Part shown: positions 1-64,000 of the stretch, piece after piece
Layout: each line of letters begins with the position of its first letter
Position numbering within the stretch: the stretch's first letter is position 1
Assembly (NCBI GenBank): GCA_001603455.1
Contig: LUZA01000029.1
Coordinates: 16,179 to 80,178 of the forward strand
Direction of reading: 5' to 3'
Source: Bacteroidales bacterium Bact_09
GTDB taxonomy: Bacteria > Bacteroidota > Bacteroidia > Bacteroidales > UBA932
Length of the DNA stretch: 64,000 bases
Notes under the pieces: generated by a model
What the model saw: only the letters and a program-made list of their open reading frames with translations
Told to the model about the DNA's origin: nothing
The model's database searches: none
Program-made: the position numbers and the translations under genes

Positions 1-548
1 TCAATTATTTTCATCATATCATCAGCGACCGGTTCTCCTTGTGACGAAAATACAATGTTAAGATTGTTTGCAGAAAATACTGAAACCCAATAGACCTGCA
101 AGCCGACCCTTCTGTATTGCTGCACTTCAATATCAATTCCTTTATCATGATATGTCCATAATGAAGGTTCTTTAGGCGCCATGGTTCCGGAAAGCTGATC
201 TTCCGGAAAGTTGCGTACGGAAGGAATAAGAAACGTTACCGCCAGCGCACCCAGAATAAATACCAGTACCAGGGAAGCGGCAAAGGCATAAATCTTCACA
301 CTTCCGGAGAACATCCTGTGAAAAAAGGATTTATCAGCTATACGCTTCATCACCTCCTGTGTTATATCAACTTCAGGTATTAGGTCCGCTCTTTCATTCA
401 TTTCACGGTGCAGTGCCAGCAGTTTAGCATACAGGTCATTGGCCTGTGAAGAAGATTCCACCAATGACGCGAACAGTTCTTCCTGGTGGCGGGACAGTGT
501 TCCATCCACTTTATTCTGTATAAGCAAGATGTCTTTTTCAGTCAACAT
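1..548 (-). CDS. Partial single-helix membrane protein, probable anti-sigma factor
   Basis: The reading frame opens with ATG at 548 and is still open at the window edge, so the C-terminus is missing (about 182 codons visible). Residues 1-80 are charged and helical; a single hydrophobic helix lies near residues 85-108, followed by a periplasmic part. The layout (cytoplasmic N-terminus, one helix, outer domain) and the position right after a sigma gene fit an anti-sigma factor. The start overlaps the stop of the restored sigma frame by 11 bases, suggesting translational coupling. I see no zinc-binding HxxxCxxC motif, so the assignment rests on context and topology. Confidence 0.6.
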   Translation of the reverse strand, partial: MLTEKDILLIQNKVDGTLSRHQEELFASLVESSSQANDLYAKLLALHREMNERADLIPEVDITQEVMKRIADKSFFHRMFSGSVKIYAFAASLVLVFILGALAVTFLIPSVRNFPEDQLSGTMAPKEPSLWTYHDKGIDIEVQQYRRVGLQVYWVSVFSANNLNIVFSSQGEPVADDMMKII

Positions 549-982
549 GTTTCAGGTTTTTTCCCAATTTTTCCTTTAACATCATCCTGGCATCGAACAA
601 TCGTGACTTTATCGTTTTTTCCGGAATTCCCAGTGTTTCGGAGATTTCGGAGTATGAAAGGCCGGTCTTCTTGCGCCATTTTCTCACGCAGGGTGATCTG
701 ACCGGGTTCCACACAGGACTTTCTGTTCCTTACGCTTAGCAATGCCCTGTTGATGGCCATGCGGTAGATCCAGCTGAAGAACCTGTATTGCGGATCATAT
801 TGGTTCAGCGATTCATACGTCTTTACAAATACGTCCTGTGTCAACTCCCTGGCTTCTTCGTGATTATTCACTATTTTATAAATCACACGGAAGACCGGGT
901 TCTGGTATCGTTCTACCAGTATCCTGTATTGCGCAGTATGGCCGTCAATGATCGCCCGGATTATTTGTCTTTCATCTGTCAT
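538..982 (-). pseudogene. ECF-type RNA polymerase sigma factor, frameshifted
   Basis: Region 2 is clear in the first frame: residues 1-80 include ARELTQDVFVKTYESL and FFSWIYRMAINRAL, the core-binding and -10-recognition segments. Region 4 lies in another frame: GLSYSEISETLGIP then KTIKSRLFDARMML, the -35 helix-turn-helix. Read straight through, the first frame ends at 542 after a tail unlike any sigma factor. Dropping one base from the A4 run (679-682 on the + strand) joins both halves into a protein of about 147 residues ending at 538, overlapping the next gene by 11 bases as coupled genes do. The linker between regions 2 and 4 also seems shorter than usual. It is either a pseudogene, a sequencing error in a homopolymer, or a recoded gene. 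Confidence 0.75.
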
Positions 983-1018
983 AAATCCTCAGGCTTTCAT
1001 TGCTGTAATAAATAGTAT

Positions 1019-1043
1019 CCAACTTGTGAAAAGTTGGGTTTTT
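1019..1043. other. Hairpin between prsW and the sigma gene
   Basis: CCAACTT (1019-1025) pairs with AAGTTGG (1031-1037) around a 5-base loop, followed on the + strand by TTTTT at 1039-1043. It has the form of an intrinsic terminator reading rightward, yet no + strand gene lies upstream. On the minus strand it falls between prsW and the sigma gene and may lower read-through. Its role is uncertain. Confidence 0.4.
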
Positions 1044-1051
1044 CTGAACTG

Positions 1052-2041
1052 TCATTGCAACAGATTGAGTTTCCATATATCCCGGTAGTTCATCCTGATC
1101 AGGGGGGAAAGCGCGATATCTCCTACCGGGCCTATCCTCTTTTGCAGAACCTTCAACTCGGCAAGCTTGGTATTAATTCCCTCTTCCCGGATCAAAGGGA
1201 AACCGTTTTCGCGGAGCATGATGTTACGCTTGGCCTTAAGCGACATTTCCAGGTAAAGCTGCAGATAACAGTACATATCCAGGATCACTTCCCCGGAAAA
1301 GCGGTCTTTAAGTGACATCAGATATTCCCCTGCCCTGGAAGCGGAAAACCTGCCCTGGCGGATCATTTTCAACAACTCCACCTCACTGCTCAACTCCAAA
1401 TCCATCCAGTCACGGAGTAGGTTTTCATTATATCTGAATACCAACACGAACAAAACGGGCAGGCAGATCATGATCGCCAGTGTCTGTATGAGGGGATGAA
1501 TGTAAAAGTGATTGAACAGGGAATGCACCACGTAAGTCAGGCCCAAACCTGCAAACACCATGGGAGCCACCATCCGGTCCCTGGATTTAGCCCCAATATA
1601 TAAAATGGCGAACAATGCCGTACAGCCGCCATGCATAACGGCCGTGCCAAAACCCCGTATGATCCAGGTAAATATGGATGTGTCTGGAAGGGAATAAACA
1701 TAAAACAAATTCTCACACAAGGCAAAACCTGTTCCGACCGCAAAACCATATATAGCGGCGTCTACCATGAAACCAATTCTTTTTTTACGGACCAGGTAGA
1801 AAATAAATAGTGATTTCAGCCCTTCTTCCACGGCGGGCGCCAGGTAACGGGACAGGGTATCAAAGGCACTTGAAGTGGATTCCTGTAAAAACGAATTGAC
1901 CAGGTAACTGATAAAAGCACACGCGCCTCCCCATACGCTGGCATAGAAAATTTGTTTTTTGATCACCAGCTTGAAACTGTCCATCAAAAACAGGAAAAGC
2001 AGGAAAAGTATTACAGGAAAGACGCTGAATACTATTTTCAT
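1052..2041 (-). CDS. prsW: PrsW-like intramembrane metalloprotease
   Basis: A 329-residue polytopic membrane protein. Family signatures visible are AVEEGLKSLFIFYLV (paired glutamates), MHGGCTALFAI and VVHSLFNHFY (histidines), the putative metal-binding set of the PrsW branch of the CPBP/type II CAAX protease superfamily. In Bacillus subtilis PrsW makes the first cut in the anti-sigma factor RsiW. Here the gene lies directly upstream of a sigma/anti-sigma pair on the same strand, which supports a similar role. The C-terminal 110 residues are soluble and mostly helical. A -7 box (TATATTTA) ends four bases before the ATG. Confidence 0.8.
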   Translation of the reverse strand: MKIVFSVFPVILFLLFLFLMDSFKLVIKKQIFYASVWGGACAFISYLVNSFLQESTSSAFDTLSRYLAPAVEEGLKSLFIFYLVRKKRIGFMVDAAIYGFAVGTGFALCENLFYVYSLPDTSIFTWIIRGFGTAVMHGGCTALFAILYIGAKSRDRMVAPMVFAGLGLTYVVHSLFNHFYIHPLIQTLAIMICLPVLFVLVFRYNENLLRDWMDLELSSEVELLKMIRQGRFSASRAGEYLMSLKDRFSGEVILDMYCYLQLYLEMSLKAKRNIMLRENGFPLIREEGINTKLAELKVLQKRIGPVGDIALSPLIRMNYRDIWKLNLLQ

Positions 2042-2045
2042 TGTG

Positions 2046-2094
2046 TAAATATAGATTTCATTTTTTTAAAGAGCAATAAAATTCTATATCTTCG
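2046..2094. promoter_or_regulatory. Divergent promoter pair prsW / rocD
   Basis: Leftward -7 box TATATTTA (2053-2046) ends 4 bases before the prsW ATG. Rightward -7 box TATCTTCG (2087-2094) ends 5 bases before the rocD ATG. Both are one mismatch from TAnnTTTG. The transcripts would have almost no leader. Confidence 0.55.
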
Positions 2095-2099
2095 CAACT

Positions 2100-3320
2100 A
2101 TGAAATCTCAAGATTATATTACGCTCGAAGAAACATACGGAGCGCATAACTATCATCCACTCCCTGTCGTCCTGAGCCGGGGAAAAGGTCCCTATGTATG
2201 GGACGTTGAAGGAAAAAAATATTTTGATTTTCTCTCTGCGTATTCTGCTGTAAACCAGGGACACTGCCATCCAAAGATTGTAAAGGCCCTTACCGATCAG
2301 GTCAAACAACTGTGCCTGACATCCCGTGCGTTTTACAATAATTGCCTGGGTCCTTACGAAGAGTATGTTACCCGCTTTTTTGGTTACGACAAAGTTTTGC
2401 CCATGAACTCCGGAGCCGAAGCCGTAGAAACAGCTCTCAAGCTAGCCCGTCGCTGGGGATATGAAAAAAAGAACATCCCTGAGAATGAAGCGTTGATTGT
2501 GTGCTGTGAAGGGAACTTTCACGGCCGTACCATTACGGTGATCTCACTTTCCACAGATCCCGACGCCTGCGGAGGATTTGGCCCTTATACACCTGGATTT
2601 ATCAAGATCCCTTACAACGATGTCCCTGCTTTGGAAAAGGTCCTGGCAGAAAACGGTCCGCGCGTTGCAGGTTTCCTGGTAGAACCCATTCAGGGAGAGG
2701 CCGGCGTCCTGGTTCCCGACGATGGTTATATTAAAAAATGCTTTGACCTGTGCCGGGAACACAATGTGCTGTTTCTGGCCGATGAAGTGCAGACGGGTAT
2801 CGCCCGTACCGGAAAGCGCATCTGTTGTGATCATGAAGGCGTGCATCCCGATATTCTGATACTGGGGAAGGCCATTTCGGGGGGTGTACTGCCCGTATCG
2901 GCCGTTCTGGCATGCGATGAAATCATGCTTACGATCAGGCCCGGGGAACATGGATCGACCTTTGGTGGATTTCCGTTAGCCTGTAAAGTGGCCCACGCTG
3001 CTCTGAAAGTGGTGGAAGAAGAAAAACTGGCTGAAAAAGCCGCTTATTTGGGCGAGATCGTACGTAATTTCCTGCGGGAAATTCCTTCTGACAGGATACT
3101 AACAGTCCGCGGCAAAGGGCTTTTAAATGCCATAGTCATAGCACCAAAGGACGGAAAAGAAGCCTGGGATATATGTATGGCTATGGCCAAAAACGGGGTG
3201 CTTGCCAAACCCACACACCGGCACATCATACGCCTTGCTCCGCCTCTGGTGATCAAGGAATCACAACTAATGAATGCTTTGGAAATCATACGAAAAAGCA
3301 TCCTGAGCTTTGATGAGTAA
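2100..3320 (+). CDS. rocD: Ornithine aminotransferase
   Basis: A 406-residue class III PLP-dependent aminotransferase predicted to convert ornithine and 2-oxoglutarate to glutamate-5-semialdehyde and glutamate in the cytoplasm. Visible motifs: [16 protein letters not shown] (phosphate binding), [15 protein letters not shown], the DE pair in [13 protein letters not shown], and Schiff-base Lys257 in ILGKAISGG. The GQGHxHP-type segment near residue 50 and [10 protein letters not shown] are typical of ornithine rather than acetylornithine aminotransferases. Full length. The stop overlaps the next gene by 8 bases (ATGAGTAA), so the two are surely cotranscribed. Confidence 0.9.
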
Positions 3321-4206
3321 ATTGCTAATGGTTCGCCCGTGCTGTTTTGGATTCAATCCGCAAACAGCTGTTAACAATGCCTTCCAGGTTTCTACGGAGG
3401 AAGAGCCTGTTTTTGTGCAGAAAAAAGCCCTTGCAGAATTTGACGGTTATGTGGCACTCCTGCGCAAGCATAACATAGAGGTGATCGTGGTTCAGGATAC
3501 CCCTGAACCACATACTCCCGATTCCATTTTTCCCAACAACTGGATATCCTTCCACCCGGAACAGGTGGCTATTCTATATCCCATGTTTGCCCCTAACAGA
3601 AGGCTGGAACGAAAAAAGACCGTATTCCAGGCTATACAGGAACACGCACCGCGCATCCGGTGGATTGATATCAGCCCGAGGGAACGGGAGAACCGGTTCC
3701 TGGAAGGCACGGGCAGCATGGTATTTGACAGGGGAAACAAACGAGCCTATGCCTGCCGTTCTCCAAGAACCGATGAGGAACTGCTGCGCCAGGTCTGCGA
3801 CACCCTGAACTACGATCCGGTGTGTTTCGACGCCCTGGACAAAGGTGCCCCCATATACCACACCAATGTCATGATGTGCATGGCCCAGCATTACGTGGTG
3901 ATCTGCATGGAATCCGTCCCTTCGGCCACAGACAGGCAAAAATTGCTGAAAACTTTTGAAAAAGACAAAAAAAAGGTAGTAGAAATAACGGCTGCGCAAA
4001 TGAACGAGTTTGCCGGCAACATGTTCCAGGTATTTTCCCGCGATAATGAACCGTTCCTGGTTATGTCGCACCGTGCCTGCAAGGCCCTCTCCAAATCGCA
4101 ACTGAAGGTCCTCGGATCCTTCAACAAAATAATCACTCCGGTACTCGATACCATAGAAACACATGGTGGCGGATCGGCCCGTTGTATGCTTGCCGAGGTT
4201 GTCTAA
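3313..4206 (+). CDS. ctlX: Citrulline/arginine deiminase-type hydrolase (CtlX family)
   Basis: A 297-residue protein of the amidinotransferase/arginine-deiminase fold. Recognisable segments: [38 protein letters not shown] and the C-terminal [13 protein letters not shown] carrying the probable catalytic cysteine. CtlX proteins are described as citrulline hydrolases releasing ornithine; other relatives act on arginine. Overlap with rocD suggests that its ornithine feeds that enzyme. ATG 3313 is preferred over a TTG one codon earlier. The TAA stop shares bases with the stop of the convergent U32 gene. Exact substrate is inferred. Confidence 0.75.
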
Positions 4207-5453
4207 AAAGCCTCCCCGACGCGGTAAATCTTATCGGAACGCCGTAGTTTTTCCTTTACCGGGATAGAACATAATGACCCCTGCGGTGCCGTTTGCACTG
4301 ATGTGTCTTCCAGTCTGATCTCACTTACGGTTTCTTCCATTACGCCCGTAGTAGGTCCAATGATCAGGATCTTGTCTCCCACATGAAGCGGAACGGCCTC
4401 AACTTTCAGTTCAGCAACACCTGCCTTTGAAAAATAGTTGGTGACACGCGCCACATACGTTTTTTTTTGCGTTGCCTGATTTCCATAGGCATTGCTCCAT
4501 TGGCCCAGTTTCTCTCCCAGATAGTAACCCCCCCAGAACCCCCTGTTGAAAACAGTTTTCAGGCGTTCTTCCAGTTCTGCCGCTAATACGGGTGAATAAG
4601 TCCCTTCCATCACGGCATCGACTGCCCGGGAATAGACCTGAACAGTGGTTTTGACATATTCGGCAGACCGTGCCCTTCCTTCGATCTTCAGAACCTCTAT
4701 TCCCGCATCCATGATCCTGTCCAGGAAAGTAACCGTACAGAGATCTTTGGGAGACATGATGTATTTATTGTCCACCTTAAGTTCGGCTTCTGTTTCACTG
4801 TCACGTACTGTATAAGCACGGCGGCAGATCTGATAACAGGAACCACGGTTGGCCGATTTGTTATACTCATGCAGACTTAAGTAACATTTACCCGAAACGG
4901 CCATACACAGTGCTCCATGACAGAAAAGCTCCAGTCTGACCAGGTTTCCCGAAGGGCCCTTGATACAGCGTTCTTTAACCCCTCGGGCGATGGTCCGTAT
5001 TTGATCCAGAGTCAGTTCCCGGGCAAGTACCACTACATCGGCATACCGAGCATAAAAGGCCAGTGCTTCTATATTGGAGACATTCAGCTGTGTGGAGATA
5101 TGCACCTCAAGATCCTGTGCGCGCGCCTCGATGATAGCAGCCATATCGGATGCGATCACCGCAGAGATGCCGGCCTGGCGGGCCGCTTTAAGCAAGGTTT
5201 TCAAGACTTCCAGATCCTGATCGTAAAAAATTGTATTGACTGTCAAATAGGAACGCATATGGTGCTTTTGGCAAAAAGAAGCAACGCCCTGCAGGTCATT
5301 CTGCATAAAATTATGAGCTGCATGTGCCCGCATATTCAATTTTCCGACACCAAAATAGACCGATCCGGCACCGGCTTGTGCAGCCGCTGTTAACGCAGCC
5401 CAATTTCCTGCGGGTGCCATGATTTCCGGCCTTATTTTACAAGGATCTGACAT
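4203..5453 (-). CDS. U32 family peptidase
   Basis: A 416-residue protein opening with the family hallmark PEIMAPAGNWAALTAAAQAGA and a TIM-barrel N-terminal half. Conserved ELELFCHGALCMAVSGKCYLS-type segments include CHGALCMAVSGKCYLS and a cysteine cluster SANRGSCYQICR. U32 proteins include collagenase-like PrtC, the hydroxylation factors RlhA and TrhP, and UbiU/V, so true peptidase activity is doubtful; RNA hydroxylation is a reasonable alternative. Last gene of a four-gene minus-strand operon; the start (MSDPCKIRPE) overlaps the glycosyltransferase by 17 bases. Confidence 0.8.
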   Translation of the reverse strand: MSDPCKIRPEIMAPAGNWAALTAAAQAGAGSVYFGVGKLNMRAHAAHNFMQNDLQGVASFCQKHHMRSYLTVNTIFYDQDLEVLKTLLKAARQAGISAVIASDMAAIIEARAQDLEVHISTQLNVSNIEALAFYARYADVVVLARELTLDQIRTIARGVKERCIKGPSGNLVRLELFCHGALCMAVSGKCYLSLHEYNKSANRGSCYQICRRAYTVRDSETEAELKVDNKYIMSPKDLCTVTFLDRIMDAGIEVLKIEGRARSAEYVKTTVQVYSRAVDAVMEGTYSPVLAAELEERLKTVFNRGFWGGYYLGEKLGQWSNAYGNQATQKKTYVARVTNYFSKAGVAELKVEAVPLHVGDKILIIGPTTGVMEETVSEIRLEDTSVQTAPQGSLCSIPVKEKLRRSDKIYRVGEAF

Positions 5454-6420
5454 AAGACAGAAATTGTTCAACCGTTAGATTTTCCATACATTCATATGTT
5501 TCTTTTCGGCACGGTTTAGATCCGAATACCGAGCAGGGACGGCAATCTAGCGGCAATTGTACAGCCCAGCGCGGATCTTGCCTCCAACCGTAAAATCCAG
5601 CCTTGGGATGCGTAGCACCCCAGATGGATATAACCGGAATGCCCAATGTCGAAGCAAAATGCATATTGGCCGAATCCATGCTGATCATCACATCCAGGCT
5701 TTTGATCACCGACAATTCCGTATCAAAACCCTTTCCGCTCTCCGTTGCCAGACGGATATGGCTGTTATCCCTTGTCCATTCGGTCATCTGCCGGATTTCT
5801 TCTTCTCCTCCTCCAAATAGAAAAACCAACGTTCCCTCCTGGGCAAGCAGGTTGGCAACTTGACGCATTCTGCTGGTTGACCATTGTTTTCCCCTATGGC
5901 GGGCAAACGGGGCTATCCCTACTTTCTTCCAGGGTCCTCTTTCCAGAGATATGGTATTGCCTGGAACAAGCGAAGGAGCTGTAAATCCAAGTTTTCCCAG
6001 CGTTCGGGCATAACGTTCGTATATAGGCATTAAGGCCGGTGATCCGGCAGGATTTCTGAGTAACCTGCGCCTTGAACGGCGTCCCTTGTGCAGGTACACT
6101 ACCGGCAAACCGCACAAGAACAGGGCAGAACGCAACAGAAAGGTCCTGATCACACTATGCAGATCGGCAACGTGGGTGGGACGGACCTGCCACAGATTCC
6201 GGAGGATCTTGCCCAATGGTTGCTTTCGGTCAACCGGCAGGAGAGATAAGTTGGGAATTCCTTCAAACAAAGGGGCAAGCAACCCGGGACCCGCCAGGGT
6301 GAAATGTATCTCCGGATTGTCCCTTGCGTACGCCTTCAGTACTACAGAAGCTATGGCCACATCGCCCAGAGCCGAAAAACGCAGGCAAAGAACGTGCGTT
6401 TTTTTATGTACCTTTTGCAT
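5437..6420 (-). CDS. Glycosyltransferase family 9 (heptosyltransferase-like)
   Basis: A 327-residue GT-B enzyme. FSALGDVAIASVVL at the N-terminus matches the RxxxxGDxxxxxP-like acceptor-side motif of ADP-heptose:LPS heptosyltransferases, and the C-terminal half carries SLDVMISMDSANMHFASTLGIPVISIWGATHP, the family's donor-binding region. The probable job is adding a sugar to the lipopolysaccharide core at the inner face of the cytoplasmic membrane. It overlaps DUF4254 upstream by 17 bases; this pairing supports a role in envelope glycan assembly. Donor and acceptor cannot be read from sequence. Confidence 0.82.
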   Translation of the reverse strand: MQKVHKKTHVLCLRFSALGDVAIASVVLKAYARDNPEIHFTLAGPGLLAPLFEGIPNLSLLPVDRKQPLGKILRNLWQVRPTHVADLHSVIRTFLLRSALFLCGLPVVYLHKGRRSRRRLLRNPAGSPALMPIYERYARTLGKLGFTAPSLVPGNTISLERGPWKKVGIAPFARHRGKQWSTSRMRQVANLLAQEGTLVFLFGGGEEEIRQMTEWTRDNSHIRLATESGKGFDTELSVIKSLDVMISMDSANMHFASTLGIPVISIWGATHPKAGFYGWRQDPRWAVQLPLDCRPCSVFGSKPCRKETYECMENLTVEQFLSYVRSL

Positions 6421-7015
6421 ACAGGACGGGGTTGAGGAGCGGATCGTTGTACATCTTCATCTGTTTGTACAATTTCATATATTTCCTTCCCAACCTCAGA
6501 TCGGCCAGCAGTTGGTCAATAGCTGAAGATAAGTCTTTGCGCTGTTCTATCAAGACTTCCCATTTTTCCCTGCACAAAGATGCTTTGGGGGAATCCTTTC
6601 TGTCCGCCTCTATCTGCATATGATAGATTTTAAGGGCAAGGATAGATAAACGGTCAACAGCCCAGGCAGGTGTTTCTGTATTGAGACCGGCTCCGGGCAA
6701 ACGGGGAACCCCTGAAAATTCACGGTAAAACAGGATATCTATCTGCTCCACCAGATCTGTGCGCTCTTGGTTAGAGGCATCTATCCTGCGTTTAATGCGC
6801 AAAGCATCTGCCGGATCTATGGCGGGATCACGAATGATGTCTTCCAGATGCCATTGCACTGTGTCAATCCAGTTTTTCCTGTACAACAAATTGTCCAGAG
6901 AATGTTCCGGATATGGATTTGTGCAGACAGCTTCTACCGAATCCTGCTTGTGGTAATCCCTGATGGTTTTGTCAAAAATACTATTACAATGCGTACTAAA
7001 AGATGAAATGTCCAT
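6404..7015 (-). CDS. DUF4254 protein
   Basis: A 203-residue soluble, largely helical protein that I recognise as DUF4254, a family common in Bacteroidota. Function unknown. It is charged, has no signal peptide, and has conserved-looking segments NLLYRKNWIDTVQWHLEDIIRDP and LSILALKIYHM. The ATG lies one base after the stop of the polyprenyl synthetase, and the 3' end overlaps the glycosyltransferase by 17 bases, so it belongs to an envelope-related operon. It may assist the glycosyltransferase, but that is inference from position alone. Confidence 0.8.
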   Translation of the reverse strand: MDISSFSTHCNSIFDKTIRDYHKQDSVEAVCTNPYPEHSLDNLLYRKNWIDTVQWHLEDIIRDPAIDPADALRIKRRIDASNQERTDLVEQIDILFYREFSGVPRLPGAGLNTETPAWAVDRLSILALKIYHMQIEADRKDSPKASLCREKWEVLIEQRKDLSSAIDQLLADLRLGRKYMKLYKQMKMYNDPLLNPVLYAKGT

Positions 7016-7016
7016 A

Positions 7017-7988
7017 TTACCTTTTTCTGTTTAAAAGTCCTTGAATGAATTCCAGCAATATTCCGGTCCTTCCGGCACGGGTATCCAAATTTTCCAAAGC
7101 AGCCAGGGTTTGGTCCATATATTTTGCCACGCACTCCTGGGCTGCCTGTTTCACTCCCAGGTTATCATATATCGAAATCACCTTCTCTACCCTGTTGGCC
7201 GTTTCTTTGTTAGCAAGCAGCCTGTTGAGTTGCGTCAGATCCTCCCCGCTTGCATGACGCAGGGCATAAGTAAGCAGCCATGTTTTTTTATTGTTGGCGA
7301 TGTCTGTCCCGGTCGCTTTCCCAAACACGCTGGGATCTCCATAAACATCCAGGTAATCGTCCTGGATCTGGAAAGCTGTACCCAGTGCCATACCTGCTTT
7401 GTACAGACTGTTGACAGTCTGGGAGGAAGCTTCGGCACACCATCCGCCTATCTCGAGGGAACAGGCTATCAGTGCTCCGGTTTTTCTGGATATCATATCA
7501 ATGTAATCATCCTCTGTAATAAATAATTGTTTTTCATAATCTATGTCCAGTTGCTGTCCTTCACACACCTGTCCAGCCGCTTTGTGGAATGATTCCAGTA
7601 CAAGGGGCAATACACGGGGATCACATTTGCTGATGTATTTATAGGCCAGCATGCACATGGCATCCCCGGACAAGATGGCCGTATTTATATCCCATTTTTT
7701 GTGGATGGTCTGACGGCTCCGGCGCATCTCTGCATTATCCATCACATCATCATGCACCAATGTGAAATTATGATACACCTCCAGCCCCAGAGCTGGATAC
7801 AACACTGTAGGAGGCAAGTTGTCGGAAAAAATATTGTACGTTAAAAGGCAGAGTACGGGACGCAGTCTTTTTCCCCCGGCAGACAGGGCATATTCTACCG
7901 GCAAATGCAACTGGCTTCCGTTGTATGATTCAATGAGACTTTGAATCCCTTGGTTTACAAAGCCTTGTATTTCGTTTAATGTAAACAT
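7017..7988 (-). CDS. Polyprenyl (farnesyl/geranylgeranyl) diphosphate synthase
   Basis: A 323-residue trans-isoprenyl diphosphate synthase. Both Asp-rich motifs are present: LVHDDVMDNAEMRR (first DDxxD with the following RR) and FQIQDDYLDVYG (second). GGKRLRPVL near the N-terminus binds isopentenyl diphosphate. The product supplies quinone side chains or undecaprenyl phosphate; chain length cannot be fixed by eye. Start is taken as ATG 7988 (MFTLNEIQGF), four bases after a perfect -7 box (TACCTTTG); upstream in-frame codons would lie in or beyond the promoter. First gene of the operon with DUF4254, GT9 and U32. Confidence 0.88.
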   Translation of the reverse strand: MFTLNEIQGFVNQGIQSLIESYNGSQLHLPVEYALSAGGKRLRPVLCLLTYNIFSDNLPPTVLYPALGLEVYHNFTLVHDDVMDNAEMRRSRQTIHKKWDINTAILSGDAMCMLAYKYISKCDPRVLPLVLESFHKAAGQVCEGQQLDIDYEKQLFITEDDYIDMISRKTGALIACSLEIGGWCAEASSQTVNSLYKAGMALGTAFQIQDDYLDVYGDPSVFGKATGTDIANNKKTWLLTYALRHASGEDLTQLNRLLANKETANRVEKVISIYDNLGVKQAAQECVAKYMDQTLAALENLDTRAGRTGILLEFIQGLLNRKR

Positions 7989-7992
7989 ATTA

Positions 7993-8028
7993 CAAAGGTA
8001 GTCTTTTTTAAACATTTTCGTACCTTTG
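7993..8028. promoter_or_regulatory. Symmetric divergent promoter pair, polyprenyl synthase / rsgA
   Basis: CAAAGGTA (7993-8000) and TACCTTTG (8021-8028) are perfect inverted copies of the Bacteroidota -7 box, 20 bases apart. The left box drives the polyprenyl synthase with a 4-base gap to its ATG. The right box drives rsgA with a 20-base leader. Each promoter's -33 region must lie inside or beyond the other's -7 box. Confidence 0.7.
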
Positions 8029-8048
8029 TTCCCCCTCAACCCCGGTTT

Positions 8049-9017
8049 ATGGAACAGCAAGTCTTTCAGAATGCAACCGTTGTTAAACAAACAGGCGCTC
8101 TCTGCCGGCTTACTTTATTACCCCGGTGGGAACCCTTCACGGCCATACTGAGCGGTAAGCTAAGACTCCGGGGAGACAAACTGACTAATCCCGTTGCAGT
8201 CGGGGACCGTGTGCACGGATATCGGCAACCGGCAGGGAAATATCCAGGGGAACATGCAGTCATTACTGAAATTCTTCCCAGAAAAAATTACCTGATCCGT
8301 AAATCAGCAAACTTGTCCCGTCAGGCACATATTATAGCCGCCAATATCGATTGGGCATATGTGATTCTAAGTGCAACCGAACCGCAAACCCCCTATCAGT
8401 TTATTGACCGTTTTCTTGTAACATGCCAGGCATATCGTGTGCCTGTTTCGCTTATCCTCAACAAAACGGATGAGCTGGAATGGGCAGAAGGATATAGAAG
8501 CCAGGCAGCACATTGCAGGGATATTTACCTGAGGGCTGGGTATGAGGTGCTGGAAGTGTCGGCCAGGACCGGAATGGGTTTAGATTCGCTTTCACAAAGC
8601 CTAAAAGGAAGAATCTCGCTTTTCTCGGGTATTTCGGGCGTGGGAAAATCTACGCTGGCCAACCGACTGGACCCCTTGCTCCAATTAAAGACAGCTCCTA
8701 TCTCCAGAGCTCACCTGACGGGAAAGCATACCACCACTTTTTACGAAATGCACTCCCTCCTTTCTGGGGGATACATCATAGACAGTCCAGGTATCAAAGG
8801 TTTTGGATTGTTGGAAATGACAAAAGAAGAATTGTGTCATTATTTTCCGGAAATATTCGCTGTTTCATCATCATGTCGTTTTAACGGGTGTCTGCATGCA
8901 GAAGAGCCAGATTGCGCTGTAAGGGAGGCGGTGGAGAAAGGTCTGATCCCGGCTGAACGTTACGAAAATTACCTCAGGCTGCTAGAAGATCCTGAAGGAG
9001 GAAAATACCGCACCTGA
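8049..9017 (+). CDS. rsgA: Ribosome small-subunit GTPase RsgA (YjeQ)
   Basis: A 322-residue circularly permuted GTPase that checks late maturation of the 30S subunit. Domains in order: N-terminal OB fold (to about residue 75), GTPase with G4 NKTD first, then G1 GISGVGKST near residue 194, G2 KHTTT and G3 DSPG, and a C-terminal zinc knuckle CRFNGCLHAEEPDC. All key residues are intact. The MATE gene begins 8 bases after its stop, so they are likely cotranscribed. Confidence 0.95.
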   Translation: MEQQVFQNATVVKQTGALCRLTLLPRWEPFTAILSGKLRLRGDKLTNPVAVGDRVHGYRQPAGKYPGEHAVITEILPRKNYLIRKSANLSRQAHIIAANIDWAYVILSATEPQTPYQFIDRFLVTCQAYRVPVSLILNKTDELEWAEGYRSQAAHCRDIYLRAGYEVLEVSARTGMGLDSLSQSLKGRISLFSGISGVGKSTLANRLDPLLQLKTAPISRAHLTGKHTTTFYEMHSLLSGGYIIDSPGIKGFGLLEMTKEELCHYFPEIFAVSSSCRFNGCLHAEEPDCAVREAVEKGLIPAERYENYLRLLEDPEGGKYRT

Positions 9018-9025
9018 GAGACATT

Positions 9026-10336
9026 ATGAGTATCAAAAGCCTGAACAGACAGATCCTTGACCTTGCCATTCCCAGTATGCTGGCCGGGATCACAATCCCT
9101 TTGGTGGGAATGGCCGATACAGCCATTGCAGGCCGTTTAGGTTCTGCTACGGCTATCGGCGGAATTGCCATCGGTTCCACACTTTTTGACCTGTTATACT
9201 GGAATTTCGGGTTCCTGAGGATAGGTACTGCCGGAATCACGGCACAAGCTTTCGGAAGGGGAGATAAGCAGGATATCGTAAGAACAGGAATGCAAGGTCT
9301 TGCCGTAGCCCTGGGCTTTTCCCTGTTACTGCTGTTGATCCAGTGGCCCTTTGCCCAACTGGTCCTTCTGCTTTCCCCTTCCTCCCCGGAAGTGGAATTC
9401 CTGGCCAGGGAATATTTTTTCATCAGGATCTGGGCCGCTCCCGCTGTACTGGCTTTATTTGTTTTCCGGGGTTGGTTTATAGGGGTACAGAATACCTTTG
9501 CATCCATGATCATGGATATAGTGATCAACCTCACCAATATCGGATTAAGTGTGTTTTTTGCCTTGAACCTGGGGATGGGTATAAAAGGGATCGCACTGGG
9601 AACAGTTGCCGCTCAATATACCGGAATCCTGTGCGGAATCATTCTGCTATATGTCTATTACAGAAAAATGGCCCGATATGTCTCCCTGGCATCTGTTTTC
9701 AAAAAAGACGGCTGGAAGAAATATTTCGGCCTGAGCGGCAACCTTTTCATAAGGTCTGTCTGCATGTTGTTGATCTATACTGGCTTTACATTTCTGGCTG
9801 CCCGGTATGGAGATACTTTGCTTGCTGTCGCGACCATTATGATGAAATTACTGCTTTTATACGCTTATTTCGTGGACGGATTTGCCTATGCCGGAGAAGC
9901 GCTCACAGGAAAGTTCATCGGAGCCGGAAACAAACCCGCCCTCATGCGATCCATCAAGCTTCTCTTCATATGGAGTGCAGGGGTGGGGATTGTATCGACT
10001 GTTCTCTATATTGCCGGAGACCAGTGGTTTCTACGTCTGATGACCTCAACTCCGGAAGTTATCCAGGCCGCACAGCCCTTCCTCCCCTGGTTGTACAGCA
10101 TGCCTCTGATATCTTGCCTTACGTTCATGTGGGACGGGATTTTTACAGGCGCTACAGCAGGAAAGGCGTTGCGCAATATCATGATCATATCGGTGATAGC
10201 ATTCTACGCCTTTTATCTGACACTGGAGGGATCTCTGGGAATTCAGTCCCTGTGGATAGGATATGCGGCACACCTGGTGACCCGTTCAGTTGCCCAAACG
10301 CTGATGGCACGGAAATACGTATTCAACGCGATCTGA
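9026..10336 (+). CDS. MATE family efflux transporter
   Basis: A 436-residue inner-membrane protein with about 12 hydrophobic helices in two similar halves. The N-terminus (NRQILDLAIPSMLAGITIPLVGMADTAIAGRLG) matches the DinF-like branch of the MATE superfamily, which exports drugs or organic cations in exchange for Na+ or H+. No duplication or break is seen. It follows rsgA by 8 bases and converges on bactofilin with a gap of only 7 bases, leaving no space for a separate terminator. Substrate unknown. Confidence 0.9.
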   Translation: MSIKSLNRQILDLAIPSMLAGITIPLVGMADTAIAGRLGSATAIGGIAIGSTLFDLLYWNFGFLRIGTAGITAQAFGRGDKQDIVRTGMQGLAVALGFSLLLLLIQWPFAQLVLLLSPSSPEVEFLAREYFFIRIWAAPAVLALFVFRGWFIGVQNTFASMIMDIVINLTNIGLSVFFALNLGMGIKGIALGTVAAQYTGILCGIILLYVYYRKMARYVSLASVFKKDGWKKYFGLSGNLFIRSVCMLLIYTGFTFLAARYGDTLLAVATIMMKLLLLYAYFVDGFAYAGEALTGKFIGAGNKPALMRSIKLLFIWSAGVGIVSTVLYIAGDQWFLRLMTSTPEVIQAAQPFLPWLYSMPLISCLTFMWDGIFTGATAGKALRNIMIISVIAFYAFYLTLEGSLGIQSLWIGYAAHLVTRSVAQTLMARKYVFNAI

Positions 10337-10343
10337 GACCCGG

Positions 10344-10814
10344 TTACTTTTTTTCGGGCGCCCTAACCACGGGAATTTCCTGCGGAACAGGAGAAGGCGA
10401 CTGGCTTACTTTTTTGTCAACGTTTTTGGACAATTCAGGAGAAACAAGCTGTCCGCTGATACGCACCGATGGTTCTATGGAAAGCTGATCTGAATGCAAT
10501 TCCCCGGTAAAAATGCATTTATTACGCAGGGAAGCAAGTTCCGAGACTTTTAAGACGCCATCAAAGCCGCCACTGATGTCAACGCATTTGCATTCTGCTT
10601 CGCCAACACATTTGCCGGTCTCTCCAATAACGAGTTTCCCCTCTGTTTTGATTTTTCCTTCCAAGTATCCGTCTATGCGGATGTCGTGTTGCGTGATAAT
10701 ATTGCCTATGATCTTTGTATTACCACATATCCTGGTTACATTGTTCATCAATTGTGAACCATTCTCTTTTTCTGCTGCCATGGGTTGTTTTTTATTTGAA
10801 AATAAATGTAACAT
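10344..10814 (-). CDS. Bactofilin family cytoskeletal protein
   Basis: A 156-residue bactofilin. The central part (ICGNTKIIGNIITQHDIRIDG, then GKLVIGETGKCVGEAECKCVDISGGFDG) has the short repeating pattern of the right-handed beta-helix that polymerises without nucleotide. Flanking tails are polar; the C-terminal tail is rich in Pro, Ser and Lys. ATG 10814 lies two bases after the stop of the S41 protease, so the two form an operon; bactofilins elsewhere recruit peptidoglycan-shaping enzymes, and a protease partner fits that picture. Confidence 0.88.
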   Translation of the reverse strand: MLHLFSNKKQPMAAEKENGSQLMNNVTRICGNTKIIGNIITQHDIRIDGYLEGKIKTEGKLVIGETGKCVGEAECKCVDISGGFDGVLKVSELASLRNKCIFTGELHSDQLSIEPSVRISGQLVSPELSKNVDKKVSQSPSPVPQEIPVVRAPEKK

Positions 10815-10816
10815 GA

Positions 10817-12376
10817 TTATCTTTTCTTTGTCAATACTGACAAAGCTTTTTCCAATTGAAGATCGTCGCGTATCATACTTCTTAGGCGGCCTTCCTGCAG
10901 GTAATAACGGCAGCATATCTCTTCTTCCAGCAGCGGTTGAATTTCCTTACGGTAATGCATCAAATCTTTGGCTTTATCGGTAAGCAAACGCTCCCGCAAT
11001 GCAGTTATCTCTTTTTTAAGCAATCCTTCATACCCTTCGGCCTCAGCCGTACGGCTGAATGTCTCGAGTAATATCTCGGTAGCACTGCGGTCATCGAACT
11101 CTTTGGCGGCCGTTAATTGTACAAAATCGTTGTAATCCTCATCGGTCATATAAAATGCTTCGGCTGGCAGAATGGTCTTATGCCGGGTAAAATAACGGAT
11201 AGAATACTCATGCAGGTAATCGCGGGTTACCAGCTCCATAGCTATACGGCTGTACATAGGCAGAGTCACAACCGAATCCGGAACAATTCCTCCGTTTTCA
11301 TTTCTTTCCGGCGTTCCGTCCCCGTTCCGCTTTCCGTAATCGAGCGCCTGCACACATCTTCCGCTGGGAATATAGTACTTGGCGGTGGTAATCTTCAGGT
11401 TGGCATTATAGCTAAGGGGACGTATAGTCTGGACTAATCCTTTTCCAAATGTCTTTTCCCCGACTATCACACCTCTTTTCAGATCTTGTATGGCACCGGC
11501 CACGATCTCGGAAGACGATGCCGATCCTTTGTTGACCAGGACTACCAGAGGGGTCCGGGTATCCAGGGGTTCTTCTTTTGTGTAATGTTCCACATCAAAA
11601 CGCGCCAAACGCCCCCTGGCCGAAACCACCATGGTGTTCTTTGGCAGGAAGATGGAAAGAAGTTTTACGGCTTCGTCCATTAAACCGCCTCCGTTACCCC
11701 TCAGGTCCAGCACTATCCCCTTTACAGGATAGTCCTTTTTCATTTTTTTCAGGACTTTCCGGGCATCTGCGGCTCCACCCTGTGTAAATCCGGTCATACG
11801 TATGTATGCTATGCTATCCCTAAGCATACAGGCCAGACCCACATCGGAAATATGTACCTTTTCACGAACCACTTTGATTGAGACCGTATCTCTCTGCATA
11901 AGCCGCCGGACCAGAAGTTCAACTTCTGTTCCCGGTGTGCCTTTCATCCGTGAGCTGCACTCGTCAGCACTCAGGTCCCGAACAAACTCCCCGTCAATGG
12001 CAAGGATCATGTCGCCGGCTATCAGACCGGCCCTGACCGCCGGAGAACCGGTATAGGGTTCCGATATCAGGACCCCTTCACCAGGACTTTTTTTGATCAG
12101 GGCGCCTATTCCGCCATAACTCCCGGTGGTCATTATCTCGATGGATTCATTGTTTTCCTCGGGGATAAATTCTGTATAAGGATCCATGGTGGAGAGCATG
12201 GCTTCTATCCCGGTATACACCAATTGGTCAAGGGCCACTGAATCTACATAATAGAGCGATATTTCACGCAGCAGGGAATGAAAAATATCCAAACTTTTGG
12301 AAGTGTTGAATTCCGCACTCTGGGCAGTAAGCAGCAGGGGCAGGAACAGGGCAAGAAGTATCGCTTTGATTTTCAT
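10817..12376 (-). CDS. C-terminal processing peptidase, S41 family (CtpA-like)
   Basis: A 519-residue exported protease. Residues 1-20 form a signal peptide. A PDZ domain (YGGIGALIKKSPGEGVLISEPYTG... region, about residues 75-160) precedes the S41 core, with the substrate-strand segment VLDLRGNGGG and the catalytic Ser-Lys dyad in KGSASSSEIVAGA and GEKTFGKGLVQTI. A helical C-terminal extension of about 150 residues follows. It probably trims envelope proteins in the periplasm. Promoter: TAAATTTG at 12405-12398, 21 bases before the ATG. Bactofilin follows in the same operon. Confidence 0.9.
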   Translation of the reverse strand: MKIKAILLALFLPLLLTAQSAEFNTSKSLDIFHSLLREISLYYVDSVALDQLVYTGIEAMLSTMDPYTEFIPEENNESIEIMTTGSYGGIGALIKKSPGEGVLISEPYTGSPAVRAGLIAGDMILAIDGEFVRDLSADECSSRMKGTPGTEVELLVRRLMQRDTVSIKVVREKVHISDVGLACMLRDSIAYIRMTGFTQGGAADARKVLKKMKKDYPVKGIVLDLRGNGGGLMDEAVKLLSIFLPKNTMVVSARGRLARFDVEHYTKEEPLDTRTPLVVLVNKGSASSSEIVAGAIQDLKRGVIVGEKTFGKGLVQTIRPLSYNANLKITTAKYYIPSGRCVQALDYGKRNGDGTPERNENGGIVPDSVVTLPMYSRIAMELVTRDYLHEYSIRYFTRHKTILPAEAFYMTDEDYNDFVQLTAAKEFDDRSATEILLETFSRTAEAEGYEGLLKKEITALRERLLTDKAKDLMHYRKEIQPLLEEEICCRYYLQEGRLRSMIRDDLQLEKALSVLTKKR

Positions 12377-12397
12377 TTCAATAGGTTCTTAAAACAA

Positions 12398-12426
12398 CAA
12401 ATTTACTATAATTCTTCATATCTTTG
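12398..12426. promoter_or_regulatory. Divergent promoter pair S41 protease / rdgB
   Basis: Leftward -7 box TAAATTTG (12405-12398) and rightward -7 box TATCTTTG (12419-12426), 13 bases apart. The rightward box ends 3 bases before ATG 12430 of rdgB. A TTG in the rdgB frame at 12424 lies inside the box itself and so cannot be the start of a transcript from this promoter. Confidence 0.65.
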
Positions 12427-12429
12427 TAT

Positions 12430-12999
12430 ATGGAATTGATGTTTGCTACCGCTAATATTCACAAGTGTTACGAAGCTCGTGCCATACTTGGACCTTCAGT
12501 CTCAATAATTATGCCGTCATCCCTGGGTCTTTCGGGAAATATACCGGAAACAGGATTTACCCTTGAAGAAAATGCTTTGCAAAAATCCCTGTTCTTATGG
12601 GACAAGTTTCATATTCCCTGTTTTGCGGACGACACGGGACTGGAAGTTGACGGACTGGGCGGAGCGCCCGGAGTGTACTCTGCCCGTTATGCAGGTCCCG
12701 CCTGTTTACCGGCCGACAATGTTAAAAAACTGTTGGAAGAAATGCAATACATGACCAATAGGGCTGCCCGTTTCCGTTGTGTTATAGCATTGATCCTCAA
12801 TGGAACGCCCCAATTTTTTGAGGGGATTGTTGAAGGCTCCATCATCCGTATACCCAAAGGGGCCGGCGGTTTTGGATATGACCCTGTATTTGTGCCACTT
12901 GGTTGGGACAAAACTTTTGCAGAAATGTCAGAAAAAGAGAAAAATGAAATATCGCACAGAAAAAGAGCCCTTGAAAAAATGGCCAGGTTATTCGTATGA
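12430..12999 (+). CDS. rdgB: XTP/dITP diphosphatase (RdgB/HAM1)
   Basis: A 189-residue house-cleaning pyrophosphatase that removes deaminated purine triphosphates such as XTP and dITP. Signatures: FATANIHK at the N-terminus, FADDTGLEVDGLGGAPGVYSARYAG (metal and base site) and GGFGYDPVFVP near the C-terminus. Full length. ATG 12430 gives MELMFATANIHK; ATG 12439 is an alternative. The 3' end overlaps recO by four bases (ATGA), indicating translational coupling. Confidence 0.93.
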   Translation: MELMFATANIHKCYEARAILGPSVSIIMPSSLGLSGNIPETGFTLEENALQKSLFLWDKFHIPCFADDTGLEVDGLGGAPGVYSARYAGPACLPADNVKKLLEEMQYMTNRAARFRCVIALILNGTPQFFEGIVEGSIIRIPKGAGGFGYDPVFVPLGWDKTFAEMSEKEKNEISHRKRALEKMARLFV

Positions 13000-13724
13000 T
13001 CACACCACTGACACTGATTGTTCTCAACACAAGACCTTATAGGGAGACCGGCCTGTTGGTCAATGCATATACCGATATTCTGGGCCGGGCTTCTTTTGTG
13101 TTAAAAGGCATCCGCACAGCCCGTAACAGGGCGGCGGCATCTGTGTTCCATCCCCTTAGCATACTTGACACCCGGACTTACCTGCAAACCAAAAGAGACT
13201 TGTACCAGCTGAAGGAATACCACAAGGTCCATCTGCTGGAGAACATCTGTACTAATGTGCTCAAAAGCAGCGTAGGTTTGTTTATGAGCGAATTGTTATA
13301 TAAAACAGTGCGGGAAGAGGAAGAAAATCCGGCTCTGTTCCGCTATATCACCCGGGCCATACTCCAACTGGACAGTGCCGGCGATGAACTGCCCGATTTG
13401 CATCTGTATTTTGCAGTTCATCTCTGCCGCTATCTGGGATATGCGCCCAATCTGGAGAGTTACTCCCAAAACAGAACATATTTTGACATCGGAGGGGCAT
13501 TTTTTCGCGAATTTCCAGACCCATCAGGCGGAACATTTAACAAGGAAGATTCCCTGTTGCTTTACCGGATCCTGACATGTCCACCCTCAGAAGCCAGGCC
13601 GTTGTCCTGTTGCGGATCCAGGCGCCATCATTTTCTCAACAGCATGCTCCTGTATTATGGCTATCACATGGGAAAAATCCCTGAGATCCGTTCCCTGGAT
13701 GTGTTGCATCAGGTTTTTCTTTAG
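12996..13724 (+). CDS. recO: DNA repair protein RecO
   Basis: A 242-residue recombination mediator that helps RecR load RecA at gaps. The N-terminal OB fold (LIVLNTRPYRETGLLVNAYTDILGRASFVLKGIR) is typical, followed by a helical domain. The usual zinc-binding cysteine set is not evident, as in other Bacteroidota RecO. The start overlaps rdgB (ATGA). The stop TAG at 13722-13724 is immediately followed by the -7 box of the next gene. Confidence 0.88.
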   Translation: MITPLTLIVLNTRPYRETGLLVNAYTDILGRASFVLKGIRTARNRAAASVFHPLSILDTRTYLQTKRDLYQLKEYHKVHLLENICTNVLKSSVGLFMSELLYKTVREEEENPALFRYITRAILQLDSAGDELPDLHLYFAVHLCRYLGYAPNLESYSQNRTYFDIGGAFFREFPDPSGGTFNKEDSLLLYRILTCPPSEARPLSCCGSRRHHFLNSMLLYYGYHMGKIPEIRSLDVLHQVFL

Positions 13725-13732
13725 TAACTTTG
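13725..13732 (+). promoter_or_regulatory. -7 box for the GH3-family gene
   Basis: TAACTTTG starts on the base after the recO stop and ends six bases before ATG 13739. A matching upstream element would lie inside recO. Confidence 0.55.
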
Positions 13733-13738
13733 CCGCTC

Positions 13739-15271
13739 ATGTCACTCATTAACACCGCCTACAGGCTTTATAACAGAAAACTTCTTACAGAACTGGACTT
13801 TTCTTCCAGGGATCCTTTTCCGTTCCAGGAAGCAACTTTCCGTTACCTTACCCAACGGGGGACAGACACCATGTTCGGAAAAGAGTATAAAATGGCAGAA
13901 ATTAATGATATTGACACTTTTCAGCGAAGGATCCCCCTGCATGACTATAACTCCCTGGAACCCTATATACAGCAAAGTCTCCGGGGACAGGAAAACGTTC
14001 TCTGGAACAGCCCCATTTACTGGTACGCCCTTTCCAGCGGAACATCCTCGTCAAAATCCAAGTTTATCCCTATGAACAGGGAAAATCTGCAGTTGTGTCA
14101 TTACAAGGGAATGTTAACTATTCTCTCCTGTTACGTGAGAACATTCCCCAAGTCGCGTTTGTTCACAGGTAAAACGTTAACCCTGGGGGGAAACCGTCAC
14201 ATCGATAAAAATGTGGAAACCAACTGCTGTTACGGAGATCTGTCGGCTTTTCTGCTTATCAATACGCCTCTTTTGGCCAGGCTGTTCACTACCCCGTCCC
14301 GGAAGATTGGGCTTATTCCCGATTTTGAGTACAAAATAGAACAGGTAAGCAAGCTGATCACAAAACAAAACTTAGTCGCATTCTCGGGGGTCCCGTCCTG
14401 GAACCTTCTTCTGATGCGCAAAGTACTGGAACAGACAGGAAAAGGGAATCTGTCGGAACTGTGGCCACATATGGAGTTATTCATGCACGGAGGCGTCAGC
14501 TTTGAACCTTACCGTGTCCATTATCAGGCATTGTTCCCGTCCGAAAAAATGCATTATCTCGAAACGTACAACGCATCAGAAGGGTTCTTTGCTTTCCAAA
14601 CAGACCTGAATGATCCGGGACTGCAATTGTTGCCCAACGTAAGCGTTTTCTATGAATTTATCCCCCTGGAAAAACTGCAGGCAGCTGAAAACGGTTCTTA
14701 TATGCACTTCCTGACCATGGCAGAGGTCGAGGTAGACAAACCATATGCCCTGGTGATCTCGACCAATTCCGGACTTTGGAGATACCTGATAGGCGACACC
14801 GTACGATTCACGCAACTTTACCCGCACAAGATTCGAATCACAGGTCGTACAAAATTATTCATCAATACATTCGGGGAAGAGTTGATGATCGAGAACGCAG
14901 AGAGGGCCCTGGCACGTGCCTGCAACCTTACCGGGGCTAGTGTATATGAATATACCGTTGCTCCCGTGTTCATGGACCACCTGCACAAAGGAGCGCATCA
15001 GTGGCTCATAGAATTTGAAGAAATGCCTCCTGATCCGGAGATTTTTACCCGGATCCTGGACCGGTCTTTGATGGATTTGAATTCAGATTATGAAGCCAAA
15101 CGTCGCGATACCGGAACTATGGATCCGCCTGTAATAACAGCCGTCAGGAAAGGTTGTTTTTACCGCTGGCTGGCCGTCAACGATAAATTGGGCGGACAGA
15201 ACAAGGTACCTCGTCTGTGGAGTACACGGGAATATGCAGAAGCATTGCTAAGAATCAATGAAAAATTGTGA
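13739..15271 (+). CDS. GH3 auxin-responsive promoter family protein (acyl-adenylating)
   Basis: A 510-residue member of the GH3 branch of the adenylate-forming superfamily. Visible motifs: the phosphate loop WYALSSGTSSSKSKFIPM, the YNASEGFFAFQ adenine/acid-binding segment, and YALVISTNSGLWRYLIGDTVRF. Plant GH3 enzymes join amino acids to carboxylic acids; the bacterial role is not settled. ATG 13739 is chosen because the upstream in-frame TTG at 13730 is inside the -7 box. It overlaps the LuxE-like gene by 14 bases, so two adenylating proteins are made together. Confidence 0.85.
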   Translation: MSLINTAYRLYNRKLLTELDFSSRDPFPFQEATFRYLTQRGTDTMFGKEYKMAEINDIDTFQRRIPLHDYNSLEPYIQQSLRGQENVLWNSPIYWYALSSGTSSSKSKFIPMNRENLQLCHYKGMLTILSCYVRTFPKSRLFTGKTLTLGGNRHIDKNVETNCCYGDLSAFLLINTPLLARLFTTPSRKIGLIPDFEYKIEQVSKLITKQNLVAFSGVPSWNLLLMRKVLEQTGKGNLSELWPHMELFMHGGVSFEPYRVHYQALFPSEKMHYLETYNASEGFFAFQTDLNDPGLQLLPNVSVFYEFIPLEKLQAAENGSYMHFLTMAEVEVDKPYALVISTNSGLWRYLIGDTVRFTQLYPHKIRITGRTKLFINTFGEELMIENAERALARACNLTGASVYEYTVAPVFMDHLHKGAHQWLIEFEEMPPDPEIFTRILDRSLMDLNSDYEAKRRDTGTMDPPVITAVRKGCFYRWLAVNDKLGGQNKVPRLWSTREYAEALLRINEKL

Positions 15272-16205
15272 TATAATTAAAATATTCCGTCACCAGGCAA
15301 AGCATACGGCTGCTTATACCAGATACCTGGAATTGCTGGAAGTTGATCCCGCAAAGGTGAGAGTTCCGGAAGAGATCCCGTTCCTGCCCATAAGGTTTTT
15401 CAAATCGCATACTGTTTACAACCGCAAGGAACCACCCGTTCACGTTTTTACAAGTTCTGCCACTATGGGGATGACCCCCTCCCGCCATCCGGTTGACAGC
15501 CTGGAGCGCTATGGAAAAAACGTTCTTGAAATATTCCGTTTCTTTTATGGAGATCCCTCACGGTACACCATTCTGGCATTATTGCCTTCCTACCTGGAAA
15601 GGACAGGATCCTCCCTGGTATATATGATGAAAGTGCTCATGGAAAATAGCGGAGGCCGGGTAGACGGTTTTTATCTACACAACCAGGAACCGCTTTATAA
15701 CAGGCTTATGGCACTGTCCAAAGGCATAAAGCCTGTTTGGCTCATAGGTGTGAGCTTTGCCCTGCTTGACTTTGCGTCAAAATATACTGTAAACCATCCC
15801 GGCCTGACAGTGGTCGAAACAGGGGGGATGAAAGGCAGGGGAGCTGAGCTGACCAGAGAAATGTTGCATGAACGTTTGAAGCAGGGATTTCCGGCAAGCC
15901 CAGTACATAGTGAATACGGAATGGCCGAGATGTTCTCGCAGGCTTATGCCTGCGGGGAAGATCTCCTTTTTAGTTGTCCTTCCTCTATGCGTGTGATGAT
16001 CCGGAACCTGCAGGATCCTTTCCGCCTGGAACCCGACGGGTCGCGCGGCGGCATTAATATCATTGATCTGGCCAACAGCCATTCCTGCTCTTTTATAGAA
16101 ACCCAGGACCTGGGCTACCGTTTGCCTGACGGTCGATTCCAGGTCCTGGGCAGGATCCCCGAAGCGGAACGCCGGGGATGCAATATGCTTATTGATGTTT
16201 CCTGA
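15258..16205 (+). CDS. LuxE-like acyl-protein synthetase / acyltransferase
   Basis: A 315-residue protein related to LuxE and other short acyl-adenylating proteins. Segments consistent with this: VFTSSATMGMTPSRH (phosphate loop), VVETGGMKGRG, HSEYGMAEMFSQAY and FIETQDLGYRLPDGRFQVLGR, which match the A-domain core motifs TSGTTG, GG..., YGxTE and TGD in order. It is coupled to the upstream GH3-family gene by overlap, and may pass an acyl group to a protein or carrier. It ends 17 bases inside the convergent DUF2723 gene. Confidence 0.78.
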   Translation: MKNCDIIKIFRHQAKHTAAYTRYLELLEVDPAKVRVPEEIPFLPIRFFKSHTVYNRKEPPVHVFTSSATMGMTPSRHPVDSLERYGKNVLEIFRFFYGDPSRYTILALLPSYLERTGSSLVYMMKVLMENSGGRVDGFYLHNQEPLYNRLMALSKGIKPVWLIGVSFALLDFASKYTVNHPGLTVVETGGMKGRGAELTREMLHERLKQGFPASPVHSEYGMAEMFSQAYACGEDLLFSCPSSMRVMIRNLQDPFRLEPDGSRGGINIIDLANSHSCSFIETQDLGYRLPDGRFQVLGRIPEAERRGCNMLIDVS

Positions 16206-19200
16206 AAAGCTCCTCGATCTGTGTGTTGTACTTTTCTGCAAGATCCTTATCATCGTTAACCTTAAGGATATCGTTCACATGCACATAAGTACTGATGGCC
16301 GACTCGGCATCTGATGAAGACAGAAACCCGCCTTTGAAGGGGCTCAGGAAGTATTCAATAGCCTTGTACGTTTCGTCCAGGAACGGAATGGCCAGGGCAC
16401 GGGCTTTTTCGGGTTTTTTCAAAAAATAATACAGTTCGATGGTTTCCATGACGCCCACTTCGTTGAGCGAAGGTTGTACCACATAATTGAGAGGATACCG
16501 CTTCATGATCTCAATTCCCCTGTCCAGCAATGCTTCTGCCTTATTTGTCTTCCCTTCCAGTATCAGTGCCTTGGCGACCTGGGAATACATCTGCCTGACA
16601 GCCTGCTGCACAAGGTAAAGGTACGTAACGTGATAATCCAGCAATACGCCCGGCTCATCCATGCTGCCCCAACGGTAAACATCCATCAGTAGGTGATACA
16701 GTTTGTCGGTGTCCATATAAGGCACATTCCTTTGGATCGAATCCACCTTAAATGGCATAAGTTTATAGGCCATACCGTCAAAACGCAGGTACTCCCGGAT
16801 CCCGATGTTCAGATCGCCTCCTCTTGAGACAATATATATGGGCCTGTCCCACTCATAATTGGCCAGTAAGTCCAGGAACATCATCTCTACTTTCAGCAAC
16901 ATGTGCTTGTCAGAAGGAATATCCAAGTCCATGTACTCGGGAATCAGATGTGCGTCTTTTTCTGGAACGATACCGCAGGCCAGGACGTTTTTTTTGTTCA
17001 CGGGAATGCGCAATTTACGAGCCGGCAGATAATTGTACATGGTACCGTCTGTCAGCTGTAGTTTTGCCTTGAGATTTCCCATGACGCTCACCGCCTGTAT
17101 GGCAGAAACCCTGTCCGTTACGCGTTCATATACCGGAATGAATTCATTCGTGCCGTAAAGGTAAGACTCCCTGGTGATGGAGAATTTCACCGGAGCTGAT
17201 TCATAGGTGCGCCATTGCATTTGATCAATATACCAGTCCGTACCCAGCAGCGAGGTGTTCATAACCCTTACGTCAGTCCTGATACCTTCCACTTCCTGAG
17301 CATACCACAGCGGGAATGTATCATTGTCTCCGTGGGTAACGATGATGGCATTGCAATCCTCCCGGCATGTGTTCAGAAAATTATAGGCAAAATCGCGAGC
17401 CGTATAACGGCCGCTCCGGTCATGATCGTCCCAGTTTTGTGCCATCATCTGGAAAGGCACGAACAGACATAGTGCGGCTGCTAGCGATCCAGCTATTGTC
17501 TGGGGTAATTTCTTCTGCAGGAAATGGTACAGGGCCAATACTCCCAGTCCAACCCATATGGAAAATGCGTAGAAAGAACCTGCGTAGGCATAATCCCGCT
17601 CCCGTGGCTGGTACGGCGGCTGGTTCAGGTAAACCACAATGGCCAGTCCCGTCAGGAAGAACAGCAGGAAAGTAATCCAGGCATTGCGCCGGTCTTTGGC
17701 CGTCTGGTACAGCAGACCTGCCAATCCCAGTAACAGGGGTAACATATAGTAGTGGTTCTTGGCAGGGTTGTGCTTTAGCATATCAGGGGCTCCTGACTGG
17801 TCTCCCAGTCGTGCCCTGTCAAGGAATCCGATCCCACTTTCCCAGTTACCCCGTACGGGGTCTCCGGGGATGGTTCCCTGAATGTCGTTCTGGCGTCCTG
17901 CAAAGTTCCACATGAAATACCGCCAGTACATGTAATTAACCTGGTAGTCAAAGAAGAACAGCATATTGTCCCCGAAAGTTGGCATGCGTTTGCTTGCCGA
18001 ATTCAATTTCCCTTTCCCGGAATTGTAGGAGTCATAAAAGGAGGCATGTCCTTCGCGCTTGCTCCACATACGGGGAAAGAACATTTTGTCCGAATCATTG
18101 TAAACAGGCATTTCCGGTCCCTTCACACGAGCGTATCTGCCATTTTTTTTCACAGTTTGCCTGGTATCTTTAAAGGATTCGTAATTGGAATTGTAAATTC
18201 CGTCATACAACAGGGGGGGGGATCCATACTGTTCCCGTGCCAGATATTTTCCCAGTGCAAAAGGATTGTCCGGCTGGTTTTCATTTGTGGGTGTCTTGGC
18301 GCTGGATCGGATCACCACCATGGCAAATGAAGAATATCCTATGACTATGACAGTCAAGCACAGAAATATCGTGTTCCACAGTATTTTTCCTTTCCGGTGG
18401 GTGGCAAGGATACCCCAGAAAAGTAGTGCCGTAAGGGCCGCTACAAAAAATAACATTCCGGTATTATAGGGTAATCCGAAAATGTTTACGAACAAAAGGT
18501 CAAACCAACCTGATATTTTGGGTAACCAGGGAATGATCCCATACAGGATGAACGCAATGATTACCACCGATAACAACAGAGTAACGACAGCACCTTTCCA
18601 GGAAAAGGGATATTTCTTGTAAAAATAAATAAAAACAAGTGCCGGTATGGTCAGCAAGTTAAGCAGATGCACCCCTATGGAAAGCCCCATCAGGTATGCT
18701 ATCAGGACGATCCAACGGTTTGCATGGGGTTTGTCTGCGTTTTCTTCCCATTTGAGCATGGCCCAGAAAACAGCGGCAGTAAACATCGAAGACATACCGT
18801 AAACTTCTGCCTCAACCGCTGAAAACCAAGCCGTATCTGAAAATGAATAGACCAGGGATCCTGCAGCTGCAGCTCCCCAGATGGCTATGGCACTACCCCA
18901 TTTCAGGGGCATATTCTGTGTTTCCATCAGCCTTCTGCCCAAATGGGATATCGTCCAGAACAAGAAAAGAACGCAAAAGGCCGAAGCAAGTGCACTCATG
19001 GCATTGATCAGCATGGCGGCCTGCAGATCGCTTCCGAACATGGAAAACAACCTGCCTAACAACTGGTAAGTGGGATTCCCCGGAGGGTGTCCTACTTCCA
19101 GTTTGTAGGAAGATGCTATGAATTCGCCGCAATCCCAGAAACTGGCCGTTGGTTCTATGGTCGCTAGGTAAACAGCAGCGGAAATGGCAAATACCACCCA

Positions 19201-19242
19201 TCCTATCAGGAGATCTGCCTTTTTAAATGTCCTTGTTTCCAT
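16189..19242 (-). CDS. DUF2723 membrane protein, probable glycosyltransferase
   Basis: A 1017-residue protein. Residues 1-330 and about 510-600 hold many hydrophobic helices; the N-terminal part contains EPTASFWDCGEFIASSYKLEVGHPPGNP, where Asp/Glu and the HPPGNP loop resemble the first periplasmic loop of GT-C enzymes. The rest is soluble, ending in helical repeats. DUF2723 is widespread in Bacteroidota and, as I recall, forms CAZy family GT117; a lipid-linked sugar transfer at the outer face of the inner membrane is the likely role. It begins four bases after a -7 box (TACATTTG). Confidence 0.85.
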   Translation of the reverse strand: METRTFKKADLLIGWVVFAISAAVYLATIEPTASFWDCGEFIASSYKLEVGHPPGNPTYQLLGRLFSMFGSDLQAAMLINAMSALASAFCVLFLFWTISHLGRRLMETQNMPLKWGSAIAIWGAAAAGSLVYSFSDTAWFSAVEAEVYGMSSMFTAAVFWAMLKWEENADKPHANRWIVLIAYLMGLSIGVHLLNLLTIPALVFIYFYKKYPFSWKGAVVTLLLSVVIIAFILYGIIPWLPKISGWFDLLFVNIFGLPYNTGMLFFVAALTALLFWGILATHRKGKILWNTIFLCLTVIVIGYSSFAMVVIRSSAKTPTNENQPDNPFALGKYLAREQYGSPPLLYDGIYNSNYESFKDTRQTVKKNGRYARVKGPEMPVYNDSDKMFFPRMWSKREGHASFYDSYNSGKGKLNSASKRMPTFGDNMLFFFDYQVNYMYWRYFMWNFAGRQNDIQGTIPGDPVRGNWESGIGFLDRARLGDQSGAPDMLKHNPAKNHYYMLPLLLGLAGLLYQTAKDRRNAWITFLLFFLTGLAIVVYLNQPPYQPRERDYAYAGSFYAFSIWVGLGVLALYHFLQKKLPQTIAGSLAAALCLFVPFQMMAQNWDDHDRSGRYTARDFAYNFLNTCREDCNAIIVTHGDNDTFPLWYAQEVEGIRTDVRVMNTSLLGTDWYIDQMQWRTYESAPVKFSITRESYLYGTNEFIPVYERVTDRVSAIQAVSVMGNLKAKLQLTDGTMYNYLPARKLRIPVNKKNVLACGIVPEKDAHLIPEYMDLDIPSDKHMLLKVEMMFLDLLANYEWDRPIYIVSRGGDLNIGIREYLRFDGMAYKLMPFKVDSIQRNVPYMDTDKLYHLLMDVYRWGSMDEPGVLLDYHVTYLYLVQQAVRQMYSQVAKALILEGKTNKAEALLDRGIEIMKRYPLNYVVQPSLNEVGVMETIELYYFLKKPEKARALAIPFLDETYKAIEYFLSPFKGGFLSSSDAESAISTYVHVNDILKVNDDKDLAEKYNTQIEELFRKHQ

Positions 19243-19246
19243 TCCA

Positions 19247-19274
19247 CAAATGTAGACTATTTTTTTTACCTTTA
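19247..19274. promoter_or_regulatory. Divergent promoter pair DUF2723 / DUF4271
   Basis: Leftward TACATTTG (19254-19247) ends four bases before the DUF2723 ATG. Rightward TACCTTTA (19267-19274) lies 21 bases before the DUF4271 ATG. The boxes are 12 bases apart. Confidence 0.55.
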
Positions 19275-19295
19275 CCGTCGGTTTTGCTTTAAATT

Positions 19296-19925
19296 ATGGA
19301 TTATATAGTCCTTGGGCTCATTGTATCTTTCTGTTTTATTCTTATCTTCACCCGTGCTCCTCTGACCAGGCTGCTAACGGGTTGTTTCCGTTATAACATT
19401 TCCATCGAAAACGAAGATCAGGGAAATATAAGGTTTTCACGCTTTTTTCTGTGTTTTTTCATCTTGGCGGTGATTTCATTTTTTATTGCTTCGCATGATC
19501 GGTTGCTTTCTCCCCGGCCTTTTGCACTGACAGGAATGTCAAAACCCTTTGTTTTTATGGCAGTCCTGGGAACATTCTGCATATGGGTCCTGTTCAAGAT
19601 GATCCTGCTGAGAATTATCGGATGGACGATCGATTCATCTGCATTCATGAATTTTCTGGGCCGCACCGGACAGGATTACTGCATTCTGACCGGTCTCGCA
19701 TTTATTCCCTTTCTGGTTCTTTTCCATATCCTGGGAAAACCTTCCGGGAATACCATACTTTTGGCTGCAGCAGTCCTGTCTGCAGCCGGTTATCTGATCT
19801 ATGCCCTACGTTGTATAAGGATTTTTCTTTCCGCCGGGTATTCTCTATTTTTCTGGATTTTGTATCTTTGTACGTTTGAACTAGTACCTTTTGGGGTGTT
19901 AATTCATTATCTTGCTGGGATATGA
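19296..19925 (+). CDS. DUF4271 membrane protein
   Basis: A 209-residue integral membrane protein with about six hydrophobic helices, which I recognise as DUF4271. No function is known. In Bacteroidota it commonly sits before uroporphyrinogen-III synthase, as here, with the two genes overlapping by four bases (ATGA). The family has no catalytic motif I can identify. It may be linked to heme or envelope biology, but this rests only on gene order. Confidence 0.82.
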   Translation: MDYIVLGLIVSFCFILIFTRAPLTRLLTGCFRYNISIENEDQGNIRFSRFFLCFFILAVISFFIASHDRLLSPRPFALTGMSKPFVFMAVLGTFCIWVLFKMILLRIIGWTIDSSAFMNFLGRTGQDYCILTGLAFIPFLVLFHILGKPSGNTILLAAAVLSAAGYLIYALRCIRIFLSAGYSLFFWILYLCTFELVPFGVLIHYLAGI

Positions 19926-20668
19926 CAATGAAAATCAGAAACATACTTATTTCACAACCCACTCCCAACGGATGTTCCCCCTATGTAGAAATCAAAGAGA
20001 AATTTGGTCTGAACATTGACTTCATTCCGTTTATTCGTGTCGCGGGGCTGTCGGCCAAAGATTTCAGAATACAACGGATCAACATACTGGATCATACAGC
20101 GGTTGTTTTCACTTCCCGTTCTGCCATCGATTCGTTTTTTCATCTTAGCGAAGAAATGCGTATCACCATACCGGAAACCATGAAGTATTTCTGCATGACG
20201 GAAGCCGTTGCCTTCTACCTGCAAAAATATATCGTTTACAGAAAAAGAAAAATCTTCTCTGGTAAAGGGAATATTCCGTCTCTGGTAGAAACCATAAACC
20301 CTAAGCACAAGAACGAAGTGTTCCTCCTTACCCTTGCAGACTGCTATAATCCGGAATTGCCTCTTGCTTTTGAAAAGGCAGGGCTTAAATTCACCAAGGC
20401 CATCCTTACGCGTACCATCATGGAAGATTTGTCGGGAGTTGATCTGAAAAAATACCAGATGCTGGTGTTTTATTCTCCGGCAGACGTACGCTCCTTGCTG
20501 GAGAATTTTCCGGACTTCAAACAAAATAGCGTCTTGTTTGGGACCTTTGGTAATGCTACTGCCACGGCCTTGAAAGAAGCCAGTCTTCAAGCTTGTTTTG
20601 AAGCTCCCACACCGGAAGCCCCATCTATTGCACGGGCCCTGATGCTTTACCTGGAAAAGAATAAGTGA
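19922..20668 (+). CDS. hemD: Uroporphyrinogen-III synthase
   Basis: A 248-residue HemD-fold protein that would close hydroxymethylbilane into uroporphyrinogen III. The family is poorly conserved; support comes from the two-lobe pattern with VVFTSRSAIDSFF, LVFYSPADVRSLLENF and FGTFGNATATALKEASL. The other heme genes are not in the window. It is coupled to DUF4271 by ATGA overlap. The next gene begins three bases after its stop. Bacteroidales often have partial heme pathways, so the in vivo role could be limited. Confidence 0.82.
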   Translation: MTMKIRNILISQPTPNGCSPYVEIKEKFGLNIDFIPFIRVAGLSAKDFRIQRINILDHTAVVFTSRSAIDSFFHLSEEMRITIPETMKYFCMTEAVAFYLQKYIVYRKRKIFSGKGNIPSLVETINPKHKNEVFLLTLADCYNPELPLAFEKAGLKFTKAILTRTIMEDLSGVDLKKYQMLVFYSPADVRSLLENFPDFKQNSVLFGTFGNATATALKEASLQACFEAPTPEAPSIARALMLYLEKNK

Positions 20669-20670
20669 TT

Positions 20671-21063
20671 ATGAAACGGACAATACGTCTGTACTTAATC
20701 TTTCTTTTGGCCATAATGACCGTTTCCTGCCAGAAGAATTTCAATCATTACAGGGAACTGGCCTATGGCAAGTGGGAACTCGTCTCTGTTGACGGGAAAG
20801 CTCCTCTGGTCCCCGAACAGCTTTATTTCAAAACAAGTTCTTCTGTAACCCTGATCCGGGAAGGGGCTTCTTACGACGGGCAGTATGAATTTTATTGCGA
20901 TGTACTGAGCACTTATTTCGAGACGTACCAGAACCTGTTCCAGGAATGGCGCGTAGACACCATGAAAGATTCCCTGATGCGTGCTATCGTGGAGTTTGGA
21001 CTGATGAACGGTGATTCCCTGGATACGGGTGCTGTACTGGAATACAGAAAACTTCCGTTATGA
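20671..21063 (+). CDS. Small hypothetical lipoprotein
   Basis: A 130-residue protein with a lipoprotein signal (LLAIMTVSCQ; lipid Cys near residue 19). The mature part contains ELAYGKWELVSVDGKAPLVPEQLYFKT, the form of a small lipocalin-like or META-like beta-barrel domain. I do not recognise a named family. ATG 20671 is preferred over the GTG two codons earlier. It is joined to hemD (3-base gap) and rnpA (ATGA overlap), a tight operon, though no functional link is obvious. Confidence 0.7.
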   Translation: MKRTIRLYLIFLLAIMTVSCQKNFNHYRELAYGKWELVSVDGKAPLVPEQLYFKTSSSVTLIREGASYDGQYEFYCDVLSTYFETYQNLFQEWRVDTMKDSLMRAIVEFGLMNGDSLDTGAVLEYRKLPL

Positions 21064-21494
21064 AAACGGATACTGACTGCACATTTCCCAAAAAAATGCG
21101 GCTTTCTTCCAGAAAAGAGATCGAATCCCTATTCTCCGGAGCGGGGTCTTTTATAGTAGGTCCTTTCCGTGTTTTTTACCGCGCTTTCAGGATGAAGGAG
21201 AACTATCCCGCCCCTTGTAGCATGACCATTGCCGTACCCAAAAAACATATCAGATCCGCTGTGAAGAGAAATCTGATCAAGCGACGCACCCGGGAATCTT
21301 TCCGGCTGCATTATGCCCGATTACTGAAACCTGCCCTTACAGGCAGTGGAACAAGGCTTATTTTTTTATGCATATATTTGCCTCATGAAGTCAAACCCTT
21401 CGACCTTCTGGAAACTAAAATGCAGGTATTGCTGGAGCATTTTTCTAAAATGCTTGAAAAAGGGTTTGACCTTTCCCCTGATCCTGCTGGTTAA
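21060..21494 (+). CDS. rnpA: Ribonuclease P protein component
   Basis: A 144-residue RnpA, the protein partner of the RNase P RNA that matures tRNA 5' ends. The signature helix [20 protein letters not shown] holds the RNR motif, and the N-terminal [17 protein letters not shown] is typical. Full length. ATGA overlap with the lipoprotein upstream. Its 3' end overlaps yidD in another frame. Unlike the classic arrangement, rpmH is not adjacent. Confidence 0.93.
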
Positions 21495-21675
21495 ATGCTA
21501 TCAACTCTGCATATCTCCTTTTACACCTCCTTCCTGCCGCTTCACACCAACCTGTTCCCGGTATGCCATCGAGGCTCTGCGCAGGTATGGACCGTTCAAA
21601 GGCCTGTACCTGGCCATATGGCGATTTCTCCGTTGTAATCCCTGGGGAAGCAGCGGTTATGATCCGGTACCCTGA
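21454..21675 (+). CDS. yidD: Membrane protein insertion efficiency factor YidD
   Basis: Core motif [19 protein letters not shown] followed by [31 protein letters not shown] leaves no doubt about the family. YidD is a small amphipathic peripheral inner-membrane protein that supports YidC. Two starts are possible: TTG at 21454 gives 73 residues, the usual family size, with a 41-base overlap with rnpA; ATG at 21385 gives 96 residues with a 110-base overlap. I prefer TTG on length and on the N-terminus [17 protein letters not shown]. The stop lies 19 bases inside the convergent uvrC. Confidence 0.88.
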
Positions 21676-23480
21676 TTTACTGTAAATTCTTTGATCTTCA
21701 CAGCAAGTTTTGCCGGAACGATCCGGGCAAGCTCTTCTTCCGTCGCCAGGGCTATCTGTTTGAGGCTTCCAAAATGACCAAGCAGTTTTTCCATTGTCCG
21801 GGGACCGATACCCGGTATATCCAGTAAAGCAGACCGGGTAAAACCGGCACTGCGTTTTTTTCTGTGAAAAGTGATTCCAAAACGGTGTGCCTCGTTGCGT
21901 AACTGCATCAGCAACCTTAACGAAGAGGAATTCTTATCCAGGAACAAAGGGGTTCTGTCAGTTGCAAGATAGATCTCCTCCAGCCTTTTGGCCAGACCGA
22001 CCACAGTAATTCTTTCCGCAAGTCCCAGTCCGTCCAGTACATTGAAAGCGGCTGACAGCTGGCCTTTTCCCCCGTCTATAACAACCAGCTGGGGCAGCGG
22101 GCTGCCTTCGCTCTGAAGACGGCTGTAACGGCGTGTAACGACTTCTGTCATAGATGCAAAATCATCGGGTCCTTCAACACTTTTTATGGCAAAATGACGG
22201 TAATCCTTTTTGCTCGGAATCCCGTTCCTGAATACGACACAAGCCGCTACCGGATGGCTCCCCTGCAGGTTAGAATTGTCAAAACATTCAATGTGTAAGG
22301 GCAATACATTCATGCGTAGGTCCTCTTTCAGCCGGGTAAGCATTTTCTGTGTCTTTTGCTCCCGTACGGTTCTCTTGTCCCGGGATTCCATCAGATGTAA
22401 TTGTTCCGTCCTGTAATTGCCTGCATTGCGCATACTTAGCGATACAAGTGTTTGTTTATCTCCTTTTTTGGGAACATGTACCTTGTTGTTCCCCGGAATA
22501 GCTTCGGGGAGGAACGGGACAATAATCTCCCTGGACAACCCCCCCTGTTGTTCTTTCATTCCGGCCATAAACAGGCTCAGTACCGCAGCGGGATCTTCCT
22601 CTATCTGTAATTTGTATTTCACATTCAGGGACTGTATGACGGCACCGCCGGAAACACGCAGAAAATTTCCAAAAGCCATGGATGAAGGGGTGTCAACTAC
22701 CAGGCTGAATACATCCACATCGGATATGCGGGGACTTACGATCACCGACCTGGCCTGATACCGTGTCAATGCTTCCCACTGTTCCTTGAATTTTTGAGCC
22801 TGTTCAAAATTGAGCGTCCGGACAGCCGTTTGCATCTGTTCTTCCAATATTTTACGCACCGAGGCCACGTCTCCCTTGAGGATACTGACTACTGACCGTA
22901 TATAGCCATCATAATCCTGGGCCGATTCTTCCCCTGTACAGGGTGCCTTACAACGGCCGATATGTGCCTGCAGGCATTTTTTGTATTTACCCGCAGCTAT
23001 CGCCTGTGGCACCAAGTGTAGTGAACAGGTACGCAGCGGGTACAGGGTATGCAGCAGTTGCAGCAGCTGTTTGCAATAATAAACGCTTGTATAGGGTCCG
23101 AAATACAGAGAACCGTCCCTGATCATCCTTCTTGTCTGCATAACGCGGGGAAAGGACTCGTCTTTTACGCATATCCAGGGAAATGTTTTGTCATCCTTGA
23201 GCAAAATATTATACCTGGGCTGTATGGTCTTGATCAGGTTGTTCTCCAGCAGCAGGGCATCGCTTTCAGTTTCCACCACTGTGTATTCGAGCGATTGGAC
23301 CTGGCTGACCATTCGCCGTGTTTTTACCGATAAGTTCCTGCCTGCCGTAAAATACTGTAATACGCGCTTTTTCAGGTCTTTTGCCTTTCCCACATAGATC
23401 ACATTACCGTCCTTGTTCAAGAACCTGTACACTCCGCACTGATGGGGTAAAAGAGCTAATTGGTCAGCCATGTTAATCAT
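21657..23480 (-). CDS. uvrC: Excinuclease ABC subunit C
   Basis: A 607-residue nucleotide excision repair nuclease that cuts on both sides of a lesion with UvrB. Domains in order: GIY-YIG nuclease ([20 protein letters not shown], residues 10-95), Cys-rich segment, UvrB-binding UVR motif near residue 205 ([18 protein letters not shown]), RNase H-like endonuclease ([21 protein letters not shown]), and C-terminal helix-hairpin-helix ([19 protein letters not shown]). Start is 23480 (MINMADQ) or 23471 (MADQ). A weak -7 match (TAATTTTA, 23495-23488) precedes 23480 by 7 bases. Confidence 0.95.
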
Positions 23481-23497
23481 TACGTTGTAAAATTACA

Positions 23498-23505
23498 TAT
23501 ATTTG
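23498..23505 (+). promoter_or_regulatory. -7 box for the OlsF-like gene
   Basis: TATATTTG, a perfect match to TAnnTTTG, lies 11 bases before ATG 23517. It fixes the start downstream of an in-frame upstream extension reaching back into the uvrC region. Confidence 0.65.
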
Positions 23506-23516
23506 CCAAACCATTT

Positions 23517-25301
23517 ATGAAAAAACTGATAGAAACAAAAGATCTGCGACAGGTCTTCGGAGAAAAATCGGTTGTGGGTTTTTTTCTGGCACCGGCCCTG
23601 ATGAAACTGATGAAGCTTGACAAGATCAACAAGCTTTATAACAAGGTAGCAGACTTTCAGGGCCGTGATTGTCTCGAGGCTTTTCTGGCCGAGATGCGCA
23701 TTACTTACGAAATACCTTCCACAGATCTGGCCAACCTTCCCAAGGAGGGGCCTTTCATAACCGTATCGAATCACGCTTACGGCGGCCTGGACGGAATCAT
23801 CCTGATGCATCTTGTATCAGAGGAAAGGCCTGATTTAAAGGTTATCGTTAATTTTTTGTTGTCGCGTATTAAACCGTTGCAGAATTTCTTCTTACCTGTC
23901 AATGCTTTTGATAAAAACGTATCTTCCCGTTCCAGCATCAAAGGGATCCGCCTTGCCAAAGAATGCCTGCAAAAAGGCAAACCCTTGGGTCTTTTCCCTG
24001 CCGGAGAAGTATCTCACATAGGACCTTCAGGACAGGTGGAAGACCTTCCCTGGCATACCCCGATAGTCAAATTTATTCTGAATGCCAGTGTTCCTGTGGT
24101 CCCTATTTATTTTGAAGGACATAATTCGGCCCGTTTCATGCGCAGGGCAAAGATCCATCCCCTGTTGCAGACAGCCAGTCTTCCGGCGGAAGTCTTGAAC
24201 AAAAAAGGACAGCGGATTTCTATCCGGATCGGGGCGCCCGTGAGCGTAGCAGAACAACAACGCTATACAGACTATAAAGAGCTGGGGAATTACCTACGTG
24301 CACGGACCTATGCGCTGGCTGCCAATATAGAAAAGGATGACAAATACAAAGGTCTGGAAAATGCTTCGCCCATAGCACCGGCCAAGCAACACGAACTTGC
24401 TGCCAGAGAGATAGAACAATTGCCTTCCCGAAGCTGTCTTTTCAGAATCAATAATTTTGCCGCTTATTTTGCTCCTTATTCCTTTATCCCCAATATCATG
24501 TACGAGATCGGACGCAAAAGGGAGGAGGCTTTCCGTACCGTGGGAGAAGGGACTTACCAGCCACTGGACCTGGATACCTTCGACAGGAATTACCACCACC
24601 TGATCCTGTGGGATACAGACAAAAAAGCCATCGTGGGGGCATACCGCATAGGCATGGGCGCCAACTTGATGAAACGTTTTGGGGTAATGGGATTCTACAA
24701 TAGCACGCTTTTTAAGTTTGATCAAAAATTTGAACCGGTTCTGAATCAAAGCATGGAACTGGGAAGGGCTTTCATCAGCCACGAATACCGTTACGAGGCC
24801 ATACCCATGATGCTTCTTTTCAAGGGTTTGTTCCACATCATGCTCCGCAACGAAGAGTACCGCTATTTCATAGGACCGGTAAGCATTTCGTCCTGGTATC
24901 CCAAATTGTATCAATCCCTGATACATAAATACATCATGGAACACCATAGCATCATGGATTATCACGATTGTGTCCATCCCAGAATACCATTCAACCCTGA
25001 TTTTGGACTGGTAGATCCCAGCGTGTTGTTGCGCGATGTTCAGACACCCGAACAGCTTGACCGGCTGCTGATGCGCATGAGCAACAGGCAATACCGTCTT
25101 CCTTCACTGGTCAAGCGGTATCTGAAACTGAACGCAAAAGTGGTTGTGTTCAATATAGACAGGGAATTTAACGATTCCCTTGACGGATTCATCGTATGTG
25201 ACGTTTTCGATGTCTCTAAAGAAGAGCTAATTATGGTAACCAAGGATATTTCCGATCCTTCCATAATCGAAAAGCGATTTGGAAAACACCTCACAAGATA
25301 A
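23517..25301 (+). CDS. Bifunctional amino-acid-lipid acyltransferase (OlsF-like)
   Basis: A 594-residue fusion. The N-terminal half is a PlsC-type O-acyltransferase: VSNHAYGGLDG (variant of the catalytic HX4D motif, here His followed by Asp), then FPAGEVSH and PVVPIYFEGHNS. The C-terminal half is a GNAT-type N-acyltransferase (NYHHLILWDTDKKAIVGAYRIGMG, FKFDQKFEPVLNQSMELGRAFI), like OlsB. This order matches OlsF proteins, which make ornithine or glycine lipids from acyl-ACP. In Bacteroides the same two steps are done by separate GlsB and GlsA proteins. The 3' end overlaps tadA by 23 bases. Confidence 0.8.
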   Translation: MKKLIETKDLRQVFGEKSVVGFFLAPALMKLMKLDKINKLYNKVADFQGRDCLEAFLAEMRITYEIPSTDLANLPKEGPFITVSNHAYGGLDGIILMHLVSEERPDLKVIVNFLLSRIKPLQNFFLPVNAFDKNVSSRSSIKGIRLAKECLQKGKPLGLFPAGEVSHIGPSGQVEDLPWHTPIVKFILNASVPVVPIYFEGHNSARFMRRAKIHPLLQTASLPAEVLNKKGQRISIRIGAPVSVAEQQRYTDYKELGNYLRARTYALAANIEKDDKYKGLENASPIAPAKQHELAAREIEQLPSRSCLFRINNFAAYFAPYSFIPNIMYEIGRKREEAFRTVGEGTYQPLDLDTFDRNYHHLILWDTDKKAIVGAYRIGMGANLMKRFGVMGFYNSTLFKFDQKFEPVLNQSMELGRAFISHEYRYEAIPMMLLFKGLFHIMLRNEEYRYFIGPVSISSWYPKLYQSLIHKYIMEHHSIMDYHDCVHPRIPFNPDFGLVDPSVLLRDVQTPEQLDRLLMRMSNRQYRLPSLVKRYLKLNAKVVVFNIDREFNDSLDGFIVCDVFDVSKEELIMVTKDISDPSIIEKRFGKHLTR

Positions 25302-25722
25302 GTATTATATGCAAAAAGCCCTGGAAGAGGCGTATGCAGCCCGCGGAAAAGACGAGATTCCCGTGGGAGCGGTTATCGTGTGCCGTGGAAAGATCATCGC
25401 CAGGACACACAATCTTACTGAAACCCTGAACGATCCCACTGCCCATGCCGAAATGCAGGCCATTACGGCTGCATGTAATGCACTGGGAGGAAAATGCCTT
25501 GACCAATGCACCATGTACGTAACATTAGAACCCTGTGTGATGTGCGCCGGAGCCAGCTCCTGGGCCCAATTGGGTCGCCTGGTGTATGCAGCATCTGACC
25601 CCAAAAAGGGTTTTTCCCTCTATTCTGACAAGATACTCCACCCAAAAACAGAAGTATCAGCCGGTTTAATGGCTGACCTGGCAAAAAAGTTGTTGAAAGA
25701 TTTTTTTGCTGGGAAACGCTAA
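25279..25722 (+). CDS. tadA: tRNA-specific adenosine deaminase
   Basis: A 147-residue zinc deaminase. DPTAHAEMQAI carries the zinc His and catalytic Glu; EPCVMCAGA carries the two zinc Cys. TadA converts A34 to inosine in tRNA-Arg(ACG). ARGKDEIPVGAVIV is typical of the family's N-terminus. A C-terminal KKLLKDFFAGKR tail may touch RNA. The start overlaps the acyltransferase by 23 bases. Two tRNA genes follow directly downstream, but from their own promoter. Confidence 0.92.
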   Translation: MENTSQDKYYMQKALEEAYAARGKDEIPVGAVIVCRGKIIARTHNLTETLNDPTAHAEMQAITAACNALGGKCLDQCTMYVTLEPCVMCAGASSWAQLGRLVYAASDPKKGFSLYSDKILHPKTEVSAGLMADLAKKLLKDFFAGKR

Positions 25723-25735
25723 TGTTATATCTTTG
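25705..25735 (+). promoter_or_regulatory. Promoter of the tRNA-Gln pair
   Basis: TTTG (25705-25708), a 19-base spacer, and TATCTTTG (25728-25735) match the full Bacteroidota promoter. The first tRNA starts 11 bases later. The upstream element lies inside the end of tadA. Confidence 0.75.
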
Positions 25736-25746
25736 CACCCTCCGAT

Positions 25747-25817
25747 TGAGCTATGGTGTAATGGTAGCACTACAGATTTTGGTTCTGTCTGTCTAGGTTC
25801 GAATCCTGGTAGCTCAA
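25747..25817 (+). tRNA. tRNA-Gln (anticodon UUG)
   Basis: A 71-base cloverleaf: acceptor arm TGAGCTA pairs with TAGCTCA, discriminator A. The anticodon stem ACAGA/TCTGT encloses the loop TTTTGGT with anticodon TTG. The T-loop is GGTTCGAATCC. U1-A72, the weak first pair favoured by GlnRS, is present. CCA is not encoded and must be added after transcription. Confidence 0.96.
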
Positions 25818-25824
25818 CAAACAC

Positions 25825-25895
25825 TGAGCTATGGTGTAATGGTAGCACTACAGATTCTGGCTCTGTCGGTCCGGGTTCGAGTCCTGGTAGCTCAA
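25825..25895 (+). tRNA. tRNA-Gln (anticodon CUG)
   Basis: A second 71-base cloverleaf starting 7 bases after the first, with identical acceptor, D arm and anticodon stem. The loop TTCTGGC gives anticodon CTG. It differs from its neighbour at six positions only, so it arose by tandem duplication and changed its wobble base. CCA is not encoded. Confidence 0.96.
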
Positions 25896-25910
25896 CTCCA
25901 GACAATCAGT

Positions 25911-25918
25911 TAACTTTA
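25911..25918 (+). promoter_or_regulatory. -7 box for the exported metallopeptidase gene
   Basis: TAACTTTA, one mismatch from TAnnTTTG, ends four bases before ATG 25923. A leaderless transcript is predicted. The site lies 16 bases after the second tRNA. Confidence 0.5.
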
Positions 25919-25922
25919 CAAA

Positions 25923-28832
25923 ATGAACAGACTGGTTGTATTTTTTTCCCTTACCTGTTGCCTGGCTGGGTCGTCCATAACGGCAAGCGGCCAGTATTAC
26001 AGAACGGGTGAGGATCCTGCCCGCCTGAAATGGAACAGCATACAGACAGCCCGTTTTCAGATCATTTATCCCCGGGGCATCGATTCACTGGCATTCCGTT
26101 ATGCCTGGTTGCTGGAACAGACAGTACAGCCAGTCATGTCTTCGCTCCGTGCAAAAAGTCCCTCCATCCCTGTTCTGATAAAGCCTTACGACATTAATAG
26201 CAATGGAATGGTGGTCTGGGCACCCAAAAGAATAGAGCTGAAAACAACACCTCCCCCGGAAGGCACACTTCACAATTGGGAAAAGCAGCTTGTGCTCCAC
26301 GAAACAAGACATGTGGCACAAATGCAACGCGCCGGGGAGCGATTTTTCCGGATTTTGGGATGGTTTCTGGGACAACAGTCAGAAGGGATAGCGGTGGGAC
26401 TTTATTTCCCAAGATGGCTACTGGAGGGAGATGCTGTCATTACAGAAACACTATTATCAAGAGCGGGAAGGGGCCGGGAGGCTTCTTTTCTGATGCCTTA
26501 CAAAGCCTATTTCGCGCAAGATAAATCTTTTTCATACGATAAATGGCGTTACGGTTCATTCCGGCATTATGTACCGAATCACTATGCGCTGGGTTACATG
26601 AAACTCTCCGTTGCACAATACTATTCAGGAGAAGAAGCACTGGACCGCATATTCACCGATATCACCAAATATTCTTTCTGGCCTTTTGTTTATAGTAATA
26701 CCTTCCGGAGAAATTATGGACATTATGCAGTAAAACTGTGGGAACCGGCCATTGAATTCTACAAAGGTGTCTGGAAAGAACAAGATGCCCGGAAGGCCCC
26801 TTTTTATGAAGGCCTTCAGATAAACAGGCCTGTTAAAGATTTTGTACACTACAGTTCTCCTACCCTTGCACTGCACAAAGACGGCAGCCATGTTCTGTAT
26901 GCCGTGAAATCTTCCCTTTCACAAACAAAAAGGCTGGTTCGTTTCCCGCAGGAAGCCGGAACCAAGGAACAACCAGTCTGCCTGCTGGGACAGATCAATT
27001 CGGCCTTGAGAACGGCCGGCCCTTATCTCTACTGGAGCGAGACGGTAAGCGGGCACCGCTGGGCTCATGAGAACTTTTCTGTGATCATGAGCTATAACAC
27101 CGTAACGGGAAAAAAGAACATGCTTCTGCCCCGAACCCGTTATTTTAATCCCACACCATGTCACGACGGTCTTTTTCTTGCTGTTGTGCATTACCCGCCG
27201 CAGGGAGGGTCGGAGCTTCACCTGCTGGATCCCCAGACAGGCCAAATCCTGGAAAAACACATCGCCCCCGGGGGAGAACAAATGGCCGATATCGCCTGGA
27301 CTGACAACAACACCTTGTTCCTGCTGATGATCGGTGAAAAAGGCACCGGGATCTACCGCCTGGACAGAAGATCCGGGAGCTGGAAAACCGTTCTTCCCCC
27401 GACTTTCCATTCTCTTACAGGACTACAGGAAGCCGATGGTCTACTGTATTTTAAAAGTGACAGGCTCCGGAATACGGACAATATCTACAGCCTGGATCCG
27501 GAAAACGGGCAGGTCCTGCAACTGACAAACGTTCGTTTCGGGGCTTTTGACCCATTTCCCTCAGGCAGGGATTGTGGCCGTTTCTTGTATTATGTCAATT
27601 ATACAGCACAGGGTTACCAGCTTACCCGGTTGCATCCGGACAGTCTGCTGAACAGGCCTGCAGACTTGCCGGCACATCAGCAAGATCCTTTTATCCTGGC
27701 TTCCCGGTCGGATTTCAACATCGACACCCTGTGCGTACCGGAGGAATTGTCCTATCCGGTAACAAAATATAGTAAATTCCTCAACATGTTCCGGATCCAT
27801 TCCTGGATGCCGTTCTACTTTAATTACAACGACATCGCAAATTTCACCTTTCAACATTATTATCAGACCATAGCCCCCGGAGTAACGATCATGTCCCAAA
27901 ATACACTGGGGACATTGACTTCGACCCTGGGGTATTCCTACCACAAGGGATTCCACGCCGGCCATCTGAAGATGAACTTTTCCGGATGGCTGCCAGTTTT
28001 TTCCCTGCGACTGGATGTGAATGACAGATTCAAAACAAACACCTTTATAAGTCCGGACAACGACAATGGAGGATACAAATGGGTTTCCGACACCCTGGCT
28101 TTACCACACCTGGAGGCATCCCTGCAGGCATACATCCCCTTTACATTTCATCGCCACGGATGGCAGCGCGGGTTTGTGCCTTCTGTCAGATACTGGTTTT
28201 CGAACGACACTTACCGGCTTCCCTGCGGGAAGGGGGATATCCCAAATCAGATATTCCAGGCTGGCATCCAGTATTATCAAATGGTAAACCGTTCTGTACG
28301 GGATATATTTCCCCGCCTGGGTTTCGGGCTGAATGTCCAAACTTCTTTTTCTCCCGGGTCCGTAACATTTTTCACGAATATTCTGTATTTACAAGCTTAC
28401 GGATACCTGCCCGGAGTCCTCTGCAACCAAGCCTTTAAATGGAATGTGGGGTGGCAAAGACAGGAAATGAAAGACCGTTATTTTTACCTGGGGACGTTTA
28501 TCCGGCCTCCGCGCGGCATGGCAGATAAGGTCCTTGCCCCGGAAACTTTTACGGCTTCTTTAGATTATGCCATTCCGGTCTGGGTCGGTGATCCGTCAAT
28601 CCCGGACATTATATATATCAAACGCCTACAACTGATTCCGTTTGCCGACTACTTGCAGACCCTGCAGCAGGATGGAACAAAAAACAGGTACTGGTCTGCC
28701 GGGACAGACTTGCTAATGGATTTCCATCTTTTCCGGATCGGTGTCATGCTCACAGCCGGCGTACGTTACGCATATACCTGTGATAAGAAGCACCATTTTG
28801 AATTTTTATTTTCATTTCCAGCTTTTAATTGA
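25923..28832 (+). CDS. Exported zinc-peptidase/propeller/outer-membrane barrel protein
   Basis: A 969-residue protein with a signal peptide (about 1-23). Residues 40-280 look like a gluzincin-type peptidase: HETRH at 126-130 fits HExxH, and the third ligand would be Glu168 in WLLEGDA, 42 residues on. Residues 310-630 carry repeated DGSHVLYAV, ADGLLYFKSDR, CGRFLYYVNY strands typical of TolB-like propeller repeats. From about 680 alternating polar/hydrophobic strands run to a terminal Phe-x-Phe pattern ending in FNstop, as in outer-membrane barrels. Function unknown; a surface protease anchored in the outer membrane is the simplest reading. Confidence 0.72.
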   Translation: MNRLVVFFSLTCCLAGSSITASGQYYRTGEDPARLKWNSIQTARFQIIYPRGIDSLAFRYAWLLEQTVQPVMSSLRAKSPSIPVLIKPYDINSNGMVVWAPKRIELKTTPPPEGTLHNWEKQLVLHETRHVAQMQRAGERFFRILGWFLGQQSEGIAVGLYFPRWLLEGDAVITETLLSRAGRGREASFLMPYKAYFAQDKSFSYDKWRYGSFRHYVPNHYALGYMKLSVAQYYSGEEALDRIFTDITKYSFWPFVYSNTFRRNYGHYAVKLWEPAIEFYKGVWKEQDARKAPFYEGLQINRPVKDFVHYSSPTLALHKDGSHVLYAVKSSLSQTKRLVRFPQEAGTKEQPVCLLGQINSALRTAGPYLYWSETVSGHRWAHENFSVIMSYNTVTGKKNMLLPRTRYFNPTPCHDGLFLAVVHYPPQGGSELHLLDPQTGQILEKHIAPGGEQMADIAWTDNNTLFLLMIGEKGTGIYRLDRRSGSWKTVLPPTFHSLTGLQEADGLLYFKSDRLRNTDNIYSLDPENGQVLQLTNVRFGAFDPFPSGRDCGRFLYYVNYTAQGYQLTRLHPDSLLNRPADLPAHQQDPFILASRSDFNIDTLCVPEELSYPVTKYSKFLNMFRIHSWMPFYFNYNDIANFTFQHYYQTIAPGVTIMSQNTLGTLTSTLGYSYHKGFHAGHLKMNFSGWLPVFSLRLDVNDRFKTNTFISPDNDNGGYKWVSDTLALPHLEASLQAYIPFTFHRHGWQRGFVPSVRYWFSNDTYRLPCGKGDIPNQIFQAGIQYYQMVNRSVRDIFPRLGFGLNVQTSFSPGSVTFFTNILYLQAYGYLPGVLCNQAFKWNVGWQRQEMKDRYFYLGTFIRPPRGMADKVLAPETFTASLDYAIPVWVGDPSIPDIIYIKRLQLIPFADYLQTLQQDGTKNRYWSAGTDLLMDFHLFRIGVMLTAGVRYAYTCDKKHHFEFLFSFPAFN

Positions 28833-28838
28833 TCTTTC

Positions 28839-29531
28839 ATGAAATTTCTCCGTTTTTTCTCCCCTTACGAATGGTTCCTGCTAATAGCCATCGTTACCCT
28901 GAATTTTGTCGTGTTTTTTATTACGGGAGAATGGGACATGTTATCGACTGTTGCTACTGTTTCGGGTGTTCTGTGTGTAGTATTGGTTGCAAAGGGACAT
29001 ATATCTAATTACCTCTTCGGACTGATTCAGGTTAGCCTTTATACCTACCTTTCTTGGGGCGTGGGCTATTGGGGGGAAGTGGTACTTAACGGACTGTATT
29101 ATGTTCCCATGCAGTTCATCGGTTTTTTCATGTGGCGAAAACGAACCCGAGAAGGAAGCCGGACGTGCGTCAGGGCAAAAAACCTGACAGAAAGGCAAAG
29201 GCTTGTATTGTTTATCGTATGTGCGGCATTGATAGCCTTAGGCGGATTTGTTCTTAAGTATTACGGAGATCCCGCCCCTTTCCTTGATTCCACCACAACT
29301 TTCCTTTCCATTGTCGCCATGTTCCTCATGGTTAAAACATATTCCGAACAATGGTATTTGTGGATCACCGTCAATGTGGCGACCATCATTATGTGGGGCA
29401 TGGCCTATTTCCGGGAGGGACAGGCCAGTCATCTGATCATTGCTTCTATGTGGTGTGTTTACCTGCTCAATTCCGTTCACGGTCTGTTCGTGTGGAAAAA
29501 GGCTGCCAAAACGACTTCGCTGACAAATTGA
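28839..29531 (+). CDS. pnuC: PnuC-type nicotinamide riboside/vitamin transporter
   Basis: A 230-residue membrane protein with seven hydrophobic helices. Family features: NYLFGLIQVSLYTYLSWGVGYWGEVVLNGLYYVPMQ-type helices with the tail FIGFFMWRK, and the later W-x-W-x-x-x-N pattern in WYLWITVNVATIIMWG. PnuC proteins let nicotinamide riboside diffuse in before phosphorylation; related PnuT and PnuX carry thiamine or riboflavin. It starts six bases after the exported peptidase gene. A second paralogue lies at 47484-48149. Confidence 0.82.
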   Translation: MKFLRFFSPYEWFLLIAIVTLNFVVFFITGEWDMLSTVATVSGVLCVVLVAKGHISNYLFGLIQVSLYTYLSWGVGYWGEVVLNGLYYVPMQFIGFFMWRKRTREGSRTCVRAKNLTERQRLVLFIVCAALIALGGFVLKYYGDPAPFLDSTTTFLSIVAMFLMVKTYSEQWYLWITVNVATIIMWGMAYFREGQASHLIIASMWCVYLLNSVHGLFVWKKAAKTTSLTN

Positions 29532-29555
29532 CAGATTTCCTGCCGTGGCATTGAT

Positions 29556-29585
29556 TTTGCGTTAACACGATTCGTTAACAGCAAA
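29556..29585. promoter_or_regulatory. Palindrome upstream of groES, candidate operator
   Basis: TTTGC-GTTAAC (29556-29566) and GTTAAC-A-GCAAA (29574-29585) form an inverted repeat with a 7-base centre; GTTAAC is itself self-complementary and so also reads as a direct repeat. It lies 44-73 bases before the groES start. It does not resemble the CIRCE element (TTAGCACTC-N9-GAGTGCTAA). No clear -7 box follows. Confidence 0.5.
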
Positions 29586-29628
29586 CGCTTTAATTAAACA
29601 ACAATAAACATTTTAAACTTTATCAGAG

Positions 29629-29898
29629 ATGAAAATCAAACCTTTAGCAGATCGAGTAGTCGTTCAGCCGCAGGAAGCAGAGACCAAGACAGCTTCGGGT
29701 CTTTACATTCCCGACACCGCAAAAGAAAAACCCCAGCGCGGAAAAATCGTGGCAGTAGGAAGTGGAAAAAAAGATGAGCCTATGGAATTGAAAGAAGGTG
29801 ACATGGTTCTGTACGGTAAGTACGCTGGAACTGAGATCAACTTTGACGGAGAAGAGTATCTTATTATGCGTCAATCTGATGTGTTAGCCATTATCTGA
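29629..29898 (+). CDS. groES: Co-chaperonin GroES
   Basis: An 89-residue GroES, short as in other Bacteroidota. [36 protein letters not shown] shows the mobile loop (TASGLYIP) that docks on GroEL, and [19 protein letters not shown] the conserved core. Seven copies cap the GroEL ring. It is 29 bases ahead of groEL, in one operon, with a palindromic candidate operator upstream. Confidence 0.97.
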
Positions 29899-29912
29899 AA
29901 TTAACCAAATAA

Positions 29913-31556
<1,644 letters not shown>

Positions 31557-31576
31557 TAATCAGCTTTTTGCTAAAC

Positions 31577-31618
31577 AAAAGAACACGGGAAGGATACACT
31601 TCCTGTGTTCTTTTTTTT
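31577..31618 (+). terminator. Intrinsic terminator of groES-groEL
   Basis: A 16-base-pair stem (31577-31592 with 31599-31614, one G-U pair) with a 6-base loop GATACA is followed by a run of eight T. It is the strongest terminator in the window. Its right arm and T run abut the -7 box of the next gene. Confidence 0.92.
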
Positions 31619-31621
31619 GTG

Positions 31622-31629
31622 TATCTTCG
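31622..31629 (+). promoter_or_regulatory. -7 box for the GH95 gene
   Basis: TATCTTCG, the same variant as at rocD, ends four bases before ATG 31634. Any upstream element about 19 bases away would lie in the terminator's right arm. Confidence 0.5.
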
Positions 31630-31633
31630 TTCT

Positions 31634-34045
31634 ATGAAATACAAGCGCCTGCTGCCCTGGTTTTTTCTTTTGCTGGCAGGTTGTCGGGCAGATCTTCCAT
31701 CCGGCACACAGGGTCTGGCTTTGGTTTCGGGCCGGCCGGCAAACATCTGGGAAGAAAGATTCCCGCTCGGTAACGGGAGGATAGGCGCTATGCCTGACGG
31801 AGGCATCTGTACGGAACATATCCTGCTCAACGAGATCTCGCTGTGGTCCGGATCGCCTGCAGATGATCTGTATCCCGGGATACACCGCTATCTGTCGCTT
31901 ATCCGGGAACTGCTTTATAAAGAACGTGTTCCGGAGGCCCAGGAGTTTATGTACCGTCATTTCACGGCAGCTACAACTGGTTCTGACGGAAGCAGCGGAG
32001 CAGACAATACATTTGGCAGTTTTCAGGTCCTGGGATCTGTGCTACTGCATTTTTCATACGATGCTCCCGCAACTAAAGCAACATTGTACAGCAGGATGCT
32101 GGATGTTTCCACTGCCACTCAGTTTACTTCTTTTAACATAGGGGGAATAAACTATACAAGGGAATGTTTTACCTCTATGGACAATGATGTAATGATCCTG
32201 CACCTTACTGCTTCACAACCACATGCGCTTAAATTCACTGCAACCCTTTCTCGTCCGGAAAGGGCACGCGTTTTTGCGGCAGACAGTTCCCTGGTCATGG
32301 AAGGAATGCTGAATTCGGGACAGAACGGTGTACCCGGCATGCGTTTTTATACCCGCATGATGGTCATTCCTGGTGAAGACGGGACCGTTGCTTTTTCAGC
32401 TGATACCATAAACCTTACAGGCGCAACCGAGGCATGCGTGATCGTTTCCGCTGCCACGGATTATGATGTGAAAACAATGTCCCTGCAACAAGATTCCACT
32501 TTTATACTCCGGGCCGATTCCCTCGTCCTGCATGCTTCCCGGGTACCTTTCCCCGAGCTTAAGAAAAACCATGTTGACAAATACCAGTCACTATTTCACC
32601 GGGTAAGTCTGCAGCTTCCCGATTCCTCAGGATTCTATTTCCAGTACGGCAGATACCTGCTCATCTCTTCCACCCGTCCCGGTTCACTTCCACCTAATTT
32701 GCAGGGTTTGTGGACTCCTTCGGTACAAACACCCTGGAATGGGGCTTACGATTTGAATATGCACCTGCAGATGAATTTTTGGCCGGCCCTGGTTACGAAC
32801 CTTGCCGAATTGCAACTGCCGCTGCTTGACTTTACTACCTGGCTATCGGAACAGGGCATAAAAACGGCCCGGGAATATTACAATGCTCCCGGATGGGTGG
32901 TGCATTCCAGGACAAATCCATGGGGATTTACCGCTCCGGGTCACAATACCGCCTGGAGCGGATACAATGCAGGAGGTGCGTGGTTGTGTGCGCGCCTGTG
33001 GGATCATTATGCATTCACCCTGGATACGGAACGCTTGCGGCAGGCTTATCCGGCTATGCTCGAAGCCGCCCGTTTTTATCTTTCCACGCTCACGGAGGAT
33101 CCGCATTTCGGGTGGCGGGTACCGTCCCCCTCTATGTCTTACGGTAATACTTATTACCTTCTGGATGAAGAAGCGTCCGACAAACTGTCAGTACCATTAT
33201 TCCTTTGTATAGGTTCAACTTCTGATGTCCAGCTTGTAAAGGAATTGTTTTCCAATATGATCTCGGCCAACCGGATATTGCGCAATACAGACGATTTCCC
33301 TTTCATCAACCAACTGGAAGAAGCCATGGACTGTCTCCCTCCATATAAAATAAATGCTACAGGATGCCTGCAGCGATGGCTCTTTGATTATACAGAAGAA
33401 GACCTGCGGATGCGCAATGTTCCTCATCTCTATGCCTTGTATCCCTGGAATGATATAAACTCAGATGACACGGTTCTTGCCCGGGCATGCAGCAATACAT
33501 TGGAAAGAAGGGGATATGGGGGTTCGGGATGGCAGATGGCCTGGAATATGAACCTCAGGGCAAGACTCGGGGATGGTGCAGGAGCATATAAGGTGCTGTG
33601 CAATATGATGTCCCCTGCACTGGAAGAAAGTATATCGCCTTACCTTAGCCGTGACATCGCATCCATAACCCTGCTCGGCTCGGGGATGTATCCCAATGGT
33701 TTTTCTTCCAACCCGCCTTTCCAGATAGACGGGAATCTGGGAGGGTGTGCAGGTATCGCAGAGATGCTGCTTCAAAGCCACCAGGGATTCATACACGTAT
33801 TGCCGGCCATCCCGCCTGAATGGGAACAGGGCGGTTCGTTTTCGGGTCTATGTGCCCGCGGGGGAGCCCAGGTGTCCTGCTCGTGGAAAGACGGGCATGT
33901 CATCGAGGTCATAATCAGAGCTACAGCAGACAATACGTTCCTGCTGAAAGTCCCCGGGAATTTCCGCCGCATAAAGGAAAACTACATAAGGGTTTCCCTG
34001 AAAAAGGGGGAACAAGTCAGATACCATCCAAGAAGCACCCTGTAA
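31634..34045 (+). CDS. GH95 family alpha-L-fucosidase-like lipoprotein
   Basis: An 803-residue glycoside hydrolase. The signal LLLAGC marks a lipoprotein (Cys near residue 18). The family start NIWEERFPLGNGRIGAMPDGG, NLQGLWTPSVQTPWNGAYDLN, LQMNFWPA, HSRTNPWGFTAPG and DGNLGGCAGIAEMLLQSH agree with GH95, whose members remove alpha-1,2-fucose (or galactose) by inversion. The Asn-rich loop and the Asp of DGNLGG match the catalytic region. It stands alone without SusCD genes. Start is set by the signal peptide and promoter. Nfo begins three bases after its stop. Confidence 0.88.
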   Translation: MKYKRLLPWFFLLLAGCRADLPSGTQGLALVSGRPANIWEERFPLGNGRIGAMPDGGICTEHILLNEISLWSGSPADDLYPGIHRYLSLIRELLYKERVPEAQEFMYRHFTAATTGSDGSSGADNTFGSFQVLGSVLLHFSYDAPATKATLYSRMLDVSTATQFTSFNIGGINYTRECFTSMDNDVMILHLTASQPHALKFTATLSRPERARVFAADSSLVMEGMLNSGQNGVPGMRFYTRMMVIPGEDGTVAFSADTINLTGATEACVIVSAATDYDVKTMSLQQDSTFILRADSLVLHASRVPFPELKKNHVDKYQSLFHRVSLQLPDSSGFYFQYGRYLLISSTRPGSLPPNLQGLWTPSVQTPWNGAYDLNMHLQMNFWPALVTNLAELQLPLLDFTTWLSEQGIKTAREYYNAPGWVVHSRTNPWGFTAPGHNTAWSGYNAGGAWLCARLWDHYAFTLDTERLRQAYPAMLEAARFYLSTLTEDPHFGWRVPSPSMSYGNTYYLLDEEASDKLSVPLFLCIGSTSDVQLVKELFSNMISANRILRNTDDFPFINQLEEAMDCLPPYKINATGCLQRWLFDYTEEDLRMRNVPHLYALYPWNDINSDDTVLARACSNTLERRGYGGSGWQMAWNMNLRARLGDGAGAYKVLCNMMSPALEESISPYLSRDIASITLLGSGMYPNGFSSNPPFQIDGNLGGCAGIAEMLLQSHQGFIHVLPAIPPEWEQGGSFSGLCARGGAQVSCSWKDGHVIEVIIRATADNTFLLKVPGNFRRIKENYIRVSLKKGEQVRYHPRSTL

Positions 34046-34048
34046 ACT

Positions 34049-34927
34049 ATGAACAAACAGACTACTATGAACACAGACAAAAGATTCTCCTCCTTCCGCA
34101 TAGGTTGTCATCTCTCTTCTTCCGACGGATATTTTGCCATGGCAAAAACAGCCGTCGGGATAGGAGCCAACACGTTTCAGTTTTTTACCCGTAATCCGCG
34201 CGGTGGAGCGGCAAAACCCATAGATCCGGACGATATTGCCGCGTTTCTTGCTTTTTCAAAAGAGAATGGTATTGGCCCCATACTGGCACACGCTTCCTAT
34301 ACCATGAACCTTTGTGCAGCAGAAGCCCGTATCCGGGATTTTGCCCTCAACACCATGATGGATGATCTCTGCCGTATGGAATATACCCCGGGAAACCTAT
34401 ATAATTTACATCCGGGAAGTCATGTACAGCAAGGGGTGGAAAAGGGTATTGAATTGATCGCAGGTGCGCTGAATACTGCCATAACAAAAGACCAGACTAC
34501 CTGGGTCCTGCTGGAAACCATGGCAGGAAAAGGCTCCGAAATAGGAAGAACCTTTGAAGAATTACAGGAGATTATGGACCGGATAGAAATCCGGGACCGT
34601 CTGGGTGTCTGCCTGGATACCTGCCATATTTTCGATGCCGGCTATGATATTATAAACGACCTGGACGGGGTGCTGGAACATTTTGACAAAGTTATAGGAT
34701 TGGAAAGACTTAAGGCCATACACCTCAACGACACCAAAAATCCGTTTAAAAGCCATAAAGACAGGCACGAGACCATAGGGGACGGATATCTGGGGATTGA
34801 GACTTTTCGCAAAGTGATCAACCATCCGGCGCTGCAGCATCTACCCTTCTACCTGGAAACGCCCAATGAACTCCCGGGATACGCCAGGGAGATCGCTTTG
34901 CTGAAAACTGAACGCACCGGAGCATAG
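34049..34927 (+). CDS. nfo: Deoxyribonuclease IV (AP endonuclease)
   Basis: A 292-residue Nfo-type TIM-barrel endonuclease that cuts at abasic sites using three zinc ions. Metal-site segments: [77 protein letters not shown]. These, especially [18 protein letters not shown], resemble clostridial Nfo more than the usual Bacteroidota form beginning IGAHVSASGG, which hints at transfer. ATG 34067 is an alternative start. Its last 79 bases overlap lolE on the other strand. Confidence 0.93.
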
Positions 34928-36093
34928 GCGGCCAGGAATCCGATACCCAGCACAGTAAGAGATACCAGCATCATATCGACCCATTGTACATCCACAGGAT
35001 AATCGGTCACCACAAAACTGCCGGGAAGGGATATCAGCCCAAACCGGGACTGTATCCAGCAGATCAACAGTCCCAGAATCATTCCCGTGGCCCAACCCAG
35101 GATAGATATAAGCCAACCCTCCATGACGAAGATCTTCCGGATAAGTTCCGGACGTGCCCCCATGCCGGCAAGTACGGCAATATCCTCCTTTTTTTCCAGG
35201 ATGAGCATGCTGAGTGAACTCAGTACATTGCTTGAAATGATCACCAGTATAAAACCCAGAAGGACAAAAATTATAATTTTTTCGGTCGTCATCATCCTGT
35301 AAAGAGTTTCATTCTGCTGATAACGTGTCAGCACTTTGTAAGAAGGTCCCAGTTTGTTTTCCAGGTCCTTTTTGAGCGATTTGAGCGCATTTTTACCGTT
35401 GACCCTTATCTCTACATGGGAAACCTGGTCTTTATAATCCAGGAGCCTGCGGGCTGTTTGCAGAGGGATCAGCAGATGACTGGCATCGTAACGTTGTTCA
35501 ACGGTAAATATACCTCCGGGAAAAAGCTTTTCCCGCTTAAGGGATGCCATAGGGTTCAGAGGAAAGAATACAGCGTCCTTTCTGGGATAATAGATCCACA
35601 AAGGGTCAACAAAAGCCACGTTCATACCCAGATCATTGGCCAGGCTTCTGCCCACAACGGCTTCTTCTACCTGCCCAAAATACACATTGAACGAACCGCT
35701 TGTGATATGATTCTTCAGAGGGGAAGTCGCTATAAAAATACTATCCACTCCTTTCATGGTAGCGACCGATTGCTGGTTCCTGTACTGCAGAAAAACCGTT
35801 TCTTCTATCACCGGACAAAAAGCTGCCATACGGGGATCCTCCTTCATCTGTCCAAATACTTGCAGATTGGGGATGGTCTTACCTTCTACACTTTTCACAA
35901 TCAAGTCCGGATCGAATGTGTTGTACATCCCCTTTACCAGGTTGTCAAATCCGTTGTAAACAGACATGACCACAACCAAGGCCATAGTTCCCAGGGCGAT
36001 TCCGATGGCGCTGATGGCCGAGATCACATTGATGATCTGTCTGGATTTTTTTGCCAGCAGATACCTCCACGCTATGAAAAAAGCAACTTTCAA
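34849..36093 (-). CDS. lolE: LolE/LolC-like ABC transporter permease (FtsX family)
   Basis: A 414-residue FtsX-type permease: one N-terminal helix (residues 20-45), a MacB-like periplasmic domain, then three C-terminal helices. The N-terminus [45 protein letters not shown] is typical. It probably belongs to the lipoprotein-releasing Lol complex; the ATPase is not in the window. It is the last gene of tyrS-rbfA-lolE. The C-terminus runs past the expected end near [13 protein letters not shown] and lies opposite the 3' end of nfo. Confidence 0.85.
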
Positions 36094-36105
36094 TATTGAG
36101 GCAGA

Positions 36106-36462
36106 TTATTGTTTCAGTAACTCATCAATATGCTGGGCGTAATCCAGGGAATCGTCAAGAAAGAAGACAAGTTCCGGGACAATACGCAACTGCCTGGCCA
36201 CACGACGTCCCAGTTCCCCCCTTATAGACCTTGATTGTTCCTGTACCCGGTTCAAAACTTCCTGTGCCTTTTGAGAAGGAAAAACACTGATCCAGGCATG
36301 TGCAATGGACAGATCCGGACTAATGCGCACGTGTACAACAGAGATCATCGCTCCGCCAAAAACGCTCAAGCCTTTTGACCGGAAAATTTCTGACAGATCT
36401 TTCTGGATCTGCCGGGCAACTTTTAATTGTCTTGTTGTCGTATCCGCTCCGGGTGTTTTCAT
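36106..36462 (-). CDS. rbfA: 30S ribosome-binding factor RbfA
   Basis: A 118-residue KH-fold protein that helps mature the 5' end of 16S rRNA in the 30S subunit. TRQLKVARQIQKDLSEIF at the N-terminus and ISVVHVRISPDLSIAHAWISVFP (strand pair) are family marks; the end RIVPELVFFLDDSLDYAQHIDELL is characteristic. ATG 36462 is preferred over TTG 36468. It begins three bases after the tyrS stop and leads lolE by 12 bases. Confidence 0.93.
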   Translation of the reverse strand: MKTPGADTTTRQLKVARQIQKDLSEIFRSKGLSVFGGAMISVVHVRISPDLSIAHAWISVFPSQKAQEVLNRVQEQSRSIRGELGRRVARQLRIVPELVFFLDDSLDYAQHIDELLKQ

Positions 36463-36464
36463 GA

Positions 36465-37757
36465 TCAACAGGTTTTAACAATAAAATAACTCTTCTTTCC
36501 TTTCTGTACCAGCAGGTATTTGTTACGGATCAAAAAACTGTGGTCTATGTTCATATCGACGGCCGCTACCTTTTCCTTGTTCACACTTAATCCGCCTCCC
36601 TGTACCAGTTTGCGGCATTCGCCCTTGGAGGGCATAACTGATGTATGAACAGCCAGCAGATCTATCAGGGGCGTCGGGAGCAGGTTACGGCTTATATCAA
36701 ACTGTGGAACACCTTCAAAAACCGACAGAAAAGTTTGCTCGTCCATATCCATTAACTGTTCTTTGGTGCCATTACCAAACAAAATTTTCGAGGCCACAAC
36801 AGCTTTGTTATATTCATCTTCTCCGTGTACCATCTTTGTTACACACTCTGCTAAAACACCCTGTAACAATCTTTTGTGCGGTTCTCTCCTGTGTTTTTCA
36901 ATGTAGTTGTGTATGTTTTCTTTTGATAATAAGGTAAATATCCTGATATATTTTTCAGCATCCTGATCGCTCACATTCAGCCAGAACTGATAAAAGACAT
37001 AAGGTGTAGTCCGTTTTGGATCAAGCCAGACGTTACCCGATTCGGTTTTTCCAAACTTCCCCCCGTCAGACTTGGTGATAAGCGGACACGTAAGCGCATA
37101 GCTTTCCCCTCCTTCTTTCCTGCGAATCAATTCAGAGCCTGTAGTAATATTGCCCCACTGGTCCGATCCTCCCATCTGCAGTTTACAGCCATAATTTTTG
37201 AATAAATATAAATAATCATAACCCTGAAGCAACTGGTAGGTAAACTCGGTAAAGGACATTCCTTCCGATTCTTCGCCGGAAAGTCTTTTGCGGACTGAAT
37301 CCTTGCTCATCATGTAATTGACCGTGATGTGTTTCCCGATATCTCTTGCAAAATGCAGGAACGTATAATCTTTTGTCCAGTCGTAATTATTCAGCAGCAG
37401 GGCTCCATTTTGCTTTGTCTGGTCAAAATCAAGAAATCGCATCAGTTGTTTTTTAATGCATTCCTGATTATGACGCAGGGTTTCTTCATCCAACAGATTG
37501 CGTTCGGTCGACTTCATGGACGGATCGCCTATCATACCTGTAGCTCCCCCGATCAGGGCTATGGGCCTGTGACCGGACTGCTGGAAATGTTTCAGCATCA
37601 TTATACCCACCAGGTGTCCAATATGCAGGGAATCCGCCGTGGGATCGATCCCTACGTAGGCGGTGGTCATTTCCTTGTTCAACATTTCTTCTGTTCCAGG
37701 CATGATGTCGTGGATCATTCCCCTCCACCTGAGTTCTTCTACAAAATTATTCTTCAT
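36465..37757 (-). CDS. tyrS: Tyrosyl-tRNA synthetase
   Basis: A 430-residue class I synthetase that charges tRNA-Tyr. HIGH motif in [25 protein letters not shown] (tyrosine and tRNA contacts); KFGKT as the KMSKS counterpart; C-terminal S4 domain from about residue 360. Length and motif set fit the TyrRS-alpha bacterial type. First gene of tyrS-rbfA-lolE, with a perfect -7 box (TACCTTTG) 26 bases upstream. Confidence 0.96.
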
Positions 37758-37783
37758 CGTCCTCTGTCTTGGTATGTTTTATG

Positions 37784-37814
37784 CAAAGGTAAAGAATAAA
37801 ATTTTGTACTTTAG
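37784..37814. promoter_or_regulatory. Divergent promoter pair tyrS / S41 lipoprotein
   Basis: Leftward TACCTTTG (37791-37784) serves tyrS. Rightward TACTTTAG (37807-37814), an imperfect box, lies 11 bases before the S41 gene. They are 15 bases apart. Confidence 0.55.
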
Positions 37815-37825
37815 CTGTATAATTC

Positions 37826-39208
37826 ATGTTTATGGTCAAGAGATTTTTTTTGCCGGTAACGCTTTTGCTTCTATTTTCTTCCTGTGAACGGGGCGGAGTG
37901 CCCGGCAAGGAAGAGGCCCCGTTGATTACCCAGAAAGTCAATAATTATATGCTTGACATTATGGAGGAAGTATACCTATGGGAAAAACATATCCCCGATA
38001 CATTCGACATAAGGTACGAATTTGATGAATTTGAATTTTTTGAAAAATTATGCTACCGGCAGGAAGACCGGTGGTCATTCATTACCGACGATGTGCAAAC
38101 CCTTGTGGAAGGAGGTAAGGGTGTGGAAACCACTTTTGGATATTCCCTGGCTTTTGGCACTTTTTCCAATACGGGTAATTATTTTGCCATCGTCCAGTAC
38201 GTATATCCACATACCCCGGCATCGGAAGCCGGCCTGGAAAGGGGGAGCATTCTGACCGAGATCAACGGAAATCCCATCACCAAAGACAACTATACAGACC
38301 TGTACTATGCAGCCTCGCTCAATATAACCCTCGGCATTCTCCAGGACGGATCTGTACATAGAGCGGGGTCCGTTTCGCTTACAGCGCGCAAACAAAATCT
38401 GAATCCCGTTATCGCCTTTAACATCATCGAGGGTGGTGGTAAAAAGGCCGGATACATTTGTTATTCAGATTTTTTCGGTGATTCACAGGATCTGTTCTTT
38501 CCCGTATTCCAGGGATTCAAGTCTCAGGGAGTAACCGATGTGGTATTGGACCTGCGGTATAACCTGGGCGGATATCTTTCGGTCGCGCGTGCCCTGGTAG
38601 GCGTATTGTGCCCCGCAAAATACCTTAACGGCAATACCGTGCTGATTTCCAAATACTGGAACGATCTGTACCAGAAATACTGGACAGACAATAACCGCAA
38701 CGATATGCTTTATGAGTATTTTCCGAAACTTTCCGATACGCCTGTCAATCTGGATCTGCCGCGACTTTTTGTCCTTACGGGTAAAAATACAGCCAGTGCC
38801 TCGGAACTCACCATTTGTGGACTGGATCCCTATATGGAAGTGATCAGGATCGGAGATGTTACCAGGGGTAAATATACAGCCGCCATGATATTCTATCCGG
38901 AAAAGGATCCTCAAATTAAAAACTGGGGGGCGCAGGTCATCGTTTATAAATACGCAAATGCGCTGGGTTTGACCGATTTCAAAGAGGGATTCACGCCAGA
39001 TTACCCGGCAGAAGATATCCTGCTGGGAGAAGTGTATCCGTTGGGAGATCCTCGTGAAAAGCTCCTGTCCCGTGCCCTCTCTCTGATAGGCGTACAAACC
39101 GTTGCCCCCTTGGATGCTTCTGTAAGATCCCAGTTTCCTGCTTTTATCTTTGATCATTCATTGATAATAAAACCCGCCGGACTGAACAACCATTTGATTG
39201 ACAAATAA
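37826..39208 (+). CDS. S41 family peptidase, lipoprotein
   Basis: A 460-residue protein with a lipoprotein signal ending LLLFSSC (Cys near residue 22). A PDZ-like domain (YVYPHTPASEAGLERGSILTEINGNPI) precedes the S41 core: VVLDLRYNLGGYLSVA, then TGKNTASASELTICGL with the probable catalytic Ser, and Lys in DVTRGKYTA. It looks like an active Ser-Lys protease on the outer face of a membrane. Different in layout from the CtpA-like enzyme at 10817. The S37-type peptidase gene follows after 11 bases. Confidence 0.85.
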   Translation: MFMVKRFFLPVTLLLLFSSCERGGVPGKEEAPLITQKVNNYMLDIMEEVYLWEKHIPDTFDIRYEFDEFEFFEKLCYRQEDRWSFITDDVQTLVEGGKGVETTFGYSLAFGTFSNTGNYFAIVQYVYPHTPASEAGLERGSILTEINGNPITKDNYTDLYYAASLNITLGILQDGSVHRAGSVSLTARKQNLNPVIAFNIIEGGGKKAGYICYSDFFGDSQDLFFPVFQGFKSQGVTDVVLDLRYNLGGYLSVARALVGVLCPAKYLNGNTVLISKYWNDLYQKYWTDNNRNDMLYEYFPKLSDTPVNLDLPRLFVLTGKNTASASELTICGLDPYMEVIRIGDVTRGKYTAAMIFYPEKDPQIKNWGAQVIVYKYANALGLTDFKEGFTPDYPAEDILLGEVYPLGDPREKLLSRALSLIGVQTVAPLDASVRSQFPAFIFDHSLIIKPAGLNNHLIDK

Positions 39209-39219
39209 TCTTCCTATTG

Positions 39220-40650
39220 ATGAAACTATCTAAATCCTTAATTACCCTAGCCATCCTGGCATTTCTTGCCAATCCGGTACCCTCTGTTTCCCAAATTTTG
39301 CCGACTTCCCGTACACAATTGGAAACGCAGCTCTCATCTCTTCCTGAAGTAACAGAGGTTTTCAGGCTGGAAAGCACAGAATTTGAAGAAAAATTCAGAA
39401 TACGTGTGCGCCAGTTGGTAAATCACGATGATATTGTTTACGGTTTTTTTGAACAACGTGTGTTCCTAATGCATGTTGGATTTGATCGTCCTACTGTAAT
39501 GGTTACAGAAGGTTATGCGACAGCCTATGCAGCCAATCCACGCTACCGGGAAGAACTGTCCAGAATGTTCAATGCTAATATCGTAGTAGTAGAACACCGT
39601 TATTTTGGAGAATCTGTTCCCTCTCCGCGCAGGTGGGAATTCCTCAATACAAAGGAGGCTATGACCGACCTGCACAAGATTAGGGAAATGCTTGCTCCTT
39701 TATACCCGGGAAAATGGATCGCAACGGGAATCAGCAAAGGTGGGCAAACTGCCATGGCTTACCGCACGATGTATCCCAATGATGTGGATATTACAGTATG
39801 TTATGTGGCCCCGCTGTGTCATGGAGCAGAAGACGGAAGGCATGAACCCTTTATTGCGGGAACGTCGGGAACACCCGAATCGCGTCAAAAAGTGCTTGAT
39901 TTTCAGAAAGAAGTCCTGATTCGCAGAGATAGTCTTATGCCCCTTTTTGAAAAATACTGCGATTCTACCGCTCTGAGTTTTGCAAGACCTGTTGGAGAAA
40001 TATTTGATTATTGCGTGCTGGAGTATTCTTTTGCTTTCTGGCAATGGGGAACTGATCCCGGTGATATTCCCGATCTGAAGGCCGCTGACAGGATCCTGTT
40101 CGCTCACCTGATGAAAGTTGCTTCTCCGGATTACTTTGTCAGGGATACCCCTACAATGCCCTTTTTCATACAGGCGGCAAAAGAGCTGGGTTATTATGGA
40201 TATGACACAAGTCCGTTCCGTTTTAAGGTTACCCGGACCCGTTTTGTTCCAGAAAAAATAAAGAAAGGTCTTTTCGGCAAAAAGAAAGAAATTAAGGACT
40301 CCCTGGCATCCCCGGCAGGAAAGTGGGTAACTAAAAAATACCCCGCTATGGAATTGAAAAAAGCAAAAGGTTATATGAAAGAATTGTTTCTTCCCGATTT
40401 CTATAAGCCACGTTTCAATCGGTCCCTGTACCGACTGCAAAGGACCTTCATTAAACAGTCCGATGCCCGCCTGGTATTTATATACGGAGAATGGGATCCC
40501 TGGACCGCTACCGCCGTTCCCGACCCCGGCAAGCCAAATGTTCTGTATTACGTGCAACCAGGCGGGAGCCACCGTGCCCGCATAGCCACATTGCCCGAAT
40601 CTATGCGTAACGAACTGCAACAGCAAATCAATTCCTGGTTGAACGAATAA
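39220..40650 (+). CDS. Exported serine peptidase, PS-10/S37 family
   Basis: A 476-residue alpha/beta-hydrolase. Signal peptide about 1-24. The nucleophile motif is GISKGG (Ser172), with Asp in GEWDPWTA and His in GGSHRARI completing the triad. VVEHRYFGES before it is typical of S28/S37 enzymes, which remove tripeptides or act on prolyl bonds. With the adjacent S41 lipoprotein it could form a two-step peptide-degrading pair in the periplasm. ATG 39220 is chosen over the TTG one codon upstream. Confidence 0.82.
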   Translation: MKLSKSLITLAILAFLANPVPSVSQILPTSRTQLETQLSSLPEVTEVFRLESTEFEEKFRIRVRQLVNHDDIVYGFFEQRVFLMHVGFDRPTVMVTEGYATAYAANPRYREELSRMFNANIVVVEHRYFGESVPSPRRWEFLNTKEAMTDLHKIREMLAPLYPGKWIATGISKGGQTAMAYRTMYPNDVDITVCYVAPLCHGAEDGRHEPFIAGTSGTPESRQKVLDFQKEVLIRRDSLMPLFEKYCDSTALSFARPVGEIFDYCVLEYSFAFWQWGTDPGDIPDLKAADRILFAHLMKVASPDYFVRDTPTMPFFIQAAKELGYYGYDTSPFRFKVTRTRFVPEKIKKGLFGKKKEIKDSLASPAGKWVTKKYPAMELKKAKGYMKELFLPDFYKPRFNRSLYRLQRTFIKQSDARLVFIYGEWDPWTATAVPDPGKPNVLYYVQPGGSHRARIATLPESMRNELQQQINSWLNE

Positions 40651-40657
40651 CGTCTTC

Positions 40658-41593
40658 ATGGATCCTTTTTTACCCCTTACCCTGAACGATAAAAACCTGA
40701 TAGAACCGTTCCTGCGATCAACAGGTAAAACAGGTGCCGAATATAGTTTTACCACTCTGTACATGTGGTCCGTAATATATAAAACGGACTACAGGATAAT
40801 TTCTTACCGGGAAAATACCCTGCTTCTGGTCAGAAGCCGCAAAGATCAGGATACCCCGTTTCATTATCTGTATCCGATGGGCCTCAATGACCCCCTTGAG
40901 GCAGAAGCTGCACGGGAGATCCTGATCGAGGCCTCTGAAGGTGAACCGTTCCTGGTTGGCGGACTTTCTTCCGCTGAGGCCCGGCAACTGGCTGCCATCG
41001 ATCCGGTACATATAAAAATTCAACCTGTTAGAGATGCATTCGATTACCTCTACAAGGCAGAGGATCTGGCAGAGCTCAGGGGAAAGAAATATCAGTCAAA
41101 ACGCAATCATCTGAATGCTTTTCTTAAAGAATATCCTGGCTATCAGGTGCAGCCGATATATCCCAAAGATATTCCCGCCTGTATAACCATGAACGACAAG
41201 TGGTGCCGGATCATGGGTTGTAACAAATATCCCGAACTGGGACAGGAAGCTTGTGCCGTACGCCGGGCATTCTGCGGATTCACGGAACTTGGACTGGAAG
41301 GTATGATAATGCTCATAGACAGAGAAATCATAGCCTGTACTGTAGGAGAACTCTTTAACGGGAATACCTGGCTGGTGCATATAGAAAAGGCCTTTCCCAA
41401 ATACAGGGGAGTTTATCAGGCAATCAATCAAATGTTTATTCGTTATGCTATGGAAAAATACCCCCAAATCGAATATGTTAACCGTGAAGATGATTCGGGA
41501 GATAAAGGACTGCGGCAGGCAAAACTAAGCTACCGACCTGTATCACTTGTAGAAAAACATTTGGCTTTATTCAGTCAACCACCCACACCATAA
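40658..41593 (+). CDS. DUF2156 / GNAT-like protein
   Basis: A 311-residue cytoplasmic protein of the DUF2156 family, the domain also found in lysyl-phosphatidylglycerol synthase MprF. It holds two GNAT-like halves: residues 1-130 and 140-310, with SKRNHLNAFLKEYPGYQVQPI and the acyl-site segment TWLVHIEKAFPKYRGVYQAINQMF. A transfer of an amino acid or acyl group to a lipid or amine is possible; there are no transmembrane helices, unlike MprF. It follows the S37 gene by 7 bases and overlaps the convergent phosphopantetheinyl transferase by 23 bases. Confidence 0.75.
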   Translation: MDPFLPLTLNDKNLIEPFLRSTGKTGAEYSFTTLYMWSVIYKTDYRIISYRENTLLLVRSRKDQDTPFHYLYPMGLNDPLEAEAAREILIEASEGEPFLVGGLSSAEARQLAAIDPVHIKIQPVRDAFDYLYKAEDLAELRGKKYQSKRNHLNAFLKEYPGYQVQPIYPKDIPACITMNDKWCRIMGCNKYPELGQEACAVRRAFCGFTELGLEGMIMLIDREIIACTVGELFNGNTWLVHIEKAFPKYRGVYQAINQMFIRYAMEKYPQIEYVNREDDSGDKGLRQAKLSYRPVSLVEKHLALFSQPPTP

Positions 41594-42212
41594 CGTGATC
41601 GTCAACCAGCCTGTATTCAAGGATAAAGTTTTTTTCCATTCCGTCACGGTGATAAAATACGGCTTCAATCTCGCCTTCTTCCCTGGGTGTGAAGCGACTG
41701 ATCTCTATCTGTTCAATAAAGTCAACTTCTGTTTGTGATATGTATTTAAACAACGCCTCTTTGGCAGACCAGATCAGGGCTAGTTGTAATTGACGCACTT
41801 CTGGTCTGTCCGACAGAAATTCTTTTTCGGATTTACCCAGGGCTTTCTTTTCAACTGGTGTAAAATTGCGTCCCAGCATTTCTATATCTATTCCCACACT
41901 GTTCTCGGGATGGGTGAGTACACAGGCAAAACGACGCGTATGGGCAATGCTTATTTCAACTATGGAATTCTGCAAAAACGGTCTTCCGTTCTCATGGTAT
42001 CCCAAATAGACTTTTTCCTGGAAAATGATATCAAGTATAGCCCTTACTGCCAGCCTTTCCAGCCGTCGTTTGGAATTGGTGATGTAGGAAAGCTCTTCCT
42101 GTTCATCATTGGGAAGAACACATATTTCTTTCAATTGCTCCTCAGACTCGGTGATTTCCCAAACAACGATTTCTGCCCCGTTTTTGAATTGTTCTCTATA
42201 ATACAGTCCCAT
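41571..42212 (-). CDS. 4'-phosphopantetheinyl transferase superfamily protein
   Basis: A 213-residue Sfp-like enzyme that adds phosphopantetheine from CoA to carrier proteins. Motifs: SVGIDIEMLGR (metal-binding Asp) and WSAKEALFKYI (catalytic Glu/Lys), about 45 residues apart. Sfp-type rather than AcpS length. Which carrier it serves is not shown; no polyketide or peptide synthetase lies nearby. ATG 42212 (MGLYYREQ) follows a perfect -7 box, TATCTTTG at 42232-42225, by 12 bases, so it has its own promoter behind ispE. Confidence 0.85.
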   Translation of the reverse strand: MGLYYREQFKNGAEIVVWEITESEEQLKEICVLPNDEQEELSYITNSKRRLERLAVRAILDIIFQEKVYLGYHENGRPFLQNSIVEISIAHTRRFACVLTHPENSVGIDIEMLGRNFTPVEKKALGKSEKEFLSDRPEVRQLQLALIWSAKEALFKYISQTEVDFIEQIEISRFTPREEGEIEAVFYHRDGMEKNFILEYRLVDDHVMVWVVD

Positions 42213-42242
42213 ATATATCTGTGGCAAAGATAAGAACAAATC

Positions 42243-43025
42243 CTAAATCCTAAAAAGGCCGAACACGGCAGATCCGCTTCCCGTCATAGATGCATAGACC
42301 GCCCCTTCCCGATACAGAGCCTGTTTGTAATGGCTTATCAGGGGGTATTTCTTAAAAATCGTTTCTTCAAAATCGTTCCTGACAACATATTTCCATGTGT
42401 CAACAGGTTGCAGGAGCAAGTCGCGCAAAGCTACCTTGCGGGGGCGGGGTTCGATGCCTGCATAGGCTTCAGCCGTAGAAACAGAGACAGGTGGAAACCG
42501 CAACTCTATGCGGTATTGGCTCAGGTCAATGGGAAAAGGCTCCAGAACATCTCCTTTTCCCGTCGCCAGACAGGATATGAACGGAGGCTGTTGGATAAAA
42601 AAAGAAACGTCGCTGCCCAGCTGTGCGGCATAGGAAAGCATTTCTTTTTGGGACAAACCCAGGGAAAAGTGCCTGTTAAGCAATTGCAAACAAAAAGCAC
42701 CGTCTGCAGAACCGCCTCCTAATCCCTTCCCGGTTGGTATTTGTTTGTAAAGATGGATTTCCACCGGAGTGAGTCGGAATCGTTCGGCCAGCAAACGGTA
42801 GGCTTTCACACAAAGATTTGATGTTACGGGTCCCGGGACATTTTGTCCATAAAGGAAAAGCTGTACATCTTCCTGACAGCCTGATACATCAGTTATCTCG
42901 AGTATGTCACACAGCGTATGGGGAACAAAAAGTGTTTCGATATTGTGATAACCGTCCGTGCGTTTTTCAAGCACGTGTAACCCCACATTGATCTTGGAAC
43001 AAGGATATACAACTGTAGTGGCCAT
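42243..43025 (-). CDS. ispE: 4-diphosphocytidyl-2-C-methyl-D-erythritol kinase
   Basis: A 260-residue GHMP kinase of the MEP isoprenoid pathway, phosphorylating CDP-methylerythritol. PCSKINVGLHVLEKRTDGYHNIETLF is the family N-terminus; PTGKGLGGGSADGAF is the ATP loop; SMTGSGSAVFGLF ends the protein. ispD of the same pathway is at 58497. It begins ten bases after the nrdJ stop and is likely cotranscribed with it. Confidence 0.93.
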   Translation of the reverse strand: MATTVVYPCSKINVGLHVLEKRTDGYHNIETLFVPHTLCDILEITDVSGCQEDVQLFLYGQNVPGPVTSNLCVKAYRLLAERFRLTPVEIHLYKQIPTGKGLGGGSADGAFCLQLLNRHFSLGLSQKEMLSYAAQLGSDVSFFIQQPPFISCLATGKGDVLEPFPIDLSQYRIELRFPPVSVSTAEAYAGIEPRPRKVALRDLLLQPVDTWKYVVRNDFEETIFKKYPLISHYKQALYREGAVYASMTGSGSAVFGLFRI

Positions 43026-43035
43026 AAACAAAGGA

Positions 43036-45585
43036 TTAGCCGCACTTGGAATTCCCGCAGCTCATGCATAACAAGCAGCCTTCCTGATAAATCAGGTTCT
43101 TAGCACCGCATTTTTCGCACTCTATTCCCGAGGTGTCCTTGGTCCCGTTGGGTATATATCTTTTTAATGCCCTTTCCACTCCTGTGCGCCAGTTGTTTAT
43201 GGTTTGGCTGTCGAGTTCCAGCGACGAAACCAGGTGAACAACTTCTTCTACGGGCAGGCCGTTGCGCAAAACGCCCGAGATCAGTTTGGCATAATTCCAA
43301 TATGCCTGGTTGAACATATGGGATATCCCTCCAACAGTATTGGGGTAACCGTATTTATCTATAAAACGGAAGTCGTAACGGGAGCCTTTCTCTTCCACAA
43401 CCTTGAGGACCTGTCCCATGGTTACGGATTTGGGTATTACCCTGGTGTCCTCGTCCAGTTTCCCGGTGAAAATTTCATAAGGTCTTCCTTCATACAATCC
43501 CACAAAGGCGATCCATTGTTCATTGGCATTTTTAAACCTGATGACCTCCGCATCCAGGGCCTCGGGTCTTTCCTTTGGCATTGATTTCATCATTTTTCCT
43601 CCTTTTTCCGGGGAATCTGCCGGTACAAGTACGCCGGAACGACTCCCTTCGCGGTACACGGTTATACCTTTACAGCCCCACTCCCAGGCTGTCCTGTACA
43701 CCTTGGCTACCATGTCTTCCGTAATATCGGAAGGCAGGTTGACGGTTACACTAATGGAGTGGTCTACCCATTTTTGCATCTGTCCCTGCATCTTAACCTT
43801 GGCAACCCAGTCCACATCGTTGGCAGTGGCTTTGTAATAAGGCGACTCCTGTACCAAAGCCTGCAACTCTTCTTTGTTCATTGCCATGACCTTATTTTTG
43901 TTATGCCCGTTGACTTCGGCCCAATCAAGAAATTTATGGTGGAATACGTTGTATTCCTCAAACGCATCCCCCATTTTATCTGTATAGGAAATATTGGCGT
44001 TTTTATCGTTAGGGTTAACCTTTTTACGACGTTGATATACAGGCAAAAAAACTTGTTCAATTCCACTTGTTGTTTGAGTCATCAGACTGGTAGTGCCCGT
44101 AGGAGCTATGGTCAGCATAGAGATATTGCGGCGTCCCGAGCTGACCATCAATTGGTACAACTCTTCATCTTCTTGTCGAATACGTTCTATCATGGGATTG
44201 CGGAGTTCCCTGTTGGAATCGTATATAGGGAATGGTCCCCTTTCCTGGCCCATGATTACCGATGAACGGTAAGCGGCAAGTGCGAGCGTTTTCTGCACCT
44301 GAACCCCTACCTGAATGGCTTCTTCCGATCCGTAACGCAGGCCCAGTGCTGCGAGCATATCGCCTTCTGCTGTGATACCCAGGCCCGTACGTCTTCCCCC
44401 AAGGGTTTTCTCTTTGATCTTAGTCCACAATTCCCTTTCGGTTCTTTTAATGACTTCGTCTTCAGGGTCACGGTCGATCTTGGATATGATGGCGTCTATC
44501 TTTTCCATTTCCAGATCTACCAGGTCATCATTCAGCCGCATGGCTTTGATCACATGATCCTTGAAAAGGGAAATGTTGAACTTCGCCTGAGAAGTAAAGG
44601 GTTTTTCTACATAGGAATACAGGTTGATGGCTATTAGACGGCAAGAATCATACGGACACAACGGTATTTCCCCGCAGGGGTTGGTGCTGACTGTCCTGTA
44701 TCCCAGGTCCGCGTAACAGTCGGCAACTGATTCGCGAATGATCGTATCCCAAAATAATACCCCGGGTTCTGCCGATTTCCAGGCATTGTGAATAATCTTC
44801 TTCCACAAGGAGGCCGCATCCATTTCCTTTTTATATTTTGGATTTGTTGCGTCCACCGGATATTGCTGCATATAGGGTTTTTCTGCCAATGCGGCTTTCA
44901 TGAACTCATCGTTTATCTTGACCGATACATTGGCGCCCGTCACCTTGTTCTGTTCCAGTTTGGCATCTATGAAGTTTTCTGCATCGGGATGTTTAACGGA
45001 AATTGTCAGCATGAGTGCTCCGCGCCTGCCATCCTGAGCTACTTCGCGGGTCGAATTGGAATACCTTTCCATGAAGGGAACCACACCTGTAGATGTAAGG
45101 GCAGAATTGAGCACAGGAGATCCGCCGGGCCTGATATGGGACAAATCATGACCCACACCTCCACGGCGTTTCATCAGCTGTACCTGTTCTTCATCTATTT
45201 TCAGTATCCCTCCATACGAATCGGCCGGTTTTTCATGGCCTATTACAAAACAATTAGACAAGGATGCAATTTGATGGCCGTTCCCGATTCCGGACATGGG
45301 TCCACCTTGAGGTATAATGTACTTGAAGTGGTCGAGCAACTGAAATATCTCTTCTTCGCTCATCGGATTCGGATACTTTTTTTCTATCCTGGCAAACTCT
45401 TTAGCCAACCTCCGGTGCATGTCTTCAGGGGTACATTCGTAAAGATTCCCAAAAGAATCTTTCATGGCGTATTTATTAATCCAGACTGATGCAGCCAGTT
45501 CGTCGCCATTGAAATATTCCTTTGTTTTGGCCAATGCTTCCTCATAGGGAAAAATTGCCTTTGCATTCTTTTCTACAGAATCCAT
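43036..45585 (-). CDS. nrdJ: Adenosylcobalamin-dependent (class II) ribonucleotide reductase
   Basis: An 849-residue reductase that makes deoxynucleotides with a B12 radical and no oxygen. SLSNCFVIG gives an active-site Cys, NPCGEIPLCPY holds the radical Cys and the catalytic Asn/Glu, and APTGTTSLM the substrate loop. A C-terminal zinc ribbon, CEKCGAKN then CLLCMSCGNSKCG, probably relays electrons from thioredoxin. ATG 45585 is preferred over GTG 45588. It implies a need for cobalamin; I see no B12 riboswitch in the short leader. Confidence 0.93.
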   Translation of the reverse strand: MDSVEKNAKAIFPYEEALAKTKEYFNGDELAASVWINKYAMKDSFGNLYECTPEDMHRRLAKEFARIEKKYPNPMSEEEIFQLLDHFKYIIPQGGPMSGIGNGHQIASLSNCFVIGHEKPADSYGGILKIDEEQVQLMKRRGGVGHDLSHIRPGGSPVLNSALTSTGVVPFMERYSNSTREVAQDGRRGALMLTISVKHPDAENFIDAKLEQNKVTGANVSVKINDEFMKAALAEKPYMQQYPVDATNPKYKKEMDAASLWKKIIHNAWKSAEPGVLFWDTIIRESVADCYADLGYRTVSTNPCGEIPLCPYDSCRLIAINLYSYVEKPFTSQAKFNISLFKDHVIKAMRLNDDLVDLEMEKIDAIISKIDRDPEDEVIKRTERELWTKIKEKTLGGRRTGLGITAEGDMLAALGLRYGSEEAIQVGVQVQKTLALAAYRSSVIMGQERGPFPIYDSNRELRNPMIERIRQEDEELYQLMVSSGRRNISMLTIAPTGTTSLMTQTTSGIEQVFLPVYQRRKKVNPNDKNANISYTDKMGDAFEEYNVFHHKFLDWAEVNGHNKNKVMAMNKEELQALVQESPYYKATANDVDWVAKVKMQGQMQKWVDHSISVTVNLPSDITEDMVAKVYRTAWEWGCKGITVYREGSRSGVLVPADSPEKGGKMMKSMPKERPEALDAEVIRFKNANEQWIAFVGLYEGRPYEIFTGKLDEDTRVIPKSVTMGQVLKVVEEKGSRYDFRFIDKYGYPNTVGGISHMFNQAYWNYAKLISGVLRNGLPVEEVVHLVSSLELDSQTINNWRTGVERALKRYIPNGTKDTSGIECEKCGAKNLIYQEGCLLCMSCGNSKCG

Positions 45586-45607
45586 CACACTGTTAATAAA
45601 AAGGTTA

Positions 45608-45619
45608 CTAAATATTTAG
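45608..45619. promoter_or_regulatory. Palindrome before nrdJ
   Basis: CTAAATATTTAG is a perfect 12-base palindrome 22-34 bases upstream of the nrdJ start. It may be an operator in the nrdJ leader, but it is AT-rich and could be chance. It does not match the NrdR box I remember. Confidence 0.3.
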
Positions 45620-45689
45620 GTTATTTTCCTCACCGGAAAAGGGAATTGCAAGTTAACTCAATCGTCCCGTTATTAACAGAGACAACCTT

Positions 45690-45719
45690 AAAAGATATGC
45701 ACAAATTTTTTAACAACAA
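45690..45719 (-). promoter_or_regulatory. Candidate nrdJ promoter inside the end of sufD
   Basis: On the minus strand TTG (45719-45717), a 19-base spacer and TATCTTTT (45697-45690) fit the Bacteroidota promoter with one mismatch in the -7 box. The upstream element lies in the last cysteine codons of sufD. The leader to nrdJ would be about 100 bases. The stretch 45589-45709 holds nothing else I recognise. Confidence 0.4.
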
Positions 45720-46747
45720 TGCATGGTGCAATGTGAACATTTTGTGAATTCCCCGCGCAATCTGCTTTCTACCATTCGTTCCAATCTTGACCGTATGGCA
45801 TCAGAGCGGACCCTGTCCAGTACATCCTGCACAAAAGCCATTTGTTGTAGCATTTGAGCTTCTGCCAGGGGGATTCCCCTGGATCGCAGGTAAAAGAGCC
45901 CCAGTTCGTCTAATCGTCCTATAGTAGCTCCGTGGGAACACTTGACATCGTCGGCATATATCTCAAGTTGGGGTTTGGTCGTGATCCTGGCATTACGGGT
46001 AAGCAACAAATTGTGGTTAGCCTGGTATGCTTCTGTTTTCTGAGCCCCGGGCGCCACACGTATAGCCCCGTTAAAAGACGCCCTGGCATGATTATCCAGG
46101 ATCCCTTTGAATAATTGCCGGGAATTGCAGCCGGGACTGTCATGGCGTACTGTGATGTCATACAGGATATCCTGCTCACCGTCGGCTAGGTAAAGACCGT
46201 CCAGATTGCACACTGCGCCGGGTTGCTGCATGCAGACATGCACCTTGTTATGAATGATCCCCCCGTAAAGGCTCAGGATATGACAGTCCAGCTGGGAGGC
46301 CTCCTCTACTTCTGCACTGATATCCAGCCAGTATTTAGAACGGTCGTGTTCATTTTGCATGAAGAGAATATCCAGGCGGGCTTCTTTCCCTACTTTAATC
46401 TGTGAAAAACGGGAAGTCCTGTACAGATATTCATTTAGCGTGTGATCGCACACAATGATTTGTGCTGCAGCTCCCGGCGCCAGTTCCCACTGATTGGAGA
46501 ATTCCAGTGGCTTGTGCAGGTTTTCGCTCCGCACACTGATGATCTGAATAGGTTCTTGTGAGTGATCACCATTGATACGCAACCTCAGGCCCATCTGGTC
46601 CACTCCTCTTTGCAACAAGATCCCTCCAGTCTCATTTTCCTCTTCCTGCAATATCCCGTCAATAAGGAATATTTGCCTGATATTCCCGTTAGGAACGGTG
46701 CAACGGAAAACGCGCCTGACTTCGGGCATATAAGTGTATTCTTTCAT
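45710..46747 (-). CDS. sufD: Fe-S cluster assembly protein SufD
   Basis: A 345-residue SufD, partner of SufB and SufC in the SufBC2D scaffold. The beta-helix core and the C-terminal run GATIGRLDELGLFYLRSRGIPLAEAQMLQQMAFVQDVLDRV are typical (His of HGATIG conserved). The protein ends in KCSHCTMHCC, five cysteines and two histidines in ten residues, which E. coli SufD lacks. The start overlaps sufC by four bases (ATGA). Confidence 0.92.
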   Translation of the reverse strand: MKEYTYMPEVRRVFRCTVPNGNIRQIFLIDGILQEEENETGGILLQRGVDQMGLRLRINGDHSQEPIQIISVRSENLHKPLEFSNQWELAPGAAAQIIVCDHTLNEYLYRTSRFSQIKVGKEARLDILFMQNEHDRSKYWLDISAEVEEASQLDCHILSLYGGIIHNKVHVCMQQPGAVCNLDGLYLADGEQDILYDITVRHDSPGCNSRQLFKGILDNHARASFNGAIRVAPGAQKTEAYQANHNLLLTRNARITTKPQLEIYADDVKCSHGATIGRLDELGLFYLRSRGIPLAEAQMLQQMAFVQDVLDRVRSDAIRSRLERMVESRLRGEFTKCSHCTMHCC

Positions 46748-47490
46748 AATTCGTTTATGATGTGATCGTAGCCCTTGGTCTCCACTTCCAATGCCAGGTC
46801 CTTGCCTGCTGTCTTTATAATCTGTCCTTTGTACAGCACATGAACAATGTCGGGTACAATATAATCCAACAACCGCTGGTAATGCGTGATGACAACAAAG
46901 GCATTTTCTTTTGTTTTCAGCTTGTTGACCCCTTGTGCTACGACCCGCAGGGCATCCACGTCCAATCCGCTGTCTGTTTCATCCAAAAAAGCAAGTTTTG
47001 GTTCCAACATGGCCATCTGGAAGATTTCATTGCGTTTTTTCTCCCCTCCTGAAAATCCTACGTTCACACCTCTTCCCACAAAAGAAGAATCCATTTCCAC
47101 CATAGCCATTTTTTCCCGCATTCGTTTCAGGAACTCTCCGGAAGTTAACAGGGGCAGATCATTGTATTTACGCTGTTCATTGACAGCTGCTTTCATGAAA
47201 TTCACGTTTGTAAGACCTGGAATTTCTACCGGATATTGGAATCCGAGGAACAGTCCCATACGGGCCCTTTCCTCGGGAGCAAGTTCAAACAGATTTTTAC
47301 CCATGAACATGGCCGATCCTTGTGTCACCGTAAAAGTATCCCTGCCGGCCAGTACGGCTGCCAACGTTGATTTTCCGGATCCGTTGGGTCCCATTATGGC
47401 ATGGATCTCTCCGGGTTTAATTTCCAGGTTTATTCCCCTAAGGATCTCTTTATCCCCGATCTTTACGTACAAGTCTTTAATGCTTAACAT
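46744..47490 (-). CDS. sufC: Fe-S cluster assembly ATPase SufC
   Basis: A 248-residue ABC ATPase without membrane partners. Walker A GPNGSGKST, the signature FSGGEKKRNEI and Walker B PKLAFLDETDSGLD are intact. ATP binding rearranges the SufBC2D complex. The start [17 protein letters not shown] at 47490 overlaps the end of the pnuC paralogue by 7 bases; upstream in-frame codons belong to that gene's region. Confidence 0.95.
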   Translation of the reverse strand: MLSIKDLYVKIGDKEILRGINLEIKPGEIHAIMGPNGSGKSTLAAVLAGRDTFTVTQGSAMFMGKNLFELAPEERARMGLFLGFQYPVEIPGLTNVNFMKAAVNEQRKYNDLPLLTSGEFLKRMREKMAMVEMDSSFVGRGVNVGFSGGEKKRNEIFQMAMLEPKLAFLDETDSGLDVDALRVVAQGVNKLKTKENAFVVITHYQRLLDYIVPDIVHVLYKGQIIKTAGKDLALEVETKGYDHIINEL

Positions 47491-48149
47491 AACTGTTTTT
47501 GTTTTTCCCATTCCTTCTTCCAGTGGATTATTCCTATAATATTGAAAGCCAGGAAGAAAACCGCAACTATAGGCATGAATACCAGCCCGGCTGAAATATA
47601 TAATATCACGTTCCCTATATTTAGTGCCACCCAGAATATCCAGCATTCCCATTTTTTCTGTGCGGCCAGGATCTGTGCTGTAAGCATCAGTCCTGCCACG
47701 GTTGCATCCAGGTAAGGTGACCTGGCAGGGGGGAAAAGTTCCGATATCAGGTGCAGTCTGGTCAGGATGAAACCCCATACTATTACAATGCCTGCTAACA
47801 ATAACAAGTACATTATACGTTGCTTGTTGTTCAAAAAAGATATCAGCAATTGGTTCCGGCTGTTTTTCTTTTCCTTGTGGGGTCTTGTCCAGTGGTACAA
47901 GCCGTATATATTAATCCCAAGGGAAATGGGTTGCAGCAACATGTTCGTGTACAGGTTCTTTTGCAGGAACATCATAAAGAGCAGTGCCGTATATATAAAC
48001 CCGATCCAATAATTGATGGCACGGGCCAGACTGGCCATAAAGACAGATGTTAACCCAAAAAGAACAGCCCAGAATTCCAGGTATGATATTCCCTGTCCTC
48101 CTATGACAAAAAAAATGTTGTGCAGGTTAAAAAAATCTTTCATTATCAT
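47484..48149 (-). CDS. pnuC: PnuC-like transporter inside the suf operon
   Basis: A 221-residue membrane protein with about seven helices. [44 protein letters not shown] and [23 protein letters not shown] carry the PnuC pattern (Trp/Asn substrate site and the GLYHW-like loop). Substrate could be nicotinamide riboside, thiamine or riboflavin. It is locked between sufB (ATGA overlap) and sufC (7-base overlap), an unusual guest in a Suf operon, and is distinct from the paralogue at 28839. Confidence 0.8.
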
Positions 48150-49594
48150 CCAACAGTCCCTTCCAACGAGAGACTCAGCAACTTTTGCGCCTCAACGGCA
48201 AATTCCATGGGCAGCTTGTTCAATACTTCACGCGCATATCCGTTGACGATCAGACCTACTGCATCTTCAGCACCTATGCCACGCTGCAGGCAATAAAAGA
48301 GTTGGTCCTCTCCTATTTTGGAAGTAGTGGCTTCATGCTCCACAACGGATGTTTCGTTTCCGTTCTCGATCACCGGGAAAGTATGGGCTCCGCATTTGTC
48401 GCCCAGCAGCAGTGAGTCACACTGCGAATGATTTCTTGCATTATCGGCTCCTGGAAGCACTTTAACTAATCCGCGGTATGCATTCTGACTGTGACCGGCC
48501 GATATCCCTTTGCTTACTATACGGCTACGGGTGTTTTTTCCTATGTGTATCATTTTTGTACCCGTGTCCGCTTGCTGGTAATTATTGGTTACGGCCACAG
48601 AATAGAACTCGCTTACCGAATCATCCCCCTGCAGAATAGTGGAAGGATATTTCCAGGTTATAGCCGATCCGGTCTCTACCTGTGTCCAGTACAGTCGCGC
48701 ATTAGCCCCTTTACAAATCCCCCTCTTGGTAACAAAATTATAAATCCCCCCCCTTCCCTTTTCATCTCCCGGATACCAGTTCTGAACAGTAGAGTACTTC
48801 ACTTCTGCATCCTGCATGACAACAATCTCCACAACCGCCGCATGCAACTGGTTTTCATCCCGTTGTGGAGCAGTACATCCTTCCAGATAACTTAAATAAG
48901 ACCCCTCTTCGGCCACTATAAGGGTTCTTTCAAACTGCCCTGTGCCACGGGCATTAATGCGGAAATAGCTGGATAACTCCATGGGACAACGCACCTTTTT
49001 GGGTATATAGCAAAAGGATCCGTCAGAAAATACAGCTGAGTTTAGGGCCGAAAAGAAATTATCTTCCACAGGTACCACTGTTGCCAGATACTTTTTTACA
49101 AGTGACGGATAATCTCTCACTGCCTCGGAAAAGGAGCAAAAAATGATTCCTTTTTCAGCCAACGTTTCTTTAAAAGTAGTTTTTACCGATACTGAATCAA
49201 AGATGGCGTCTACGGCCATCCCGGCCAGTACATTCCTTTCGTGCAACGGAATACCCAGTTTGTCAAAAGTCTCGGCCAGTTTTGGATCCATTTCGCCCGT
49301 CCCTTCGCCAGGTTTTTTTTGCTTTGGGGCGGCATAATAAATAATATCCTGATAATCAATGGGCGGTATGGTCAGATGTGCCCATTGGGGCATTTTCATA
49401 GTCTGCCATCTTCTGAAGGCGTTCAGGCGAAATTCCAGCAACCACTCTGGTTCTTCTTTTTTTGAGGAGATCAGTCGGATTATATCTTCATTCAAGCCTT
49501 TTGGAAAAGTCTCCTGTTCCAGATCAGTCACAAAACCGTGCTCATACTCACTTTCAGCTATCTTTTTAAGAATGGATTCCTGATTTTCTTTCAT
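48146..49594 (-). CDS. sufB: Fe-S cluster assembly protein SufB
   Basis: A 482-residue SufB, the main scaffold subunit. [52 protein letters not shown] and the C-terminal [21 protein letters not shown] are near-invariant in the family; Cys and Glu of the cluster-building site are present. It heads sufB-pnuC-sufC-sufD; sufS and sufE are not in the window. ATG 49594 (MKENQESIL) lies six bases after a perfect -7 box. Confidence 0.95.
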
Positions 49595-49600
49595 AGCCCG

Positions 49601-49628
49601 CAAATATACCATCTTTTCCGTATTTTTG
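49601..49628. promoter_or_regulatory. Divergent promoter pair sufB / thiL
   Basis: Leftward TATATTTG (49608-49601) ends six bases before the sufB ATG; rightward TATTTTTG (49621-49628) ends four bases before the thiL ATG. Both match TAnnTTTG perfectly and are 12 bases apart. The whole intergenic space is 38 bases. Confidence 0.72.
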
Positions 49629-49632
49629 TGAT

Positions 49633-50673
49633 ATGAACAATAAAAAAGAATCTTCAAAGACCCCCATCCGGGAGTTGGGTAAATACCAACTGACAGACAG
49701 GCTTTCAGCACGTTTTATTTCAAGTAACGAAGCAACACTTCAGGGACCCGGAGATGATGCGTCGGTCGCGTGTTTCCGTGAACCACTGACCGTTTCGGGA
49801 CAAAAGCTCTCCCTGGAAGGAGTAGACTTTGACCTGAGCTATTTTCCCCTGAAATTTATAGGTTATAAAACGGTAATTCACGCTATGGGCCAAGTAATGG
49901 CCATGAATGCCGTTCCTTTGCAGCTTCTTGTATGCGCAGGAGTTTCCCAGCGTTTTTTTATAGAGGATCTGGATGAACTTTTCCTGGGAATTGATGCAGC
50001 TGCCAGGATCTACGGAGCCGATGTCACAGCAATAGATATACAATCTTCCTATACCGGTCTTTCACTTGCGGTCACAGCCCTGGGAGAGGGCGATGCTGGA
50101 ATGCTTACACGCAGAAGCGGTGCCCATGATAATGACCTGATCTGCCTTAGCGGGAATGTAGGTGCTGCCTATATGGGGTTAAAACTTCTGGAGAGGGAAA
50201 AACGTGTGTTTACAGGAGATAGCGGACGAGATCAGCTCCCCGACCTTAAGGGATATGAGTACATTCTGGAACGTTACCTGAAACCAGAATTGCCTAAAAA
50301 ATTATTGGAGAACCTGAAAAAAGATGATCTGATACCAACATCCATGTGTTTGCTCACCAATGGATTGGCACATGGTGTTTTAAGTATTGCAAAAGCCTCC
50401 AGAACAGGTGCCAGAATATTTGTTGATAAGATCCCTATAGCCAGGGAATGTTTTGATTTTGCTCAAACGGATAAGGATCTTTCACCCCTGGTGGCTGCTC
50501 TTAACGGAGGCGATGATTATGAAATGCTGTTCACCATCCCCCTTGAATCTTACGAAATCCTTAGCAAAGAATATAGTATAGATATCATAGGACATATCTG
50601 TGATGCGTCCCATGGATGCATGATGATCACGCCCGACGGAAAAGCTCTTAAATTGGAAAGTCCCGGGTTCTGA
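49633..50673 (+). CDS. thiL: Thiamine-monophosphate kinase
   Basis: A 346-residue ThiL that phosphorylates thiamine phosphate to the diphosphate cofactor. GPGDDASV near residue 40 and [13 protein letters not shown] near the end are the metal-binding Asp motifs; [17 protein letters not shown] resembles the Bacteroidota version of the AMGAxP segment. Full length. It ends three bases from the convergent lemA. Confidence 0.9.
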
Positions 50674-50676
50674 TAT

Positions 50677-51264
50677 TTAAAACTCCACGACCGGAGGTGT
50701 TTCAGTCCCTTCTACTGCCTTAAAATAAGCTTTGCTTTCAAAATTTCTGATCCCGGCCACAATGGAATTGGGGAATTTGCGGATCAGGACGTTATATTCC
50801 TGAACAACCTGGTTGAAACTCCTTCTTTCCACAGCTATCCTGTTCTCTGTTCCCTCCAGCTGTGCCTGCAATTCCAGAAAGTTTTGATTCGCCTTCAATT
50901 CGGGATACCTTTCAACAACGACCATCAGACGTCCCAGCGATTGACTGAGGTTGTCCTGGGCACTTTGAAATGCAGCCATACTTTCTTCCGTCAGATTTGT
51001 GGGATCAACCGTTACGGCGGTAGCTTTTGAACGGGCTTCAATAACGTCTTCCAGCGTTCCTCTTTCAAAGTCGGCAGCCCCTTTGACTGTATTGACCAGG
51101 TTGGGGATCAGATCTGCCCGGCGCTGGTATACGTTCTCTACCTGTGCCCAAGCTTGAACAGCTTTTTCTTCTGATTCAACCATCCTGTTGTTGATCCTTA
51201 CAAACCACATGACCACCAAGGCTATGATGGCAATGATAATAATCCAGATAGTGCCTTTTTTCAT
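50677..51264 (-). CDS. lemA: LemA family protein
   Basis: A 195-residue protein with one N-terminal helix (residues 4-24) and a long helical bundle outside. NNRMVESEEKAVQAWAQVENVYQRRADLIPNLVNTVKGAADFE is the LemA signature; SFNQVVQEYNVLIRKFPNSIVAGI is also conserved. The role is unclear; LemA is often paired with TPM-domain or M48 proteins, absent here. It starts five bases after the rnr stop and is likely expressed with it. Confidence 0.92.
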   Translation of the reverse strand: MKKGTIWIIIIAIIALVVMWFVRINNRMVESEEKAVQAWAQVENVYQRRADLIPNLVNTVKGAADFERGTLEDVIEARSKATAVTVDPTNLTEESMAAFQSAQDNLSQSLGRLMVVVERYPELKANQNFLELQAQLEGTENRIAVERRSFNQVVQEYNVLIRKFPNSIVAGIRNFESKAYFKAVEGTETPPVVEF

Positions 51265-51268
51265 TTTT

Positions 51269-53311
51269 TTACTGTATTAATTGAAAATCCAATTGTTTTT
51301 GTTCCATATTCGCCCTGGAAACACGGATGCGGACCTTTCGCCCCAATGTATATTGTTTTCCGTTATGTGTTCCGGTAAGGGTTACGGCATCCTTGTCATA
51401 AACGTAATAATCGTCCTGCATATCCCGTATAGCCACCATCCCTTCCACCTGTGTTTCCTCAAGTTCCACATACATGCCCCATTCCGTCAGACCGGTAATG
51501 ATCCCGTCAAACTCCTGCCCGATCTTATCCTGCATATATTCCACCATTTTGTATTTAATACTGGCCCTTTCTGCTTCGGTGGCCAGCTGTTCCGTTTGGG
51601 AAAGATGTGTGCAGCGGGATTCCATCTCGGCCGCCGATGCACTGTTCCCTCCATTAAGATAATGTGTCAGAAGACGGTGTACCATCAGGTCGGAATACCT
51701 GCGGATAGGTGATGTGAAATGGGTATAATGATCCATGGCGAGACCATAGTGGCCCACGTTGTTGGTCGTATAGTGGGCGCGTGCCATGGATCGCAGCGCC
51801 ATGATTACGATCCCTCCCGCTTCAGGTTTCTCTTTTGCCTTCTCTAGCAATTTGTTCAATTCCCTGGCATAATCCCTCACCGTTTTCGCTTGCTTCATTT
51901 CATACCCAAAGTGATGGACAAAGTTGCGAAAAGCAGTCATCTTGTCCTCGGCAGGCGGTTCATGAACACGGTATATAAACTCAGGGACTTTGCCGGTACC
52001 TTTGTCTTTCTTTTTGTTTATTAATTCGGCCACTTCGCGGTTGGCCAGCAGCATAAACTCCTCTATTAGCCAATGGGAATCCAGTTGTTCCTTCACATGA
52101 ATGCTTACAGGCACTCCTTTCTGGTCTACTTGCACCTTTACTTCTGGTCTTTCAAAAGCTATGGCTCCCCTGTCAAATCGTTCTTTTCTGAGTTTATGGG
52201 CCAGCGCGTGCAGGAAAAACAAACCGTCACGAATAGGAGCCGGAACAGGTCCCGAATCTGTCTGCACTTCAGGAACCTTGTCGAGGACAGCTTGGGCTTC
52301 TTCGTACGACATACGGCACAAGGAGCGTATCACGGTTCGTCCAAACCACCGGGAAACCACTTTATAATTTTCATCAAACCGGAATATAGCTGAAAAACAA
52401 AGTTTGTCTTCGTGGGGACGAAGGGAGCAAAGCCTGTTGGAGAGTTTTTCGGGAAGCATGGGGACGGTTCTGTCTACAAGGTAAACAGAATTCCCCCTTT
52501 CGTAAGCTGCCTGGTCCAGCAAGGACCCGGGCTCTACGTAATAACTGACATCGGCAATGTGAACGCCTACTTCCATAAGTTCATTCCTTTCGCCCGTACG
52601 GCGGAACGACAAGGCGTCGTCGTAGTCCTTGGCATCGGCAGGATCTATAGTAAATGTAGGAACCTCCCTGAAATCGGCCCTTTCCCTGATTTCTTCCAGA
52701 AGTATTTGATCATTAAGCCTTTCCGCTTCATCCTCCACCTGTTTTTCAAACCTGTAGGGTAATCCGTACTCCGCCAGAATGGCGTGCATTTCGGCATTGT
52801 TCTCACCCGGAGTTCCCAAGACATCTGTCACCCGGCCTATGGGCAGGTTGGTTTTTTTATTCCATCCCGAGACCAGGACGGCCACTTTCTGACCGTTCCG
52901 CGCCCCAAGCAATCCGTCTTTGGCCAGCGTGATGTCAAAAGGCATGTTTCTGGAGTCTGTTATCACGTATGCCTGCCTGTCAACGATCTGAACGATTCCG
53001 ATGTAGGGTTTTGTCGATCGCTCCAGAACATGGATTACCTCACCTTCTTTCCTGCGTCCGTTCCTGGATCTTCTGGGGACCGCGGCCACACGTACGATAT
53101 CACCGTGCAACGCGCCGCCCAGCTTTCTGGCCGGGATGAATATATCTTCAACGGGGGCATCCCCTTCTTCTGTCGATACAAGCAGAAACGCAAAACCCTC
53201 TCTGGTCATGCTTAGTTTTCCCTGATATTCGACCGCCCTGGAGGGTTTCCGGTTCGTTTTTTTTCTGCGGTCATTCCCTGACCGGACTTTTCTGTTGTTT
53301 CTTTTACTCAT
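51269..53311 (-). CDS. rnr: Ribonuclease R
   Basis: A 680-residue 3'-5' exoribonuclease that degrades structured RNA. Basic N-terminus, two cold-shock domains (to about residue 200), the RNB catalytic domain with TIDPADAKDYDDALSF (four metal-binding Asp) and HYGLAMDHYTHFTSPIRRYSDL, then a C-terminal S1 domain. The lysine-rich tail of E. coli RNase R is missing. ATG 53311 (MSKRNNRK) is fixed by the -7 box TACCTTTG nine bases upstream. Confidence 0.94.
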   Translation of the reverse strand: MSKRNNRKVRSGNDRRKKTNRKPSRAVEYQGKLSMTREGFAFLLVSTEEGDAPVEDIFIPARKLGGALHGDIVRVAAVPRRSRNGRRKEGEVIHVLERSTKPYIGIVQIVDRQAYVITDSRNMPFDITLAKDGLLGARNGQKVAVLVSGWNKKTNLPIGRVTDVLGTPGENNAEMHAILAEYGLPYRFEKQVEDEAERLNDQILLEEIRERADFREVPTFTIDPADAKDYDDALSFRRTGERNELMEVGVHIADVSYYVEPGSLLDQAAYERGNSVYLVDRTVPMLPEKLSNRLCSLRPHEDKLCFSAIFRFDENYKVVSRWFGRTVIRSLCRMSYEEAQAVLDKVPEVQTDSGPVPAPIRDGLFFLHALAHKLRKERFDRGAIAFERPEVKVQVDQKGVPVSIHVKEQLDSHWLIEEFMLLANREVAELINKKKDKGTGKVPEFIYRVHEPPAEDKMTAFRNFVHHFGYEMKQAKTVRDYARELNKLLEKAKEKPEAGGIVIMALRSMARAHYTTNNVGHYGLAMDHYTHFTSPIRRYSDLMVHRLLTHYLNGGNSASAAEMESRCTHLSQTEQLATEAERASIKYKMVEYMQDKIGQEFDGIITGLTEWGMYVELEETQVEGMVAIRDMQDDYYVYDKDAVTLTGTHNGKQYTLGRKVRIRVSRANMEQKQLDFQLIQ

Positions 53312-53320
53312 AATATCCAA

Positions 53321-53351
53321 CAAAGGTACACAAAATCTTTTCGTACCTTTG
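53321..53351. promoter_or_regulatory. Symmetric divergent promoter pair rnr / gpmI
   Basis: CAAAGGTA (53321-53328) and TACCTTTG (53344-53351) are exact inverted copies 15 bases apart, the same octamers as at 7993-8028. The left box lies nine bases before the rnr ATG, the right one 19 bases before gpmI. Confidence 0.72.
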
Positions 53352-53370
53352 TAAGATAATTTATGCATCT

Positions 53371-54894
53371 ATGAAAAATGTACTTTTAATGATCCTGGAT
53401 GGCTGGGGAGAGGGAAAACACGATCATACCAATGCCATTTATACTGCCGGTCAGCCACATATAGATAAGCTCCGTACAATATACCCTAACAGCACACTCA
53501 GCGCCTGCGGCGAAGACGTAGGGCTTCCCCAGGGACAAATGGGGAACTCAGAAGTCGGCCACCTGAATATCGGAGCAGGTCGCATTGTTTACCAGGACCT
53601 GGTCAAAATCAACAGGGCCTGCAGGGATGGATCAATCCGGGAGAACAAAGAGGTCATCGCCGTTTATCAATACGTCAAAAATACAGGAAAGGCTCTGCAT
53701 TTGATGGGTCTGGTTTCCGAAGGCGGTGTTCATTCTTCCATGGAACATCTTTTTACCTTTCTCGACATAGCACATGCATTCGGCCTGACAAAGGTTTATG
53801 TTCACTGCCTTACGGACGGACGCGATACGGATCCTTTCAGCGGCAAAGGGTACGTTGAAAAACTGGAAGCCCATCTTGCCCGTACCACTGGCAAGATCGC
53901 CAGCGTCATTGGCAGGTATTATACCATGGACCGAGATAAAAGATGGGACAGGGTAAAGGTTGGTTACGACCTGGCCGTACATGGCATAGGGACACCTTTC
54001 CGGAATGCGGCCGAAGGAATAGCTGAAAGCTACCGCCAGGGAATTACCGATGAATTCATCAAACCTGTTGTCTGTGTGGATGAATCTGGTATTCCCGTGG
54101 GAACCATCGGTAAAGACGATGCTATGATTTTTTTCAATTTCAGGAATGACCGTGCCCGTGAGATCACCCGGGTGTTGACCCAGGAAAATATGCCTGAATA
54201 CGAAATGTATACCATTCCGCTGTATTATTGCTGCCTGACCCCTTATGACGACACGTTTAAAGGACTTCATATCCTTTTTAAAAAAGAAAACGTTAAGGAA
54301 ACCATCGGGGAGGTGATAAGCCGCAACGGCCTCAGGCAGTTACGTATCGCAGAAACTGAAAAGTATGCGCATGTAACATTTTTCTTTTCCGGAGGGCGGG
54401 AAGAAGTGTTCCCGTTGGAAGACAGGACCCTGGTCCCCTCCCCTAAAGTGGCCACCTATGATCTGAAACCGGAAATGAGCGCCCCCGAAGTAGCCGAAAA
54501 GATCATCTGTGCATTGAAGAAAAAAAAATACAACTTCATAGTACTCAATTTTGCCAACGGTGACATGGTCGGTCACACCGGGGTTTACGAAGCCATCTGT
54601 CAGGCGGTGAGGGTTATTGACCGGCTGGCATATCAAATCACTGAAACGGCCCTGGAAAACGGGTATTCGGTGATCGTTACTGCAGACCATGGAAATGCTG
54701 ACAACGCCGTAAATCAAGACGGTTCACCCAATACCGCTCACTCTCTGAATCGCGTGCCTTTCATTGTTGTGGACGATCACGTAACCGCTGTGGATGAAGG
54801 CATTCTGGCCGATATTGCCCCGACCATACTGGATCTGATGGAAATCCCCACTCCTGTGGAAATGACCGGAAAATCCTTGATCCATAAAAAATAA
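53371..54894 (+). CDS. gpmI: 2,3-bisphosphoglycerate-independent phosphoglycerate mutase
   Basis: A 507-residue alkaline-phosphatase-fold enzyme interconverting 3- and 2-phosphoglycerate in glycolysis. MILDGWGEG gives the first metal Asp, QMGNSEVGHLNIGAGR the nucleophile Ser, FFNFRNDRAREITR and TADHGNADNAV the remaining Mn sites. Full length. dnaE begins six bases downstream, so the two are likely cotranscribed. Confidence 0.96.
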   Translation: MKNVLLMILDGWGEGKHDHTNAIYTAGQPHIDKLRTIYPNSTLSACGEDVGLPQGQMGNSEVGHLNIGAGRIVYQDLVKINRACRDGSIRENKEVIAVYQYVKNTGKALHLMGLVSEGGVHSSMEHLFTFLDIAHAFGLTKVYVHCLTDGRDTDPFSGKGYVEKLEAHLARTTGKIASVIGRYYTMDRDKRWDRVKVGYDLAVHGIGTPFRNAAEGIAESYRQGITDEFIKPVVCVDESGIPVGTIGKDDAMIFFNFRNDRAREITRVLTQENMPEYEMYTIPLYYCCLTPYDDTFKGLHILFKKENVKETIGEVISRNGLRQLRIAETEKYAHVTFFFSGGREEVFPLEDRTLVPSPKVATYDLKPEMSAPEVAEKIICALKKKKYNFIVLNFANGDMVGHTGVYEAICQAVRVIDRLAYQITETALENGYSVIVTADHGNADNAVNQDGSPNTAHSLNRVPFIVVDDHVTAVDEGILADIAPTILDLMEIPTPVEMTGKSLIHKK

Positions 54895-54900
54895 TTCCTT

Positions 54901-57900
54901 ATGCCTTCTTTTGTTCACCTGCACGTTCACACACAATATTCCATACTAGACGGAGCCGCTTTCATACCGCAACTTTTTGGTAAGGCAGAGGCCGACCGGC
55001 AACCGGCCCTTGCCATAACAGATCACGGGAACATGTTTGGCGTGAAGGAATTCCTCAATACTGCCAGGAAACACCCTTCTGTCAAACCCATTGTCGGCTG
55101 TGAAGTCTATGTAGCCCCTGAGGGCAGGTTGTTACGCAAGAACAAAGAAGAAGCTACCACATGCCATCTGGTCCTGCTTGCTAAAAACCACACGGGCTAT
55201 CTGAACCTGATCAAGCTGGTTTCCCAGGCCTGGATAGACGGCTTTTACTACAAACCGCGCATCGACCATGAATTGCTCAAACAGCACCATGAGGGCCTTA
55301 TAGCTTTGAGTGCATGTCTGGCAGGGGAACTGCCCCGTTTGGTGCTGGCCGGTAAGATGGATGAAGCATCAAGGCTGGTGGAATGGTACAGAGAGTTGTT
55401 TGGAGATGATTACTATATAGAATTACAACGTCACAAAACGCGACTGGACAACCCCAATGCCAAGAAATGCTACGTTCTGCAAAAACAGATTGAACCCCAT
55501 CTGGTATCCCTGGCACAGGAACACAATGTCAAACTGGTTGCTACCAACGACGTGCATTTTGTGAATTACGAAGATGCCCCTGCCCATGACCGTCTGATTT
55601 GTGTCGCCACAAACGACGATGTAACGGATGAAAACCGGAAGATCAGGTACACAGAGGAAGAATACCTGAAATCGAACCAGGAAATGACCGGGCTGTTCTC
55701 CGACATACCTCAGGCACTTGCCACAACCCTCGAAATTGCCGACAAAGTAGAGCGGTATGATCTGGACAGGAAACCCATCCTGCCTCACTTTCCCATTCCT
55801 GCGGAATTTAACGATGCCAATGCTTACCTGCGCCATATGACTTTCGGGGGAGCGGAGCGTCTGTACGGCCATATTACCCCGGAACTAAAGGAACGGATCG
55901 ATTTCGAGCTGGAAACTATTGCCTCGATGGGCTATCCCGATTACTTCCTGATTGTAAGTGATTTCATTCAGGCAGCCAGGGATATGGACGTTTGGGTGGG
56001 GCCCGGAAGGGGTTCTGCCGCAGGATCTGTGGTCGCCTATTGCCTGGGCATTACACTGGTAGATCCTATACGATATGGATTGTTGTTTGAACGCTTCCTA
56101 AACGCAGAAAGGGTCTCCCTGCCCGACATCGACATTGACTTTGCCGATGACGGACGCGGCAAGGTATTGCAATATGTAGAGGATAAATACGGAAAGGATC
56201 ATGTATCCCACGTGATCACTTTCGGCACCATGGCAGCCCGCAGTGCCATCAAGGACGTGGCACGCGTACAACGACTACCCTTGTCCGAAGCAGAACGGCT
56301 GGCCAAACTCATCCCCGACCGGCTTCCCGAAAAAGATGGCAAACCACAAAAAATCAATATCGAGAATGCGCTAAAATACGTTCCCGAATTACAAGCCGCG
56401 TTCAAATCAGAAGATCCTATTGTCAGCACCACCCTGGAATATGCCCGGAAGCTGGAAGGTTCTGTAAGAAATACAGGTGTTCATGCCTGCGCCATCATCA
56501 TAGGCCCGGAAACCCTGACCAACCATATCCCGTTGTCAACTGCAAAAGACAAAGACACAGGGGAAGATATCCTTGTCTCGCAGTTTGAAGGTTCACTGAT
56601 TGAACAGGTGGGAATGCTTAAAATGGATTTTCTGGGGCTCAAGACACTCAGTATCCTCAAAAGTGCAATTGAAAACATAAAGGCAAACCACAAAATCAAT
56701 ATTGACGTCAATAATATCCCGCTTACCGACGGACCAACATACGAATTGTTCAGCCGTGGCGATACCGTGGGTGTCTTCCAATTTGAAAGTGACGGAATGC
56801 GCAAATGGCTCAGGGAACTCAAACCTACCTGCATAGAAGACCTCATAGCCATGACCGCACTTTACCGACCCGGTCCCATGGAATATATCCCCGATTTCAT
56901 TGACCGCAAGCATGGCCGTAAGACCATTGCCTACGATCTGCCACAGATGGAAAAATACCTGAAGGAGACCTATGGGGTTACTGTTTATCAGGAACAGGTG
57001 ATGTTACTTTCACAGGAGTTAGCCGGTTTTTCAAGGTTCGAGGCAGATACCCTGCGTAAAGCCATGGGAAAGAAGAAGCTGGATGAAATGGAGAAACTCC
57101 GCATCAAGTTCCTGAAAGGTGGAATGGATAGGGGAATCGACGAAACCATACTCAAAAAGATCTGGGTAGACTGGACTGCCTTTGCCCAATATGCTTTCAA
57201 CAAGTCCCACGCTACCAGCTACTCCATGCTGAGTTACCAGACGGGGTACCTTAAGGCCAACTATCCGGCAGAGTTCATGGCGGCAGTCCTTTCAAGGAAC
57301 CGTGATAACATAGAAGAAGTGGCCAAGTTCATGGACGAGTGCAAACGCATGGAACTTAACGTGCTGGGGCCAGATGTCAATGAATCGATGCATGATTTTA
57401 CGGTCAACACCCACGGGGATATCCGTTTTGGTATGGCCGGCATAAAAGGTGTTGGTTACGGAGCTGTAGAAAACATCATCCAAGCCAGGCAAGAAGGAGG
57501 ACCATTTAGGGATGTATATGATTTCATGGAGCGAATCAACCTAAACACCTGTAACAGAAAGGTTCTTGAAAGCCTTGTTTATGCAGGAGCTTTCGATTCC
57601 TTTGCTGATATCAGAAGGCATCAGTACTTTTTACCCTGTAACAAGGAGGGTCTTTTCCTGGACAGTCTTATAAGGTACGGATCTATTCTCCAGGAAGAGA
57701 AAAATAAAGACATCTCAAGCCTTTTTGGAGAAGGTTCAGATTCACTTGTTCCGCCCGAAAGACCCGCACCCCCGCATATGAACCTGGAAGTCCCGGAAGA
57801 TTTTCTGAAAAAGGAGAAGGAAATGGTGGGGATTTATCTTTCATCACATCCGCTGGACAATTTCCGGTTCGAAATGAAACATTTTACAAGCCACAGCCTC

Positions 57901-58491
57901 CAGCAAATACAGCGTATCCTGGACAACGGACAGCATGAAGAGCCTTTTGTAGCAAGGGAAGTACGGATCGGGGGCATTGTCACGAATGTGACTTCCGCCC
58001 TTTCCAGAAATTCGGGAAGGCCCTGGGGCACCTTTACCCTTGAAGATTATACTACGACTAGAAAATTCACTCTTTTTGGAAAAGAATACGAACAATTCCT
58101 GCCCTATATGCGTGAAGGAGAAGCGCTGCTGATCCGGTGTTCTCTTCAAGAACGCATACAATATAAAAGAAAAGGACAGGAACAATACGCTGCCACAGGT
58201 CCTAAAGAAAAGGAAATCAGAATCCTGGCCATATCTCTGCTTGCCAATGCCAGAGAATCGCTGCATGCCCTTACACTTGACCTGGATGTGGAATGTATCT
58301 CGGAAACATTTCGTAGTGAACTGGTCAGGGTCATGTCAGACAATCCCGGGAAAATTACAGTCCATTTTGTCCTTAAGGATAAATCCAATAAAATGGCGGT
58401 CAAGCTCTTTTCCCGCTCACATCGTGTTGACCTGACCCCCGCACTGCTTGAATGGATCCATAAAAAGGGAATTGAATTTTCTGTGGAATAG
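54901..58491 (+). CDS. dnaE: DNA polymerase III subunit alpha
   Basis: A 1196-residue replicative polymerase. PHP domain from HLHVHTQYSILDG (residues 6-18); polymerase site with LPDIDIDFADDGRG (Asp409 and Asp411) and GPGRGSAAGS; tandem helix-hairpin-helix region near IKGVGYGAVENI; OB fold near residue 1010 (IGGIVTNVTSALS). It lacks the exonuclease domain of PolC, as expected for DnaE1. Its expression appears tied to gpmI. It ends five bases from the convergent ispD. Confidence 0.96.
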   Translation: MPSFVHLHVHTQYSILDGAAFIPQLFGKAEADRQPALAITDHGNMFGVKEFLNTARKHPSVKPIVGCEVYVAPEGRLLRKNKEEATTCHLVLLAKNHTGYLNLIKLVSQAWIDGFYYKPRIDHELLKQHHEGLIALSACLAGELPRLVLAGKMDEASRLVEWYRELFGDDYYIELQRHKTRLDNPNAKKCYVLQKQIEPHLVSLAQEHNVKLVATNDVHFVNYEDAPAHDRLICVATNDDVTDENRKIRYTEEEYLKSNQEMTGLFSDIPQALATTLEIADKVERYDLDRKPILPHFPIPAEFNDANAYLRHMTFGGAERLYGHITPELKERIDFELETIASMGYPDYFLIVSDFIQAARDMDVWVGPGRGSAAGSVVAYCLGITLVDPIRYGLLFERFLNAERVSLPDIDIDFADDGRGKVLQYVEDKYGKDHVSHVITFGTMAARSAIKDVARVQRLPLSEAERLAKLIPDRLPEKDGKPQKINIENALKYVPELQAAFKSEDPIVSTTLEYARKLEGSVRNTGVHACAIIIGPETLTNHIPLSTAKDKDTGEDILVSQFEGSLIEQVGMLKMDFLGLKTLSILKSAIENIKANHKINIDVNNIPLTDGPTYELFSRGDTVGVFQFESDGMRKWLRELKPTCIEDLIAMTALYRPGPMEYIPDFIDRKHGRKTIAYDLPQMEKYLKETYGVTVYQEQVMLLSQELAGFSRFEADTLRKAMGKKKLDEMEKLRIKFLKGGMDRGIDETILKKIWVDWTAFAQYAFNKSHATSYSMLSYQTGYLKANYPAEFMAAVLSRNRDNIEEVAKFMDECKRMELNVLGPDVNESMHDFTVNTHGDIRFGMAGIKGVGYGAVENIIQARQEGGPFRDVYDFMERINLNTCNRKVLESLVYAGAFDSFADIRRHQYFLPCNKEGLFLDSLIRYGSILQEEKNKDISSLFGEGSDSLVPPERPAPPHMNLEVPEDFLKKEKEMVGIYLSSHPLDNFRFEMKHFTSHSLQQIQRILDNGQHEEPFVAREVRIGGIVTNVTSALSRNSGRPWGTFTLEDYTTTRKFTLFGKEYEQFLPYMREGEALLIRCSLQERIQYKRKGQEQYAATGPKEKEIRILAISLLANARESLHALTLDLDVECISETFRSELVRVMSDNPGKITVHFVLKDKSNKMAVKLFSRSHRVDLTPALLEWIHKKGIEFSVE

Positions 58492-58496
58492 TATAA

Positions 58497-59195
58497 TCAG
58501 TCTATCCAGCGTGCCAGTATTTCCAGGTCGCCAGGATAGGTAATTTTCATATTCTGCTCGTCCCCCGGCACCAGGAAGATTTTTTCCTTTGGCAGATATC
58601 TTTTAACGACTCCACAATCGTCCGTTGCCGAAAAACCGGGATCATCCGAGGCATATTTATAGGCCTTGACAAGCAACGGGATCCTGAAACCCTGAGGTGT
58701 TTGAGCTTTTTGAAAAAAATTTCTGTCAGGTACCCTGATAATAAGGTCATTTCCGGGTCCTGTGAAAAACAACGTGTCGGTAAGGGGTACCGCGACGCCC
58801 ACAGCCTTATAATGTTTGAGCGCTTCCAGGACATCATCTATGATCCGCCCGCTGACCAGAGGTCTTGCTGCATCGTGCAATATCATATTATCCTCAGACC
58901 TGTCTGCAAATGCCTTGATAGCTGCCTGCGAAGACTGGAATCGCTGCTTCCCGCCTTCCAGTATGCGGGTCACCTTTTTCCAGGAATTTCCTGCAACGAT
59001 CTCCTTTACCCTGTTCTTTTCTCCTGGATCAACCACAATAGCAACCTGATCGATGCCTGGATGATTGTCAAAGGTCTCCACGGCCCTTTCTAGCACCATC
59101 TTCCCTTTCAGATCCATGTACTGTTTAGGCACAGGTGATCCAGCCCTCAGCCCTTTCCCTGCGGCCATAATAACAGCTATGTTTGCTCGTTTCAT
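58497..59195 (-). CDS. ispD: 2-C-methyl-D-erythritol 4-phosphate cytidylyltransferase
   Basis: A 232-residue nucleotidyltransferase of the MEP isoprenoid pathway. AVIMAAGKGLRAGSPVPKQ is the CTP-binding motif (with Lys of PKQ), NMILHDAARPLVS and FSATDDCGVVKRY hold metal and substrate residues. The start overlaps the end of the serine hydrolase gene (ATGA), so it is translated from that message. Some relatives are ribitol-phosphate cytidylyltransferases (TarI), but ispE in the same window favours IspD. Confidence 0.92.
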   Translation of the reverse strand: MKRANIAVIMAAGKGLRAGSPVPKQYMDLKGKMVLERAVETFDNHPGIDQVAIVVDPGEKNRVKEIVAGNSWKKVTRILEGGKQRFQSSQAAIKAFADRSEDNMILHDAARPLVSGRIIDDVLEALKHYKAVGVAVPLTDTLFFTGPGNDLIIRVPDRNFFQKAQTPQGFRIPLLVKAYKYASDDPGFSATDDCGVVKRYLPKEKIFLVPGDEQNMKITYPGDLEILARWID

Positions 59196-60691
59196 TTAAA
59201 TATCCTTACAAAGGGTCCCAGATCATCCCCAAAATCAATTGTAAACAAGTCCGCCCAGCCCGTCTTGTTGTTTACAACAAAAGTAATATTAAAAGTTTCG
59301 TCACGGGCACTAAAATGAAATGTATTGCCTGAATTGTGCTCTAGTCTTGTGTCTATATCATTGATTTTTAGGTATAATTGATCTTCATTTTCGTATACCC
59401 GAATTTCTCCAAACACATCCTTGAAATAAGTTCCCGTATAAACCTTGTTTTCAAGTGGTTCAATATATTCTTCCTCATCCTTTGATTTACGATCAGCCGC
59501 CGGACGCATGTAATCTTCGTAAATCTTTGATATCCAATCAGATTCAACATCCCTGAATAAGTCTATGATCTGCCGGATCATAGCTGTTTGGGGAGAAGTA
59601 GTACTTCCCTGGTTCATCAAAACGCTTACCCCCAGGTCCAGTTCGGGAACAAGGACCACCCAGGCTGTGTATCCTCCCGCTAAACCCGTATGGTTGATAA
59701 GCTTTCCCTGAATCCCCTGTTCAATACGCCAGCCTTGGGCATAGAGGATTACCCGTTCGTTATCCCATGAACAAATCGTCTGTGGGCTGAACAGGTAATT
59801 GACCGTTTCCGGTAAAAGGATCTGCTTGTCTTTATACTTGCCGCCTGCAAGCCACATTTTCATCCATTGACCCATGTCGTTTGCATTGGACATAACGAAT
59901 GCCGCAGGAGATACCGCCTGAAGCCAGGCATATGCATCATCGCGATCGTCACGGGGAATCAGTCTGAGCCCTTGTCCTGTCTTGCTCAAACGGTATCCAT
60001 ACGCAAAGTTGTCTGCTGTATAATAATGATCTTTCCCTGTTTTTGTATGGTTCATTTCCAATGGTTTGAAAATGTATTCTTCCAGGGCTTGTTCCCAGGT
60101 CAGCCCGGTGTATTTTTCAACGATGCGCGCCGCAATGGTATACAAAGCATTGCAATAAGCATATGTGGTTCTGAAGCTGGAAGCCGGCCTGACCAGCCTG
60201 AACATGTGGTAAAGATCATCCCGTCCGTACCCCAGGGCGGGAATGGCGTCAAGGGCTTGTGGCAGGAAACCTGTCTTGTGGTTCATGATATCTTGTACAA
60301 GATAATTTTGGGTGACCCATGGATCGTACAATTGAAAGTCTGGAAGATGGTCTATTACGCGGTCGGTCCACTTTACATAACCCTGGTCCACTACAATGCC
60401 CAGTAGCGCTGCCGTAAAGGCTTTGCTGGTAGATGCGTTCACAAACAATGTATAGGCATTGGCTTGTGGGGCATTTTCCTCTGCCCTTAATTTTCCCATA
60501 CCCTGCGCAAAAATAGTTTCACCGTCTTTGACCACAGTGACGGCTACTGCCGGAATGTTCCACATTTTTTGTACACGGGTGGCAATATCTCTTATCTCTT
60601 TTACATAAGGAACCGGAGCTTGCTGTGCCCGCAGGAAAATGCTGCTGAGCAAAAGAAAAAGTAAAAATGCTGCAAATCGGGTATGTCTCAT
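59192..60691 (-). CDS. Exported serine hydrolase, beta-lactamase/penicillin-binding fold
   Basis: A 499-residue class C-like serine hydrolase. Signal peptide about 1-22. The nucleophile motif SxxK is STSK (Ser87-Lys90); the second motif YxN appears as YCN in TYAYCNALYTI; the third is HTG in LINHTGLAGGY. Residues from about 400 form a C-terminal lipocalin-like domain (DUF3471 type). These proteins are usually esterases or peptidases of D-amino-acid peptides rather than antibiotic-degrading enzymes. It precedes ispD with an ATGA overlap. Confidence 0.85.
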   Translation of the reverse strand: MRHTRFAAFLLFLLLSSIFLRAQQAPVPYVKEIRDIATRVQKMWNIPAVAVTVVKDGETIFAQGMGKLRAEENAPQANAYTLFVNASTSKAFTAALLGIVVDQGYVKWTDRVIDHLPDFQLYDPWVTQNYLVQDIMNHKTGFLPQALDAIPALGYGRDDLYHMFRLVRPASSFRTTYAYCNALYTIAARIVEKYTGLTWEQALEEYIFKPLEMNHTKTGKDHYYTADNFAYGYRLSKTGQGLRLIPRDDRDDAYAWLQAVSPAAFVMSNANDMGQWMKMWLAGGKYKDKQILLPETVNYLFSPQTICSWDNERVILYAQGWRIEQGIQGKLINHTGLAGGYTAWVVLVPELDLGVSVLMNQGSTTSPQTAMIRQIIDLFRDVESDWISKIYEDYMRPAADRKSKDEEEYIEPLENKVYTGTYFKDVFGEIRVYENEDQLYLKINDIDTRLEHNSGNTFHFSARDETFNITFVVNNKTGWADLFTIDFGDDLGPFVRIFK

Positions 60692-60708
60692 ATTTTCTTG
60701 TTTTGATA

Positions 60709-60716
60709 CGAAAATA
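60709..60716 (-). promoter_or_regulatory. -7 box for the serine hydrolase gene
   Basis: TATTTTCG on the minus strand (60716-60709), one mismatch from TAnnTTTG, lies 17 bases before the ATG at 60691. The rest of the 128-base gap to secDF holds nothing clear. Confidence 0.45.
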
Positions 60717-60819
60717 CAAAGAAATAAGCAATTTTACGAAGCAAATGGATCCGTGGCCAGATCGGATATGTCATACACAAGACCACATTATGGATTATGT
60801 GATCCCATGCTGAGCTTTT

Positions 60820-63800
60820 TTACTTTTTCTGTTTGCCTTTCAATTCCTTTTTTTCTCCTTTTTTGCCGGTACGTTTCCACATATCATAAACAATAGGCGT
60901 GGAAATGGTAACCGAAGTGAAAGGACATATGGCCACCCCAATAGCAAGTGCAACGGCAAATCCGCGGATCACCTCTCCCCCGAATATGGCAATGGCCAGC
61001 AAAACAACAAGTGTTGTGGCCGACGTGTTGACCGTACGGGACAAAGTAGAATTAAGCGCCTCGTTTATATTTTCCATGACGTCGCGTTTTGGATAGAGTA
61101 TCCTGTATTCACGGATCCTGTCAAAGATAACCACGGTGTCGTTGAGTGAATATCCTATGACCGTCAGTATGGCCGCAATGAACTGCTGGTCCACGTCCAG
61201 GGTAAAGGGTAATATGCCCGTAAATATCGAGAAAAAGGACAACATAAAAATCGTATTGAAAACCAGTGATGCAAGTCCTCCGGTTCCCCATGTCCAGTTA
61301 CGGAAACGGGCGGCAATATAAAGGAAGATGGCAATACAGGAAAGCAGGATGGCGATGATGGCATCACGTTTTATATCACTGGCCACTGTAGGCCCGACCT
61401 TTTCAGAACTGATAACCCCATTGGGGTTATCCATGGTGGAGAGAAAATCCTGCAATGAAACAGGGGTCAGATAAAAGTCCTTGACGGCATTGTATAACAT
61501 TTCGTCTACCATGGCATCGGCTTCGGCACTTTCATCTTCGATCATATACTTGGTGGTAATGCGCATCTGACTGTTGCCACCAAAATCCTTCATTTCCACC
61601 CCGCCCTGGAAGGCTTCGGTTACTTTTTCGCGTACAGCTTCTACCGAAACTTCCTGATCAAAGCGCAATACATAGGTCCTTCCCCCGGTGAAATCAATCC
61701 CGTAGGTAAAGCCTTTCGTGAACATGAACACAAGTCCTATCACGGTGATAGATAGGGCAATGATGTAGAAAATCCGTCTTTTTTCTATGAATTTGATTTT
61801 AGTATGCTGCAGGAATTCATGGGTAATGCTGTTGTCAAAGGTTATAGATTTGTTCCTAGACAGACGTCCTTCTATCAAAAGCCTTGTAATGAATATGGAG
61901 GTCAACAGCGATGTGATGATACCAATGACCAGTGTCGTGGCAAATCCCTGTACGGGGCCCGAACCGAACAACATCAGGATGATCCCGGTGATAAGGGTGG
62001 TAATATTACCGTCCAAAATAGCCGAATACGCGTTTTTGTACCCGTCAGCCACCGCCAAGCGTAATGCTTTACCAGAACGCAGCTCCTCCTTAATTCGTTC
62101 ATAGATGATCACATTGGCATCCACCGCCATCCCCAGAGTCAACACAATACCCGCAATACCGGGTAAGGTAAGAACAGCCCCAAATGAAACCAGCGCCCCG
62201 AAAAGAAATAACAAGTTAGCCAATAACGCTACCGAAGCAAATATTCCGGCCCTGTTATAAAAGAATATCATATAGGCCAACACCAGAAGGAACGCAATGG
62301 CAAAAGATATCAGACCGGAACTGATGGAACGCGAGCCCAGGGACGGACCCACAACGCTTTCCTGCACAATGCTTGTAGGTGCCGGAAGTTTCCCTGATTT
62401 TAAAACGTTGGCCAGGTCGTCTGCTTCTTCTGATGTAAACTCGCCGGTAATCTGTGAGCGTCCCCCAGTGATCTCGGAATTCACCCTTGGATAGGAATAG
62501 ACCATATCATCCAGAACGACAGCTATGGCTTTGCCAATATTGTCTGCTGTCATCCTGGCCCAGATACGGGCGCCTTCTGCGTTCATTCCCATGTCTACCG
62601 ACGGGAACCCTCCGCCGGTTTGATCAAATTGTTTACGTGCATCGGTTATCACACCTCCGTCCAAGGGGGCACGTCCGTCACGTGTATTGGCTTTTATGGC
62701 GATCAGTTCGTAATATACTTCGTTCACCTTGTCCGGTTTTACGGACCACAAAGTGCGTATGTCGGCCGGAAGTATGGCCTGTACCTGTGGCAGAGCCAGC
62801 CAGGTGTTGATCGTGGCCGTATCGCGGTAATGTGCGCGTCCTATACAGGGTCCGGGTGCCAGCTGTCCGTTGTAAACGCTGGGATTAAGTATGTTGAACA
62901 AGGGATTCTGCCTGGCCCATGCGGTCATGTCTTCCGATAGGGAATCCTCTCTGGCCAGTTGAGCCAGCAGGTCTTCTTCTTCACCGGTTTTTGCCTCGGC
63001 CTGCTCTTCTTCTGCAGAAAGGGTTTCCATGTCATCCAGATAATCACGGATGATCCGGTTGGCTTCCTCCAGGGCAGGATACACTTCGGAATTTTCATAG
63101 GTTTCCCAGAATTCAAGGGATGCGGTTCCCTTCAACAAATTCCGGACACGTTCCGGTTCCTTGATACCAGGCAATTCCACCAGTATGCGGCCTGTTGTCC
63201 CCAAACGCTGGATATTTGGCTGTGTTACCCCAAAACGGTCAATACGGTTACGTAAAACATTGAAGGAGTTTGCCATGGCCGATTCAGCTTCTGTACGGAT
63301 GATCCGGAGGATTTCTTCGTTAGTGGTTTCGGGTTTAATTCTTTCCCGCATATCGTACGTCCCAAATATCCTGGAAAGCTTTTCACCAGGAGCGACCTGG
63401 TCCCATGCCTGCGCAAATAAAGTAATATAGTCGGTGCGCGAGCCGGCCCGTACATTTTCATTTGCCAGGAGGATGGCCTGGTTGAACACGGGATCCTGGC
63501 TATAATCAGCCATCGCACGGATCAGGCTTTCGAGTTTTACCTCCATCATCACGTTCATCCCACCTTTGAGGTCCAATCCCAGGTTGATCTCTCTTTCCTT
63601 GACTTCCTTATAGGTGAACCACAGATATACTTTCTCAGGGGTTATGGAATCAATATAGAAGCTATTTTTGGCGTTCCTGAGCGAATCCAGGAAAAAAGCC
63701 TGGTCGAGTTCGCTTATGTCCTGATATTCAGCCGTTTTCTGAATGTCAAGAACGGCCTTCTCGGCATAATCAGCCGCCTTGCTTTCCTGAATTCTGGTTG

Positions 63801-63879
63801 CCGCAGTGAAAGACAACTGGTAAATACAAGCCACTGCGATGAGCAACCCCACCAGACGGATGGCACCTTTACTTTGCAT
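60820..63879 (-). CDS. secDF: Fused protein translocase SecDF
   Basis: A 1019-residue RND-type membrane protein joining SecD and SecF, as is usual in Bacteroidota. First helix residues 7-24; large periplasmic P1 region to about 520; SecD helices with LTLGMAVDANVIIYERIKEEL; a second half with GIDFTGGRTYVLRF and SLNDTVVIFDRIREYR. The conserved Asp and Arg in these helices carry the proton path that pulls exported proteins. An acidic insert (about residues 285-315) is seen. Leader 44 bases after a -7 box TACATTTG. Confidence 0.96.
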   Translation of the reverse strand: MQSKGAIRLVGLLIAVACIYQLSFTAATRIQESKAADYAEKAVLDIQKTAEYQDISELDQAFFLDSLRNAKNSFYIDSITPEKVYLWFTYKEVKEREINLGLDLKGGMNVMMEVKLESLIRAMADYSQDPVFNQAILLANENVRAGSRTDYITLFAQAWDQVAPGEKLSRIFGTYDMRERIKPETTNEEILRIIRTEAESAMANSFNVLRNRIDRFGVTQPNIQRLGTTGRILVELPGIKEPERVRNLLKGTASLEFWETYENSEVYPALEEANRIIRDYLDDMETLSAEEEQAEAKTGEEEDLLAQLAREDSLSEDMTAWARQNPLFNILNPSVYNGQLAPGPCIGRAHYRDTATINTWLALPQVQAILPADIRTLWSVKPDKVNEVYYELIAIKANTRDGRAPLDGGVITDARKQFDQTGGGFPSVDMGMNAEGARIWARMTADNIGKAIAVVLDDMVYSYPRVNSEITGGRSQITGEFTSEEADDLANVLKSGKLPAPTSIVQESVVGPSLGSRSISSGLISFAIAFLLVLAYMIFFYNRAGIFASVALLANLLFLFGALVSFGAVLTLPGIAGIVLTLGMAVDANVIIYERIKEELRSGKALRLAVADGYKNAYSAILDGNITTLITGIILMLFGSGPVQGFATTLVIGIITSLLTSIFITRLLIEGRLSRNKSITFDNSITHEFLQHTKIKFIEKRRIFYIIALSITVIGLVFMFTKGFTYGIDFTGGRTYVLRFDQEVSVEAVREKVTEAFQGGVEMKDFGGNSQMRITTKYMIEDESAEADAMVDEMLYNAVKDFYLTPVSLQDFLSTMDNPNGVISSEKVGPTVASDIKRDAIIAILLSCIAIFLYIAARFRNWTWGTGGLASLVFNTIFMLSFFSIFTGILPFTLDVDQQFIAAILTVIGYSLNDTVVIFDRIREYRILYPKRDVMENINEALNSTLSRTVNTSATTLVVLLAIAIFGGEVIRGFAVALAIGVAICPFTSVTISTPIVYDMWKRTGKKGEKKELKGKQKK

Positions 63880-63923
63880 AATTTTATTATTAATAATTTG
63901 TATAAGTCAGGTAAAATAGGGTG

Positions 63924-63959
63924 CAAATGTAATATTTTTTCCCTAATTAATTAACTTTG
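63924..63959. promoter_or_regulatory. Divergent promoter pair secDF / right-edge gene
   Basis: Leftward TACATTTG (63931-63924) serves secDF; rightward TAACTTTG (63952-63959) lies 20 bases before an ATG at 63980. Both match TAnnTTTG perfectly; they are 20 bases apart. Confidence 0.68.
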
Positions 63960-63979
63960 CAGTTCGCATTTGCCTCAAT

Positions 63980-64000
63980 ATGGTTAATAAACTCCTCATA
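63980..64000 (+). CDS. Start of a gene cut by the window edge
   Basis: ATG 63980 opens a frame of seven codons (MVNKLLI) up to the edge. A perfect -7 box 20 bases upstream supports a real start. The product cannot be identified. Confidence 0.45.

Follow-up and report, generated by a model that had tools for sequence, protein, structure and literature searches.

The 969-codon gene analysed here, from a Bacteroidales bacterium, encodes a single polypeptide that joins a predicted zinc-protease domain to a TolB-like propeller and, at the C-terminus, to a barrel of the Omp85 type. The gene lies in a window of 64,000 nucleotides (the whole stretch of DNA that was analysed) and is present in a single copy in the host genome. 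The three-part combination is well supported: in the distant relative L079, one and the same protein exceeds the Pfam cut-offs for Peptidase_MA_2 (33.2 versus 32.4 bits), PD40 (70.6 versus 20.9 bits) and Omp85 (33.7 versus 24 bits). A first-pass annotation, made from the DNA sequence, had suggested these three parts and had named beforehand two outcomes that would count against it, the lack of a barrel and unconserved His/Glu residues. Neither occurred, as a barrel was predicted and the His/Glu residues were found to be conserved. The features of the gene are collected in Table 1.

Table 1. Features of the 969-aa gene and of its downstream neighbour (positions refer to the window; residues to the encoded protein)
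Feature	Residues	Position	Strand	Basis or remark
Whole gene		25923..28832	+	Uninterrupted ORF; 969 aa: signal peptide, HExxH peptidase domain, TolB-like propeller, Omp85-like barrel
Predicted signal peptide	1-23	25923..25991	+	By inspection
Predicted gluzincin-type peptidase domain	about 24-300	25992..26822	+	PF13485 in distant relatives; collagenase G profile match
HETRH, predicted zinc-binding/catalytic motif	126-130	26298..26312	+	116/117 relatives
WLLEGDAV, with Glu168 as predicted third zinc ligand	165-172	26415..26438	+	Glu168 in 117/117 relatives
TolB-like beta-propeller	about 292-580	26796..27662	+	Sequence profile and fold
Probable Omp85-like outer-membrane barrel	about 600-969	27720..28829	+	Foldseek and profile chain
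PPRGM, candidate counterpart of the Omp85 loop-6 VRGF/Y motif	862-866	28506..28520	+	Weak direct profile alignment
Downstream pnuC-like gene		28839..29531	+	Start codon 6 nt past the stop codon of the 969-aa gene

The HETRH sequence and a downstream glutamate had been taken as a complete gluzincin site, and the comparison with relatives upheld this assignment. The number of HExxH motifs expected by chance in a protein of such composition is about 0.03. Alignment of 41 family members showed that His126, Glu127, Arg129, His130, Gln133, the stretch Glu168-Gly-Asp-Ala171 and Glu175 are invariant. When 117 relatives were aligned, with identity down to about 20%, His126, Glu127, His130 and Glu168 were all retained in 116 of them, the sole exception being L210, a degenerate copy from a tandem pair, in which N, M and R stand in place of His126, Glu127 and His130. 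Together with the near invariance of Asn94, Arg183 and Tyr221 in the relatives, this conservation of the predicted active site argues for a working enzyme. The Pfam family Peptidase_MA_2 (PF13485) was detected above cut-off in the distant relatives L073, L077 and L079, and the window protein itself gave no Pfam match to it. For a profile of the N-terminal domain, the only match of solved structure was the peptidase domain of clostridial collagenase G (E 5.5e-4); in this alignment the HExxH and WF.EG[DT]A motifs coincide, and WLLEGDAV is placed opposite WFDEGTAEF of collagenase G. When the structure of the whole protein was predicted with the aid of 12 close homologues, the peptidase domain was modelled with low confidence (pLDDT about 30). 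Motif and remote homology strongly indicate that the N-terminal domain is a gluzincin (Peptidase MA clan).

The propeller-like repeats noticed earlier were confirmed as a TolB-like propeller by both the sequence profile and the modelled fold. The profile matched TolB with an E-value of 1.7e-19, and the model, which was of good confidence, could be superimposed on the TolB structure with a Z score of 22 (237 aligned residues, rmsd 2.9).

For the C-terminal part, a barrel-only model of the 380 residues 590-969 was obtained with moderate confidence (pLDDT 58, pTM 0.54). The model contains 13 strands and leaves some 100 residues at its N-terminal end unresolved; reading of the sequence suggested about 16 strands. 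A Foldseek search with this model returned 17 matches under 1e-3, all of them TamA or BAM-complex chains; the best was TamA (E 2.6e-5), and TM-scores to Omp85 structures were about 0.35-0.4. In VIA-align, BamA (Z 15.3) and FhaC (Z 15.1) ranked highest, with CymA (Z 14.3) and other barrels close behind. The barrel-like C-terminus proposed in the first-pass annotation is thereby borne out by a model whose best solved matches are TamA and BamA. Profile comparisons linked the family barrel to the barrel of a distant group (E 8e-8) and the latter to Omp85 (E 2.5e-12). The direct comparison of the family barrel with Omp85 was weak (E 0.021, probability 2%) but collinear; hhalign works near its limit on such barrels, as the E-value of 0.04 between the profiles of two distant barrel groups reminds us. 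In this weak direct alignment, the RG of PPRGM falls on the RG motif of BamA, and Gly865 is nearly invariant, although the full VRGF/Y motif is not kept. The window protein has no Pfam Omp85 match; among the distant relatives, L079 scored above the cut-off and a second protein below it. No POTRA domain was present among the best 25 Pfam families for the 41 members, and the N-terminal region is already taken up by the other assigned parts. Membership in the FadL or PorP barrel families was considered and rejected, as neither gave a profile match to the family barrel. Taken together, the models and profiles indicate that the C-terminal barrel is quite probably Omp85-like.

Used as a single query, the protein had no match in Pfam or NCBIfam and nothing meaningful in the PDB. 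Sequence comparison nevertheless identifies it as a member of a large, widespread and uncharacterised Bacteroidota family. Close homologues were found in 11 Bacteroidales MAGs (56-77% identity; 10 full-length, and one, L011, truncated near a contig end), and 29 diverse full-length homologues share 21-25% identity. The single-sequence search gave matches in 118 of 296 sampled Bacteroidota genomes. With a profile of the 41 members, 177 of 247 Bacteroidota genomes were matched at E 1e-10, a count that takes in propeller-only matches and distant relatives of 950-1150 aa. At the level of the order, the profile matched 116 of 198 sampled genomes at E 1e-30, with most matches spanning the full length; about 40% of these genomes gave no match at this threshold. 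The profile of the window family aligned with a profile of 21 distant relatives over 893 columns (hhalign E 4.6e-91), and therefore the three-part design is common to both. A search with L079 yielded mostly propeller-only matches and one partial match in Salinibacter, annotated as 'basic secretory protein-like protein'. No relatives were found in a scan of viral contigs or among the plasmids searched with the window protein.

A tandem pair of family genes was observed at locus L210 (G303:C2:125000-132000); the genome belongs to the same taxonomic family. HExxH has been lost from the 1004-aa copy, whose catalytic positions hold N, M and R, and is retained in the adjoining copy; judged by these residues, the two could possibly form an enzyme/pseudoenzyme pair.

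By inspection, the protein begins with a predicted Sec signal peptide that lacks a lipobox Cys and would be cleaved before Gln24, a residue invariant across the 12 closest members. Such a site is of the Bacteroidota Q-rule type, a rule for signal peptide cleavage (PMC10653852). The gene had been described as sitting alone between tRNAs and pnuC. The flanks agree with this description: genes for tRNA-Gln(TTG) and tRNA-Gln(CTG) lie upstream (25747-25896), and a pnuC-like ORF lies downstream, followed by groES and groEL. The isolation does not quite hold, as co-transcription of the 969-aa gene with the pnuC-like gene is likely: only 6 nt separate them, and 10 of 11 close relatives have the two genes side by side, the 11th locus ending at a contig end. 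This applies to the close clade only and does not imply a functional link. In close Bacteroidales MAGs a longer gene order is also conserved (21657-31556 in the window: uvrC, acyltransferase-like, deaminase-like, the 969-aa gene, pnuC-like, groEL). Across 16 distant loci, we found neither this uvrC-to-groEL order, nor a pnuC gene beside the family gene, nor any conserved operon partner.

By its architecture, with the propeller directly N-terminal to the barrel, the family is in, or beside, the WD40-Omp85 subfamily. This subfamily was named in 2014 by Heinz and Lithgow as having a TolB-like propeller and no known function (PMC4104836), and it was still listed as not well characterised in the 2024 paper on PlpD (PMC11116518). 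Like the 969-aa protein, WD40-Omp85 proteins have a TolB-like propeller N-terminal to an Omp85 barrel, with no POTRA domain named, and the WD40, 'Metallo' and 'noNterm' subfamilies are all described as non-POTRA architectures (PMC4104836). However, the main text on WD40-Omp85 covers only the WD40 part, without an HExxH domain such as that of the 969-aa protein (PMC4104836). The earlier claim of a new arrangement thus has to be narrowed: the propeller-Omp85 fusion was already named, and L079 carries all three Pfam domains, whereas the strictly conserved peptidase site in a WD40-Omp85-type protein appears to be new, no report of an HExxH site in such a protein having been found in the open-access literature searched.

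Other known proteins share single features with the 969-aa protein. The relation to collagenase G (M9) is limited to the peptidase core, in which HExxH and the downstream WFxEG[DT]A region align; collagenase G is a secreted collagenase without propeller or barrel. TolB has the same propeller by fold and sequence but is a soluble Tol-Pal component that contains neither peptidase nor barrel. Accessory subunits of the Bacteroidota BAM complex (BamG-K, BamM, BamP), which include a FadL-like barrel, a PPI protein and a propeller lipoprotein, are set apart by their published descriptions. Identity with BamM, whose name hinted at a metal protein, was dropped, as BamM is a PPI-fold calcium-binding surface lipoprotein. 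In the 1.93-Mb host genome we observed one Omp85 (PF01103) match and no FadL/Toluene_X or PorP/SprF match at E 1e-6, though BamG, which is of the FadL type, is described as universal in Bacteroidota. Another family to be compared is PF00149, which we take to be the calcineurin-like metallophosphoesterase family. It is on the basis of PF00149 that the 'Metallo' Omp85 subfamily was termed metalloprotease (PMC4104836); these proteins resemble the 969-aa protein in joining a metal-dependent N-terminal enzyme domain to an Omp85 barrel (PMC4104836), but their PF00149 domain is unlike its HExxH peptidase. PlpD (patatin-Omp85) likewise combines an enzyme domain at the N-terminus with an Omp85 barrel, having a patatin lipase and one POTRA domain in place of the zinc peptidase and propeller (PMC11116518). 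BepA of E. coli (M48) is analogous in role only: it is a zinc metallopeptidase that acts at the outer membrane in protein assembly, but it is periplasmic, has a TPR domain, contains no propeller or barrel (PMC8423444) and is unrelated to the 969-aa protein.

The peptidase and propeller most likely face the periplasm and not the cell surface, because domains N-terminal to Omp85 barrels are periplasmic, with PlpD as the precedent. The first-pass annotation had called the protein a surface protease; on such a reading, the peptidase and propeller would have passed through or around the barrel to act outside the cell. Many surface proteins are exported by Bacteroidota, and type Vd secretion, the model first put forward for PlpD, was of the same kind (PMC11116518). 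PlpD, an enzyme-Omp85 fusion once thought to deliver its enzyme to the surface, was then put to the test by experiment, and its enzyme domain proved to be entirely periplasmic (PMC11116518). The known relatives of the Omp85-like barrel carry periplasmic N-terminal domains as well, and by inspection the protein shows neither a surface-lipoprotein signal nor an obvious type IX sorting domain and ends in a barrel strand. We therefore consider the surface location quite unlikely. We tentatively favour, as the reading of the whole, an outer-membrane-anchored, periplasm-facing zinc peptidase in OMP quality control or maturation. After Sec export and removal of the signal peptide before Gln24, the Omp85-like barrel would be inserted into the outer membrane, and the propeller and N-terminal peptidase would hang on the periplasmic side, where BamA has its POTRA domains. 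Zn2+ would be held by His126, His130 and Glu168, with Glu127 as the general base, and the propeller could serve as a platform that binds a substrate or partner. The presumed position of a zinc peptidase beside an Omp85 barrel, on the inner face of the outer membrane, suggests OMP quality control or maturation, as for BepA, a periplasmic zinc peptidase with this function in E. coli (PMC8423444). The protein may thus carry out proteolytic quality control or maturation of proteins that enter or cross the outer membrane, in a BepA-like manner but anchored by its own barrel. Both catalysis and the class of substrate are what we infer here; neither a substrate or partner nor, across the 16 distant loci, a conserved gene neighbour pointing to OMP quality control was found. 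Since some 40% of the genomes sampled in the order gave no match at E 1e-30, the job would be dispensable or shared with other proteins.

Two other roles were weighed against quality control by a periplasm-facing peptidase. The protein could be an assembly or translocation factor, in which a propeller is fused to a BamA/TamA-like barrel and the peptidase fold serves chiefly to bind metal or substrate. Heinz and Lithgow described the propeller-barrel fusion as reminiscent of BamA and BamB (PMC4104836), most Omp85 barrels that have been studied function in protein assembly or translocation (PMC4104836, PMC11116518), and the TolB-like propeller resembles a docking platform. A pure scaffold, however, would not need its catalytic Glu and every zinc ligand to be conserved almost without exception, and no POTRA domain is seen, which in BamA, FhaC and TamA handles the substrate; we regard this role as somewhat unlikely. 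The remaining proposal, a role in the processing of secreted peptides or nutrients by a periplasmic peptidase that is tied to a pore and clips incoming oligopeptides, draws on the M9 collagenase-like peptidase signature and on the pnuC-like gene, with which the 969-aa gene is probably co-transcribed in the close clade. The link to pnuC is positional only and is absent from all 16 distant loci, and no Omp85 barrel is known to act as a nutrient pore, which makes this proposal very unlikely. Returning to the periplasm-facing peptidase, a more far-reaching version, which we put forward as unlikely but conceivable, is an assembly-or-destroy station not described so far, in which an Omp85 barrel with its own zinc peptidase and propeller would receive and cut outer-membrane or surface-bound clients in many Bacteroidota.

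The outer-membrane proteins and surface lipoproteins that Bacteroidota have to assemble are unusually numerous and diverse, and it was not until 2025 that structures of their BAM complexes were solved. Within the open-access literature searched, the protein described here would be the first member of the Omp85 superfamily in which an HExxH peptidase has been recognised. A single point mutation of Glu127 suffices to probe its function. Wide occurrence and a strictly conserved peptidase site would make such an Omp85-like protein a natural candidate for a quality-control role in the assembly of the Bacteroidota outer membrane.
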